A DNA stretch of 44,919 nucleotides from Oscillospiraceae bacterium. GTDB taxonomy: Bacteria > Bacillota > Clostridia > Oscillospirales > Oscillospiraceae. The stretch lies in NCBI GenBank assembly GCA_902783035.1, contig CACZPK010000044.1:1-44919 (forward strand), read 5' to 3'. Under the pieces are notes generated by a model. The model saw nothing but the letters and a program-made list of their open reading frames with translations. It was not told the origin of the DNA and ran no database searches. The position numbers were made by a program, and so were the translations under genes. Positions 1-44,919 of this stretch are shown piece after piece (positions within the stretch are counted from its first letter, which is position 1; the number at the start of each line of letters is the position of its first letter).

Positions 1-76
1 TGGAGCGGGCAACGAGGCTCGAACTCGCTACCTCCACCTTGGCAAGGTGGCGCTCTACCAGATGAGCTATGCCCGC
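1..76 (-). tRNA. tRNA-Gly (anticodon GCC)
   Basis: Read on the minus strand this is a full cloverleaf. The acceptor stem GCGGGCA pairs with TGCCCGC, the anticodon arm CCACCTTGCCAAGGTGG has loop TTGCCAA and therefore anticodon GCC, the T arm contains GTTCGAGCC, and CCA is encoded at bases 3-1. The gene is complete and touches the first base of the window. A strong promoter lies just upstream (89-117). Confidence 0.95.
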
Positions 77-88
77 GGAACGAAACAT

Positions 89-117
89 ACTATAGCAGAG
101 CGCAGACGCTTTGTCAA
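89..117 (-). promoter_or_regulatory. sigmaA promoter of tRNA-Gly
   Basis: On the minus strand a perfect -35 TTGACA (117-112) is followed by a 17-base spacer and -10 TATAGT (94-89). The -10 box sits about 13 bases before the mature tRNA 5' end, as expected for a stable RNA promoter. Confidence 0.8.
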
Positions 118-141
118 GAATTATTTTGGTTTTTTTCATTT

Positions 142-573
142 TTATTCGCTCGCACGCTTCAGCACAAAGCCCAGACGCAAATGGCCGGAAGTCACGTTAT
201 AACTGAGCTTGCCGTCCTGATAGGTGAAGGTCTTGACTTCCTCGCGCGAGGTGCGGTGGTAATGGTATGTGGCGTCCAGCTCCTCCTGCGTGTAATGGTT
301 GCGGGACTCCCATGTGTACGGCTCCGTGCTGTCTGTGGGCGGGGTAAAGGTACCCGACCAGTAAAGATCCTTATGGCCTGTGCTGGCAAGATACCACCAG
401 ATCTCGATCTTGTCCTCGCTGATGGTCGCAATCTGATACCAGTCCTCGTCAATGGATTGCGTCCAGTCGCCCGTCAAATCGGGCGGCGGAACGGGGGTTT
501 TTTCTTTTTCCGCGCATGCGGTCAGAACGCACAGCGCCAATCCCGCCAGCAGCACGAGCACGCGTTTATTCAT
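142..573 (-). CDS. small lipoprotein of unknown function
   Basis: A 143-residue protein with a signal peptide (basic start, then VLVLLAGLALCVL) and lipobox LTAC, so it should be lipid-anchored outside the membrane after cleavage before Cys. The mature part is polar and rich in W, Y, D and E (for example DLTGDW and WYLASTGHK), a lipocalin-like look, but I recognise no named family. ATG 573 is preferred over TTG 582 because the TTG abuts the purine-rich AGGGGG, whereas ATG has GAGG at normal spacing. It lies 13 bases behind the HtrA gene and is probably the last gene of that envelope-stress operon, which suggests a role in surface-protein quality control (inference). A T-rich stretch follows it (about 117-141), without a clear stem. 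Confidence 0.8.
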   Translation of the reverse strand: MNKRVLVLLAGLALCVLTACAEKEKTPVPPPDLTGDWTQSIDEDWYQIATISEDKIEIWWYLASTGHKDLYWSGTFTPPTDSTEPYTWESRNHYTQEELDATYHYHRTSREEVKTFTYQDGKLSYNVTSGHLRLGFVLKRASE

Positions 574-586
574 CTGCCTCAACCCC

Positions 587-1963
587 CTAACTCTGAGCTT
601 CCTTCAAGACAACATCCACCGTCATTCTCTCACCGTTGCGGTCAATCTCCATCGAAAGCGCCTCGCCGGTAAAGTAACGCCGCCGCGCGCGCAGCAGGTC
701 GCTCACGCTCTCCATCGGCTCGCCGTCGGCGCGCACGATGCAGTCGTTGAGGCGCAGTCCCGCCTCCTCCGCGCCGCTGCCCGGTGCGATCTCCAGTATT
801 TGCAGCGCAGTCTCTCCCGTGGGCAGCGTCACATACTGGCGCAGCACGGAAATGCCGAGAATCGGCTCCCCGCGGATCTCGCCGTAGGCAATCAGCTCAT
901 CCACCATCCATGCCGCCGAACTGATTGGTATGGCAAAGCCGAGGCCTTCCACGCTCACGGCGCTGGACGAGCCCATCTTCATCGTATTGATGCCCACGAC
1001 CTGTCCGTAAACATTGATGAGCGGGCCGCCGGAGTTGCCGCTGTTCAACGCGGCATTCGTCTGGATCAGGGACATGTAAACACCGTCGACCTTTACGTCA
1101 CGGTTGATGGCGGACACGATGCCGTCCGTCAGCGTGCCGCGCAGCTCGACGCCCAGCGGGTTGCCTATGGCGTAGACCGGATCACCGACGCTCAGGGCGT
1201 CGCTGTCTCCGAACTCCGCAGTGGGCAGCATATAGGCGTCCACCTTGATCACGGCGAGATCCTTTTGCACGTCATAGCCCACAAGGCGGGCGTCCGCAAA
1301 ACTCTTTCCCGTATTGAGCACGACGTAGCACCGCTCGCCGCCCGAAACGACGTGGGCGTTCGTCAGAATATAGCCATCGGGCGTAAAGATCACGCCCGCG
1401 CCGATGATCGCGCCGCCGCCGGGCAGCGCGGTTGCCACCGTGACCGTACAGGGGTTCACGCGGGCATAGATTTCCTGGATCGACAGTGCGCTGCCGTGGG
1501 ATTCGGCATAGCGCAGGCGCGTTCCGTCCCCGTTGGGATGGCGCGGTATGGTAGTCTCGGCGTCGGCATATTCGCTGATGCTGCCACGCCGCCCGTATTC
1601 ATAACGATACTGTGCGTCGGAGGCGTTTGCCGCGCGACGCGGCAACACGCCGCGCCAGTACAAAATCCCCAGCGCAACAAGCGCCGCCAGCAGCACGCCG
1701 ATACAGATGAGGAAAATCCACAGGCCTCTGCGTCCCCCGTCCCTCGCCGGCGCGGTATCCTGCGCGTATTGATAGGGGATCGCGTCCGCATGCGGCGTCT
1801 CGTTCTCCGCGGGCGCATCCCACGTTTTACCGTCCGTCGCGGGCGGCACATAGCGCAGCGTGACCTCACGCGGCGCCGGCGCCTCATAGCGTAGCACAAC
1901 CTCCCGCGGCGCTTCTGCCGCGGGTGGTTCCTCTGTTTGCAAGTTGGGACACAGCTCGTCCAT
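587..1963 (-). CDS. htrA: HtrA/DegP-like membrane-anchored serine protease with PDZ domain
   Basis: 458 residues. A Pro/Glu-rich cytoplasmic N-terminus is followed by one membrane segment (WIFLICIGVLLAALVALGIL) and an extracytoplasmic trypsin-like S1C domain. The visible catalytic triad is His204 (TNAHVV), Asp235 (KDLAVIKV) and Ser311 (GNSGGPL). A C-terminal PDZ domain follows (GSGAEEAGLRLNDCIVRADG). The family degrades or refolds misfolded exported proteins. ATG 1963 is chosen because AAGGAG lies seven bases upstream; the frame is open 14 codons further but without a ribosome site. The gene is 28 bases behind a histidine kinase and its regulator, an arrangement like CssR-CssS controlling htrA in Bacillus. 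Inference: the two-component system senses secretion stress and induces this protease. Confidence 0.93.
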   Translation of the reverse strand: MDELCPNLQTEEPPAAEAPREVVLRYEAPAPREVTLRYVPPATDGKTWDAPAENETPHADAIPYQYAQDTAPARDGGRRGLWIFLICIGVLLAALVALGILYWRGVLPRRAANASDAQYRYEYGRRGSISEYADAETTIPRHPNGDGTRLRYAESHGSALSIQEIYARVNPCTVTVATALPGGGAIIGAGVIFTPDGYILTNAHVVSGGERCYVVLNTGKSFADARLVGYDVQKDLAVIKVDAYMLPTAEFGDSDALSVGDPVYAIGNPLGVELRGTLTDGIVSAINRDVKVDGVYMSLIQTNAALNSGNSGGPLINVYGQVVGINTMKMGSSSAVSVEGLGFAIPISSAAWMVDELIAYGEIRGEPILGISVLRQYVTLPTGETALQILEIAPGSGAEEAGLRLNDCIVRADGEPMESVSDLLRARRRYFTGEALSMEIDRNGERMTVDVVLKEAQS

Positions 1964-1991
1964 AAGGCTCCTTCCAGTCGCGCGGCGGCGC

Positions 1992-3437
1992 TCAGCCGCC
2001 CGCAAGGGACACGGTAAAGGTAAATGTGGTCACGCCGTCTTCACTGCTGACGGCGATCCGTTCTTTATGTTGATCGAGGATGGTACGCACGACGTAAAGC
2101 CCCAGCCCCACGCCGTCCTTATCCTCTGATCGGGACTTGTCGCTTTTGTGGAACCGCTCAAACAGAAGCGGTATCTCGTCGGCGGGGATGGTGTCGCCCT
2201 CATTGCGGACGCTGACAAACGCCTTGCCGTTGGACACCGCGAGACCGAGGTAGAGCGTCGAACCCGCTCTGGCAAACTTCGTTGCGTTTTCCAGCAGGTT
2301 GTAGATGACCTGCGTAATCAAATCGTTGTCGCCGAGCACGGTAACGCTGCCGTCCGGAATATTGGCGTCCACATCGAGTCCGCGGTCGGTGATCTTCTTT
2401 TCCATGGAGATCAGCACCCGCCGCATACTCTCGCACAAATCGAACGGCACCTTGTGCAGTTCCCGCGACTGGAGCCGGGAAATATCCAGCATCCGGCGCA
2501 CGAGGCGCGAAAGGCGGCGGCTCTCATCGGAGATGATATGCAGGTATTGTTCCTGTTCTTCCGGCGGGATGGTGCCGTCCAGAATACCGTCTGTATAGCC
2601 GGCGATGGTCGTCATCGGCGTTTTCAGCTCATGGGAGACATTGGCAATAAACTCGCGGCGCTGGCGCTCCGTCTCCTGCAGGGAATCCGCCATATTGTTG
2701 AACGAAACGGCAAGCTCCGCGATCTCCGCCGGGGAGTCGTATCCGCGCATCCGCACATCAAAGTTGCCCTCGGCAAAGCGGCGCGTCGCCTCCGCCATTT
2801 CACTGATGGGGCGGGACTGGCGGATGCTCAGCCATGCGCTGACGACAAAGGCAAGCAGCAGCACCGTCGCTGACGTCATGAGGAACATGCCAAAGAATCC
2901 GCGCCACATCGCAGTCAGCGTACGCGCCTCCGTCACCGCCAGAACGATGCCGACGATTTGTCCCATAGATTCGATGGGAACGCCGACCGCAAAGTGTTTC
3001 GACTTGTAAATATCGCCGAGCGTCGTGCGCTCGTAGCTGTCATTGCCGCCGAGGATCTCCTGCGTCATGCCCTCCGGCAGTGTCAGCACCAATCCCTCCA
3101 GCGAGGTGTCCGAGGTAAGCAGCACGTTGCCCGCCAGATTGCAGATGAGAAAATCCTCATCCGTCACGGACGCGGCGAAGGTCGCCAACTCCCGCATACC
3201 GGAGAGGGAACCGCCCGCGACATACGCAGACACCATGCGCGCGACGACGCCTGCCTTTGTGCGCATATCCGCCTCGCGCTGGTTGCGCGTGTAGTTGTAA
3301 CTCAGCGCGAAGAACGACGCGCCCAGCAGCACCAGCGTCAGCAGCACCACGCCCGCCGTAAGCAGGAAGTTCTGCCAGTAAATGGTTCTGCCGCGCATCA
3401 GCCGTGTCGGTTTTGCTTTCTTTTCCCGTTCGCTCAC
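1992..3437 (-). CDS. sensor histidine kinase (HAMP-HisKA-HATPase)
   Basis: 481 residues. The first membrane segment is near residues 24-46, an extracytoplasmic domain of about 120 residues follows, and the second segment (MFLMTSATVLLLAFVVSAWL) leads into HAMP. HisKA has ANVSHELKTP with phospho-acceptor His269. HATPase_c has N box LLENATKFA and G box DGVGLGLYVV. It should phosphorylate the response regulator encoded just upstream. The start is GTG 3437, which overlaps the regulator's stop as GTGA, so translation is coupled. With HtrA downstream, the extracellular domain probably detects envelope or secretion stress (inference by analogy with CssS). Confidence 0.92.
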   Translation of the reverse strand: MSEREKKAKPTRLMRGRTIYWQNFLLTAGVVLLTLVLLGASFFALSYNYTRNQREADMRTKAGVVARMVSAYVAGGSLSGMRELATFAASVTDEDFLICNLAGNVLLTSDTSLEGLVLTLPEGMTQEILGGNDSYERTTLGDIYKSKHFAVGVPIESMGQIVGIVLAVTEARTLTAMWRGFFGMFLMTSATVLLLAFVVSAWLSIRQSRPISEMAEATRRFAEGNFDVRMRGYDSPAEIAELAVSFNNMADSLQETERQRREFIANVSHELKTPMTTIAGYTDGILDGTIPPEEQEQYLHIISDESRRLSRLVRRMLDISRLQSRELHKVPFDLCESMRRVLISMEKKITDRGLDVDANIPDGSVTVLGDNDLITQVIYNLLENATKFARAGSTLYLGLAVSNGKAFVSVRNEGDTIPADEIPLLFERFHKSDKSRSEDKDGVGLGLYVVRTILDQHKERIAVSSEDGVTTFTFTVSLAGG

Positions 3438-4117
3438 GCCTTGACCTCAAACTTATAGCCCACGCCCCATACCGTTTTGAGCTCCCATTGGTCGCTGATA
3501 CCCTCCACCTTCTCGCGCAGGCGTTTGACGTGGACGTCCACCGTGCGCGAGTCGCCGAAGTAGTCGAAGCCCCAGACCTCGTCGAGCAGCTGGTTGCGCG
3601 TGTAGACACGGTTTGGCGTTGCCGCCAGATGGTACAAAAGCTCCAGCTCCTTGGGCGGGGTGTCGATCTTCTTGCCGTCAACGATCAATTCATAGGAGTC
3701 GAGGTTGATGACCAGCTTGTCGAACGACAGCCTTTTGTGCGTGTCGTCGGGGATCTCCGTGCGGCGCAGCACCGCGTTGATACGCGCCAAAAGCTCTTTC
3801 ATTTCAAAGGGCTTGACCACATAGTCGTCCGCCCCCATCTCCAGGCCGTGGATGCGGTCATCCACCTCACCCTTGGCGGTGAGCATAATGACAGGGCACT
3901 TGGAGTTCTCACGGATGCGGGAAAGCACGCCCCAGCCGTCGAGCACGGGAAGCATGACGTCCAGCAGCACCAGATCCGGTTCTTGTGCCTGAAACTCCTC
4001 GACCGCTTTCCCACCGTCCGCGGCAAGACGCACCTCAAAGCCTTCCTTGTCCAAATACATCTTGATCAGGTTGGAGATATTGTTATCGTCTTCGACCACC
4101 AGAATATTGCGCGCCAT
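3434..4117 (-). CDS. OmpR/PhoB-type response regulator
   Basis: 227 residues. The N-terminal receiver has acidic pocket VEDD, phospho-Asp53 (LLDVMLP), the switch Thr in MLTAKGE and Lys in VVKPF. The C-terminal winged helix carries the typical TPPKELELLYHLA and RTVDVHVKRLREK stretches, so this is a DNA-binding transcription regulator. ATG 4117 follows a G-rich ribosome site. It is the first gene of the operon with the kinase (4-base overlap), htrA and the lipoprotein. It probably activates the operon under envelope stress (inference). The 82-base upstream gap holds a TATAGT box (minus strand, 4161-4156) but no convincing -35. Confidence 0.94.
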   Translation of the reverse strand: MARNILVVEDDNNISNLIKMYLDKEGFEVRLAADGGKAVEEFQAQEPDLVLLDVMLPVLDGWGVLSRIRENSKCPVIMLTAKGEVDDRIHGLEMGADDYVVKPFEMKELLARINAVLRRTEIPDDTHKRLSFDKLVINLDSYELIVDGKKIDTPPKELELLYHLAATPNRVYTRNQLLDEVWGFDYFGDSRTVDVHVKRLREKVEGISDQWELKTVWGVGYKFEVKA

Positions 4118-4199
4118 AAAACGCCCCCCTATTGGAAAATTGCTTTCGTTTTATCACTATACAACAGCTTTGCCCGGTTTTCCTGAACAATTCGTGAAT

Positions 4200-5357
4200 T
4201 TACGCCGCCGTCTCCGTAAGGCGTGCCAGCGTACAGTTGCTGTTTCGCAGGCTGGACAGAAGCGTGCCGATCATGCCCGCCGCGGCCTCGTCCGTGCCGA
4301 GCAGAACACGGCAGGTCCCGCGGTTCGCATCCGCAACGGAGAGAATCCGCGCACTGATCCGGCCGGCCGAGATGGCGCTTTCGCTGTAGTCCAGCGCAAA
4401 GCGCAGCGGGCAATAGCCCGCCGCCACCACGGCGTTAAGGGTCTCTTCCCTGGCTCCGTCCAGACGCACGAGCCGCGTCTTGGTGTTGGCAGCCGCCCAG
4501 ATGGCGCGGTTTCCTTCCTCAATCGCATGCAGCGCCGCTGCGGTGCCGCCGGAAGCGTCCACGTGCAGCGCAATCGTACCTGCCCCGGCACTGAGGCGGC
4601 GAAGCAGGTCACCCGCGCCGTCAAGCGCCTGCGGCGCAAAGAGAAACGTCCCCTGCCCGATGGGAAAATGCTCCAGCACCGCCTCGGCTTGTGCCGGCGA
4701 GGTCACATCCACCGCAAGGTAAACGGTACGCTCAGGCGTCGTCTCGCCTTGCGCCTCCGTTCCGCCTTGCGCCTCCCCTCCCCCGGAAGACGGTGTGGCC
4801 GGCTCCGTGGAACCGGCTGCGCTGGCGCGCTGGTATTGGTTGTATCTTGTGGCAAGGGCGTTGTCGGCGGCGTCAATGAAGGTTGTATCCGACAGCACTG
4901 CCGACTCGCTCTTGATGCGCACAAGGAAGCCGTAATTGATGCGCGTGTAAGTATATTGCAACCCGAAAAAGCGGCATATGACCTCAACCGGAAGAAACAC
5001 GATGTCGCCGCGTGTCACGGGCGGGCCGCCAAGCACCTGCCTGCTGCTGTTGTCATAGATCGTGCCCGCTGCAAAGTCGCAGATCAGCGCGCCGCTGCGC
5101 TGGCGGTAAAGCACCGCAGTCATCTTGTCGCGGCTGCGGGAGTAAAACGTGCCGAGATCACTGCCGTCAAATGCGGTATAGGCCACATAGAGCACCCCTC
5201 CCGCCCAAAACGGCATGGTCTCGTCGTTCAGGGGCAGCAGGTGGTCATTGACCGCGGTGAAATAGACCACATCCGCTGCTCCGGCGCTCTGCGGGGCAAG
5301 CACAACAAGCAGCAGTACCGCAGCGGTCAGGCATAGTACCCGTCGAAGAATGCGCAT
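4200..5357 (-). CDS. exported protein: copper-amine-oxidase-N-like domain plus degenerate NodB-like domain
   Basis: 385 residues with a signal peptide (LCLTAAVLLLVVLAPQSAGAA). Residues of about 30-150 look like the copper amine oxidase N-terminal type domain common in Clostridia (VNDHLLPLNDETMPFWAGG, FLPVEVICRFFGLQYTYT). After a linker rich in Thr, Gly and Glu, residues of about 205-385 follow the order of a polysaccharide deacetylase NodB fold: RTVYLAVDVTS where active enzymes have TFDDGP, then TFLFAP, then TIALHVDAS in place of the H(S/T)xxH motif. The catalytic Asp pair and metal-binding His residues are missing, so it is probably not an active deacetylase and may bind glycan or play a structural role. 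A GGGAGG ribosome site supports ATG 5357. The assignment is by pattern only; the signal peptide is certain. Confidence 0.7.
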   Translation of the reverse strand: MRILRRVLCLTAAVLLLVVLAPQSAGAADVVYFTAVNDHLLPLNDETMPFWAGGVLYVAYTAFDGSDLGTFYSRSRDKMTAVLYRQRSGALICDFAAGTIYDNSSRQVLGGPPVTRGDIVFLPVEVICRFFGLQYTYTRINYGFLVRIKSESAVLSDTTFIDAADNALATRYNQYQRASAAGSTEPATPSSGGGEAQGGTEAQGETTPERTVYLAVDVTSPAQAEAVLEHFPIGQGTFLFAPQALDGAGDLLRRLSAGAGTIALHVDASGGTAAALHAIEEGNRAIWAAANTKTRLVRLDGAREETLNAVVAAGYCPLRFALDYSESAISAGRISARILSVADANRGTCRVLLGTDEAAAGMIGTLLSSLRNSNCTLARLTETAA

Positions 5358-5486
5358 GGCCGCCTCCCTTCTCCGCGCGGGGTTTTCATGATAACGGTAT
5401 ATTTTTATAGATTATAACCATTTTTCTTCGTCTTTGCAATCCTTATCTCAGCCACACAAATGCACGATGCCGGAACGGCGTACGGT

Positions 5487-6506
5487 TTATCCGGCAACAG
5501 GCCCCACCCGCGCGCCGGGAAAGTAATGCTCCAGGATCTCGCGCGCATTCATACCCTCCAGCGCAAGCGCGTTTGCGCCGTACTGGCTCATGCCGACGCC
5601 GTGTCCGTAACCCGTAACGTGGAACGTAATGCCGTCTGCCTCCGCATCCACCGTGAATGCCGGGGAGCGCAGGGACAGGATCGTACGAAGCTCGTTCCCC
5701 CGCAACGTTACGCCGCCGACGTCGAGCGTCGTGACGAAGCCTGCGTCGCTTCGTGCCACGTTGGTAATCCAGCCTTCCGGCGCGCCGGATAAGTCGGCCT
5801 CGGGATGCGTCTGATGCAAAAGGGTGCGGAACTCCGCCGGAGAAAACGAGGCGACAGAATAATAGTTCGGTACCAGTTCCTCCGTCTCAGGGCTGTCCAC
5901 GCTTTGCAGATACGGCAGGTCACTCTGCCAAACCGCGCCCGCGTTTTGCGTGTGTCCCGCCGTGGACGAACAGAACACCGCAAGGATCGGTTCTCCGCCG
6001 TAGAGCACCGCCTGTCCGTCGGTCTGTGCAACGGCGCGTGCGAGCTTTTCCTCATAGTACAGCGCCATGCCGCCCCATTCTGCCGCGGCGTCCTCCGCAC
6101 TCTTGTACGCTTTGCAGCAGTTGATGTCGTCGCAGGCGTCCGCATCCGGATGGTTCGCGATCGGCCCTCCGCGCATCTTGTAGAGCGTATAGGTTCGCGC
6201 CGCGACCGCCTGTGCCTTAAGCGCCTCGATTTCAAAGGATGCCGGCATCTCCGCGCGCAACACACCCAGCAGATAGCGATCCATCGTCATCTCTTCCACC
6301 GCGCCGTCGTGCAACACGCGCAAGACCGTCTCTCCATCCGGCATACCGTGCGCTGCCTCTTCCGCAGCGGCAGGCGGTTCCGGCGCTTCCGGCAGCTCGC
6401 CCGCATCTTCCCGTGCGGCAGGGGCTCCGCCCCGTCCCGCCGCCGACCAGGCAAGCCCCCAGAGCAGGGCAAACAGCAGGGTCAAAATGCGAATCTCATG
6501 TTTCAT
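5487..6506 (-). CDS. spoIID: stage II sporulation protein D (SpoIID), peptidoglycan lytic transglycosylase
   Basis: 339 residues. An N-terminal membrane anchor (ILTLLFALLWGLAWSA) and an acidic/Pro linker precede the SpoIID domain: YLLGVLRAEMPASFEIEALK, which carries the catalytic Glu of the family, then AQAVAARTYTLYKM, the Cys-rich ADACDDINCCKAYKS, FCSSTAGHTQNA and a C-terminal GYGHGVGMSQYGANALA. SpoIID cuts denuded glycan strands during forespore engulfment together with SpoIIM and SpoIIP. ATG 6506 is preferred over ATG 6512 because GAGG lies eight bases before it. The enzyme indicates an endospore former. Its promoter region is shared with the divergent gene at 6624. Confidence 0.92.
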   Translation of the reverse strand: MKHEIRILTLLFALLWGLAWSAAGRGGAPAAREDAGELPEAPEPPAAAEEAAHGMPDGETVLRVLHDGAVEEMTMDRYLLGVLRAEMPASFEIEALKAQAVAARTYTLYKMRGGPIANHPDADACDDINCCKAYKSAEDAAAEWGGMALYYEEKLARAVAQTDGQAVLYGGEPILAVFCSSTAGHTQNAGAVWQSDLPYLQSVDSPETEELVPNYYSVASFSPAEFRTLLHQTHPEADLSGAPEGWITNVARSDAGFVTTLDVGGVTLRGNELRTILSLRSPAFTVDAEADGITFHVTGYGHGVGMSQYGANALALEGMNAREILEHYFPGARVGPVAG

Positions 6507-6558
6507 TGTCATTTCCTCGTTTCGTGGATGGTTTCTCCACATTCTATGAGGGTTTCGG

Positions 6559-6587
6559 TAGACAAATGATTTTTCCCGTGCTATAAT
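6559..6587 (+). promoter_or_regulatory. sigmaA-like promoter of the membrane protein at 6624
   Basis: -35 TAGACA (6559-6564), 17-base spacer and perfect -10 TATAAT (6582-6587), 37 bases before the start codon. Confidence 0.6.
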
Positions 6588-6623
6588 GCCTTTCGCTTTG
6601 GGAAGAAAGAAGGATACGCTATC

Positions 6624-7361
6624 ATGAAAAAGCTGGATTGGCTGATGCTTGTGCTTGCCGGCGCAGCAGCGGTGGGACTGCGGACATGGCAGATGCGCAC
6701 GGGTTTTGACGCGGACGGGCTTCCTCTGTCGGGTAATACGGCGGCGCTGGCGCTCCCTGTTGTACTCGCGGCGGCGGCAGCCTATTTCGTGCTCTCGGCG
6801 CGCAGATTTCCGGCGCAGCAGGATATGGCGGCACCGTTTGCCGACTGCTTTCTCTTTCAGGACAACACCGCCGTCATTGCCGGCGTAGTGGGCGCGTTGC
6901 TGCTGGCAGCCAGCGCTGCGGTGGCAGTTGCAGGCTATACGCTGGATACTTCGGCACTGTTTTTGGCGCCGGTCGCAGTGGCAGCCATGTGCAGCATACT
7001 CCACGTGATATTCGGCTGCTACCGCGGGACCCGCGTATACGCGATGGCGCTGCTGGTGCCCGTGGGCTGTCTGGCGCTGTTTTTCATCCACACCCACCTC
7101 TCCTGCGCCTCCGACCCCAATCTGGCGGACATCTATGTGCGTGTTCTGGCCGTTGCAGCGCTGCTGGGCAGCGCATGGCAGCTGGCGACCTTTGCCTATC
7201 TGGAGGGTACACCGCGCAACTATGTGCCCGTGGGCGCAATGGCGTTCGTGCTGGCGATGGCGGCAGCGGCAGAGCAGCGGAGCCTCGCCTCCGTATTGTT
7301 CTTCGTGGGCTGCGCGCTCATCGAGCTTGGCTTTCTGGCAGCGGCGGATTTCAGAAAATAA
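6624..7361 (+). CDS. hypothetical polytopic membrane protein
   Basis: 245 residues and very hydrophobic, with about seven membrane segments, starting with LDWLMLVLAGAAAVGL and ending with a short basic tail DFRK. I recognise no named family and see no catalytic motif. AAGGA lies ten bases before ATG 6624, and a good promoter (6559-6587) shows it is transcribed alone, divergently from spoIID. Divergence from spoIID alone does not show a sporulation role. A hairpin and a long bidirectional terminator follow. Confidence 0.8.
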   Translation: MKKLDWLMLVLAGAAAVGLRTWQMRTGFDADGLPLSGNTAALALPVVLAAAAAYFVLSARRFPAQQDMAAPFADCFLFQDNTAVIAGVVGALLLAASAAVAVAGYTLDTSALFLAPVAVAAMCSILHVIFGCYRGTRVYAMALLVPVGCLALFFIHTHLSCASDPNLADIYVRVLAVAALLGSAWQLATFAYLEGTPRNYVPVGAMAFVLAMAAAAEQRSLASVLFFVGCALIELGFLAAADFRK

Positions 7362-7367
7362 ACCGAA

Positions 7368-7440
7368 CGGGCGGACGTGAAAACGTTCGCCCGCTGCATA
7401 AATAGGAAAAGCAGACGCTTGCGGCGTCTGCTTTTCCTAT
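7368..7440. terminator. two hairpins ending convergent transcription
   Basis: The first hairpin is CGGGCGGACG (7368-7377) with CGTTCGCCCG (7384-7393). The second has a perfect 17-bp stem (7402-7418 with 7424-7440) whose arms carry AAAA/TTTT runs, so it can work on both strands. It sits between the plus-strand gene ending at 7361 and tadA (minus). The remaining stretch to 7577 is AT-rich and I see no gene in it. Confidence 0.75.
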
Positions 7441-7577
7441 GAGATGGAAGATTGGATGAAAAGAAGCTATTGTCTCTTGCAAGTGTTAAGATACCTGAGG
7501 AATGTAAACAAAGTTGCGGTAGAATTGTTAAAAAAGCATTAAATACTATTCGTATTTTATAGTGCAAATTATACGGT

Positions 7578-8021
7578 TTAGCGGAGTTTTTGGAAAAATC
7601 GAGCCAACACCGCACGGCATTCCTCTGCCAAAATACCGCCCACGAGGGCAGGCGGATTGGCAAAACGCTCCATGAACAGGTTGAGTACGCCGCCGCAGGC
7701 GCCCATGGCCTCGTCCCGTGCTCCGTAAAAAACTCTTGCGATGCGCGCGTTGAGGATCGCACCCGCGCACATGGGGCACGGCTCAAGCGTAACGTAAAGG
7801 GTACAATCCTCCAGCCGCCAGGACCCCAGATGTGCATTGGCGTCGGCAATCGCCTCCGTTTCCGCGTGAGAAACGGCAGACTGTTTTTCTTCCCGCCGGT
7901 TGCGTCCGCGCCCGACGATCTCCCCTTGATAAACGATCACGCAGCCCACGGGCACCTCACCGTGTGCGGCTGCTTCCTCCGCCAGCGCGAGCGCGGCGCG
8001 CATATAATCCTCGTGTTCCAT
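7578..8021 (-). CDS. tadA: tRNA-specific adenosine deaminase TadA
   Basis: 147 residues, the usual length. It converts A34 to inosine in tRNA-Arg(ACG). The zinc site and active site are clear: HAE (His52, Glu54) and PCPMCAG (Cys82, Cys85), together with EVPVGCVIV and NARIARVFYGARD. AGGAGG precedes ATG 8021. It is transcribed divergently from the DUF2508-bofA pair. In many Clostridia tadA lies near dnaX-recR-yaaL-bofA; here dnaX and recR are not in the window. Confidence 0.95.
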   Translation of the reverse strand: MEHEDYMRAALALAEEAAAHGEVPVGCVIVYQGEIVGRGRNRREEKQSAVSHAETEAIADANAHLGSWRLEDCTLYVTLEPCPMCAGAILNARIARVFYGARDEAMGACGGVLNLFMERFANPPALVGGILAEECRAVLARFFQKLR

Positions 8022-8139
8022 CGGACCCCTCCTGTGTTTTATGCGGCGGCCACGCCCGCGCGATCAACCGTCCCGGTATAATAATTGGAATATCCGGCGA
8101 TACTTTCCATAAACTGTAAAAGGACAAGGAGGTACCGCC

Positions 8140-8412
8140 ATGAGAAGAAACCGCCGCTTTCGCCGCACCGCAGCACACAACGACGCCATGCAAGAACTGT
8201 TCGACGAACTGGGTGCGCTGCGCGCCGCCCTCGACGCCGCCTATATGCGTTTTGACGCAGCCACCGAGCCGGAGCTGGTGGATGCCTGCGTCTATGAGAT
8301 CAACGCAGCGCAGTCACGCTATAATTACCAGCTGCGCATCATCAAGGATGCCGGCGGCGAAGCGGCGTTCCTCGCACACACCGACGGAGAGGAGCGCGGC
8401 GTATGGGTCTGA
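8140..8412 (+). CDS. DUF2508 (YaaL-like) protein
   Basis: 90 residues, soluble and mostly helical, with a basic start and the typical LVDACVYEINAAQSRYNYQLR stretch of the YaaL/DUF2508 family, whose function is unknown. AAGGAGG lies seven bases before ATG 8140. The stop overlaps the start region of bofA by ten bases, so the two are translated together. The yaaL-bofA pairing is a conserved Firmicutes arrangement that supports both assignments. Confidence 0.85.
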   Translation: MRRNRRFRRTAAHNDAMQELFDELGALRAALDAAYMRFDAATEPELVDACVYEINAAQSRYNYQLRIIKDAGGEAAFLAHTDGEERGVWV

Positions 8413-8669
8413 GCGAGAAAATCGCATTGGGGATGCTGTGCGCCTTCGTGGTACTGGGTATAATACAGCTGTTCTCCGCCCCGCTCCGGCTGGCGCTCAA
8501 AGTGCTGTTCAATACTCTGCTGGGATTTGCCGCGCTGTTTCTCGTCAACCTCGCCGGCGGCATTACGGGTTTTTTTCTGGGACTCAACCTCTTCAACGCT
8601 CTGATCATCGGCATTCTCGGCCTGCCCGGCCTGGTTCTGCTGGTGCTGCTCAAGCTTGTGTTTGTTTAG
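8403..8669 (+). CDS. bofA: BofA family pro-sigmaK processing inhibitor
   Basis: 88 residues: one membrane segment, a short loop, then the conserved C-terminal stretch with FNTLLGFAALFLVNLAGG and LNLFNALIIGILGLPGLVLL. In Bacillus BofA holds the SpoIVFB protease inactive in the outer forespore membrane until the forespore checkpoint is passed. The length and the LGLPG motif match the family. It overlaps the DUF2508 gene. In many Clostridia BofA occurs without SpoIVFA, so its exact partner here is unknown. Confidence 0.9.
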   Translation: MGLSEKIALGMLCAFVVLGIIQLFSAPLRLALKVLFNTLLGFAALFLVNLAGGITGFFLGLNLFNALIIGILGLPGLVLLVLLKLVFV

Positions 8670-8696
8670 GCTTTGCCAGTTTACATAATCCTCATC

Positions 8697-8719
8697 GTCC
8701 GCTGCCTCCCGCAGCGGGC
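8697..8719 (+). terminator. hairpin after bofA
   Basis: The stem GTCCGCTGC (8697-8705) pairs with GCAGCGGGC (8711-8719) around a five-base loop, 28 bases after the bofA stop. Only a weak T tract follows. The rest of the gap up to 8861 is AT-rich without a gene. Confidence 0.5.
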
Positions 8720-8861
8720 GTTATTTGCAGCATTCCGCCGTTTTCACAGGTTTTTCCTGCCCCGCTCTTTCAAAAAAGCAAAGTGCAAAACGAGAATTCA
8801 AGAGATTAAGTGAGAAAATAAAAGATATTTAGAGCAATAGGCGTGTTAAATAAAAATGATG

Positions 8862-8890
8862 TTGACAAGGAAAACGCCCTGTGCTATAAA
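8862..8890 (+). promoter_or_regulatory. sigmaA promoter of rplM-rpsI
   Basis: Perfect -35 TTGACA (8862-8867), 17-base spacer and -10 TATAAA (8885-8890). The leader to the rplM start is about 75 bases. Confidence 0.8.
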
Positions 8891-8897
8891 TAATCCT

Positions 8898-8944
8898 GTT
8901 CCGATTTTAGCAAGGAACCCCACAAATGTAAAGCAAATCGCTTT
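8898..8944 (+). promoter_or_regulatory. possible ribosomal-protein leader before rplM
   Basis: Within the leader, GTTCC (8898-8902) pairs with GGAAC (8914-8918), and AAAGC (8930-8934) with GCTTT (8940-8944). L13 leaders that let the protein repress its own mRNA are known in Firmicutes. I cannot match this one to the known consensus by eye, so the call rests on position and the two small stems. Confidence 0.35.
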
Positions 8945-8973
8945 AGATATTAAATGTAAGGAGTTACACAACC

Positions 8974-9405
8974 ATGTCCACTTTTATGGCGAACAAGGGC
9001 AACATCGAGCGTAAGTGGTACGTCATCGACGCTGCCGGACTGCCCATGGGCAAGACCGCGGTCGTCGCCGCCGATCTGCTCCGTGGCAAGCGCAAGGTCA
9101 CCTACACCCCGCACGCCGACTGCGGCGACTATGTCATCATCATCAACGCGAAGGACGCGGTGCTCACGGGCAACAAGCTCGATCAGAAGTATTACCGTCG
9201 TCACAGCGGCTGGATTGGCGGCCTCAAGGAGACCAAGTACCGCACGCTGATGCAGGACAAGCCGGAGCTGGCCATGCAGCTCGCGGTGAAGGGCATGATG
9301 CCCCGCAACACCATCACCAAGGATTCCCTCAAGCGCCTGCACATCTATGCCGGCGCCGAGCACGAGCAGCAGGCGCAGAAGCCTGAGGCTTATGAAGTGA
9401 AGTAA
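8974..9405 (+). CDS. rplM: 50S ribosomal protein L13
   Basis: 143 residues, full length. Typical stretches are [64 protein letters not shown] and MLPRNT-like [21 protein letters not shown]13 is an early-assembly protein of the large subunit. GGAG precedes ATG 8974, and rpsI follows after 14 bases in the universal L13-S9 operon. A strong promoter lies upstream and a terminator follows rpsI. Confidence 0.98.
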
Positions 9406-9419
9406 GGAGGAACAGAAGA

Positions 9420-9824
9420 ATGTATCAGTCCAAGAAGCCCTATCTCTATGGCACCGGCCGTCGTAAGTCCTCGGTCGCGCGCGTTCATCTGTTCCAGGGC
9501 GGCACCGGCTCCATCACCATCAACGGTCGTGACATCGACGATTATTTCGGTCTGGAGACCCTGAAGATGGTCGTCCGTCAGCCGCTGGCTGCCACCGAGA
9601 CCCTCGGTAAGGTCGACATCGTTGCGACCGTCTCCGGCGGCGGTGTTTCCGGTCAGGCCGGTGCGCTGCGTCACGGTGTTGCCCGCGCGTTGCTGCTCGC
9701 GAGCCCCGACTATCGCCCCATTCTTAAGAAGGCTGGTTTCCTCACGCGCGATCCGCGCATGAAGGAGCGCAAGAAGTACGGCTTGAAGGCAGCAAGACGT
9801 GCACCTCAGTTCTCCAAGCGTTAA
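9420..9824 (+). CDS. rpsI: 30S ribosomal protein S9
   Basis: 134 residues. It has the S9 signatures [12 protein letters not shown], the [15 protein letters not shown] stretch and the basic C-terminal tail ending QFSKR, which reaches the P-site tRNA on the 30S subunit. AAGGAGG lies before ATG 9420. It is the second gene of the rplM-rpsI operon and is followed by a strong intrinsic terminator. Confidence 0.98.
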
Positions 9825-9836
9825 CAAAACAAAAGA

Positions 9837-9871
9837 AAATCTCCGAAAGCTCCGGCTTTCGGAGATTTTTT
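9837..9871 (+). terminator. intrinsic terminator of rplM-rpsI
   Basis: An A-rich 5' arm AAAATCTCCGAAAGC, short loop and GCTTTCGGAGATTTTTT form a GC-centred stem ending in a T run, 13 bases after the rpsI stop. Confidence 0.9.
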
Positions 9872-9970
9872 GTTGCAAAAACTCGGATTTCAAAAATCCA
9901 AAATCGTGGTTTGCGGTCGGAGGGGCGCGCAATATATTGTGGTCATAGAAAAAATTACACACCAAATATA

Positions 9971-10019
9971 GGATAAAAAAGTGGTTACTCTGCAAAAATT
10001 GGATAAAAAAGTGGTTACT
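9971..10019. repeat. tandem 19-bp repeat, possible IS end remnant
   Basis: GGATAAAAAAGTGGTTACT occurs at 9971-9989 and again at 10001-10019, a period of 30 bases, identical in all 19 positions. Read on the minus strand as AGTAACCACTTTTTTATCC it resembles the multiple short terminal repeats of IS21-family elements. There is no istA or istB in the window, so at most one stranded end is left. The rest of 9872-10160 is AT-rich and I see no gene. Confidence 0.5.
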
Positions 10020-10160
10020 AAAACGAGACGGAATTGCAACTTTTTTACATGGTATGTATTACGAATATGAAGATAAATAGGCAACCGTAAACGAATGATT
10101 AGAATTCCTTTCGGGCAAAACGGCTAGTATGGCACATTTTTGATAACCAACAACTTTGCA

Positions 10161-10703
10161 CTAAAGCAAATATTTCATCATGCAAGCAGGAATACATACT
10201 TCGAAAAGCCGGATGCTTTCCTCCGGCGTTGGAATGGCTGCTTCGTTCAACGCTCTCTCGACATAGCTGATGAGACCGCCGGTATAAAACGAAACGACAC
10301 TCCTGAGTTCCTCGGTGATTGAGTCACCATATACGTCTGAAATGACGTTCAGGCATCGCTCGGTCAAAGGCTGCTGCAACGACGTGGGGAGACTGTTCTG
10401 ACCACTGTACTGCGCAATCTTTTGGAGCGCAAGCCGGTGCTCCCATACAGTTTCCGCCATGAATTGGAGCCATTTGCGGAAGGTCAGTCCCTCCCGATTC
10501 TGCTCGTAATAATCGTCCAAAATATGAAGATAGGACCATTCCACCATATCGTGCTTATCCTTGAAATGGTGGTAAAAGGTGCGCTGAGAGATGCCGCAGT
10601 TTCTGACGATCGCAGAAACTGTGATTTTTTCATAGGGCCTCTCCCGCAGCAGATCGTACAGAGAGCTTACAATCAGTTCCTTGGTCGATTTGCGTGCAAT
10701 CAT
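10161..10703 (-). CDS. TetR/AcrR family transcriptional regulator
   Basis: 180 residues. The N-terminal TetR helix-turn-helix is clear: LYDLLRERPYEKITVSAIVRN followed by CGISQRTFYHHFKDKHDM. The C-terminal ligand domain resembles the TetR_C type found in DhaS-like regulators. ATG 10703 is chosen: GGAGG stands eight bases before it, and the upstream GTG falls inside that ribosome site. It is divergent from a nitroreductase gene, and the shared 141-base gap carries a good dyad (10753-10776). It probably represses both genes until an electrophile or nitro compound binds (inference). Confidence 0.9.
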   Translation of the reverse strand: MIARKSTKELIVSSLYDLLRERPYEKITVSAIVRNCGISQRTFYHHFKDKHDMVEWSYLHILDDYYEQNREGLTFRKWLQFMAETVWEHRLALQKIAQYSGQNSLPTSLQQPLTERCLNVISDVYGDSITEELRSVVSFYTGGLISYVERALNEAAIPTPEESIRLFEVCIPACMMKYLL

Positions 10704-10721
10704 AAAAGCCACCTCCGGACG

Positions 10722-10776
10722 TTTTTCGCAATTCTATCATTTTGTTTCCTTTTTCGCAATATTATGATTTTGCGAA
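10722..10776. promoter_or_regulatory. TetR operator region with dyad and direct repeat
   Basis: TTCGCAA (10753-10759) and TTGCGAA (10770-10776) form a perfect 7-bp dyad with a 10-base spacer. A 23-base segment starting TTTTTCGCAAT occurs at 10722-10744 and 10750-10772 with 20 of 23 matches, a period of 28 bases. This suggests one full and one partial operator. A TATAAT box for the nitroreductase lies at 10800-10805, so a bound repressor would sit next to it. Confidence 0.65.
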
Positions 10777-10844
10777 TATACTTGCCATATGCCATACCCT
10801 ATAATAAAAGAAAGTTATTATGCTATTATAAGGAGGAATCGGCC

Positions 10845-11693
10845 ATGTTTTCAGATTTCCCGGTAAGCGAAACGGTCCAAAAGCGGCACAGCGTCAGGAC
10901 TTACGACCCAAGGCCGCTGAGCGAGCAGGATTTGGAAAAACTGACGGCGTATGCAAAAACGCTCCAAACCCCGTTTGGAATACCCGTTACGGTGCATGTG
11001 CTGGAAACAGGCGATGCTTCCACCAAAAAGCTGGGTACCTACGGCGTGATCAAGGGAACGAAAACCTTCCTCGGCGTCACGGTACCGAAGGGTGCGCTTT
11101 CACTGGAAGCGGTCGGGTACAGCTTTGAGCAGCTGGTTTTGTATGCCACGCACCTTGGCGTCGGCACCTGCTGGCTGGCGGCGACCTTTGACCGAAAGGC
11201 ATTCACCGGCGCGATGAACGTCAGAGACGACGAGTGGATGCCCGCGATCTCTCCCATCGGCTATCCGGCGGAAAAGCGCGCGATCAGTGAAACGCTGATG
11301 CGTTCCGGGATGAAGTCCAATCAGCGGAAAGATTGGAAGGAATTGTTCTTTAACGGTGACTTCCGGACGCCGCTCAGTCGCGCCGAGGCAGACGCGTATG
11401 CCCAGCCCCTGGAAATGCTGCGGCTCGCGCCGTCCGCGACCAACGCGCAGCCGTGGCGCGTGCTACGTCAGGACGGAGCGTTCCATTTTTACGCGAAGGT
11501 CGCAGAGGGACGGGGTGAAGTCGATCCGCCGATCATCCAGCGCGTAGATGTCGGCATCTGCGCCAATCACTTCTGCCTGACCGCGCAGGAGCAGGGGCTT
11601 TCCGGCACGCTCAAGACAACGGAGGCTCCCGCCAATATCGATATTCCGGATGGCTTCCGTTATTTATTCACATGGACGGAGGATTTAGCGTGA
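10845..11693 (+). CDS. nitroreductase family protein
   Basis: 282 residues. It starts with the family signature for the flavin phosphate (RHSVRTYDPRPLSEQDLEKL), continues with LVLYATHLGVGTCWLA and has a second-half motif LAPSATNAQPWRV. It is the longer nitroreductase type, made of two similar halves forming one FMN site. Such enzymes reduce nitro compounds, quinones or flavins with NAD(P)H. AAGGAGG precedes ATG 10845. It is divergent from a TetR regulator with operators in between. Its last codons overlap a perfect 12-bp hairpin (11682-11709), probably its terminator. Confidence 0.9.
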   Translation: MFSDFPVSETVQKRHSVRTYDPRPLSEQDLEKLTAYAKTLQTPFGIPVTVHVLETGDASTKKLGTYGVIKGTKTFLGVTVPKGALSLEAVGYSFEQLVLYATHLGVGTCWLAATFDRKAFTGAMNVRDDEWMPAISPIGYPAEKRAISETLMRSGMKSNQRKDWKELFFNGDFRTPLSRAEADAYAQPLEMLRLAPSATNAQPWRVLRQDGAFHFYAKVAEGRGEVDPPIIQRVDVGICANHFCLTAQEQGLSGTLKTTEAPANIDIPDGFRYLFTWTEDLA

Positions 11694-11819
11694 AAAATCA
11701 CGCTAAATCAAAAATGCCGTTTCGCTCGCCGCTCACGCGGCAACCGCGAAACATGGCGATAATCCTCCATGTGCGGAGGATTATTCATTACTTTTTGTGT
11801 GCATAGCACATGGAGGATT
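11682..11819 (+). promoter_or_regulatory. structured leader with alternative hairpins before the quinone oxidoreductase
   Basis: Four structures follow each other. (1) GATTTAGCGTGA (11682-11693) pairs perfectly with 11698-11709 across the nitroreductase stop, then AAAAA. (2) GCCGTTTCGC (11716-11725) pairs with 11746-11757, enclosing a perfect GCCGC/GCGGC stem. (3) ATAATCCTCC (11759-11768) pairs perfectly with GGAGGATTAT (11775-11784). (4) AATCCTCCATGTGC (11761-11774) pairs perfectly over 14 bp with GCACATGGAGGATT (11806-11819). Hairpins 3 and 4 share the same left arm, and the right arm of 4 contains the GGAGG ribosome site of the next gene. That is the layout of a sequestering hairpin with a competing release hairpin. 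No known riboswitch is recognised. Confidence 0.6.
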
Positions 11820-11822
11820 CAC

Positions 11823-12827
11823 ATGAAAGCAGCATGGTTGGAACGCTACAGCAAAGGCGAGCCGCAGCTGACAGTTGGCGAACGGGCAAAGCCGCGGCTC
11901 GGCGTAAGGGACGTTCTGCTGCGTGTCAGTGTTGCCGCCGTCAATCCCCTGGACAACATGATCGCCCACGGTGAGGTCAAGGCCATCGTTCCCTACAAGA
12001 CGCCGCTCATTATGGGCAACGAGTGTGTCGGCGTTGTGGAGGAGGTTGGCGCATCTGTTACCAAGTTCAAGAAGGGTGAGCGTGTCTATGCTCGCCTGCC
12101 GCTGGATCGCATCGGCGCGTTCGCGGAGTATGTCGCCGTGGACGAGGCGGCACTCGCGCTGACGCCGGACTATCTGACCGACGAGGAGGCCGCGGCGGTG
12201 CCGCTGACGGCGCTGACCGCGATGCAGGCGCTGGCGCTGATACGCGCCGAGGCGGGAAAGACGATTTTCGTTTCCGGCGGTACCGGCAGCTTTGGCGCGA
12301 TGGCGATCCCGCTGGCGAAAGCGCGGGGGTTGACCGTTATCACAAACGGGAGCGGCAAAAATGCCGAGCGCGTGATGGCGCTCGGCGTGGATCGGTTCAT
12401 TGATTACAAGAAAGAGGACTATGCGGCCGTGCTTTCCGATATCGATTATGTGATCGACTCGCTGGGCGGCAAGGAGCTGGAAAAGCAGTTTTCGATCCTG
12501 AAGCGCGGCGGGAGGCTGGTTTCCCTGCGGGGCGGGCCGAACAAAGCCTTTGCGCAACGGGTCAACGCATCCCCTATTATGAAGCTGGCGTTCGGATTTG
12601 TCGGCAGGAAAAACGACGCAATGGCGGCAAAGAACGGACAAACCTACGATTTTATCTTCGTTCACTCAGACGGGCAGCAGCTTGCCGAAGCCTCCGGGAT
12701 CCTTGCCAAGATGGAGATCCGCCCTTCGGTCGATGGGGTATTCGGGCTTGAAGAGGTCAACGCCGCGCTGCAAAAGGTGGCAGGCGGCGGCTCGAGAGGA
12801 AAAACGGTTATCTATCCGGCAAAATGA
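11823..12827 (+). CDS. NADPH:quinone oxidoreductase-like medium-chain dehydrogenase
   Basis: 334 residues of the zinc-independent MDR family. The N-terminal GroES-like half has NPLDNMIAHGEVK, MGNECVGVVEEVGASVTKFKKG-type and RVYARLPLDRIGAFAEY stretches. The Rossmann half has IFVSGGTGSFGAMAIPLAK and ALGVDRFIDYKKEDY. It has none of the zinc-ligand pattern of alcohol dehydrogenases. It should reduce quinones or enones with NADPH. GGAGG lies seven bases before ATG 11823 but inside a 14-bp inverted repeat, so translation may be controlled. It lies downstream of the nitroreductase, which fits a shared electrophile-detoxification role. Confidence 0.9.
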   Translation: MKAAWLERYSKGEPQLTVGERAKPRLGVRDVLLRVSVAAVNPLDNMIAHGEVKAIVPYKTPLIMGNECVGVVEEVGASVTKFKKGERVYARLPLDRIGAFAEYVAVDEAALALTPDYLTDEEAAAVPLTALTAMQALALIRAEAGKTIFVSGGTGSFGAMAIPLAKARGLTVITNGSGKNAERVMALGVDRFIDYKKEDYAAVLSDIDYVIDSLGGKELEKQFSILKRGGRLVSLRGGPNKAFAQRVNASPIMKLAFGFVGRKNDAMAAKNGQTYDFIFVHSDGQQLAEASGILAKMEIRPSVDGVFGLEEVNAALQKVAGGGSRGKTVIYPAK

Positions 12828-12858
12828 GTATAGATGGTGATTTCAGCAAGGTGAGTGA

Positions 12859-13779
12859 ATGAAGGATCGTTCTTATCAGGTATATTCGGGAATTGACGGT
12901 ATCCCGAGGGGAAGCGCTTCCGACAGTATTACCAAAGGCTGTCTTGTGCTGGAGGGCGGTGCCTTTCGCGGCGTTTATACGGCGGGAGTCCTTGACGCCA
13001 TGATGCTTAATGGGATCAATCTGCAAACGGTGATCGGCTGCTCCGCAGGCGCCTTGAATGGCATCAACTATGTGGCGGGGCAAATCGGGCGCTCGGGACG
13101 GATCAACTTGGGCTATCGTCACGATCCGCGCTATATAGGCGCGCGCCGCCTGCTCTGGGAAGGCAGCCTTATCAGCTTTGATTTTTTGTTACGGCAGACA
13201 GATGCCTTTGAGCCGCTGGACCGTCAACGCTTTTCTGATCCCGACAGGCGCTTTGCGGTCGTTGTGACAGACTGCCAGACAGGTGAGGCAAGATACCCCG
13301 AACGGGATAAATGCGGCGACATCTTCAAGGCTGTGCAGGCATCGGCGTCGATGCCCTATGTCTCGCAGATGGTTGACGTGGATGGAATTCCCTGCCTTGA
13401 CGGAGGTTGCGCGTGCAAAGTTCCCTATGAATGGGCATTCAAGCAGGGATTTGAGAAGGTAGTCATTGTCCGCACACGGGAGCCATCCTTTCGGAAACGC
13501 TCCTCAAATCCCGCGCAGCGCAGACTGGCAGAGAAAGTCTATCAGGATTACCCTGAGTTTGCGCAAATTCTGGCAAACAGCAATGAAGAGTATAACCGTG
13601 AATGCGATGACATGGAGGTACTTGCCCGGCAGGGAGCAGCATACATGATCGCGCCCTCCGCACCTGTTCGGATTCAAAGGCTGGAGGGCGATATGGAAAA
13701 GCTTGGTAAGCTGTATTGGCTGGGATATCATGATGCTGAGGGACAGATTGACCAGCTGAAAGCATACTTGGAAGCCTGA
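12859..13779 (+). CDS. patatin-like phospholipase (YjjU/RssA type)
   Basis: 306 residues. All catalytic elements are visible: the oxyanion loop EGGAFRGVYTAGVLD, nucleophile motif GCSAG with the active Ser, and the dyad Asp in DGG (LDGGCACKVPYEWA). It should hydrolyse acyl esters of lipids. The C-terminal region has a helical extension ending with QIDQLKAYLEA. ATG 12859 follows AAGG and lies 31 bases behind the quinone oxidoreductase, so the two may be co-transcribed. A hairpin follows at 13821. Confidence 0.9.
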   Translation: MKDRSYQVYSGIDGIPRGSASDSITKGCLVLEGGAFRGVYTAGVLDAMMLNGINLQTVIGCSAGALNGINYVAGQIGRSGRINLGYRHDPRYIGARRLLWEGSLISFDFLLRQTDAFEPLDRQRFSDPDRRFAVVVTDCQTGEARYPERDKCGDIFKAVQASASMPYVSQMVDVDGIPCLDGGCACKVPYEWAFKQGFEKVVIVRTREPSFRKRSSNPAQRRLAEKVYQDYPEFAQILANSNEEYNRECDDMEVLARQGAAYMIAPSAPVRIQRLEGDMEKLGKLYWLGYHDAEGQIDQLKAYLEA

Positions 13780-13820
13780 TATGTAAGGATTCCGCAGCGC
13801 TGAGATTGTTTAGGACTATA

Positions 13821-13854
13821 TCGGCAAGGACGAGTGATGAACCGCCCTTGCCGA
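13821..13854 (+). terminator. hairpin after the patatin gene
   Basis: TCGGCAAGG (13821-13829) pairs perfectly with CCTTGCCGA (13846-13854). Only a weak T tract (TTCTGTTT) follows. The rest of the gap to 14027 contains the importer promoter and no gene. Confidence 0.55.
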
Positions 13855-13962
13855 TTCTGTTTGCCGTTAAACGCCAAATGTATCTTGACAGTACATCCCC
13901 CGTTCAGACTGTTTTCACAAGGATTTGGCAAGACCGGCGCCCAGCATTATACGTAATATCCA

Positions 13963-13991
13963 TTGACATAGTAGGTTAATAGGTTTATAAT
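13963..13991 (+). promoter_or_regulatory. consensus sigmaA promoter of the amino acid importer operon
   Basis: Perfect -35 TTGACA (13963-13968), 17-base spacer and perfect -10 TATAAT (13986-13991). The spacer holds the two near-repeats TAGTAGGTTAATAGG, which could be a regulator site. With both boxes at consensus the operon needs repression to be controlled, so a repressor is likely (inference). Confidence 0.8.
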
Positions 13992-14027
13992 CCGCTCATC
14001 GTCAGTTGGCGCAGAGGGAGGGGCTGC

Positions 14028-14687
14028 ATGGATCAAAGCGTTTTACGGGAGTATCTCCCGCTCTTCCGGGAGTCGGCATGGCTCACGCTCCGGCTGGGGA
14101 CAATGGGTATCCTGCTTGCGCTGGTGATCGGCATCCTCTGCGCCGCCGTCCGGTACTTCCGGGTGCCGGTGCTGCGTGGGATTGCCGCGGCCTATGTGGA
14201 GGTCAGCCGCAATACACCCTTGCTGGTCCAGCTCTTTTTCCTCTATTACGGTCTTCCCAAGCTGGGCGTTCGCACCGATCCCGCCGTCTGCGGCGTGGCA
14301 GGGCTTGCGTTCCTGGGAGGCGGCTATATGGCGGAGGCGCTGCGCAGCGGCATGGAAGCGGTTGAGCCCATTCAGATGGAGAGCGCGCTGAGTCTTGGTC
14401 TGACCCCGGTTCAGGCAATTCGATATGTGCTGCTGCCGCAGGCGGTCTCCGTCAGTACGCCGGCTCTGGTGGCAAACGTGATCTTTCTGCTCAAGGAGAC
14501 CAGCGTGTTCAGCGCCGTCAGCCTCATGGACCTGATGTTCACTGCCAAGGATCTGATCGGCCTCTACTATGCGACCACCGAGAGCCTGTTCCTGCTGGTG
14601 GTCTTCTACCTTCTGATCCTGTTGCCCGTTTCGGCGCTGGGAAGTTTGCTGGAAAGGAGGCTGCGCTATGCCGGATCTGGGACTTGA
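14028..14687 (+). CDS. polar amino acid ABC transporter permease, first subunit
   Basis: 219 residues of the His/Glu/Gln/Arg/opine permease family with about five membrane segments. The family signature is EVSRNTPLLVQLFFLYYGLP, and the cytoplasmic EAA loop is MESALSLGLTPVQAIRYVLLPQA, which docks on the ATPase. It forms the translocation pore with the second permease. GGGAGG lies before ATG 14028, and the end overlaps the second permease by 20 bases. It is the first gene of a complete operon permease-permease-ATPase-binding protein. Confidence 0.94.
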   Translation: MDQSVLREYLPLFRESAWLTLRLGTMGILLALVIGILCAAVRYFRVPVLRGIAAAYVEVSRNTPLLVQLFFLYYGLPKLGVRTDPAVCGVAGLAFLGGGYMAEALRSGMEAVEPIQMESALSLGLTPVQAIRYVLLPQAVSVSTPALVANVIFLLKETSVFSAVSLMDLMFTAKDLIGLYYATTESLFLLVVFYLLILLPVSALGSLLERRLRYAGSGT

Positions 14688-15342
14688 GGTGCTTCTCAAG
14701 GGAAAAAACATGGCGAGGCTTTTGGGCGGGCTCTGGGTCGCGCTGCGAATCAGCCTGATCGCGGTCGCCGTCAGCATTCCTGCCGGGCTGTTGTTGGGTG
14801 TGGTCATGACATGGAAGCATCCGCTGATAAGAGCGCTGACCCGACTCTATCTGGAAGCCATTCGCATCCTGCCGCAGCTCGTGCTGCTCTTTCTGGTGTT
14901 CTTCGGTACCACCCGCGTCTTCGGGTGGGATCTGTCTGGCGAGCTGTCTTCCGTTATCGTGTTCAGTCTTTGGGGCACTGCCGAAATGGGGGATCTGGTG
15001 CGGGGCGCGTTGGAAAGCGTTCCGGCGCATCAGTACGAGTCGGCAAAGGCGCTGGGTCTGACGGAGCGCCAAACCTTTCTCTATGTGGTGATCCCGCAGG
15101 CGGCGCGCCGGCTGATCCCGCTGTCCATCAACCTGATCACGCGCATGATCAAGACCACCAGCCTCGTGCTGATGATCGGGGTGGTGGAGATGCTGAAGGT
15201 GGCGCAGCAGATCATTGAGGCAAATCGCATGAGCAGCCCAAATGCCGCCTTCGGCGTATATCTGACCGTGTTTGTTCTGTATTTCCTTGCCTGCTGGCCC
15301 ATCAGCCTGCTGGCAGGACATCTGGAAAAGAAATGGGGGTGA
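14668..15342 (+). CDS. polar amino acid ABC transporter permease, second subunit
   Basis: 224 residues, paralogous to the preceding gene. The signature is LEAIRILPQLVLLFLVFFGT and the EAA loop is YESAKALGLTERQTFLYVVIP. It has about five membrane segments. AAGGAGG precedes ATG 14668, inside the end of the first permease gene. The heterodimeric permease is typical for importers of cystine, glutamine or basic amino acids; the sequence alone does not decide the substrate. Confidence 0.93.
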   Translation: MPDLGLEVLLKGKNMARLLGGLWVALRISLIAVAVSIPAGLLLGVVMTWKHPLIRALTRLYLEAIRILPQLVLLFLVFFGTTRVFGWDLSGELSSVIVFSLWGTAEMGDLVRGALESVPAHQYESAKALGLTERQTFLYVVIPQAARRLIPLSINLITRMIKTTSLVLMIGVVEMLKVAQQIIEANRMSSPNAAFGVYLTVFVLYFLACWPISLLAGHLEKKWG

Positions 15343-15346
15343 GGAG

Positions 15347-16114
15347 ATGCCCAAGGCACTGTTGACCATAGAGAGCCTTGTCAAAAATTATGGCGGCGGA
15401 GCGGTGCTGAATGGCATTGATCTCACCGTTTACGAGGGCGAGGTTCTGGTGATCCTGGGCCCCAGCGGGTGCGGCAAGAGCACCCTGCTGCGATGTATCA
15501 ACGCGCTGGAGCCCATTCAGGCGGGAACCATCTCCCTGAACGGAGAACCCATCCGGCGCGACAGTAAAGACCTCCCGCGTCTGCGGCAGAAGGTCGGGAT
15601 GGTATTCCAAAGCTATGAACTCTTTCCCCACCTGAGCGTTCTGGACAATATCACGCTCTCGCCGCGAAAGGCGCAGAGACGGCCGCGGCAGGAGGCAGAG
15701 GCCGAAGCGCTGGCACTGCTGGATCGCGTGGGACTGAAGGATCGCGCGGGAGACTATCCCCGGCAGCTCTCGGGCGGTCAGAAGCAGCGCGTGGCGATCG
15801 TCCGTGCCCTGATCATGCACCCGGAGGTCCTGCTGTTCGACGAGGTCACCGCCGCGTTGGACCCCGAAATGGTGCGGGAGGTGCTGGACGTGATCCTGGA
15901 TCTCGCCCGACAGGGACGCACCATGCTGATCGTTACGCATGAGATGCAGTTCGCCCGCGCGGTGGCTGACCGGGTCGTTCTTCTGGACGAGGGACGTATC
16001 GTGGAAGAGGCTCCGCCGGAGGAATTCTTCGACCACCCCAAGACCGAGCGAGCCCAGAGATTCTTGAATACCCTTACCTTTGAGACCGTCAAAAAGAAAG
16101 CAAAAAATCAATAA
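15347..16114 (+). CDS. polar amino acid ABC transporter ATP-binding protein
   Basis: 255 residues. Walker A is GPSGCGKST, the Q loop is MVFQSYELFPHLSVLDNI, the signature is LSGGQKQR, Walker B is LLFDEVTAALDPE and the H loop is IVTHEMQFA. These match the GlnQ/HisP class. It powers uptake through the two permeases encoded upstream. GAGG lies just before ATG 15347, and longer forms of the frame start inside the permease gene and are unlikely. It is followed after 17 bases by the binding protein. Confidence 0.95.
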   Translation: MPKALLTIESLVKNYGGGAVLNGIDLTVYEGEVLVILGPSGCGKSTLLRCINALEPIQAGTISLNGEPIRRDSKDLPRLRQKVGMVFQSYELFPHLSVLDNITLSPRKAQRRPRQEAEAEALALLDRVGLKDRAGDYPRQLSGGQKQRVAIVRALIMHPEVLLFDEVTAALDPEMVREVLDVILDLARQGRTMLIVTHEMQFARAVADRVVLLDEGRIVEEAPPEEFFDHPKTERAQRFLNTLTFETVKKKAKNQ

Positions 16115-16131
16115 TTTGGAGGAATATTACC

Positions 16132-17007
16132 ATGAAAACCACACGTCGAATCCTTTCCGCCCTCGCGGCGTTTACCCTTGCGCTGTCCCTGACCGCCTGC
16201 GGTGCAAAGCCTGCCGCCCAGAGCAGCCCGAACGCGTCCTCGGGTGCCGTTTACCGCACGCTGGACGAGATCAAGCAGAGCGGCACGGTGAACATCGGCG
16301 TCTTTTCCGACAAGAACCCCTTCGGCTATGTGGATGAAAACGGCGCGTATCAGGGCTATGACGTCTATTTTGCCGAGCGGATCGGACAGGATCTGGGCGT
16401 GAAGATCAACTACGTTTCCACCGAGGCCGCTAACCGCGTGGAGTATCTGGAGACCGGCAAGGTGGACATTATCCTCGCCAACTTCACCGTTACCGCGGAG
16501 CGCGCCGAGAAGGTGGACTTCGCCCTGCCCTATATGAACGTGGCGCTGGGCGTGGTCTCCCACGATGAGCGGGTCATCACCGACCTTGACCAGATCGGTG
16601 CGGACGATTCGGTCATCGTTATCACCGGCACCACCGCTGAGACCTATCTCATTGAGAACTACCCCAACATCAAGCTCCAGAAATTCGACACCTATGCCAA
16701 TGCCAAGAGCGCGTTTGAAAACGGCGGTGTGGCGTGGGCGAACGACAACACCGAGGTTATCGCCTTTGCTCTTCAGAACAGCGGCTACACCGTGGGCATT
16801 CCGTCTCTCGGCAGTCAGGACACCATCGCGCCCGCCGTATCCAAGGGCAACGAATCTCTGCTGAACTGGATCAACGACGAGATCAAGTCGCTTGCCGGCG
16901 AGAATTTCTTCCACAAGGACTACGAAGCAACCCTGACGGACACCTACGGCCTCGACTATGAGGAATCCCTGGTAGTGGAAGGCGGCGTGGTTGCCGGCAA
17001 CGCCTGA
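16132..17007 (+). CDS. amino acid ABC transporter substrate-binding lipoprotein
   Basis: 291 residues. The signal peptide ends in lipobox LTACG, so the protein is anchored outside the membrane by lipid. The SBP_bac_3 domain follows: IKQSGTVNIGVFSDKNPFGY, GYDVYFAERIGQDLGVK, VDIILANFTVTAERAEKVDF and FALPYMNV. It captures the substrate for the two-permease importer; the Asn-Phe-Thr pattern in place of the more usual xxxTxTPER still fits the family. GGAGG lies before ATG 16132. It is the last gene of the operon, and a hairpin lies at 17046. Confidence 0.94.
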   Translation: MKTTRRILSALAAFTLALSLTACGAKPAAQSSPNASSGAVYRTLDEIKQSGTVNIGVFSDKNPFGYVDENGAYQGYDVYFAERIGQDLGVKINYVSTEAANRVEYLETGKVDIILANFTVTAERAEKVDFALPYMNVALGVVSHDERVITDLDQIGADDSVIVITGTTAETYLIENYPNIKLQKFDTYANAKSAFENGGVAWANDNTEVIAFALQNSGYTVGIPSLGSQDTIAPAVSKGNESLLNWINDEIKSLAGENFFHKDYEATLTDTYGLDYEESLVVEGGVVAGNA

Positions 17008-17045
17008 CACGCAGCGCGACAAACAATCTACAAGCGGAACGGATA

Positions 17046-17076
17046 CGCCCGCACGGTTTAATGAGCCGCGCGGGCG
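17046..17076 (+). terminator. hairpin after the importer operon
   Basis: CGCCCGC (17046-17052) pairs perfectly with GCGGGCG (17070-17076). No T run follows. It is the probable end of the operon transcript. Confidence 0.5.
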
Positions 17077-17120
17077 CTTGCCGTAAAATCTGGAAAGGGG
17101 CAGAAAAGGCAAAGAAATAA

Positions 17121-17201
17121 AACGGGTTCAAAGGGTACGGCGTCGCCACGCAGGCGGTGCACACCGGCTTGTCCTGCCGCGCGGACGGCGCGCCGGTGTC
17201 G
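17121..17201 (+). pseudogene. 5' remnant of a Cys/Met-metabolism PLP enzyme (cystathionine gamma-synthase type)
   Basis: The plus-strand frame reads NGFKGYGVATQAVHTG and then LSCRADGAPVS, which matches the usual start of cystathionine gamma-synthase or methionine gamma-lyase proteins (ATQAVHAG, then TGAVVPPI). There is no start codon in frame, and the homology stops where a minus-strand larE remnant begins. Only about 27 codons remain. The match is by eye over a short stretch, so confidence is moderate. Confidence 0.4.
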
Positions 17202-17434
17202 AAGCGCATGTGTCGGATACTGTTTTCTTTGCAAAACGATTGCGCCTCCATGCGTTCGCGTTCAGGAAAGGAACAGGAGGATGCCGTCACGGCAAGCACT
17301 CTATCGCCGAGTGTGTCGTGTGCGCAGCGCAGCAGAAACGTGGAGTCCACACCGCCGGAAAAAGCAACGGCGACACTTTCCAGGCTGCGCAGATGAGCGA
17401 GCAAATCCTGATACTTTTTGTGAAGCGGTTCCAT
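17197..17434 (-). pseudogene. larE: 5' remnant of larE (ATP-dependent sacrificial sulfur transferase)
   Basis: From ATG 17434 the frame reads about 80 residues of a LarE-type PP-loop protein. These include VAVAFSGGVDSTFLLRCAHD (the PP-loop that binds ATP pyrophosphate) and VLAVTASSCSFPERE, ending near RHMRFDT. A full LarE has about 270 residues and continues with a Cys-containing region; here the similarity stops at the junction with another gene remnant. The frame stays open antisense into the binding-protein gene, which is meaningless. LarE makes the nickel-pincer cofactor of lactate racemase; no larA, larB or larC is in the window. Confidence 0.7.
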
Positions 17435-17501
17435 GATGTCCCCCCAAACTTGATTAAATTGATAGATATCATATATTATAAGAACATACAGCATAGCTGT
17501 C

Positions 17502-17639
17502 AAGACGCGCAGCGGCGTCGGCGCGGAGCGCAAGTGCGTCGACCGCCGCGACATTCCGGGCACTGCCGCATTCGCGCCCTCGGTCGTGGGGCGGATTATC
17601 GCGGGCGAGGCCGTTAAGGATCTGGCCCGAGCAAGCTGA
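17502..17639 (+). pseudogene. 3' remnant of a ThiF/TcdA-type E1-like gene
   Basis: The plus-strand frame ending in TGA 17637-17639 reads RKCVDRRDIPGTAAFAPSVV and then GRIIAGEAVKDLARAS. This matches the C-terminus of TcdA (tRNA threonylcarbamoyladenosine dehydratase) and relatives, which end with FVPSVAGLI-(A/L)GEVVKDL. About 45 codons remain. The upstream 60 bases are AT-rich, with no trace of the ThiF nucleotide-binding domain. It lies 20 bases before the ATP-grasp gene, so that gene may once have been co-transcribed with it. Confidence 0.6.
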
Positions 17640-17659
17640 GAAAGAAAAGAGGGACAACC

Positions 17660-18865
17660 GTGAATTTCATTTTCATCTCCCCGCATTTTCCCCATACCTA
17701 CCGGCAGTTCTGCGACCGCCTGCGCCGCGGCAACGTAAACGTCCTCGGCATCGGGGACGCACCCTACGTTGAGCTGGAGCCGCCGCTCAGGGACGCGCTC
17801 ACGGAGTATTATCGCGTCGATTCGCTGGAGGATTATGACCAGGTTTACCGCGCGGTCTCGTTTTTTGGGTTCAAGTATGGTAAAATAGACTGGCTCGAAT
17901 CCAACAACGAGTATTGGCTGGAGCAGGACGCACGGTTGCGCACCGATTTCCACATCACGACCGGCGTGAATGAGGACGAGATCGGCTCGTGGAAACACAA
18001 GTCGTCGATGAAGCCGGTGTACTGCGGCGCGGGCATCCCGACCGCGCGCTCGGAACGGGTGACGGATCTCAAGGCGGCGCGGGAGTTCCTGCGCGCCATC
18101 GGCGGCTATCCCGCCATCGCAAAGCCGGACGTCGGCGTCGGCGCGGCGAATACCTGGAAGCTGGAGAGCGACGCCGATCTGGAGGCGTTTTTCACGGACA
18201 AGCCGGACGTGCCCTATGTGATGGAGGAGTTTGTCGAGGGTGATATCTGCTCCTATGATGCCATCACCGACTCGAACCGCGAGCCGCTGTTTGAGTCCAT
18301 GACTGTCTGGCCGCCGTCCATCGCCGATATTGTGAACAAGGACCTTGACCTTTCGTACTACACCGCCGCCGCGGTGCCGGAGCCGCTGAAAAGGCTGGGC
18401 CGCGCGGCGCTCAGGGCGTTTTATGTCCGCAGCCGGTTTGTGCATCTTGAGTTTTTCCGTATGACAAAAGCGCGCGCGGGCCTCGGTAAGATCGGCGATT
18501 TCGTGGGGCTGGAGGTCAATATGCGCCCCGCGGGCGGTTACACGCCGGATATGATGAACTTCGCCCACTCCACCGATGTCTATCAGATTTGGGCGGACAT
18601 GGTGACGTCGGACAAGCGCCTGCTGCCGGACAGCGGCGACCATCACTGGTGCGTCTACGCCAGCCGCAAGGACAACCACCGTTACCGGCACACGCATGAG
18701 GAGATTCTCGCACGCTACGGAGATCGCATCGTTATGTGCGAGCGGATGCCGGAGCTGATGTGGGCGACGATGGGCTGCCAGATGTACACGGCTGGGGCTT
18801 CGACGTGGCGCATGACTGGTGCTGGTGGCAAAAGCAGCTGCCGTATTTTACGGAGCATATCATGA
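17660..18865 (+). CDS. ATP-grasp domain protein with a replaced C-terminus
   Basis: 401 residues. The first 110 residues form a pre-ATP-grasp domain (FIFISPHFPHTYRQFCDRLR). The ATP-grasp core has GGYPAIAKPDVGVGAANT with the nucleotide-binding Lys, YVMEEFVEGDICSYDAITD, and the metal-binding FVGLEVNMRPAGGYTPDMMN. Such proteins ligate a carboxylate to an amine or thiol; the substrate is unknown. The tail normal for the family seems to run to MGCQMYTA near residue 377; the last 24 residues (Ser, Gly and Arg rich) come from reading an esterase remnant out of frame. The enzyme may still be active because the core is complete. Confidence 0.8.
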   Translation: MNFIFISPHFPHTYRQFCDRLRRGNVNVLGIGDAPYVELEPPLRDALTEYYRVDSLEDYDQVYRAVSFFGFKYGKIDWLESNNEYWLEQDARLRTDFHITTGVNEDEIGSWKHKSSMKPVYCGAGIPTARSERVTDLKAAREFLRAIGGYPAIAKPDVGVGAANTWKLESDADLEAFFTDKPDVPYVMEEFVEGDICSYDAITDSNREPLFESMTVWPPSIADIVNKDLDLSYYTAAAVPEPLKRLGRAALRAFYVRSRFVHLEFFRMTKARAGLGKIGDFVGLEVNMRPAGGYTPDMMNFAHSTDVYQIWADMVTSDKRLLPDSGDHHWCVYASRKDNHRYRHTHEEILARYGDRIVMCERMPELMWATMGCQMYTAGASTWRMTGAGGKSSCRILRSIS

Positions 18866-18876
18866 ACGACCGCTGA
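18787..18876 (+). pseudogene. 3' remnant of an esterase gene, overlapping the ATP-grasp end in another frame
   Basis: In this frame the bases read HGWGFDVAHDWCWWQKQLPY followed by FTEHIMNDR and TGA (18874-18876). This resembles the end of tannase/PHB-depolymerase-like esterases, where GWGHDVxHDWxWWxxxLPYFL contains the catalytic His. Nothing of the preceding esterase domain is found, so the ATP-grasp gene was joined to the last 30 codons of an esterase. The stretch 18877-19043 holds no gene that I recognise. Confidence 0.6.
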
Positions 18877-19043
18877 GCGCAGAGCAGAGGCAAAAACAGG
18901 CGATGCAATCTTGGACAGATATGCGCATTTATGAGATAATCAAGACGCGGTTCAAAAGATGCTTTTCGCAACATATCCGCTGCTTTACCGCACACTTCCA
19001 TGAATCGGTACACAATGTGTTGTGGCGCAAAAAATATAAGAAG

Positions 19044-19619
19044 CTACGACAGGCTGAGCTCGTTGAAAAACAGTGCACCGTCGACACCGCCGTCCTGCAA
19101 GGCGTTCAGATTTGGATCGGTACGCTCATGCAGGATCGTTTCCGTCGTGATCTGCTCCGGCACATCAAAGCCGGTATTCATCACCGCGAGATCAGCCTCC
19201 CCATCGGAAACAATGCGGTAAAGCTCGTTGGTCGGTCGCTCCAGCAGCTCAAGCCGCACCTGCGGACAACTTTGGACATAGGCGGGCAGAACATCCGGTA
19301 GAAGCACGCCCGCGCGCCAGCTCGACAACGCGAGACGCAGCGTTTGTTCTTTCGTGCGCGAGAGCTCCGCAAAGTCGCCCAGCAGTTTTTCGCGCAGCGA
19401 GCGTTCGCTGTTCAGATAATTGGCATAGACGCGCCCTGCCTCAGTCAGCGCCAGCGGAGTTTTTTTGCGATCCAGCAGCTTCACACCGTACTCCTCCTCC
19501 AGTCGCAGAATGTACTGGCTCAGGTATGGCTGCGAGATGTAGAGTTTTTCTGCGGCCCGGGAGAAGCTGCCCGCTTCCGCAACGGTAAGGAAGTACTCCG
19601 GATTTTTGTCAACGAACAT
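19044..19619 (-). CDS. LysR family regulator, C-terminally truncated
   Basis: 191 residues where the family has about 300. The N-terminal helix-turn-helix is intact (FLTVAEAGSFSRAAEKLYIS, then QPYLSQYILRLEEEYGVKLL). The ligand domain begins (LRLALSSWRAGVLLPDVLPA) but stops after about residue 165 with an unrelated tail. GGAGG lies seven bases before ATG 19619. It is divergent from a two-dehydrogenase operon, and the gap holds a dyad overlapping the promoter, so it was surely the regulator of that operon. With half of the effector domain gone it may bind DNA but not respond to its ligand (inference). Confidence 0.8.
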   Translation of the reverse strand: MFVDKNPEYFLTVAEAGSFSRAAEKLYISQPYLSQYILRLEEEYGVKLLDRKKTPLALTEAGRVYANYLNSERSLREKLLGDFAELSRTKEQTLRLALSSWRAGVLLPDVLPAYVQSCPQVRLELLERPTNELYRIVSDGEADLAVMNTGFDVPEQITTETILHERTDPNLNALQDGGVDGALFFNELSLS

Positions 19620-19660
19620 GAAACCGCCTCCTCGTCTCCATGCTATAACAAATCGCTTAT

Positions 19661-19711
19661 AAGTCAAGAGTTGTTTTCGACTTTGACTTTGGTTGAGCTT
19701 TTTCGTACAAT
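19661..19711 (+). promoter_or_regulatory. promoter with LysR-type dyad before the dehydrogenase operon
   Basis: -35 TTGACT (19683-19688), 17-base spacer and -10 TACAAT (19706-19711). AAGTCAA (19661-19667) and TTGACTT (19683-19689) form a perfect inverted repeat that covers the -35 box. This is the expected site for the divergently encoded LysR protein. Confidence 0.65.
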
Positions 19712-19749
19712 ATCATCAAGGCTGAGGAGTTAAAGGGAGGGAAAAACGG

Positions 19750-20787
19750 ATGCGTTTCGCAGTTGGACAGCTGAAAGGCTATTGCCGAAATACTATGCTT
19801 GCGCATGGCGTAGATGCGGACTGCGCGGAAACGGTGGCGGACATGCTTCTCGATGCGGAGCTGACCGGTGTCGCCACCCACGGCGTCAGCCGCCTCGCGA
19901 TCTACATGGAGCGCGTGGACAAGGGGCTGGTGTCGAAGCACAACGACGTGCGGATCGTGCGCGAAAGCCCGTCCACCCTTGCCATCGATGCGGGCAACAG
20001 CCTCGGCGCGGTGGGTGCTAAGTTCGCCATGGAGGCCTGCATCCGCAAGGCGCGGGAGACCGGCTGCTGCTTTGCGACGGTGAAAAACTCCAATCACTTC
20101 GGCGCAGCGGCTTACTACACGCGCATGGCAGCGCGTGAAGGTATGATTGGCTTCTGCTGCACCAATCTGACCGCGAAGATCGCGCCGCATGGCGCGGCGG
20201 AGCCGTTCATGGGCACCGACCCGATCTCCGTCGCCGTACCGTCGAACGGGTTTCCCGTCGTGCTGGACATGACGCCGTCGGTCGTGGCGCTGGGCAAGCT
20301 GATCCTGGCGCAAAAGCTGGGGAAGGACATCCCGCTCGGCTGGGCGCTGGACAGGGACGGCAAGCCCACCACGGACCCCGCGGCGGGGCGCGCCGGTTCG
20401 CTGATCCCAATCGGTGGGCCGAAGGGCAGCGGGCTTGCGCTGATGGTTGAAATCCTCTCCGGCGTTCTCTCCGGCGCGGGCACGGCAACGCATTTGCATG
20501 ACCTCTACGAGTTTGACGCGCCGCAGGGCGTGGGACACTTCCTCGGTGCGATCGACGTGGGGCACTTTCTGGACGTGGGCGCGTTCCGTGCAGGCGTGAG
20601 CGCGATGACGGACGAAGTCAAGGGCCTCAGGCCCGCCGAGGGCGTGGACGAGGTGCTGCTCCCCGGCGAGCGTGCCGCGAGAAGCGCGGCGGAAAAGGCG
20701 GCCGTCGGCATCGACGTACCCGACGCGGTGTGCGCGGAGCTTGCCGCGTTGGGTGAACCATACGGGCTGAAGTTAAAGGAGTGCTGA
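19750..20787 (+). CDS. Ldh_2 family NAD(P)-dependent malate/L-lactate/ureidoglycolate-type dehydrogenase
   Basis: 345 residues, full length. The family motifs are LTGVATHGVSRLAIYMERVD, VKNSNHFGAAAYYTRMAAR with the catalytic His, EPFMGTDPISVAVPS, and GGPKGSGLALMVEILSGVLSG. It oxidises a 2-hydroxy acid to the 2-oxo acid. GGGAGG-type ribosome site precedes ATG 19750. It is followed after three bases by a D-2-hydroxyacid dehydrogenase and then by a broken FAH hydrolase, so a catabolic route for a hydroxy acid is likely. It is probably controlled by the truncated LysR protein. Confidence 0.9.
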   Translation: MRFAVGQLKGYCRNTMLAHGVDADCAETVADMLLDAELTGVATHGVSRLAIYMERVDKGLVSKHNDVRIVRESPSTLAIDAGNSLGAVGAKFAMEACIRKARETGCCFATVKNSNHFGAAAYYTRMAAREGMIGFCCTNLTAKIAPHGAAEPFMGTDPISVAVPSNGFPVVLDMTPSVVALGKLILAQKLGKDIPLGWALDRDGKPTTDPAAGRAGSLIPIGGPKGSGLALMVEILSGVLSGAGTATHLHDLYEFDAPQGVGHFLGAIDVGHFLDVGAFRAGVSAMTDEVKGLRPAEGVDEVLLPGERAARSAAEKAAVGIDVPDAVCAELAALGEPYGLKLKEC

Positions 20788-20790
20788 GCC

Positions 20791-21729
20791 ATGGCGAAGG
20801 TAGTTGTGACCGAACAGATTGACCCCGTGGGCGTCGCGCTGCTCAGGGAGGCGGGCCATGAGGTCATGGAGCTGGACTTAAAAGGCGGCGTCGCCGTCGA
20901 CCCCGCCGCCGTGCGGAATGCGGACGCGCTGCTGGTGCGCATCGTCGAGATCACCGATGAATTGATGGCCAAATGCCCAAGATTGAAGATCATCTCCAAG
21001 CACGGTGTCGGCGTGGACAACATCGACATGGACGCGGTGAGGGCGCGCGGCATCGCCGTGACCATCGCGCCGGGTGCGAACAGCACCTCCGTGGCGGAGC
21101 ACGCCTTTGCCATGCTGATCGCGCTGGCGAAAAATCTGCCGCTGGTATGCGGCAAGTACCGCGAGATCGGCTTCGGCGCGAAGAACTGCGCGCCCGGCGT
21201 CGAGATCACGGGCAAGACGCTTGGGATCATCGGCTGCGGGCGCATCGGCAGCCGTATCGCGAAGATGGCGCACGGCGGCTTCGATATGAAGGTGCTCGCC
21301 TACGATCCATATGTCGCGGAGGTTCCCGAGGGTGTGGAGTTGGTGGCAGACCGCGACCGCGTGTTCGCAGAGTCAGATTTCGTGACGCTGCATCCGGTGC
21401 TGAACAAGGAGACCGAGGGCAGCGTCAGCGCGCGGGAATTCGCACTGATGAAGCGCGGTGCGATCTTCATCAACTGCGGGCGCGGCCCGCTGATCGACGA
21501 GCAGGCGCTGATCGACGCGCTGCAAAGCGGGCACCTCGGCGGCGCGGGACTTGATGTGACGGCGCAGGAGCCCTGCCCGCCGGACAGCCCGCTGTTCACC
21601 ATGCCGAACGTACTGCTGACGCCGCACTACGCCCCCACGACGCGGGAGGCGGCGATCGCCGTGTCCCGCGTCGCGGCACAGAACGTCATTGATTTCTTTG
21701 AACACAAGCCCATCGAGGGGCTATTATAA
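20791..21729 (+). CDS. D-2-hydroxyacid dehydrogenase (phosphoglycerate dehydrogenase-like)
   Basis: 312 residues. The NAD Rossmann motif is LGIIGCGRIGSRIAK. The catalytic residues are visible as Arg in NCGRGPLID, Glu in LDVTAQEP and His in LLTPHYAPTT. KHGVGVDNIDMDAVRARGI is typical for the family. It interconverts a 2-oxo acid and a D-2-hydroxy acid. Its presence next to an Ldh_2 enzyme would allow stereo-inversion of a hydroxy acid through the keto acid (inference). No ACT domain follows, so it is not the regulated SerA form. Confidence 0.92.
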   Translation: MAKVVVTEQIDPVGVALLREAGHEVMELDLKGGVAVDPAAVRNADALLVRIVEITDELMAKCPRLKIISKHGVGVDNIDMDAVRARGIAVTIAPGANSTSVAEHAFAMLIALAKNLPLVCGKYREIGFGAKNCAPGVEITGKTLGIIGCGRIGSRIAKMAHGGFDMKVLAYDPYVAEVPEGVELVADRDRVFAESDFVTLHPVLNKETEGSVSAREFALMKRGAIFINCGRGPLIDEQALIDALQSGHLGGAGLDVTAQEPCPPDSPLFTMPNVLLTPHYAPTTREAAIAVSRVAAQNVIDFFEHKPIEGLL

Positions 21730-21741
21730 GGAGGCGGAACC

Positions 21742-21930
21742 ACGAGACTAGCAACCATCAGGCTCAGCGGTGCGGAGATGGCCGGCATCGTCACGGAACG
21801 AGGCGCCCTGCCGTATGGCACGGTCGTCTACGCACCGCTCTACCGCAACCCGAAGCGCATCTTCGGCATCGGCCTCAACTATGTCGATCGCACGGGTATG
21901 CACTTGATCTGTTCGGTGATGGAAGCGTGA
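21742..21930 (+). pseudogene. fumarylacetoacetate hydrolase (FAH) family remnant with ACG in place of the start codon
   Basis: A full AAGGAGG (21728-21734) is followed at the right distance by ACG (21742-21744) where ATG is expected. The frame then reads RLATIRLSGAEMAGIVTERG, the usual N-terminus of FAH-family hydrolases, and after a gap continues with YAPLYRNPKRIFGIGLNYVD, the start of the catalytic domain. Then the similarity ends and another gene fragment begins. So the start is mutated, an internal piece is missing and the catalytic domain is gone. It was the third gene of the dehydrogenase operon. Confidence 0.75.
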
Positions 21931-22150
21931 TCTCGGTGCTGGCGAAGGGACATACCTTCGGGAGCCGCACGACTATGCTCGCGGGAAACGCCGTTCGCAA
22001 TGGCAGGACGATTGAAGATGACCGCGTATACCATCGCTGCGAGCAGGAAAAACCGTCCGCTGGCTCTGCGAGACAGCCGGCGAGCCGAACTGCCGTGGCA
22101 TCCTCGCAACGCATGCCCAAGATGCGCGTGAACGCGTCATCGAATTATAA
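21891..22150 (+). pseudogene. metallo-beta-lactamase-fold hydrolase remnant in two frames
   Basis: From 21891 one frame reads HGYALDLFGDGSVISVLAKG then HTFGS, the GHTPGS region of lactonase-like metallo-beta-lactamase proteins. In a shifted frame the end reads RWLCETAGEPNCRGILATHA then QDARERVIEL and TAA (22148-22150), which matches their C-terminus (PNCxGILANHDP...VIEL). The middle is partly deleted and shifted, and the N-terminal HxHxDH site is absent. It is joined directly to the FAH remnant. Confidence 0.65.
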
Positions 22151-22186
22151 CAAACGCAATTCATCAAAACTGAGGAGGACGAACTC

Positions 22187-22666
22187 ATGAGCAAGAAACT
22201 GGTTGCATACTTTTCCGCGAGCGGCACGACCGCGAAGGTGGCGAAGACCTTGGCAGAGGCAGCGGGGGCCGACCTCTACGAGATCAAGCCGCAGGTGCCT
22301 TACACGAAAGCAGACCTCAACTGGATGGACAAACAGGCGCGCAGCACCGTCGAGATGAACGACAAGTCCTCGCGTCCCGCCATCGTGACCGGCGATGTGG
22401 ACGTGTCGGGCTATGACACGATCCTGCTGGGCTTTCCGATCTGGTGGTACATCGCGCCGACCATCATCAACACGTTCCTCGAAGCCTATGATTTCTCCGG
22501 CAAGACCATCGTGCTGTTCGCCACCTCGGGCGGCAGCGGATTCGGTCAGGCAGTCGCGGGCCTGCAGCCCAGCGCGCCGAAGGCGACGATCCGCGAAGGC
22601 AAGCTGCTCAACGGACGGCAGACGGTGGACGGCCTGAAGGCGTGGGTGGATACGCTGAATGTCTGA
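22187..22666 (+). CDS. flavodoxin-like protein
   Basis: 159 residues. It has the FMN phosphate loop KLVAYFSASGTTAKVAKTLA, the flavin loop FPIWWYIAPTIINTFLEAY, and VLFATSGGSGFGQAVAGL. This is the short flavodoxin class frequent in gut Clostridia, which carries one or two electrons on FMN in the cytoplasm. GGAGG lies before ATG 22187. It is the first of four flavodoxin-type genes in ten kilobases and is followed by a DUF362 protein. Confidence 0.92.
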   Translation: MSKKLVAYFSASGTTAKVAKTLAEAAGADLYEIKPQVPYTKADLNWMDKQARSTVEMNDKSSRPAIVTGDVDVSGYDTILLGFPIWWYIAPTIINTFLEAYDFSGKTIVLFATSGGSGFGQAVAGLQPSAPKATIREGKLLNGRQTVDGLKAWVDTLNV

Positions 22667-22729
22667 GGAAACGCAATGGATAATTCCGGAAGAATCACGA
22701 GAACCGGCAACTGACAAGGAGGAATCGAC

Positions 22730-23773
22730 ATGGCTATGAACAAACCTGTTCCCGGAAAAGGCGGCAATAAATATATCCCGTTTGAAGAGCGTACGGGCGA
22801 AAGCTCGGTGGTTTTCTTCACCCGAGATCTGTCCGAAGAGGGACTGAAAAAGATCTACGACAGGGTCAGCTCCGTGCTCTGCGGCAAGGTGGCTGTCAAG
22901 CTGCACACCGGCGAAGCCGAGGGGCCAAACATCATCCCCCGCCCCTGGGTGAAGGAACTTCTCGCCTCGCGTTTGCCGGGCGCGACGATCATTGAGACCA
23001 ACACCTATTATGAGGGCAGCCGCTACACGACCGAGGAGCACCGAAAGACGCTGGAGATCAACGGCTGGACCTTCTGCCCCGTGGATATCACCGACAGCGA
23101 GGGCGTGGCTGCGCTGCCGGTCAAGGGCGGCAAGTGGTTTGACGAGATGCACGTTGGAAAGAACATGCTTAATTACGATTCTCTTCTCGTGCTGACGCAT
23201 TTCAAGGGACACATGATGGGCGGTTTTGGCGGCAGCAATAAGAACATCGGCATTGGCTGTGCGGACGGGCGCATCGGCAAGGCGGAGATCCACACCGCCG
23301 AGGGTTCGGACAACATGTGGAGCATTGCCGAGGAAGAACTGATGGAGCGCATCTCCGAGAGCACCAAGGCCACGATAGACTTCTTTGCGCCGCATGTATG
23401 CTACATTAACACGATGCGCAACATGTCCGTCTCCTGTGATTGCGAAGGGCCTGAGGCTGAGCCGGTGGTAACACCGGACGTCGGGCTGGTCGCCTCGCTG
23501 GATATCCTGGCAGTGGATAACGCCTGCATGGACCTGATTTACAGCCTGCCCGGCGGAGGCGGAAAGGCGCTTGTTGAGCGCGTTGAGACCCGTCACGGTC
23601 TGCGTCAGCTCAGCTATATGAAGGAACTCGGCATGGGTAATGACCGCTATACGCTCATTGACATCGACAACGGCGACGCGGTCATCACTGCCGCCGAAGC
23701 GGTGAAAAACATCAAACCGGAATGGAAGCCGGATCGCTACAACACCTTCTGGGGGCGCAACAAGCGCAGATGA
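22730..23773 (+). CDS. DUF362 domain protein
   Basis: 347 residues. The DUF362 core is visible as VAVKLHTGEAEGPNIIPRPW, IIETNTYYEGSRYTTEEH, VLTHFKGHMMGGFGGSNKNI and GSDNMWSIAEEELMERI. Many DUF362 proteins carry a ferredoxin insert; here the expected CxxCxxC groups are not seen, only scattered Cys residues (CYINTMRNMSVSCDC). The function is unproven, but members sit in redox operons. GGAGG lies nine bases before ATG 22730. It is probably co-transcribed with the flavodoxin 63 bases upstream. Confidence 0.88.
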   Translation: MAMNKPVPGKGGNKYIPFEERTGESSVVFFTRDLSEEGLKKIYDRVSSVLCGKVAVKLHTGEAEGPNIIPRPWVKELLASRLPGATIIETNTYYEGSRYTTEEHRKTLEINGWTFCPVDITDSEGVAALPVKGGKWFDEMHVGKNMLNYDSLLVLTHFKGHMMGGFGGSNKNIGIGCADGRIGKAEIHTAEGSDNMWSIAEEELMERISESTKATIDFFAPHVCYINTMRNMSVSCDCEGPEAEPVVTPDVGLVASLDILAVDNACMDLIYSLPGGGGKALVERVETRHGLRQLSYMKELGMGNDRYTLIDIDNGDAVITAAEAVKNIKPEWKPDRYNTFWGRNKRR

Positions 23774-23847
23774 TTTACGATTACTACCGTCCCAAAGGGC
23801 GCCGTTATCGCAAAGCCCCTGACATGCTTGCCGAAGCCAAAACAATC

Positions 23848-23877
23848 TTGCCCGTAAAACGGATATTGTGTTACAAT
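23848..23877 (+). promoter_or_regulatory. probable promoter of the TetR gene
   Basis: -35 TTGCCC (23848-23853), 18-base spacer and -10 TACAAT (23872-23877), 29 bases before ATG 23907. Confidence 0.45.
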
Positions 23878-23906
23878 AGCAACAAATTGATGTTGAAGGT
23901 GAGAAA

Positions 23907-24457
23907 ATGCAGAAAAAAGCAAAAAAGAGGTTTTGGTGAAATCCTTTCAGGAGCTTGCGCTGCAAAAGCCTATCAGCAAGATCACCATCACAAATATCAC
24001 CGACAACTGCGGCTTGTCGCAGCCGACGTTTTATCGCTATTTCAAGGACAAGTACGATCTGATCGCATGGGCGTATATCACCGACGCGGAAAGCATTATG
24101 GGAAAATTAGGCACAGACGGATATGCGTGGCGCGATACGCTCTATGATGCGATGAGGTATTTCGATGAGCGGCGAAGCCTTGCCGTCAACGCATTGAAGC
24201 ACACCAGCGGGCGCGACGCCTTCGTGCGCCAGATGGAGCAGATCAACGTTGGCTTACTGTGCAATGAGATCCGAAAAACAATCATGACGGAGAAGATCCC
24301 TGACGATATTCTCGATATGGTCAAAATATACTGCTATGGCACGGTAAGGATCCTTTGCGAGTGGCTGACGGATCATATCCCGACCACCCCGGAAAAGCTG
24401 GCAGAGGTCATGGAGAAGTCCCTGCCGGAACCGCTGAAGGTCTATCTTTACCCTTGA
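23907..24457 (+). CDS. TetR family regulator joined through an A AAA AAG slippery site
   Basis: ATG 23907 has an excellent ribosome site (GAAGGTGAG) and reads MQKKAKKRFW, then TGA (23937-23939). Its codons GCA AAA AAG place an A AAA AAG heptamer at 23921-23927 in the right phase. A -1 shift there continues as KKEVLVKSFQELALQKPIS into a complete TetR protein of about 183 residues (helix-turn-helix KITITNITDNCGLSQPTFYR). The resulting N-terminus aligns well with the other TetR of this window, so this is the true start. Without a shift, translation could begin only at TTG 23933 or GTG 23936, with AGAGG close by. It may be programmed frameshifting, transcript slippage or a simple one-base loss. 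Confidence 0.8.
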
Positions 24458-24586
24458 AATTTAGTGATTTTAAAGAAATGCTAAATATTTAGTAAACGTA
24501 CAGAACGCTAACTCGACATTTTGCCGTGATTTCGCTACAGTAAAACCATGCTCAAACAGCACAGATTTTTTGTGGAGGTAGCTATC

Positions 24587-25045
24587 ATGGCAAACAAGGA
24601 AAAGATCCTCGAAGGACTTCAGATCATCGTGACCGACCTCGCGCAGCAGGCGGACAGCCACTCCATCCAGTCCCGCGTCTTCGCAAGCGAGGGCTTTACC
24701 AAGCTGGCGGAGAAGTACGCTGAACACGCCACGGAGGAGCGCGGCTACGTTGAGCAGTGCATCGATCGCATCCTCGACCTCGGCGGCGAGGTGAAGTGCG
24801 GCGCGAAGAAGGAAACTCCCGTTTACAAAGACCCCATCGAGTGGGTGAAGTACGATCTCCAGGTGTCCAGGGACGGCCTTGCCTGACTCAAGACGCTGGT
24901 CGAGGAAGCGCGGGACGACTACACCACCTATGACATCCTCAAGAAGTATTATCAGGATGAGGAAGAGGATATGTACTGGGGCGAACAGCAGCTTGAGCTG
25001 ATCGAGTGCATCGGCAAGCAGAACTGGATCCTCCGGCAGCTTTGA
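24587..25045 (+). pseudogene. bacterioferritin/ferritin-like gene with an in-frame TGA at codon 100
   Basis: GGAGG precedes ATG 24587. The frame reads EKILEGLQIIVTDLAQQADS, EHATEERGYVEQCIDRILDL and GG, then after DGLA a TGA (24884-24886). It continues in the same frame with LKTLVEEARDDYTTYDILKK and YYQDEEEDMYWGEQQLELIE up to the TGA at 25043. Total 152 codons, close to bacterioferritin length, with ferritin-like helices on both sides. The first part alone lacks the last two helices of the bundle and would not fold. Selenocysteine is unlikely since no such family is known and no clear SECIS hairpin is seen. Confidence 0.75.
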
Positions 25046-25058
25046 TGAGGAGCAGGTC

Positions 25059-25454
25059 ATGATTGCCGAGAATGTCAAGAAGGTTTTTGAGGAAAACCTG
25101 TGGTTCCTCGCCACCTGCGGCAAGGAGCCAAACGTGGTGCCGGCGGGCTTCAAGTGCGTCACCGAGGACGGGAAGTTTGCCATTGGCGCGGTGCTGCTGG
25201 AAACAACGCTGGAGAACATAAAGGCAAATGGGAAAATCGCCATCGCCGCAGCCAATCCCCTGACGGCGGAGGCGTATCAGATCAAGGGAACGGCGGATCT
25301 TGTGACCGAAGGAGCGGTCTATGAGCATTACGCCAAGCTCGCCGAGGACACCTTCCACGGCGTGCATCCCGCAAAGTGCGCTGTGATCGTCACGCCTGAA
25401 AAGCTGATTGTGGCAAGCCCCAACGGGGAAAACAGAAAGGAATTGCCGCTGTAA
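25059..25454 (+). CDS. pyridoxamine 5'-phosphate oxidase-like flavin-binding protein
   Basis: 131 residues. The split-barrel fold is suggested by ENLWFLATCGKEPNVVPAGF, then GAVLLETTLENIKANGKIAI and AYQIKGTADLVTEGAVYEHY, typical of small FMN-binding PNPOx-like proteins. These often reduce flavin, heme or F420-type substrates, and the precise role is unknown. GAGGAG lies before ATG 25059, 13 bases behind the ferritin-like remnant. It fits the flavin redox theme of the region. Confidence 0.88.
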   Translation: MIAENVKKVFEENLWFLATCGKEPNVVPAGFKCVTEDGKFAIGAVLLETTLENIKANGKIAIAAANPLTAEAYQIKGTADLVTEGAVYEHYAKLAEDTFHGVHPAKCAVIVTPEKLIVASPNGENRKELPL

Positions 25455-25486
25455 GCGGGAGCCTGCCGGCAAATAAGAACAAAAGC

Positions 25487-25535
25487 CAAAGAGACTGACG
25501 TTGTGAGTGGTAACCCACGCGCCAGCCTCTTTTGC
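25487..25535 (+). terminator. imperfect terminator hairpin
   Basis: The arm CAAAGAG-CTG (from 25487) pairs with CAG-CTCTTTTG (to 25535) with mismatches, enclosing a perfect GTGG/CCAC hairpin (25507-25518). A TTTT run closes the right arm. Confidence 0.5.
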
Positions 25536-25589
25536 AACTGTACCATTGGAAAACAATGACACATCATAATAACAGAGGGAGTTCGTATC

Positions 25590-25670
25590 ATGGAGATCAA
25601 GGCAGTCAAATTCAGAAAAGATGGATTTTATACGCAACCCTTGGGACAGCGAAAGAGGCTATTGATATGA
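25590..25670 (+). CDS. 26-codon small ORF coupled to the next gene
   Basis: ATG 25590 has a good ribosome site (GGGAG, 8 bases upstream) and reads MEIKAVKFRKDGFYTQPLGQ then RKRLLI. Its stop overlaps the start of the following gene as ATGA, so it may couple translation. It could also be the stump of a longer gene whose middle was lost. I recognise no family. Confidence 0.4.
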   Translation: MEIKAVKFRKDGFYTQPLGQRKRLLI

Positions 25671-26029
25671 TTTATACGAAAAAGGTCCTTGTTTCAGCGA
25701 GTATGTGCGACGGCAAAGCAACGCTGTCCCCTCTCGCCGCCTTTCAGCTCGTGGAGGACGCGGTGACAGAGCTTCTCGGGCAGCTCCATATTGACGGGGT
25801 TACTGCTATGCGCGAGTATGGCGCGACGTGGGTGTTCGTAAAGACGGTTATCCGATTTTTCCAGCGTCCGAGCTGGCCGGAAGGGTTGGAGATCAGAAGC
25901 TTTGTTTCGGCACGTTCGTTTCCGCAAGCCGTATTGAAGAGAATCCCCGGTACTGACCACCTTTTGGCGGGGGAAATAGAAGCCATGCAGCAAGAAATCA
26001 TTGAAATCGTAGCGGAAAATGATATTTAA
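25667..26029 (+). CDS. acyl-ACP thioesterase-like hotdog protein, short
   Basis: 120 residues where acyl-ACP thioesterases have about 240. The start fits one hotdog domain: MIYTKKVLVSASMCDGKATL, LSPLAAFQLVEDAVTELLGQ and GATWVFVKTVIRFFQRPSWP. The last third (FPQAVLKRIPGTDHLLAGEI) does not follow the family, so an internal or terminal deletion is likely. ATG 25667 overlaps the stop of the small ORF upstream. There is no good ribosome site of its own, which supports coupling. The function is uncertain. Confidence 0.6.
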   Translation: MIYTKKVLVSASMCDGKATLSPLAAFQLVEDAVTELLGQLHIDGVTAMREYGATWVFVKTVIRFFQRPSWPEGLEIRSFVSARSFPQAVLKRIPGTDHLLAGEIEAMQQEIIEIVAENDI

Positions 26030-26081
26030 GGTCAGATAAAAATGTGTTATAATATGACCATCAACCAAAGGTGGTGATTGA

Positions 26082-26966
26082 ATGCTTCTGCGGCAAATCG
26101 AATACTTCCAGTCCGTCGTGCGGAATAACAACTTTACCCTTGCGGCGGAGGAGCACCATATTTCGCAATCCGCCATCTCCCAGCAGATCAAGGTGCTGGA
26201 GGACGAGCTGGGGGTCAAGCTGCTGGAGCGCAAAAACCGGCGCTTCGAGCTGACCGAGGCGGGAAAGCATTTCTACAAGCGCAGCCTCGTTATCACCGCC
26301 GACCTGGAGCAGCTTTGCCGTGAGACGGTGCGCATTGACAAAAAAGACGAGCTTGAACTGTCTGTGGGCTTTCTGGTGTCCTACGGCGGCGACGAGTTTA
26401 CCCGTGCCATTGCCGCGTTCTCCGAGCAGTACCCCGCCGTGACGCTGAATGTGATGAGCGGCAACCACGAGGATCTGTATGACGCGCTTCGTTTCGGCAA
26501 GATCGACATGGCGCTCAATGACCAGCGACGCGCATTTTCCGACGAGTATGAAAACCACATCCTCTCGGAATCCGTCTGCTCCGTTGAGATGGCAACGCAC
26601 AATCCGCTCTCTCAGCTTTCAGCGGTGGAGATCGCCGACCTGCGGCACCTGCCCTGCATCTTGGTCGCGTCCAGCGCGCAGCAGGAGGAAGAGCGGCGCT
26701 ATTACCGCGACATCGTGGGCTTCAAGGGTGAATTTCTCTTTGCTGAGACCGTGCAGGAGGCGCGGGTGCTGGCGGTATCGAACCGCGGCGTGCTGCCCGT
26801 GGAGGGGCGGCAGAGTGACAGCTTTTTCGGCGCGACGCTCCGGCGCGTTCCGCTCACGCGCGGTGGCAATCCGATCCGCCGCACCTACTGCGCGTTCTGG
26901 AAGAAGGACAACGCCAACCCCTACACCGAACGGTTCGCCATGCTGCTTCGAGAGCAGTTCACATAA
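26082..26966 (+). CDS. LysR family transcriptional regulator
   Basis: 294 residues, full length. The helix-turn-helix is FQSVVRNNNFTLAAEEHHIS then QSAISQQIKVLEDELGVKLL. The effector domain has LELSVGFLVSYGGDEFTRAI and the usual two-lobe layout. GGTGGTGA precedes ATG 26082, and a TATAAT box lies 23 bases further up. It stands directly before a carboxymuconolactone-decarboxylase/flavodoxin operon in the same orientation, so it probably controls that operon in response to a small molecule. Confidence 0.93.
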   Translation: MLLRQIEYFQSVVRNNNFTLAAEEHHISQSAISQQIKVLEDELGVKLLERKNRRFELTEAGKHFYKRSLVITADLEQLCRETVRIDKKDELELSVGFLVSYGGDEFTRAIAAFSEQYPAVTLNVMSGNHEDLYDALRFGKIDMALNDQRRAFSDEYENHILSESVCSVEMATHNPLSQLSAVEIADLRHLPCILVASSAQQEEERRYYRDIVGFKGEFLFAETVQEARVLAVSNRGVLPVEGRQSDSFFGATLRRVPLTRGGNPIRRTYCAFWKKDNANPYTERFAMLLREQFT

Positions 26967-26982
26967 GCTATACTTATCAAAT

Positions 26983-27017
26983 GCCCCCAAAATCCAGATT
27001 GATTGGATTTCGGGGGC
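26983..27017 (+). terminator. terminator hairpin of the LysR gene
   Basis: GCCCCC plus AAATCCA (26983-26996) pairs with TTGGATTT plus GGGGGC (27003-27017) with one small bulge. The right arm overlaps the -35 box of the next promoter. Confidence 0.55.
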
Positions 27018-27027
27018 TTGCTATAAT
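26999..27027 (+). promoter_or_regulatory. promoter of the redox operon
   Basis: -35 TTGATT (26999-27004), 17-base spacer and perfect -10 TATAAT (27022-27027), 31 bases before ATG 27058. It overlaps the terminator hairpin of the preceding LysR gene. Confidence 0.6.
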
Positions 27028-27057
27028 TGGGACAGTAATCATACGGAGGATCACAAC

Positions 27058-27831
27058 ATGGCAATCACGAAATTTGCAAAGCAGTACCACGAAAAGATGT
27101 TTCCCGGTTACGTCTCGGCGTTTCTGGAGACCGACCCGGAGTTTATGGAACGCTTCGACAACTTCGCCTTCGATGAGGTCGTCAACCAGCCGGGGCAGGA
27201 ACTGGACGACAAGACCCGCTTCATGACGATCCTCGCGACGCTGCTGGGCTGTCAGGGCGTTGACGAGTTCCGCTGCATGCTGGGCGCGGCGCTGAACTTC
27301 GGCGTGACGCCGACAGAGGCGAAGGAGATCGTCTATCAGGCGGTCGCGTACCTCGGCATCGGCCGCGTGTTCCCGTTTCTGAAGGTGACGAACGAGGTGC
27401 TGGAAGCGCGCGGCGTCAAGCTGCCGCTCCCCGGGCAGGCGACCACGACGACGGAAAACCGCCGCGAGAACGGTACACATGCGCAAATCGACATCTTCGG
27501 CGAGGGAATGCGCGATTTCTGGCAGTCCGGTCCAGAAGAAAGCCGTCACATCAATAACTGGCTCGCGGACAACTGCTTCGGCGACTACTACACGCGCACG
27601 GGGCTGGACTACGCGCAGCGCGAGATGGTTACGTTCTGCTTCCTCGCGGCGCAGGGCGGCTGCGAGCCGCAGCTTACCAGCCACGCGGTGGGCAATATGC
27701 GAGTCGGCAACGACAAGGCCTTTTTGATCCGTGTGATCTCGCAGTGCCTGCCGTATATCGGCTATCCGCGCAGCCTGAACGCGCTGCGGTGCGTGAACGA
27801 AGCGGCCAAGCAGATGGAGGCGGCACAATGA
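27058..27831 (+). CDS. carboxymuconolactone decarboxylase family protein (two AhpD-like repeats)
   Basis: 257 residues made of two related all-helical halves. The first has FMTILATLLGCQGVDEFRCM then LGAALNFGVTPTEAKEIVYQ. The second has MVTFCFLAAQGGCEPQLTSH then AVGNMRVGND. Only the second half keeps a Cys and a His at spacing similar to the redox CxxCxxxH site, so peroxidase-type activity is uncertain. CGGAGG lies before ATG 27058. The stop overlaps the next start as ATGA. It is the first gene of an operon with two flavodoxins, an aldo/keto reductase and an SDR. Confidence 0.9.
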   Translation: MAITKFAKQYHEKMFPGYVSAFLETDPEFMERFDNFAFDEVVNQPGQELDDKTRFMTILATLLGCQGVDEFRCMLGAALNFGVTPTEAKEIVYQAVAYLGIGRVFPFLKVTNEVLEARGVKLPLPGQATTTTENRRENGTHAQIDIFGEGMRDFWQSGPEESRHINNWLADNCFGDYYTRTGLDYAQREMVTFCFLAAQGGCEPQLTSHAVGNMRVGNDKAFLIRVISQCLPYIGYPRSLNALRCVNEAAKQMEAAQ

Positions 27832-28559
27832 GACGCTTTGCAATGATTCTACTGACCGCTGTGCTGGCGCTGAGCCTTGCGGCATGCGGCGGCAATGCGT
27901 CGGAGCCTGCAGAAACATCCGCGCAGAATGAGACAACGAACGCAGCACCCGCGGCCATAGTTGAGACAATTCCGTCGCCGGAAACTGCACGGGCCGAAGC
28001 CGCAACGGACGGCAGCAAAACACTCGTCGCCTATTTCAGCCGCGTCGGCAACACGGACTTTCCCGACGATATCGACGCGGTATCGAGCGCCACGCTCAGC
28101 CGCAAAGACGGCGAGCTCAAGGGCAACGCCCAGCTGATGGCGGAATGGATGGCAGAGGAGGCGGGCGGGGATCTGTTTGCCATCCAAACGGAGAACACCT
28201 ATCCCATCGACTACCGCGAGACGACGGACGTCGCCAAGCGGGAGCAGAACGCGAACGACCGTCCCGCGCTCAAAACGCACATTGACGGCATGGCGGATTA
28301 TTCCACCGTCTACGTCGTGTTCCCGAACTGGTGGGTCGATCTGCCGATGGCGGTCTATGCGTTTTTCGACGAGTACGACCTCTCGGGCAAGACGGTCTAT
28401 GTGTCCATCACGCATGAGGGAAGCGGCTTTTCCCGCACCGTCAGCACGATTGAAAATCTGGAACCGGATGCGTCAGTGATCGAGGGCCTTTCCATCCGCG
28501 GCTCGAAGGTGCCGAAATCCGAGGAAACGGTCCGGCAGTTTGTAAGAGATCATCAATAA
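27828..28559 (+). CDS. lipid-anchored flavodoxin
   Basis: 243 residues. A signal peptide with lipobox LAACGG is followed by a Thr/Ala/Glu-rich linker of about 50 residues and a flavodoxin domain: TLVAYFSRVGNTDF (FMN loop), VFPNWWVDLPMAVYAFFDEY and VYVSITHEGSGFSRTVSTIE. The FMN domain therefore acts outside the membrane, where it could accept electrons from a membrane cytochrome such as the DUF4405 protein encoded downstream (inference). ATG 27828 overlaps the upstream stop by four bases. Confidence 0.9.
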   Translation: MRRFAMILLTAVLALSLAACGGNASEPAETSAQNETTNAAPAAIVETIPSPETARAEAATDGSKTLVAYFSRVGNTDFPDDIDAVSSATLSRKDGELKGNAQLMAEWMAEEAGGDLFAIQTENTYPIDYRETTDVAKREQNANDRPALKTHIDGMADYSTVYVVFPNWWVDLPMAVYAFFDEYDLSGKTVYVSITHEGSGFSRTVSTIENLEPDASVIEGLSIRGSKVPKSEETVRQFVRDHQ

Positions 28560-28579
28560 TCTGAAAAGGAGACAGCATC

Positions 28580-29098
28580 ATGGCGAAAAATCTGATCATC
28601 TACTATTCCCGCAGAGGCGAGAACTATTTCGGCGGTTCCATTCGCAATGTTGCCAAGGGCAACACCGAGTACTGTGTCGAGTTCATCCAAAAGGCGATTG
28701 GCGCGGACGTGTTTGAGATCGAGACGGTCAAGGAGTATTCCAAGGACTACACCACCTGCACGCAGGAGGCGCAGGCGGAGGCCCGCAGCGGCGAGCGCCC
28801 GGCGCTCAAAAAGTATCTGGAGAGCGTCGCGGACTATGACAACATCTTCGTTTGCGGCCCCTGCTGGTGGGGGACGTTCCCCTGCGCGGAGCTGGGCCAG
28901 CTCGAACGCCTTGACTGGACGGGCAGGAACGTCTTCGCGCTCATGACCCACGAGGGCAGCGGCCTCGGCCATTGCGAGAGCGACCTCAGAAAGATTTGCA
29001 AGGGCGCGAACGTTGGGCGCGGCCTCGCAGTCAGCGGCAGCAGCGCGCAGGGCAGCGAGAGCACCGTCGCCGCATGGGCGAAGAAGTGCGTGGGGTAA
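28580..29098 (+). CDS. flavodoxin
   Basis: 172 residues, cytoplasmic. The FMN loop is LIIYYSRRGENYFGGSIRNV, followed by VFCGP-like VCGPCWWGTFPCAELGQLER and ALMTHEGSGLGHCESDLRKI. It is the flavodoxin class with Arg-Arg in the phosphate loop. AAGGAG lies eight bases before ATG 28580. It is part of the operon beginning at 27058 and is the soluble counterpart of the lipid-anchored flavodoxin just upstream. Confidence 0.92.
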   Translation: MAKNLIIYYSRRGENYFGGSIRNVAKGNTEYCVEFIQKAIGADVFEIETVKEYSKDYTTCTQEAQAEARSGERPALKKYLESVADYDNIFVCGPCWWGTFPCAELGQLERLDWTGRNVFALMTHEGSGLGHCESDLRKICKGANVGRGLAVSGSSAQGSESTVAAWAKKCVG

Positions 29099-29103
29099 GC
29101 GGC

Positions 29104-30234
29104 ATGAAGGAGAGCAGGTTCTTCCCTGAGATCCACGGCAACTTCGGCTTCGGTTGCATGCGCCTGCCGATGAAGGGCGGCGAGGTCGACTACGACGAGT
29201 TCTCGCGTATGGCGGACGCGTTCACGGACGCGGGCTTCAACTACTTCGACACCGCCCACGGCTACCTCGGCGGCAAGTCGGAGACTGCCATCCGAGATTG
29301 CGTCGCCAAACGCTACCCGCGCGAAAAATTCCTGCTGACGGATAAGCTGACCGACCCGTACTTCAAGCGTCAGGAGGATATCCGCCCATTCTTTGAGCAG
29401 CAGCTTGGGTGGTGCGGCGTGGATCACTTCGACTTCTATCTCATGCATGCGCAGGACAAGAACAACTACGAGAAGTTCAAGCGCTGCCGCGCGTATGAAA
29501 CCGCGTACAAGTTCAAGGAAGAGGGGCTGATCCGCCACTTCGGCATCTCGTTTCACGACAAGGCGGATGTACTCGACCGCATCCTCACCGAGCACCCCGA
29601 GATCGAGGTTGTGCAGATTCAGTTCAACTATGTGGACTACGAGGACGCGTCCGTGGAGAGCCGCAAGGTCTACGAGGTCTGCGAAAAGCACAATAAGCCC
29701 GTCATCGTCATGGAGCCGGTCAAGGGCGGCAGCCTCGTCAATCTCCCGGAGCAGGCGGACGCGATCCTGCGCGCGCTTCACGGGGGCGGCAACGCGAGCT
29801 ATGCCATCCGCTTTGCAGCGAGCTTCCCGAACATGGCGATGGTGCTCTCCGGCATGAGCAATATGGAGCAGATGGCGGACAACCTCAGCGCCATGAAAGA
29901 TTTCAAACCGCTCGACAACACGGAAATGGCGGCGGTGCGCAAGGTTTGCGGCATTTTTAAGGGACTGAATCTTATCCCCTGCACCTCCTGCCGCTACTGC
30001 GTGGAGGAGAACGATTGCCCGAAGGGCATCCGCATCCCGGATATGTTCTCGTCCCTCAACGCGCACGAGGCGTTCCACAACTGGAACACGGCGTATTATT
30101 ACGAGAACATCATCACCGGCGGCGGGCACGGCAAGGCGTCGGACTGCATCAGGTGCGGCAAGTGCGAAAAGGTCTGCCCGCAGCACCTCCCCATCCGGGA
30201 GCTGCTCCAGAACGTGGCAAAGACGTTTGAGTAA
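29104..30234 (+). CDS. aldo/keto reductase with C-terminal 4Fe-4S ferredoxin domain
   Basis: 376 residues. The TIM-barrel part has GFGCMRLPM, FNYFDTAHGYLGGKSE with the catalytic Asp and Tyr, FDFYLMHAQDK, and LIRHFGISFHDKADVLDRIL. The C-terminal part has CTSCRYCVEENDCPKGI and CIRCGKCEKVCPQHL, each with spacing for iron-sulfur binding. This is the COG1453 type, in which the Fe-S cluster may feed electrons to the barrel site. ATG 29104 lies five bases behind the flavodoxin stop. The flavodoxin could be its partner. Confidence 0.93.
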   Translation: MKESRFFPEIHGNFGFGCMRLPMKGGEVDYDEFSRMADAFTDAGFNYFDTAHGYLGGKSETAIRDCVAKRYPREKFLLTDKLTDPYFKRQEDIRPFFEQQLGWCGVDHFDFYLMHAQDKNNYEKFKRCRAYETAYKFKEEGLIRHFGISFHDKADVLDRILTEHPEIEVVQIQFNYVDYEDASVESRKVYEVCEKHNKPVIVMEPVKGGSLVNLPEQADAILRALHGGGNASYAIRFAASFPNMAMVLSGMSNMEQMADNLSAMKDFKPLDNTEMAAVRKVCGIFKGLNLIPCTSCRYCVEENDCPKGIRIPDMFSSLNAHEAFHNWNTAYYYENIITGGGHGKASDCIRCGKCEKVCPQHLPIRELLQNVAKTFE

Positions 30235-30243
30235 GGAGAGAAC

Positions 30244-31077
30244 ATGAACAAAGAAGTGACGTTAGTCACCGGCGCGGGGCAGATCAGCATGGCGATCGCC
30301 CGCCGCGTGGGCTTTGGAAAGAAGATCATTCTCGGCGACAAGAAGATCGAGAACGCCAATGCCATCGCCAGGATCATGAACGAGGCGGGCTTTGACGTCG
30401 AGCCGTTTGAGATGGACCTTTCCTCCCGTGCATCTATCAAAAGTATCATCGCTGAGGCGCAGAAGTACGGCGAGATCAAATACCTCGTCAACGGCGCGGG
30501 CGTGTCGCCCAGTCAGGCGCCGATCGAGGCAATTTTGAAGGTCGACCTCTACGGTACGGCGGTGCTTTTGGAGGAGGTTGGCAAGGTCATCGCGGCGGGC
30601 GGCTGCGGCGTGACGATTTCCAGCCAGAGCGGCTGGCGGATGCCACAGCTCACGGCGGAGCAGGATCGCCAGCTCGCGACGACGCCCGCTGAGGAGCTGC
30701 TGGAGCTTGAGATCCTGAAGCCCGAGAACATCCGCGATACGCTCCACGCCTACCAGATGGCGAAGCGCTGCAACGAAAAGCGCGTGATGGCGGAGTGCGT
30801 CAAGTGGGGCGAGCGCGGCGCGCGGCTCAACGATATCGCGCCGGGCATCATCGTGACGCCGCTTGCCATCGACGAGTTCAACGGAGCGCGCGGCGACTTT
30901 TACAAGAGCATGTTCGCCAAGTGCCCCGCGGGACGCCCCGGCACGGCGGACGAGGTGGCAAATGTGGCGGCGCTTCTCATGAGCGATGCGGGCGCGTTTA
31001 TCACCGGCTCGACGTTCCTGATCGACGGCGGCGCGACGGCAAGCTATTACTACGGCCCGCTCCAACCGCGGGCTTAA
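30244..31077 (+). CDS. short-chain dehydrogenase/reductase (SDR)
   Basis: 277 residues. The NAD(P) site is LVTGAGQISMAIARRVGFGK (TGxGxxS in place of the usual TGxxxGxG). LVNGAGVSPSQAP, SSQSGW with the catalytic Ser region, YQMAKR giving YxxxK, and the end GAFITGSTFLIDGGATASYY follow. It oxidises or reduces an alcohol/ketone pair of unknown identity. It follows the aldo/keto reductase after nine bases with AAGGAG before ATG 30244. Confidence 0.92.
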   Translation: MNKEVTLVTGAGQISMAIARRVGFGKKIILGDKKIENANAIARIMNEAGFDVEPFEMDLSSRASIKSIIAEAQKYGEIKYLVNGAGVSPSQAPIEAILKVDLYGTAVLLEEVGKVIAAGGCGVTISSQSGWRMPQLTAEQDRQLATTPAEELLELEILKPENIRDTLHAYQMAKRCNEKRVMAECVKWGERGARLNDIAPGIIVTPLAIDEFNGARGDFYKSMFAKCPAGRPGTADEVANVAALLMSDAGAFITGSTFLIDGGATASYYYGPLQPRA

Positions 31078-31090
31078 AGGAGGAAATCGT

Positions 31091-31723
31091 ATGAAGCGGA
31101 TCGCATCCCTGCTGCTGAGCATTGTTCTCATGCTCGGCTTTACCATTCCCGCCATGGCGGCGGAGTCTTACGCCGACGTAAACGGCGACGAGTGGTTTGC
31201 AGCGGCAGCATACGCGCTGCGCGAGCGCGGCATTATGAACGGCGTCGAGGGCAACCGCTTCGCGCCGAACGAGACCTTTACCCGCGCGCAGCTTGCCACC
31301 GTACTCTATCGCATGGTGGGCAGCCCCGTCGTCACGGGCGAGGACAGCTTTTCCGATACCGAGCCGGGCGCGTGGTACGCGGACGCGGTGCTGTGGGCGT
31401 CGCAAACCGGTGTTGTCAACGGGATCGGCAACGGCCTGTACGACACGGTTTTCATCGGCTATCCCATCTGGTGGGGCGATCTGCCGATGATCCTGCACAC
31501 CTTCATGGAGCGCTATGATTTTGCAGGCAAAACCGTGATCCCGTTCAATACCCATGAGGGAAGCGGACAGAGCGGAACGCAGAGCGCCATCGCAAACAAG
31601 CTCTCCGGCGCGACGGTGCTGCAAGGGCTTGCCATGCGCGGCAGCACGGCGCAGGCGCTCGTGTGCGCCGGAACGGACGCGACGGTGAAGAATTGGCTGG
31701 GCGGTCTCGGGCTTGTGAAGTGA
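31091..31723 (+). CDS. chimera: signal peptide, S-layer homology domains and C-terminal half of a flavodoxin
   Basis: 210 residues. The signal peptide (LLLSIVLMLGFTIPAMAAES) is followed by one full SLH domain (SYADVNGDEWFAAAAYALRE, RFAPNETFTRAQLATVLYRM), and a second that stops at VVNGIGNG. From residue 116 or so it becomes flavodoxin at YDTVFIGYPIWWGDLPMILH then TVIPFNTHEGSGQSGTQSAI. The flavodoxin lacks its N-terminal third with the FMN phosphate loop, and the SLH2 lacks its end, so an in-frame deletion joined the parts. FMN binding is doubtful. GGAGG precedes ATG 31091 and the stop overlaps the next start as GTGA. Confidence 0.85.
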   Translation: MKRIASLLLSIVLMLGFTIPAMAAESYADVNGDEWFAAAAYALRERGIMNGVEGNRFAPNETFTRAQLATVLYRMVGSPVVTGEDSFSDTEPGAWYADAVLWASQTGVVNGIGNGLYDTVFIGYPIWWGDLPMILHTFMERYDFAGKTVIPFNTHEGSGQSGTQSAIANKLSGATVLQGLAMRGSTAQALVCAGTDATVKNWLGGLGLVK

Positions 31724-32352
31724 AAACGAAGAGAATCCGTATGGCGGTCGATATCGCCATGACCGCAGTGCTGCCATGTCTCATGGCGTACTCGCTGATC
31801 GGCGAGACGTTTCATGAGGCAATGGGTATTGTCATGCTCGCACTGTTCATCACACACCACATCTTGAACCGGGCGTGGTGCAAGGGGCTGTTCCGGGGAC
31901 GGTACGGCGCTTATCGGACATTTGTGACGGCGGTGGATGTCCTGCTTTTCGCTGTTCTGATCTGCCAGCCTCTCAGCGGGATCGCGATGAGCAAGCATCT
32001 GTTTACATTCCTGCCGACGGCGGGCTTGTCGGCAACGGCGCGGACGGTGCATTTGCTGCTCGCCTACTGGGGCTTTGTGCTGATGAGCCTGCATCTGGGG
32101 CTGCACATCGACGCGATACTGAAAACGAAGCCGAAGTGGCTGCCCTTTGCGGCGGGAGCGGCGTCGCTCTACGGCGCATATGCGTTTGTAAAGCGGGAGC
32201 TGCCGCTCTATATGACGCTGCGGTCGCTGTTCGCGTTCTTCGACTATGCCGAGCCGCGCATTTGGTTCTTCGCGGATTATCTCACCATCATGGTACTGTT
32301 TGTGACGCTCGGATACGGGATCGGAAAGGCCCTGAAAGGAAAAAGCAAATGA
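31720..32352 (+). CDS. DUF4405 membrane protein (possible cytochrome-like)
   Basis: 210 residues with about five membrane segments. His residues lie at regular places in the helices: [20 protein letters not shown] and [20 protein letters not shown]. That pattern fits the DUF4405 family, related to b-type heme membrane proteins that work with flavin proteins. GTG 31720 overlaps the upstream stop (GTGA). Its place behind flavodoxins and an SLH-flavodoxin suggests electron transfer across the membrane (inference). Confidence 0.85.
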
Positions 32353-32690
32353 CAGATGCGGAACAGATTCAAAAACAGCACGAAAAGATGTGCACTGCCA
32401 TGATCCGAAAGGGTGCGGCGGCGCTTGACGCGGTTCTGGACGAAAGCTTCGTCCTTATCCACATGACGGGAATGCGCCAGAGCAAGGCGGCGTTCTTCGG
32501 CGCGGTCATGGACGGCACACTCATTGACACCGCGGCGGCGTTCTTCAACGAGGCGGACGTGGGCAAAGCGGTTCGCGACAGCGGCGTTGCCCGTGAGGAG
32601 ATGTTCATTACCAGTAAGCTCTGGCTGCGGGAGATTTATGAGATTGTTGAGCGCCGCGGCCCAGCAAGAGCTAAGCCTTTATACACACTG
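32349..32690 (+). pseudogene. chimera of an NTF2/SnoaL-like start and an aldo/keto reductase fragment
   Basis: ATG 32349 overlaps the DUF4405 stop (ATGA). The first 57 residues look like a SnoaL/DUF4440 protein ([20 protein letters not shown], then [20 protein letters not shown]). From about residue 57 the text changes to [20 protein letters not shown] and [11 protein letters not shown], a canonical stretch of aldo/keto reductases from the catalytic Asp region. After SKLW the similarity ends. The frame stays open through a terminator into the trkH region as far as 32873, which is meaningless. Both parents are truncated, so no function is expected. Confidence 0.7.
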
Positions 32691-32723
32691 CAAGCGTCCG
32701 CAATTGCGGACGCTTGTTTTTTT
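32691..32723 (+). terminator. strong intrinsic terminator
   Basis: A perfect 11-bp stem, CAAGCGTCCGC (32691-32701) with GCGGACGCTTG (32706-32716), loop AATT, followed by seven T. It closes the redox region. The truncated trkH reading frame begins directly in its T run. Confidence 0.92.
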
Positions 32724-34405
32724 ATGCGGCGTGCGGTCTTCCGGCCGCCACGTATACTGCCGGCGGCGCCGCTGTGGAAGACTGTCTCTTCACCGCCGTT
32801 TCGGCGGTCTGCGTCACCGGTTTGGTGGTGCGGGACACCGCAACGTATTGGTCGCCCTTCGGGCAGGCTGTGATCCTGTTGCTGATCCAGATCGGCGGCA
32901 TGGGCGTGGTAACTGTTGCGGTTTCTCTTGCGTATCTGTCCGGTCGAAAGATCGGGCTGATGCAGAGAAGCACCATGCAAGAGGCGATCTCAGCACCGCA
33001 GGTGGGCGGAATCGTTCGACTCACCGGTTTCATTCTCCGCGCCACGGCAGTGATGGAGCTGGCCGGAGCGGCGCTTCTGGCCCCGGTCTTTTGTCGGGAG
33101 CTAAGCATAGGAAAAGGCCTCTGGTACGCTCTGTTTCATTCCGTCTCCGCCTTTTGCAATGCCGGATTTGACCTGATGGGAATTCAGTCCCCTTATTCCT
33201 CGTTGACCGTCTTTCGGTCAAGCCCTCTGGTTAACGGAGCCGTCATGGCTCTGATCATTCTGGGTGGTCTGGGCTTCCTGACCTGGGATGACGTCCGGGC
33301 GGACGGATTCCATGTGAAACAATACCGGGTGCAGAGCAAGGTGATCCTGCTCACAAGCGGAGTGCTGATCCTTGTTCCGGCGGTGTGCTTCTACTGCCTG
33401 GAATTTCAGCAGCTTCCCGCAGGGGAACGCTTCTTTACGGCGCTTTTCCAGTCGGTAACCACCCGGACGGCCGGTTTCAACACCGCCGAGCTGGGTGAGA
33501 TGAGCGAAGGCGGACAGCTTCTCATGATCCTGCTGATGCTGACGGGAGGCGCACCCGGCTCCACGGCGGGCGGCATGAAGATTACCACGCTGGCCGTGCT
33601 GATTCTGGCCGCGCGAGCTGTTTTTCTCCGAAAAGAGGACGTGGAAGTGCTGGGGCGGCGGCTCCCGAACGGCACCGTGCGCCACGCCGTGGCTCTGCTT
33701 CTGCTGTATCTGGGGCTTTTTCTCGGGTGCGGGCTGCTCCTTCATCGGGCAGAGGGTCTGCCCTTGCTGCCCTGTCTCTTCGAAACCGCTTCGGCCATCG
33801 GAACGGTGGGCCTGACGCTGGGGATCACGGGCAGTCTGGGCCCCCTGTCCCGGAGTGCCTTGATCGTACTCATGTTTTTTGGCCGGGTGGGCGGTCTGAC
33901 TCTGATCCACGCCTTCTCCGGTCTGCATCCTTCCCAGAGGGTTCTTCCTCACTACGACGTTTGCTTCGTCGCCATCGGAGATGAGTTTCAAAGCTCTCTG
34001 GAGACCACGTCGCTGCTCAAGGAGCTGGGAGCCAAAAAGGTGGTTTCCCGGGCCAGTCGTGACGTGCAGAAGAAGTTTCTTTTGCGCAACGGAGCCGACG
34101 AGGTGGTGTATCCCGAAAAGCAACTGGCGGCATGGACTGCCCTGCGATACACCACGGATGGCCTGCTGGATCTGATTGAGTTGGATCAGGACCATGCCAT
34201 CTATGAGCTGGCGATCCCGGCCGACTGGGACGGCAGAACCGTGGGAGAATTGGATATTCGCAAGCGCTATGGCTTGAACATTCTCGGCATCCGCACGGGA
34301 GGCGCTCTGAGCATGGCTGTGGGCAGCGATACGTTGCTGCGTCTGGGACAGAGTGTTTTGCTGGTGGGAAAGAAGGGAAACATACAAAAGATCTTTCGGG
34401 TGTAA
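32714..34405 (+). CDS. TrkH potassium channel subunit fused in frame to a truncated TrkA/KtrA
   Basis: 563 open codons. The TrkH part starts abruptly at [20 protein letters not shown]; the first membrane helix and start codon are missing, and the only upstream start is a TTG inside a terminator. The selectivity-filter stretches [34 protein letters not shown] and [12 protein letters not shown] are intact. After SQRVLPHY, near base 33951, the frame turns into a TrkA/KtrA protein at [20 protein letters not shown], missing its N-terminal GxGxxG part of about 75 residues, but with a complete TrkA_C end. So an in-frame deletion fused the two genes. In related bacteria they are separate neighbours. 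Expression and function are doubtful. Confidence 0.8.
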
Positions 34406-34465
34406 GGCAGGGGCAGAAGTCGTGGACTTTTCCACGGCCTTTTGCTAAGATGAGCGGCAAAGGGG

Positions 34466-34993
34466 GTGTCGGCATGGGACGAACGGCGATTCAACAAAGA
34501 ACGCATCCTGATCTGTCTCTCCTCCTCCCCGTCCAATGAAAAGGTGATCCGGGCCGGAGAAAGGCTGGCTGAGGCCTTTCAGGGGCGGCTTATCGCCCTT
34601 TTTGTAGAGACTCCCGACTACCCCGCCACGGAAGAGCGGGACAAGGCAAGACTCCGGACAAACATGGCGTTGGCTGAGTCTCTGGGCGGCAAGATTGAAA
34701 CGGTTGCCGGTGACGACGTGCCCTACCAGATCGCGGAATACGCCCGGCAGGCATCCGTCACCAAAATCGTTCTGGGCAGGAGCAATGCCTCCGCCGGACT
34801 GCCGGGTCGCCGCTCTCTGGTGGACCGGGTGGTGGAGCTGATTCCCGAGTTGGATCTCTACATTATCCCCGACCGGGCCGACGGGGTCTATGCGCCGCAC
34901 CGGGTCCGCCGTGTGGAGCTTCATCCAGATACTACCCCGTCGGTCGGAATTCCACACCCTATGATGAGGAACAGGAACGCCCGGCCGCCCTGA
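34466..34993 (+). pseudogene. KdpD-like sensor kinase, 5' part (universal stress domain)
   Basis: From GTG 34466 the frame encodes a KdpD-type universal stress domain: ERILICLSSSPSNEKVIRAG, VPYQIAEYARQASVTKIVLG and SLVDRVVELIPELDLYIIPD. After about residue 153 (VRRVELHP) the frame runs into unrelated sequence and stops. The expected next domain, four membrane helices (DUF4118), is missing, and the kinase part follows in a different frame from about 34920. It probably belonged to a trkH-trkA-kinase-regulator potassium operon. Confidence 0.7.
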
Positions 34994-35937
34994 CTTCCTT
35001 TTCGAAAAACTGTCCCGCCGGGGCGTCGACCCAACTGCATCCCCATGCTGATTACCTGTACTTCTGCCTGCGGGGCGGAGAGAAAATCTACGGCGTCGTG
35101 GGCATCGGCGTCAAAACCGATCCGTTGGAATCCTCCGAACGGAGCGTAGCGCTGTCGGTTATCGGGGAATGCGCCCTGACCTTGGAAAATCACCAGACGG
35201 CCCGGGCAAAAGAAAGCGCTGATCTGCTGGCTGAAAAGGAACGGGTCCGCGCCGACCTGCTGCGGGCGATCTCCCATGATCTGCGGACGCCCCTGACCTC
35301 CATTCTGGGCAATGCCGACAACCTGATGGGTCACGGGGAGGACTTTGACGCCGAGACCCGGCAGGGGCTTTACGCCGCCATCTATGACGACTCTCTCTGG
35401 CTCACCGGCATTGTGGAAAATCTGCTTTCGGCCAGTCGGATCGAGGAGGGCGAGGTCAACCTCCGCAGAACATCCGAGCTGATCAGCGACATCGTGGACG
35501 AAGCGGCAGAGCATCTGGGCCGAAAGCTGGAGCACTACAATTTGGAAATCCGGCATGCCGACGATCTGCTGCTGGTCAGCGTCGACGCCCGCCTGATGGT
35601 TCAGGTGGTGGTCAATCTGCTGGACAACGCGGTCAAATATACTCCTGCCGGCTCCCATATCTGGATAGAGACTTTTCGGGAGAGCGACATGGCGCACGTC
35701 CGGGTATCCGACGATGGGCCGGGCATTCCCGACCGGGACAAGCCCCGGCTTTTTGAAAAGTTCTACACCGGCGAGGGTCCCGTAGCCGACAGCCGCCGAA
35801 GTCTGGGACTGGGTCTTTCCCTGTGCAAGTCCATCGTAACCGTGCACGGCGGAACCATCTGGGTGTCCGACCGAAAGCCCGGAGGCGCACAATTTGAGTT
35901 TACCGTACCGGTTGGGGAGGTGAAGGTTCGTGAATGA
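34927..35937 (+). pseudogene. KdpD-like sensor kinase, 3' part (GAF end, HisKA, HATPase)
   Basis: In the second frame the protein resumes inside the GAF-like domain (RYYPVGRNSTPYDEEQERPA, LYFCLRGGEKIYGVVGIG). It continues through HisKA (LLRAISHDLRTPLTSILGNA, with phospho-acceptor His) and HATPase (VVNLLDNAVKYTPAGSHIWI, DDGPGIP, LGLGLSLCKSIV), which are intact. No ribosome site is found at the junction; internal GTG 35098 is the first possible start but falls inside the domain. Without the sensor and membrane domain it would be cytoplasmic and unregulated if expressed. The stop overlaps the regulator's start by eight bases. Confidence 0.75.
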
Positions 35938-36376
35938 TCCGTTGATCCTGGTGGTGGAAGACGATAAGGCGGTCCGCAATCTGATCACCACCACACTGAA
36001 AACCCACGACTACCGTTTTCTCACCGCCGCCACCGCCGGTGAGGCTCTTCTGGAGTCCACCTCCCACAATCCGGACGTCATGCTTCTGGATCTGGGGCTT
36101 CCCGACATGGACGGCGTTGAGGTAATCCGGCGGGTGCGCTCCTGGTCCAACCTGCCGATTATCATCAGTGCGCGGAGCGAGGACACCGACAAGATCGAGG
36201 CTCTGGACGCCGGCGCGGACGACTATCTGACCAAGCCCTTTTCGGTGGAGGAAGTGCTGGCACGTCTGCGCGTGACCCAGCGGCGGCTTGCCCTGTTGGG
36301 GCGCGACGGCGCCTCCCCGGTGTTCCGGAACGGAGAGTTGGAGATCGACTATGCTGCCGGAGTGGCCAGGCTGTGA
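35930..36376 (+). CDS. KdpE-like response regulator, DNA-binding domain lost
   Basis: 148 residues where KdpE has about 230. The receiver domain is complete (LVVEDDKAVRNLITTTL, phospho-Asp in MLLDLGLPDMDG, Thr/Ser ISARSE, Lys in YLTKPF), followed by the linker and the first beta strands (VFRNGELEIDYAAGVARL). It then stops exactly where the winged helix should begin. GTG 35930 lies inside the end of the kinase gene. As it is, the protein could accept phosphate but not bind DNA. The deletion parallels those in trkH-trkA and kdpD just upstream. Confidence 0.85.
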   Translation: MNDPLILVVEDDKAVRNLITTTLKTHDYRFLTAATAGEALLESTSHNPDVMLLDLGLPDMDGVEVIRRVRSWSNLPIIISARSEDTDKIEALDAGADDYLTKPFSVEEVLARLRVTQRRLALLGRDGASPVFRNGELEIDYAAGVARL

Positions 36377-36390
36377 AAGGAGGGATCACC

Positions 36391-36777
36391 GTGTTGTGGA
36401 TCGGACTGCTGATTGTGTTCCTGCTGGGCATCGGAGCAGGACGTTTTACGCGCGGCAAAAGCGCGGCGGACGCGGAGCCGATCATACCCGCAGCCGGTTT
36501 GAAGCCCTCCATAGAGGAGATCGGACAGCTCCTGCGCATGGAGAGCGAAGATCGGGAGGTCCGGTTCCGGGAGACTTACGCCAGTCCTTATGAACCGGTT
36601 TATGAGCTGGATCTTGTAGACAACGAAACGCAAAAGCATCTGGGTGGAGTCTCCCTGACGGGCACAGCCGTGATGCGTCTGCGGGATATCCTGAACGCAC
36701 GGGAGAAATGGACGGAGGAAATGCCTTCCCACCGGGAAAAGCCGCATACAGCAAGGCAGGAAAAAACATCAACGTAA
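36391..36777 (+). CDS. membrane-anchored protein of unknown function
   Basis: 128 residues. One N-terminal membrane segment (LWIGLLIVFLLGIGAGRF) is followed by a charged cytoplasmic region. I recognise no family. GTG 36391 has AAGGAGG eight bases upstream. It follows the truncated response regulator after 14 bases, so it belongs to the same potassium-related operon. A hairpin (36785-36818) follows. Confidence 0.65.
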   Translation: MLWIGLLIVFLLGIGAGRFTRGKSAADAEPIIPAAGLKPSIEEIGQLLRMESEDREVRFRETYASPYEPVYELDLVDNETQKHLGGVSLTGTAVMRLRDILNAREKWTEEMPSHREKPHTARQEKTST

Positions 36778-36784
36778 TGCTTTG

Positions 36785-36818
36785 AGCGCCCGAAGACCCG
36801 TGCGGTTTTCGGGGCGCT
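36785..36818 (+). terminator. hairpin closing the potassium operon
   Basis: AGCGCCC-GAAGACC (36785-36798) pairs with GGTTTTCGGGGCGCT (36804-36818) with one bulge and one mismatch. Only a short T tract (CTTTAT) follows. Confidence 0.6.
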
Positions 36819-36905
36819 GCCTTTATAACATGGAATCTTTTTTCGTTTTGGCGAGGTTGACGGGAAATCGGCGCTTGAAAGCGCAGATGCTGTAAAGACT
36901 GCCAG

Positions 36906-36964
36906 TTGACTTTAACCGTTAAAGGCTTTAAAGTGTTAAATCATGCGAGGACGAAAAGTCCTCG
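36906..36964 (+). promoter_or_regulatory. promoter, palindrome and leader hairpin of the symporter-pheA/tyrA operon
   Basis: -35 TTGACT (36906-36911), 17-base spacer and -10 TAAAGT (36929-36934). The spacer contains a perfect palindrome TTTAAC-C-GTTAAA (36911-36923), a good candidate for an operator. CGAGGAC (36946-36952) pairs with GTCCTCG (36958-36964) around GAAAA, immediately before the GGGAGG ribosome site. Regulation by aromatic amino acids would be expected (inference). Confidence 0.55.
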
Positions 36965-36979
36965 ACGGGAGGGATTCCA

Positions 36980-38212
36980 ATGAAAGTACTGTTTGAAAAG
37001 AAAAACCTGTTTTTGCGCGTGGCCGTAGGCTTTGTGCTGGGCGTCGTTCTGGGCTTCGCCCTGCCGGAATTCAGCATTGCGATCAAGGTCGTGGGTGACA
37101 TCTACCTCAACCTGATCAAGATGATGATCATTCCCATCGTGTTCTGCGCGGTGTTCTGCGGCATCGCCAATATCCGCGACGGCGCGCTGCTGCGCAAGGT
37201 CGGCGTGCGCACCGTGCTGCTGTACGTTGTGATGTTCATTGCAAGCGCTGCGATCTCTCTGGCAATCGCCTATGTGATCCGCCCGGGTCTCGGCACTGTG
37301 TTTGAGAATGCGCCGGAGTACGCCGGCGATATCACCAACCCGACGGTCAGCAGCTTCTTAACGACCATCGTTCCCACCAATATCATTCAGGCGGCCGCCT
37401 CGGGCAGCACGCTGCCGGTGATTCTCTTCACCATCGTGTTTGCCATCGCGATTGTGGCGGTGGGCGATGCGGGAAAGCCCGTGCTCGATTTCATGAACAG
37501 CTTGTCCGCCGCATTCTTTAAGATGCTCGGCTATTTCATGGAGATCTCGCCCGTCGGTGTCATGTCCCTGATGGCCTTTTCCGTGGCGCAGTACGGCGCG
37601 GGCATTTTCGGTGCGCTTGCAAAGTACATCCTGTGCTGCTGGCTGTGCTGTGTCGCCGTGTTCTTCCTGGCAATGGCGCTGCCCACCTGCCTGTATACGG
37701 GTGTCTCGTTCTGCACGCTGCTGCGCGCCTGCGGCAAGGTTTCGCTGGTCACGCTGTCCACCACCTCTTCGGCGGCAACGCTGCCCACCACCATCAACGT
37801 TTCGATGGAGGATCTCGGCGCGCCCGAGGGCATTTCCAAGTTCACACTGCCTCTGGGCTGCACGATCAACATGTGCGGCGGCGCGTGCTCGTTCTGCTGC
37901 CTCGCCGTGTTCGTTTCCGACTTCTACAGCATCAACCTGCCCTTCGGCACCATCGTATTTCTGGTGCTTGTGGCGACGCTGATCAACATGGCGGCCCCCG
38001 GCATCCCCGGCGGCGGCGTGGTGCTGGGCGCCTCGTTCCTCTCGATCCTGGGTCTGCCCATTGATCTGATGGGTCCCATCAGCGGTTTCTACCGTTTGCT
38101 CGACATGGCGTTTACGACGATCAACGTGGAGGGCGACGTGGCAGCCAACCTGATGATTGCAAAGAGCGTCGGTGAATACGACGGCGCAACGGTCAGTCGG
38201 AAAGCGGCATGA
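36980..38212 (+). CDS. SDF-family dicarboxylate/amino acid:cation symporter
   Basis: 410 residues with the eight-helix, two-hairpin layout of the GltP/SstT family. The Ser-rich hairpin STTSSAATLPTTINVSM is intact. The usual NMDGT motif that binds Na+ and substrate reads NMCGGA here (Asn297, Cys299), so the Asp is lost. SstT-type members also lack that Asp, which suggests changed cation coupling. PGIPGGGVVLGAS in the second hairpin is normal. GGGAGG precedes ATG 36980, and the stop overlaps the next start (ATGA). Its partner is an aromatic amino acid biosynthesis fusion, so an aromatic or related substrate is possible (inference). Confidence 0.92.
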   Translation: MKVLFEKKNLFLRVAVGFVLGVVLGFALPEFSIAIKVVGDIYLNLIKMMIIPIVFCAVFCGIANIRDGALLRKVGVRTVLLYVVMFIASAAISLAIAYVIRPGLGTVFENAPEYAGDITNPTVSSFLTTIVPTNIIQAAASGSTLPVILFTIVFAIAIVAVGDAGKPVLDFMNSLSAAFFKMLGYFMEISPVGVMSLMAFSVAQYGAGIFGALAKYILCCWLCCVAVFFLAMALPTCLYTGVSFCTLLRACGKVSLVTLSTTSSAATLPTTINVSMEDLGAPEGISKFTLPLGCTINMCGGACSFCCLAVFVSDFYSINLPFGTIVFLVLVATLINMAAPGIPGGGVVLGASFLSILGLPIDLMGPISGFYRLLDMAFTTINVEGDVAANLMIAKSVGEYDGATVSRKAA

Positions 38213-39633
38213 GGATCGCGTATCAGGGCATACCGGGCAGCAATTCGGAGGCTGCCAGCAAGGTATTTGTTGAAAACCGGAATCTGGATGCGCCCGTCTA
38301 TCTTCCGGCGGTGCATTCCGCCGGCGTCGTGGAACTGCTGAGCAGCGGGAAAGCGGACTACGGCGTACTGGCAACGCAGAATCTTGTAGCCGGAGAGGTG
38401 CTGGAGACGAAAAAAGCGCTCAGCGACTTTTCCTACCGCATTGTGGACGCGCAGTGGCTCCCCGTTCACCACTGCCTGTTTGTCAAGCATCCCGGCGTTG
38501 CCAAAATCGGACGCATCGCCTCGCACGTGCAGGCTCTCGGTCAGTGTGCGCACAACCTGTCCCGCCGGTTCCCGGGCATTCCCCTGCAAGAAATGGAGGA
38601 CACAGCCATTGCGGCGCGCTATCTGGCAGACGGATGTCTGCCGGAGGACATCGCCGTGCTTTGCCGGAAAAACGCGGGCGAGTCCTTCGGGCTGCATCTC
38701 GTGGCGGAGAATCTGGAAGACGATTCCCGCAACATGACGGAATTTATGCTCATCCAGCCGATCCGCCGCATGAGCAAAACGATTATTGTCTGCGGTTTGG
38801 GACTTCTCGGCGGCTCCATGGCGAAGGCAATCAAGCGCCACACCGACTGCACCGTGCTGGGCTGGAACCGCACCCGCTCCGTGGCAGAGCAGGCGCTGCA
38901 CGACGGTGCGATCGACAAGATCGCGGAGGACGCGGACTTCGCTTCCTGCGATATGCTGATTCCGGTGCTGTATCCCGAGGCAACGCTGGCGTTTCTGAAG
39001 GAGAAGGTGCCCGCAATGAAACCGGGCTCCGTGGTCGTCGATCTGGTGGGCGTCAAAACCCGTCTGGTCGAGGAAATCGGCGCATTGGCTGCGAAACACG
39101 GCGTCCGTTACACCGGCGGGCACCCCATGGCAGGACTGGCGCGGGCAGGTTATGAGCGCTCTTTTGCCGATCTGTTTCGCGGTGCAAGCATGATCCTTGT
39201 TCCCACCGCAGCCACCGCGCCCGGCGACGTCGAGGAATTGAGCGATTTCTTCCGCGGCCTTGGTTTCGGAACGATCAATGTATGTAACGCGGAAACGCAC
39301 GACCATATGATCGCGCACACCTCGCAGCTCGCGCACATCGTGTCCAACTCCTATGTAAAAAGCCCCGTATCCTCTGCGTACAGCGGATTTTCGGGCGGAA
39401 GCTACAAGGATATGACCCGCATCGCGTGCTTGAACGAGAAGGTGTGGAAGGAACTGTTCCTCTGGAACCGTGCCGCGTTGCTGCCAGAGATCGACGATCT
39501 GATCGCCAACATGACGCACCTGCGTGACGCCATCGAGGCACAGGACGCAGATCGGCTGGAAACGCTGCTGCGGGAGGGGCGCGAGGCTAAGGAGCACATT
39601 GACGCGCTGAACCCCAGCCAGCCCTCAGACTGA
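38209..39633 (+). CDS. prephenate dehydratase-prephenate dehydrogenase fusion (PheA-TyrA)
   Basis: 474 residues. Residues 1-185 follow the prephenate dehydratase fold (RIAYQGIPGSNSEAA, SHVQALGQCAHNLSRRFPGI, then LVAENLEDDSRNMTEFMLI). The catalytic TRF motif reads TEF (Thr177, Glu178), and the PIENS stretch is LATQNLVAG, so activity is uncertain. From residue 189 a prephenate/arogenate dehydrogenase follows (IIVCGLGLLGGSMAKAI, GGHPMAG and HTSQLAHIVSN). No ACT domain is present on either part. The dehydrogenase looks functional. Both halves use prephenate and lead to phenylalanine and tyrosine. ATG 38209 overlaps the symporter's stop; a strong terminator follows. Confidence 0.88.
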   Translation: MRIAYQGIPGSNSEAASKVFVENRNLDAPVYLPAVHSAGVVELLSSGKADYGVLATQNLVAGEVLETKKALSDFSYRIVDAQWLPVHHCLFVKHPGVAKIGRIASHVQALGQCAHNLSRRFPGIPLQEMEDTAIAARYLADGCLPEDIAVLCRKNAGESFGLHLVAENLEDDSRNMTEFMLIQPIRRMSKTIIVCGLGLLGGSMAKAIKRHTDCTVLGWNRTRSVAEQALHDGAIDKIAEDADFASCDMLIPVLYPEATLAFLKEKVPAMKPGSVVVDLVGVKTRLVEEIGALAAKHGVRYTGGHPMAGLARAGYERSFADLFRGASMILVPTAATAPGDVEELSDFFRGLGFGTINVCNAETHDHMIAHTSQLAHIVSNSYVKSPVSSAYSGFSGGSYKDMTRIACLNEKVWKELFLWNRAALLPEIDDLIANMTHLRDAIEAQDADRLETLLREGREAKEHIDALNPSQPSD

Positions 39634-39664
39634 TCCGTTCCCGAGCAATCAGGAAAAAGCTAAG

Positions 39665-39701
39665 AAGAGCCCCGAAAGCTGTGACTTTCGGGGCTCTTTT
39701 T
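39665..39701. terminator. bidirectional intrinsic terminator
   Basis: AAGAGCCCCGAAAG (39665-39678) pairs perfectly with CTTTCGGGGCTCTT (39685-39698), followed by TTT. The A-rich left side gives T's on the other strand too. It lies between pheA-tyrA (+) and the permease-kinase (-). Confidence 0.9.
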
Positions 39702-39781
39702 GTAATGGCAAAAAGCAGCGTCATCTGCCGCGTACCGCGTCGAACGGAGGATACTCCTCCCGCGTCGGTTCGTCCATCGCA

Positions 39782-42703
39782 TCAGGTTCCATCGCTCTGC
39801 GGCCCGGCAATGACACGCGCCAGTTCCCGCATCATCTGTGACACATTGATCGGCTTTGCGATATGCCCGTTCATGCCTGCGTCTTTCGCCGCCTGCACAT
39901 CCTCGGCAAAGGCGTTCGCCGTCATCGCAAGGATCGGGATCGCCGCCAGCTGCGCATCGTGCAGCGCGCGGATCGCCCCCGTTGCCTCGTAGCCGTTCAT
40001 GACAGGCATCTGCACGTCCATCAGGACCGCCTGATAGTCGCCCGGTGCGGACGAAGCGATCCGTTCGTATGCCTGCCGTCCGTTTTCCGCAACATCGACC
40101 GTAAAGCCCGCATCCTCCAGAATCAGCGTGGCGATCTCGCGGTTGATCTCGTTGTCGTCCACAAGCAACAGCCGGCAATGCGAGAGATCCGGCCCGCGCA
40201 GCACGTCTTCCGGTTCTTCCGTCACTTCATCGTTTTCCTCTGCAAGCGGGAAGTCCAGACGGATGATGAATTCCGTGCCCCTGCCCTGCTCGCTCCGCAC
40301 GTCGATGGTGCCGCCCATCAGGTCGACAATGCTTTTGGTGATCGCCATGCCAAGGCCTGTGCCCTGGATACCGGCGGCGGTCTTTTCGCGGGAATACGCG
40401 TCAAACACGGTTGCGGCAAATTCCGGGCTCATGCCCATGCCCGTGTCCCGGACGCGCAGCTCATAGGAGCCGCTTCCCTCCGGCGCTTCCGCCTGAGAGA
40501 GCGTTACGTCGATGCTGTCGCCCTCCGGCGTAAATTTATAAGCGTTGCTGATCAGATTCAGCAGCACGCGGTTGAGACGCTTGCCGTCACACAGCACGAA
40601 CCGATTTTGCACGCCGGAGGTATCCACCGTATAGCGGAGCCCCTTGCCCTGCATCTGCGCGGAGAACATGTCCCGCACGTCGTCCAGCGCCTTGACCAGA
40701 TCCGTCCGGGCGATGTCCAGCTCCATCTTGCCGTTTTCGATGCGGCTCATTTCCAGCACATCGTTGATCAGCGCCAGCAGGTGCTGGCTGGACGCCTCGA
40801 TCTTGTCCAGATACGCGGCGATTCCGGGCGGCACGTCGGTCTCCTTCTTTGCAAGGATCGTGTAACCGATGATGGCGTTCATCGGCGTGCGGATGTCGTG
40901 GCTCATGTTGGAGAGGAACGTGCTCTTGGCGCGGTTGCTCTCCTCCGCCTGTATTTTTCGCGCCTCCATTTGTTTCTCGCGCTGTGTGATGGACTTGTAG
41001 ATACTGAACATGATGGACAGTGCGATCACAATGACCGCCATCTGAATCCAGCTGTTGTGTATCATCTCGCGGTCTACTTCGTCCATCTTTTGCTGGAGAT
41101 AACGCGTCTCCTCCGTCGCCTCGTCTTCATCCAGCACAATGCCGTGCTCTTCCAGCTCCGTCATGTTATACCGGTGAATCTGGTCGATCGCGCGTTCCGT
41201 CGTGATGTTCGTCGCCTCGCGAAGCCAAAGCATGGAGGTGAAGAAGATGAGGAACAGCAGCGCGATCCAGACCGCGGTCGTCTTGCCGAAATGACCGTTT
41301 GTATCATGGCTGAACACAACAAGGAAGAAGCGGAACCCGAGCACGCTCCACACGATCAGGATCAGATAGGATTCCATGGACAGCCTGCTGACCGTCCAGA
41401 GGTTCGGCACCATGAAATAGAGGAAAAGCAGGAGCGACAGCGCGGCGCCCGCCGCCCCCGTGATGCGCACGGGCGTGATCTTGTCCTTGCTTGCCAGCTT
41501 GTACGCCGCCGCAGAGGTATAGGCATAGGCGATCAGCGCACCGATGGTGTTCACGTCCACGATCCAGCCGACAGCGGCACGGCCGACAAAGGGCACGACA
41601 ACGGAAATCGCCATGAGAAACTTGAATGCGTTGGCGGGGTTGCCGTTTCCGTCCAGCTCGCCAAACCAGCCGGGAAGGATACCGTCTTCCGCCATGGCAT
41701 ACATCAGCCGGCTTGCGGCGATGCAGTTGCCGACAAGGCCCGTGACGATACCCGCGGTCACGGTAATGCCCAGAACATACAGTCCTGCCTCCCCCATCGC
41801 CGTATTCGCCGCGTAGAATGTGGGCAGTCCCGCAAGTCCGTCCAGATTGCCGAGGTCGTCGATGTACTCCGCCCAGCTGCCGTATTCCGCCGGCGTCGCC
41901 GCGGCAGCAATCAGGGTGAGCAGCACATAGCACATCGCTCCCGCCGCCAGCGCCCCAAGCATGATCCAGATGGTCTTTCTGGGTGAAAACCGGAAGCCCT
42001 GCGCCGAGTTGGAAATAGACTCAAAGCCGACAAACGCCCACGGCGCCATCACAACGATGCTGGCGATTTGACGGACGGCACACGTTGCGTTCGGCGCAAA
42101 GGCAGGCGTCAGCTTTTCCATGCCGCCGGCGCCCAACACGGCTACGGCGCAGATGATGACGCCGCCGACCAGTATGAGAGCCATGGCGGTCTGAATCATG
42201 ATCGCCAGCCGCTTGCTCTTCAGGCAAATCCATCCGAAGCCCAGAATGATCGCAAGCGTCAGCAAAATCTCGCCCAGATAGACGTGATAGCCCGCCACCT
42301 GATAGTGGAATCCCCACTGGATCGCATCGCCGAGCAGGTTGCGCGCGATCAGCACGATGGCGGTGGCATTCGCCCACATGATGGCAATATAGACCAGCAT
42401 CAGGAACCACGCGCTGAGCAGCCCGTGGTCGTAGCCGAACGCCCGAATGGAATACGTCAGCGTACCGCCGGCGTCCGGAAAACGGTTCATGAGATAGTGG
42501 TAATTGATACCGATGACAAGCACGACCAGCGCGCCAACGATTATGCCAATCGCCGTACCGGCCGGTCCTGCCAGCGGCAGAAAGGTCGTCCCCGGCATGA
42601 CGAACGCGCCCCATCCGACTGCACAGCCGATAGAGAGCGCCCAAACCTCCAGAGGGGACAAATATCGGGTCAACCCGCCGTTCGTTTCTTGCTTATCCGC
42701 CAT
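39782..42703 (-). CDS. APC amino acid permease fused to a hybrid histidine kinase
   Basis: 973 residues. Residues of about 10-500 form a 12-helix APC-superfamily permease (LEVWALSIGCAVGWGAFVMP, the APC substrate loop; MLVYIAIMWANATAIVLIAR; AIVMA-like SIVVMAPWAFVGFESISNSA). An extracytoplasmic stretch rich in Glu, a further membrane helix (MAVIVIALSIMFSIYKSI) and a coiled coil lead to HisKA with His602 (FLSNMSHDIRTPMNAIIGY), HATPase (LLNLISNAYKFTPEG, GTGLGMAIT) and a receiver with Asp896 (VLMDVQMPVMNGYEA). AAGGA stands before ATG 42703. No output domain and no separate regulator gene are nearby. It is like CbrA, in which a transporter domain is the sensor, but with an APC fold. Proposed role: an amino acid receptor or transceptor (inference). 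Confidence 0.93.
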   Translation of the reverse strand: MADKQETNGGLTRYLSPLEVWALSIGCAVGWGAFVMPGTTFLPLAGPAGTAIGIIVGALVVLVIGINYHYLMNRFPDAGGTLTYSIRAFGYDHGLLSAWFLMLVYIAIMWANATAIVLIARNLLGDAIQWGFHYQVAGYHVYLGEILLTLAIILGFGWICLKSKRLAIMIQTAMALILVGGVIICAVAVLGAGGMEKLTPAFAPNATCAVRQIASIVVMAPWAFVGFESISNSAQGFRFSPRKTIWIMLGALAAGAMCYVLLTLIAAAATPAEYGSWAEYIDDLGNLDGLAGLPTFYAANTAMGEAGLYVLGITVTAGIVTGLVGNCIAASRLMYAMAEDGILPGWFGELDGNGNPANAFKFLMAISVVVPFVGRAAVGWIVDVNTIGALIAYAYTSAAAYKLASKDKITPVRITGAAGAALSLLLFLYFMVPNLWTVSRLSMESYLILIVWSVLGFRFFLVVFSHDTNGHFGKTTAVWIALLFLIFFTSMLWLREATNITTERAIDQIHRYNMTELEEHGIVLDEDEATEETRYLQQKMDEVDREMIHNSWIQMAVIVIALSIMFSIYKSITQREKQMEARKIQAEESNRAKSTFLSNMSHDIRTPMNAIIGYTILAKKETDVPPGIAAYLDKIEASSQHLLALINDVLEMSRIENGKMELDIARTDLVKALDDVRDMFSAQMQGKGLRYTVDTSGVQNRFVLCDGKRLNRVLLNLISNAYKFTPEGDSIDVTLSQAEAPEGSGSYELRVRDTGMGMSPEFAATVFDAYSREKTAAGIQGTGLGMAITKSIVDLMGGTIDVRSEQGRGTEFIIRLDFPLAEENDEVTEEPEDVLRGPDLSHCRLLLVDDNEINREIATLILEDAGFTVDVAENGRQAYERIASSAPGDYQAVLMDVQMPVMNGYEATGAIRALHDAQLAAIPILAMTANAFAEDVQAAKDAGMNGHIAKPINVSQMMRELARVIAGPQSDGT

Positions 42704-42823
42704 ACCACATGTCCTTCCCATGAAAAAGCCAATCCGTACGCCCTGCATCCATCGTTTTCTTCCCTCGGCACGGCACATCGGAACACCGTGCCGGAGGTCT
42801 CCGTCATGCAGAGGTTGCCGCGT

Positions 42824-43582
42824 TCACTTGCGCGAAAGGATGATCCGGTATTCGTTCAGATCGTACCCGCTGCGCAGGAAACTCTCCACCATGTCCTTTG
42901 CATTTTCGTCCGCCTTCTCCAACAGCTGCTTGGCAAGTGCCTTCCGTTCCGCGCTCTTCTTCAACTCCGCGTTGGAGGTGTCGAAATCACTGATGCTGAA
43001 CGGGTTGAACAGGTTCTGTTTTTCGTCGTAGAGCCGGAAGCTGTCCTCCACGATCTCATGGCTGATGATCCGTGCCTTTGGCAGCTCCACCTCAATCGTC
43101 ATGGTTTCGTCGTTCTTCCGGAGGGAAATCTGTCCGAAGTCGATTCCCGCCTTGATAACCCCGTCATAGCTGTAAATATAGCTTGCCTTTGTCCACGGCA
43201 GCGTGACCGAATGGCCGAACAGGTCGGCGGCGTGCGCACTTTCAAAGGTGCCGACCTCGGTATAGTTGTACTCCTGTGTCACAAGCTCCCCGACGTTTTT
43301 CAAGCCGTCCCGGATGGTCTCCGCGGTTATCGTCTGACGCACTTCGACGATCTGCGTTTCGCCGGGCGTCTCAACCCGAACAACGTCGACGTTCTCGTTG
43401 CCCGCCTGATAGCCCGCATCATAGGCTTCCTTCGCCTGGGCGTCGGCAGTTTTCCGCATTTGTGCGAAACCGGCACACATCCCGCAGATGAGAACCGCAA
43501 TCACCAGCACAAGGCATGCAATAAGGCGCGCGGGGCTCTTGTGTCCGCTGTCTGTCTCTTCGATTTCCGGTCTGATTCGCAT
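42824..43582 (-). CDS. DUF4230 family membrane-anchored protein
   Basis: 252 residues. A cytoplasmic start, one membrane segment (LIACLVLVIAVLICGMCAGF), a short linker and a DUF4230-like domain (ELVTQEYNYTEVGTFESA, YIYSYDGVIKAGIDFGQI, IEVELPKARIISHEIVEDSF). Its biochemical role is unknown. ATG 43582 is chosen: GGGAGG lies ten bases upstream, and the TTG nine bases further up touches the ribosome site. It lies 120 bases upstream of the permease-kinase gene in the same direction and may share its transcript. A promoter at 43645-43673 drives it. Confidence 0.85.
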   Translation of the reverse strand: MRIRPEIEETDSGHKSPARLIACLVLVIAVLICGMCAGFAQMRKTADAQAKEAYDAGYQAGNENVDVVRVETPGETQIVEVRQTITAETIRDGLKNVGELVTQEYNYTEVGTFESAHAADLFGHSVTLPWTKASYIYSYDGVIKAGIDFGQISLRKNDETMTIEVELPKARIISHEIVEDSFRLYDEKQNLFNPFSISDFDTSNAELKKSAERKALAKQLLEKADENAKDMVESFLRSGYDLNEYRIILSRK

Positions 43583-43644
43583 CTCGTCCAAGCCTCCCCC
43601 GTCAGAATTTCGGCAACAGATTCGTCACTGTGGTCACGCTTGCA

Positions 43645-43673
43645 TTTTATCGCACGGGTACAATCGCTGTCAA
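43645..43673 (-). promoter_or_regulatory. promoter of the DUF4230 gene
   Basis: On the minus strand a perfect -35 TTGACA (43673-43668) is followed by ATAAAA at 17 bases or GATAAA at 16 bases (43650-43645 or 43651-43646). Confidence 0.55.
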
Positions 43674-43753
43674 CATTTGCCCGTCCCATATCTCCGGATG
43701 GACAGGCGCCGCCGCCCAACCGCGTTGACCGCCCGTCCCGCCGGGCCAAATCC

Positions 43754-44413
43754 CTATTTTTCCGCGCGAAAAAAGCTCAAGACCGGCAAAATGACATACA
43801 GCAGTATCGCCCACCGCGGACAGAAAAAGGCAAGTCCGATCAGGGCGGCATTCAAAATCAGCAGATAACCGATCCGGGAGATCATCATCGCGACAAACAG
43901 TTTCAGGTGCCGTTCAAAGCGCTTGCGCACCGCCGCATAATATAAAAATTGTTGCAGCAGCGTCGCAAGAAAATAAACCACGCCGAAATTCATCGCGGAA
44001 TAATGATTGGGTTCATTCATGATCCACTTTGTGGTGGCTGGTATCAGCGCAAGGGATGCGAGAAACAGGAAATTCGCCACAACGACCATGTGATCCGCTT
44101 CGCGTACGGACTGGAAGATGGATTTATTGTCGTACCAGAAATCCGCAATGATAAAAAAGCTCACCAGAAAAGCGAGGATCGACCAGAGAAACCCCCAATA
44201 GGTTTTCTCTGAGGTCGGATACGGTATTTCCAGCATCATGACCGTGATAAAAATTGCGATCACGCCGTCGTTCAGCGCCGACAAATGCCCGATCATGCTG
44301 GTTTTCAGCTTTTCGGCGTTTTCCGCCTTCCGTTCCAGCATGTGTTCATACTTGGCGACACTCTCTTCATCCAAATGCCGCCGGATAAAGCCGGTTTTGA
44401 TCCGTTGTCTCAT
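43754..44413 (-). CDS. TMEM175 (DUF1211) family potassium channel-like protein
   Basis: 219 residues. A basic cytoplasmic start is followed by the signature helix HLSALNDGVIAIFITVMMLE, where TMEM175 channels have FSDGVFAIAITLLVLEI with the pore-lining residues. Four or five further helices follow (FLWSILAFLVSFFIIADFWY, MVVVANFLFLASLALIPATT, NFGVVYFLATLLQQFLYYAA). Bacterial members are tetrameric K+-permeable channels. The first Phe of the signature is replaced by Leu-Asn. No promoter link to the DUF4230 gene is needed, as both have their own. Confidence 0.85.
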   Translation of the reverse strand: MRQRIKTGFIRRHLDEESVAKYEHMLERKAENAEKLKTSMIGHLSALNDGVIAIFITVMMLEIPYPTSEKTYWGFLWSILAFLVSFFIIADFWYDNKSIFQSVREADHMVVVANFLFLASLALIPATTKWIMNEPNHYSAMNFGVVYFLATLLQQFLYYAAVRKRFERHLKLFVAMMISRIGYLLILNAALIGLAFFCPRWAILLYVILPVLSFFRAEK

Positions 44414-44524
44414 AAATACAGCTCCCGAGGTCCGTCACATAGCGGTCCGCCGAAAGGCGGACATCTTCCCTTCCGGCCGATCTGCCGTCAGCCATGCTGC
44501 ACAAAACAGCGCGGTTCACTACTC

Positions 44525-44552
44525 ATTATAGCAAAAAGCGAACAAATAACAA
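44525..44552 (-). promoter_or_regulatory. promoter of the TMEM175-like gene
   Basis: On the minus strand -35 TTGTTA (44552-44547), 16-base spacer and -10 TATAAT (44530-44525). The leader to ATG 44413 is about 105 bases. I see no gene in 44414-44673. Confidence 0.5.
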
Positions 44553-44614
44553 TCCCGAAAACGTGCGTTTCTGCGTCTACTATACATCTTGCGGTCACGG
44601 CGCAGAAAAAACAC

Positions 44615-44643
44615 TTGCATCGCCGGAAGTTTTGTGCCATAAT
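44615..44643 (+). promoter_or_regulatory. promoter before the tRNA-Ser copies
   Basis: -35 TTGCAT (44615-44620), 17-base spacer and -10 CATAAT (44638-44643), 31 bases before the first tRNA-Ser copy. Confidence 0.5.
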
Positions 44644-44673
44644 AGTAAGGCAATTTTCCCAACCCCGCTATAC

Positions 44674-44741
44674 GGACAGGTATCGAAGTGGTTATAACGG
44701 CCCTGACTCGAAATCGTCGCGGTCGTATTCCCGTCCGAGCC
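44674..44741 (+). pseudogene. tRNA-Ser(CGA) remnant, 5' half intact
   Basis: The first 42 bases (44674-44715) are identical to the tRNA-Ser at 44864 through the anticodon loop. Then the 3' side of the anticodon stem (TCAGG expected) is GTCGC, which cannot pair, and the long variable arm is missing. A weak T-arm-like GGTCGTATTCCCGTCCG follows. It cannot fold as a tRNA. Confidence 0.7.
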
Positions 44742-44863
44742 TCGGAAGCCTTGATTTTGCTGGGTTTCCGCCGACCTTCTACGCGAGGGCTGTCCGAATT
44801 TCTACGTTTTTTCTACGCTTTGTCACAGGTTTGCCTGACGCCGGCGAGCCGCCAACTGAATAT

Positions 44864-44919
44864 GGACAGGTATCGAAGTGGTTATAACGGCCCTGACTCG
44901 AAATCAGGTGTACCCGCAA
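44864..44919 (+). tRNA. tRNA-Ser (anticodon CGA), cut by the window end
   Basis: The 5' acceptor strand GGACAGG, D arm and anticodon arm CCTGACTCGAAATCAGG give anticodon CGA. TGTACCCGCAA starts the long variable arm of a class II tRNA. The 3' third lies beyond the window. No separate promoter is seen between this copy and the remnant upstream. Confidence 0.85.

Follow-up and report, generated by a model that had tools for sequence, protein, structure and literature searches.

Transporter–histidine kinase fusions are already known for the SLC5 (CbrA, CrbS) and Amt (KsAmt5) families, and Ssy1, the receptor of the yeast SPS sensor, is of the APC type. In CbrA and CrbS (MxtR), as described in PMC7918813 and PMC13022988, a LeuT-fold transporter is joined to a histidine kinase (HK), with a C-terminal receiver (REC) in CrbS as well, and PMC13022988 calls CbrA a rare transceptor. 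KsAmt5 likewise fuses a transporter fold to a histidine kinase, its transporter part being reported to bind without efficient transport (PMC8534201, PMC10433425); the Amt fold, the ammonium ligand and the unrelated transporter family set it apart from the protein described here. Ssy1 differs in being eukaryotic and in acting through Ptr3 and the protease Ssy5, with no fused kinase (PMC12958826). In Escherichia coli, the lysine permease LysP acts as co-sensor for CadC, a regulator in the membrane (PMC5936718), although these are two separate contacting proteins without any fusion and CadC is a one-component regulator. A 2024 paper, setting CbrA-type proteins aside, regards fold-level transceptors reported earlier as confined to eukaryotes and puts forward the S-component fold as the first prokaryotic one (PMC11109136). 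Among the top full-text matches in a mainly open-access literature, those for transceptors together with c-di-GMP included, no paper dealt with a fusion of an APC permease to either a histidine kinase or a GGDEF domain.

The window analysed here, a stretch of 44,919 nucleotides from an Oscillospiraceae bacterium, contains at 39782-42703 on the minus strand one frame of 973 amino acids plus a stop codon, translated without an internal stop. A preliminary description had read this frame as a single protein combining an APC permease, a HisKA domain with His602, an HATPase and a receiver with Asp896, a reading that the uninterrupted frame and Pfam confirm, all four matches being well over their cut-offs. 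The features of the locus are as follows.

39782..42703, minus strand: permease–histidine kinase–receiver fusion (open reading frame, translation, Pfam)
41309..42703, minus strand: APC-type permease part, residues 1-465, with AA_permease_2 at 15-438 (Pfam)
40931..41308, minus strand: coupling part, residues 466-591, modelled as an extra membrane helix, an extracytoplasmic helical hairpin, a second extra membrane helix and a signalling helix
40730..40930, minus strand: HisKA (DHp), residues 592-658, with His602 (Pfam, alignment)
40247..40588, minus strand: HATPase_c, residues 706-819 (Pfam, alignment)
39824..40168, minus strand: receiver domain (Response_reg), residues 846-960, with Asp896 (Pfam, alignment)
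42712..42719, minus strand: ribosome-binding-like GGGAAGGA, 8 nt upstream of the ATG at 42703
42824..43591, minus strand: DUF4230 gene, on the same strand as the fusion and 120 bp upstream
43644..43673, minus strand: promoter-like TTGACA-18-TAAAAT ahead of the DUF4230 gene (consensus scan only)
39665..39698, minus strand: terminator-like stem-loop with a 15-pair stem, 3' of the fusion (consensus scan only)

The frame can be extended upstream to 42778; the ATG at 42703 is the best candidate for the start, which the ribosome-binding-like sequence before it supports. Because a promoter-like match precedes the DUF4230 gene and a terminator-like hairpin follows the fusion, the two genes may form one transcript, although the underlying scans gave 4 promoter-like matches against 2.2 expected from shuffles and 7 terminator-like matches against 5.2. 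DUF4230 is absent from the 30 largest neighbour clusters listed for the fusion loci of relatives. Pfam identifies genes for DUF4230 and TMEM175 on one side of the fusion and, on the other, for a prephenate dehydratase-dehydrogenase and a dicarboxylate symporter, with no regulator or Hpt gene directly beside it, in agreement with the earlier remark that no DNA-binding partner adjoins it.

The permease part matches PF13520 at residues 15-438 with 75.2 bits (cut-off 27), as do all 48 aligned full-length rows of the family, and has the LeuT-type fold of AdiC and ApcT; the solved AdiC, GkApcT and CAT1 structures differ in lacking signalling domains. On the signalling side, H602, N720, D753/G755/G757, G781-G785, D896 and K950 are invariant in 48 of 48 rows. 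These make up the residue set of a hybrid histidine kinase (phospho-acceptor His, N, G1 and G2 boxes, receiver Asp and Lys); autophosphorylation and transfer to the receiver are predicted. Pfam gives AA_permease_2 and AA_permease for the permease part and no SSS family, no Amt family appears among the matches of the fusion, and PAS is found neither in the window protein nor among the eight families matched by the 48 rows.

The fusion recurs in other genomes. Searching contigs of named genomes with 15 aligned permease-plus-linker sequences of fusions (13 HK, 2 GGDEF) returned at least 597 candidate stretches with at least 587 relatives. Seven of the 80 best loci, which were fetched, run off their contig; among the 73 complete open reading frames, 70 encode permease, HK and REC in one chain, L116 carries an additional REC, L076 shows a split HK match followed by REC, and in L059 the frame ends after the HK at 795 amino acids, with the remainder in the next frame. 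The window is one of 154 contigs of a fragmented genome, which is what one would cite in favour of permease and kinase genes having been joined by an assembly or binning error; the preliminary description had named separate genes in close relatives as the observation that would undo the fusion, and when such genes were sought, 72 of the 73 complete frames in separate assemblies carried permease, HK and REC, some of them on long scaffolds not labelled as metagenome-assembled genomes (L039, L096, L101). An artefact, which we consider extremely improbable, is thereby ruled out. By their record titles, the best 80 loci fall into Bacillota in 78 cases (45 Clostridia, 33 Negativicutes), with one in Lentisphaerota and one unplaced, and the shortened titles of at least 53 mention a ruminant, a ruminant stomach compartment, or the codes RUG or RUI, which denote rumen genome series. 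Butyrivibrio sp. WCD3002 and MB2005, presumably cultured strains, are among the carriers. The distribution is patchy: 19 of 394 genomes in the window's order match at E 1e-40, 14 of these with a fused form; 26 of 250 match in its family; and 16 of 398 match in the phylum at E 1e-30, four of them with a fused form.

How the permease is joined to the kinase was examined in an AlphaFold2 (AF2) model of the monomer (mean pLDDT 80.8, pTM 0.63), Pfam giving no match between residues 438 and 592. In this model the permease is followed by two membrane-crossing helices, H477-518 and a single helix, 526-620, that runs on into the kinase. An extra membrane helix had been noted from the sequence; its presence stands, while the number is corrected from one crossing to two. 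APC permeases have 12 helices with both ends inside, so that two added helices are needed if the kinase is to lie in the cytoplasm. Although the outer loop varies in length among rows, the spacing from L562 to H602 is 40 residues in 47 of 48. The majority fraction is 0.48 in the outer hairpin and 0.64-0.79 in the other structured parts, with 0.68 in the permease part and 0.70 in the ATPase part; the lowest value, 0.38, belongs to the short segment that joins the ATPase to the receiver. When linker residues 465-592 served as the query, 32 of the 35 other fused rows were found, including four of four with a GGDEF output, and none of the 17 stand-alone permease rows matched. The three fused rows missed (L024, L026, L141) form one clade in the tree, and in two of them, L024 and L026, the hairpin is short.

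Membership in the SLC5/STAC family was considered and is ruled out by the absence of SSS and PAS and by the unbroken helix 526-620, which in the model leads from the membrane into the DHp and leaves no room for a four-helix STAC domain. The idea that an APC version would be a different solution from CbrA holds in part: this is a genuine transporter-kinase fusion drawn from another family, but since the SLC5 part of CbrA has a LeuT-type fold as well (PMC13022988), the two are different families of one fold. The coupling part is the larger difference, a two-helix hairpin that runs straight into the DHp, with neither STAC nor PAS; compared with CbrA and CrbS, the protein also has AA_permease_2 in place of SLC5, couples by two added membrane helices and an outer helical hairpin, has sister proteins with GGDEF output and occurs in Bacillota.

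In a tree of 50 rows built from the permease part only, all 36 fused rows (32 HK, 4 GGDEF) group in a single clade (support 100/100), within which the four GGDEF rows are in turn a clade, again with 100/100; the branch leading to the fused clade separates it from the 14 stand-alone permeases. The tree omits L126, L128 and L131, distant stand-alone rows in which no permease range was found, as well as L124, L125, L134, L137 and L138, and includes four of 13 known GGDEF fusions. The simplest reading is a single fusion event among the sampled rows, with a later change of output to diguanylate cyclase. The outputs encountered are HK-REC, HK-REC-REC, GGDEF, and tandem pairs without REC. Thirteen GGDEF fusion genes were found (L139, L140, L148, L149, two in L169, L170, L172, L173, L174, L176, L177, L178); one in L169 carries an added REC-GGDEF-EAL and reaches 1445 amino acids, that of L170 contains a PAS stretch, and that of L140 lacks the GGDEF motif, apparently by a frame shift near the end. 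The tandem pairs occur in two genomes of another family (L145, L146) and have decayed-looking kinase parts, no HisKA being matched by Pfam in the L145 pair. The fusions of L173, L175 and L183 and the Hpt of L169 were taken from stop-to-stop scans, being overlapped by longer frames on the opposite strand. The family is real, conserved and modular.

To compare the substrate site, 102 fused and 14 stand-alone rows were aligned to E. coli AdiC at the positions that we take to be its substrate site; the fused rows are related to one another, some have open-ended frames, and L028/L041 and L011/L084 may each be the same sequence. No fused row departs from G30, W31, G32 or W222 (AdiC W202), but W31 is no mark of fusion since it is also W in 11 of the 14 stand-alone rows. 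At E228 (AdiC E208), 101 of 102 fused rows carry E where all 14 stand-alone ones have D, the position of AdiC W293 is N in 89 of 102 against F in 13 of 14, and that of AdiC V212 is Q in every stand-alone row while fused rows have H (39), N (33), Q (27) or F (3); AdiC has other residues at several of these positions. These fixed residues and switches suggest that the predicted ligand site was kept but re-set roughly when the fused clade originated. In GkApcT, coupling is by a lysine of TM5. The same role is given to K196 of CbrA in PMC13022988. The TM5 core (170-189) contains no lysine in any of the 102 fused or the 14 stand-alone rows; coupling of this kind is therefore not evident in the fusions, but the two groups do not contrast in this respect and its absence does not point to a loss of proton coupling. 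Seven NCBIfam models match the permease part, all far below cut-off (the best, BcaP, with 73.5 against 690), so that these models name no substrate, and the neighbouring genes show no clear pathway; the profile of the permease family matches a solved lysine-specific permease (9eyd, E 7.5e-07). The putative ligand is probably an amino acid or a related compound.

The genomic context of the fusion was then compared among relatives, using 79 of the best 80 named loci plus the window (L043 left out, as were genes shorter than 90 amino acids). Of 139 direct neighbours, 23 are signalling genes (HK, REC, GGDEF, EAL), compared with 8 of 297 genes at positions three to six, counts that may miss genes overlapped by longer opposite-strand frames. 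Across the 80 fetched relatives there is no general conserved partner. The commonest neighbour cluster is a rhodanese-like lipoprotein (22 of 79 loci, with 21 of its 25 genes at +1), for which no functional link to the fusion was found. A stand-alone Hpt lies within six genes of the fusion in 6 of the 79 named loci, including L039 and L040, both in the top four by match to the window protein within the best 80 of at least 587. Beyond these six, L115 has an Hpt-like gene of 251 amino acids near the fusion, an HK-REC-Hpt gene adjoins it in L114, and in the two Butyrivibrio strains (L096, L103) a REC-GGDEF gene precedes it and an HK-REC gene follows.

The window's own genome is 85% complete. On another of its contigs (C23), a gene for a REC-degenerate GGDEF-EAL protein of 690 amino acids is followed after 15 bp by a stand-alone Hpt of 123 amino acids; with homologues of this Hpt beside the fusion in some relatives, the earlier suggestion that the phosphate would pass to an Hpt encoded elsewhere proves a good guess. 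In genome G981, the corresponding REC-EAL protein is 36% identical over 559 amino acids and the Hpt 46% over 122. In G981 (L171), G928 (L169) and G830 (L198), which belong to the window's family and represent three genera (g457, g432, g474), one strand carries in succession HK-REC, REC-degenerate GGDEF-EAL, Hpt and permease-HK-REC-REC, each gene overlapping the next or a short distance from it. The G928 cluster continues with permease-GGDEF-REC-GGDEF-EAL and permease-GGDEF, so that in at least one genome a permease-GGDEF fusion and a putative HK relay with EAL share a cluster. G896 (L199) has a frame with an Hpt end directly before the fusion and no REC-EAL match there; G071, G943 and G379 have the Hpt and REC-EAL pair away from the fusion; and in G941 no REC-EAL match lies within 7.5 kb around the Hpt. 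The eight REC-EAL proteins of this kind that were aligned have the EAL motif and DDFG(S/A)GYSS intact and GGDEF degenerate. By these genomic links, c-di-GMP is a likelier output than a DNA-binding regulator.

Co-occurrence was examined in 36 hand-chosen, related genomes of the family, absence of the fusion in 20 of them meaning no match at E 1e-40. Of 14 genomes with a permease-HK fusion, 8 contain a match to the own Hpt at E <=1.2e-29 (46-67% identity); such a match is absent from both genomes with the GGDEF form only and from all 20 with neither form. At 1e-6 the counts are 12 of 14, 0 of 2 and 8 of 20. The stricter cut-off was set after seeing the data, the best match without a fusion being 1.5e-22 (G151), and the contrast of 8/14 with 0/22 therefore depends on it; the Fisher value of 1e-4 for this contrast is uncorrected for relatedness and overstates independence. 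Within the own genus, Hpt identity is 67% in G071, which has the fusion, against 38% and 36% in two fusion-free genomes, and in genus g3 it is 52% in G379, again with the fusion, against 37% in G036 and 42% in G151, where none was found.

The reading that we favour, and hold to be somewhat probable as a whole chain, is that of a transporter-derived receptor acting on c-di-GMP through Hpt and REC-EAL. A small ligand would bind the usual central site of the APC fold, and the resulting conformational change would pass through the two added membrane helices into the one long helix that continues as the dimerisation helix of the kinase, where it would set autophosphorylation at His602. The phosphate would move to Asp896 of the protein's own receiver, on to the stand-alone Hpt encoded elsewhere in the genome and then to the adjoining receiver-EAL protein, a predicted c-di-GMP phosphodiesterase, with a change in c-di-GMP as the outcome, while the sibling permease-GGDEF fusion would act on c-di-GMP directly. 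The first steps rest on anatomy and the relay end on gene neighbourhood and co-occurrence; ligand binding, the phosphotransfer, the direction of the response and the transport status of the permease are all predictions. Placing the protein among the transceptors, which signal through the transporter fold in response to a ligand, is a tentative step with indirect evidence: the conserved site, the fixed linker spacing and the change of output.

Two other accounts concern the input. The permease could still carry its substrate while the attached kinase reads out flux or occupancy, so that uptake and signal go together as in CbrA; we regard this as a serious possibility, though the lesser one, given that the substrate-site pattern of the fused clade is its own and that the only other PF13520 match in the genome is a KimA-type potassium transporter, the fusion thus not being one of several PF13520 carriers there. 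The permease might also be a plain membrane anchor or dimerisation device, with membrane state, pH, ions, a partner or the outer hairpin as the actual input. Turgor, ion gradients and other membrane stimuli are predicted for SSS-type sensor kinases in PMC7918813, and the ligand of the permease part is itself only predicted; but an anchor appears quite unlikely for a permease that is about as well conserved as the ATPase and better than the outer hairpin, that was retained whole through the change to GGDEF and that has several substrate-site positions fixed or nearly so within the clade.

At the other end of the chain, the receiver may store or drain phosphate and the kinase may have another response regulator, the link to Hpt and REC-EAL being a coincidence of signalling-rich clusters. 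In favour of this are the 10 Hpt matches (nine over cut-off) and 33 GGDEF matches in the own genome, and the lack of an Hpt near the fusion in most named relatives. Two further facts count against the relay itself: the window's fusion is an orphan with the pair on a different contig, and nine other hybrid kinases of the genome, with matches over both HK and REC, could use that same pair. We nevertheless consider a coincidence rather unlikely, because three genera share the one gene order, the genes lying close together or overlapping, and because, in both genera compared, the Hpt is more similar in the genome with the fusion than in its fusion-free congeners. A bolder version of the receptor reading, which we offer tentatively and think less likely than not to hold in full, would make the family a bacterial counterpart of Ssy1: a permease that ceased to be chiefly a carrier and turned receptor once, early in the clade, its site re-set, a hairpin added, and the whole plugged into both opposing arms of c-di-GMP metabolism. 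If so, the diguanylate cyclase arm would be reached by direct fusion and the EAL phosphodiesterase arm by a His-Asp-His-Asp relay, and the ratio of the two permease receptors would set c-di-GMP according to the amino acid supply in the gut.

The fused clade combines several outputs with a recurrent downstream partner. Since these outputs stand on one linker, the step from transporter motion to kinase or cyclase output becomes testable by exchange between siblings, and the family offers a candidate path by which nutrient supply would act on c-di-GMP in bacteria of the gut.

The commonest neighbour of the permease-kinase fusion, among 79 loci drawn from the best 80 of at least 587 relatives, is a gene for a rhodanese-like lipoprotein (an identity judged from sequence), which is present in 22 of these loci. 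Of the 25 genes in this cluster, 21 occupy position +1, and in locus L074, as in the other loci of the cluster, the lipoprotein gene lies 3' of the fusion. Two permease-histidine kinase-receiver fusions are found within one assembly in the locus pairs L065/L068 and L071/L114 (JAFUVF01 and JAFSXN01 contigs), and therefore within-genome paralogues occur. The same-genus genome G071 encodes two fusions, one of which is followed by a gene for a BMP-type substrate-binding protein and a separate HK-REC-REC gene (L143:853-4442); the BMP-type assignment is a weak NCBIfam match, at 45 bits against a cut-off of 400.

Permease-kinase proteins that have no receiver occur in tandem pairs in two genomes of another family (L145:6507-11406 in G750 and L146:396-5382 in G422). 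A Pfam scan of the L145 pair detected HisKA in neither protein, and HATPase_c is clear in one copy (54.8 bits) and weak in the other (24.7 bits, below the cut-off). The L145 pair is adjoined by a CheB-like gene and the L146 pair by a gene that, by appearance, resembles it; the tandem proteins are possibly pseudo-kinases tied to chemotaxis. Near the L145 pair there is also a hybrid kinase with extracellular solute-binding domains of the SBP_bac_3 type (L145:2859-5837).

In the window itself, the fusion is flanked by the following genes, the first three on the far side of its 3' end and the last upstream of it, on the strand that it shares:

34466-36593, plus strand: universal-stress-like, histidine kinase and receiver pieces in adjacent frames, read from translations alone
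36980-38212: dicarboxylate/amino acid symporter gene, its end overlapped by the next gene
38209-39633, plus strand: prephenate dehydratase and prephenate dehydrogenase in a single protein (PDT, PDH_N and PDH_C matches)
42824-44413, minus strand: DUF4230 and TMEM175 (potassium-channel-like) genes

The joining of prephenate dehydratase and dehydrogenase is unusual in that it unites in one protein both branches of the pathway that makes the aromatic amino acids. The pieces at 34466-36593 look as if two regulator genes had been split by frame shifts or sequence errors. A KimA gene is present in the same genome, away from the DUF4230 and TMEM175 genes.

This 2.5-Mb draft genome contains 33 GGDEF matches and, besides the fusion, nine hybrid kinases, each with histidine kinase and receiver matches; its c-di-GMP and phosphorelay signalling is dense.
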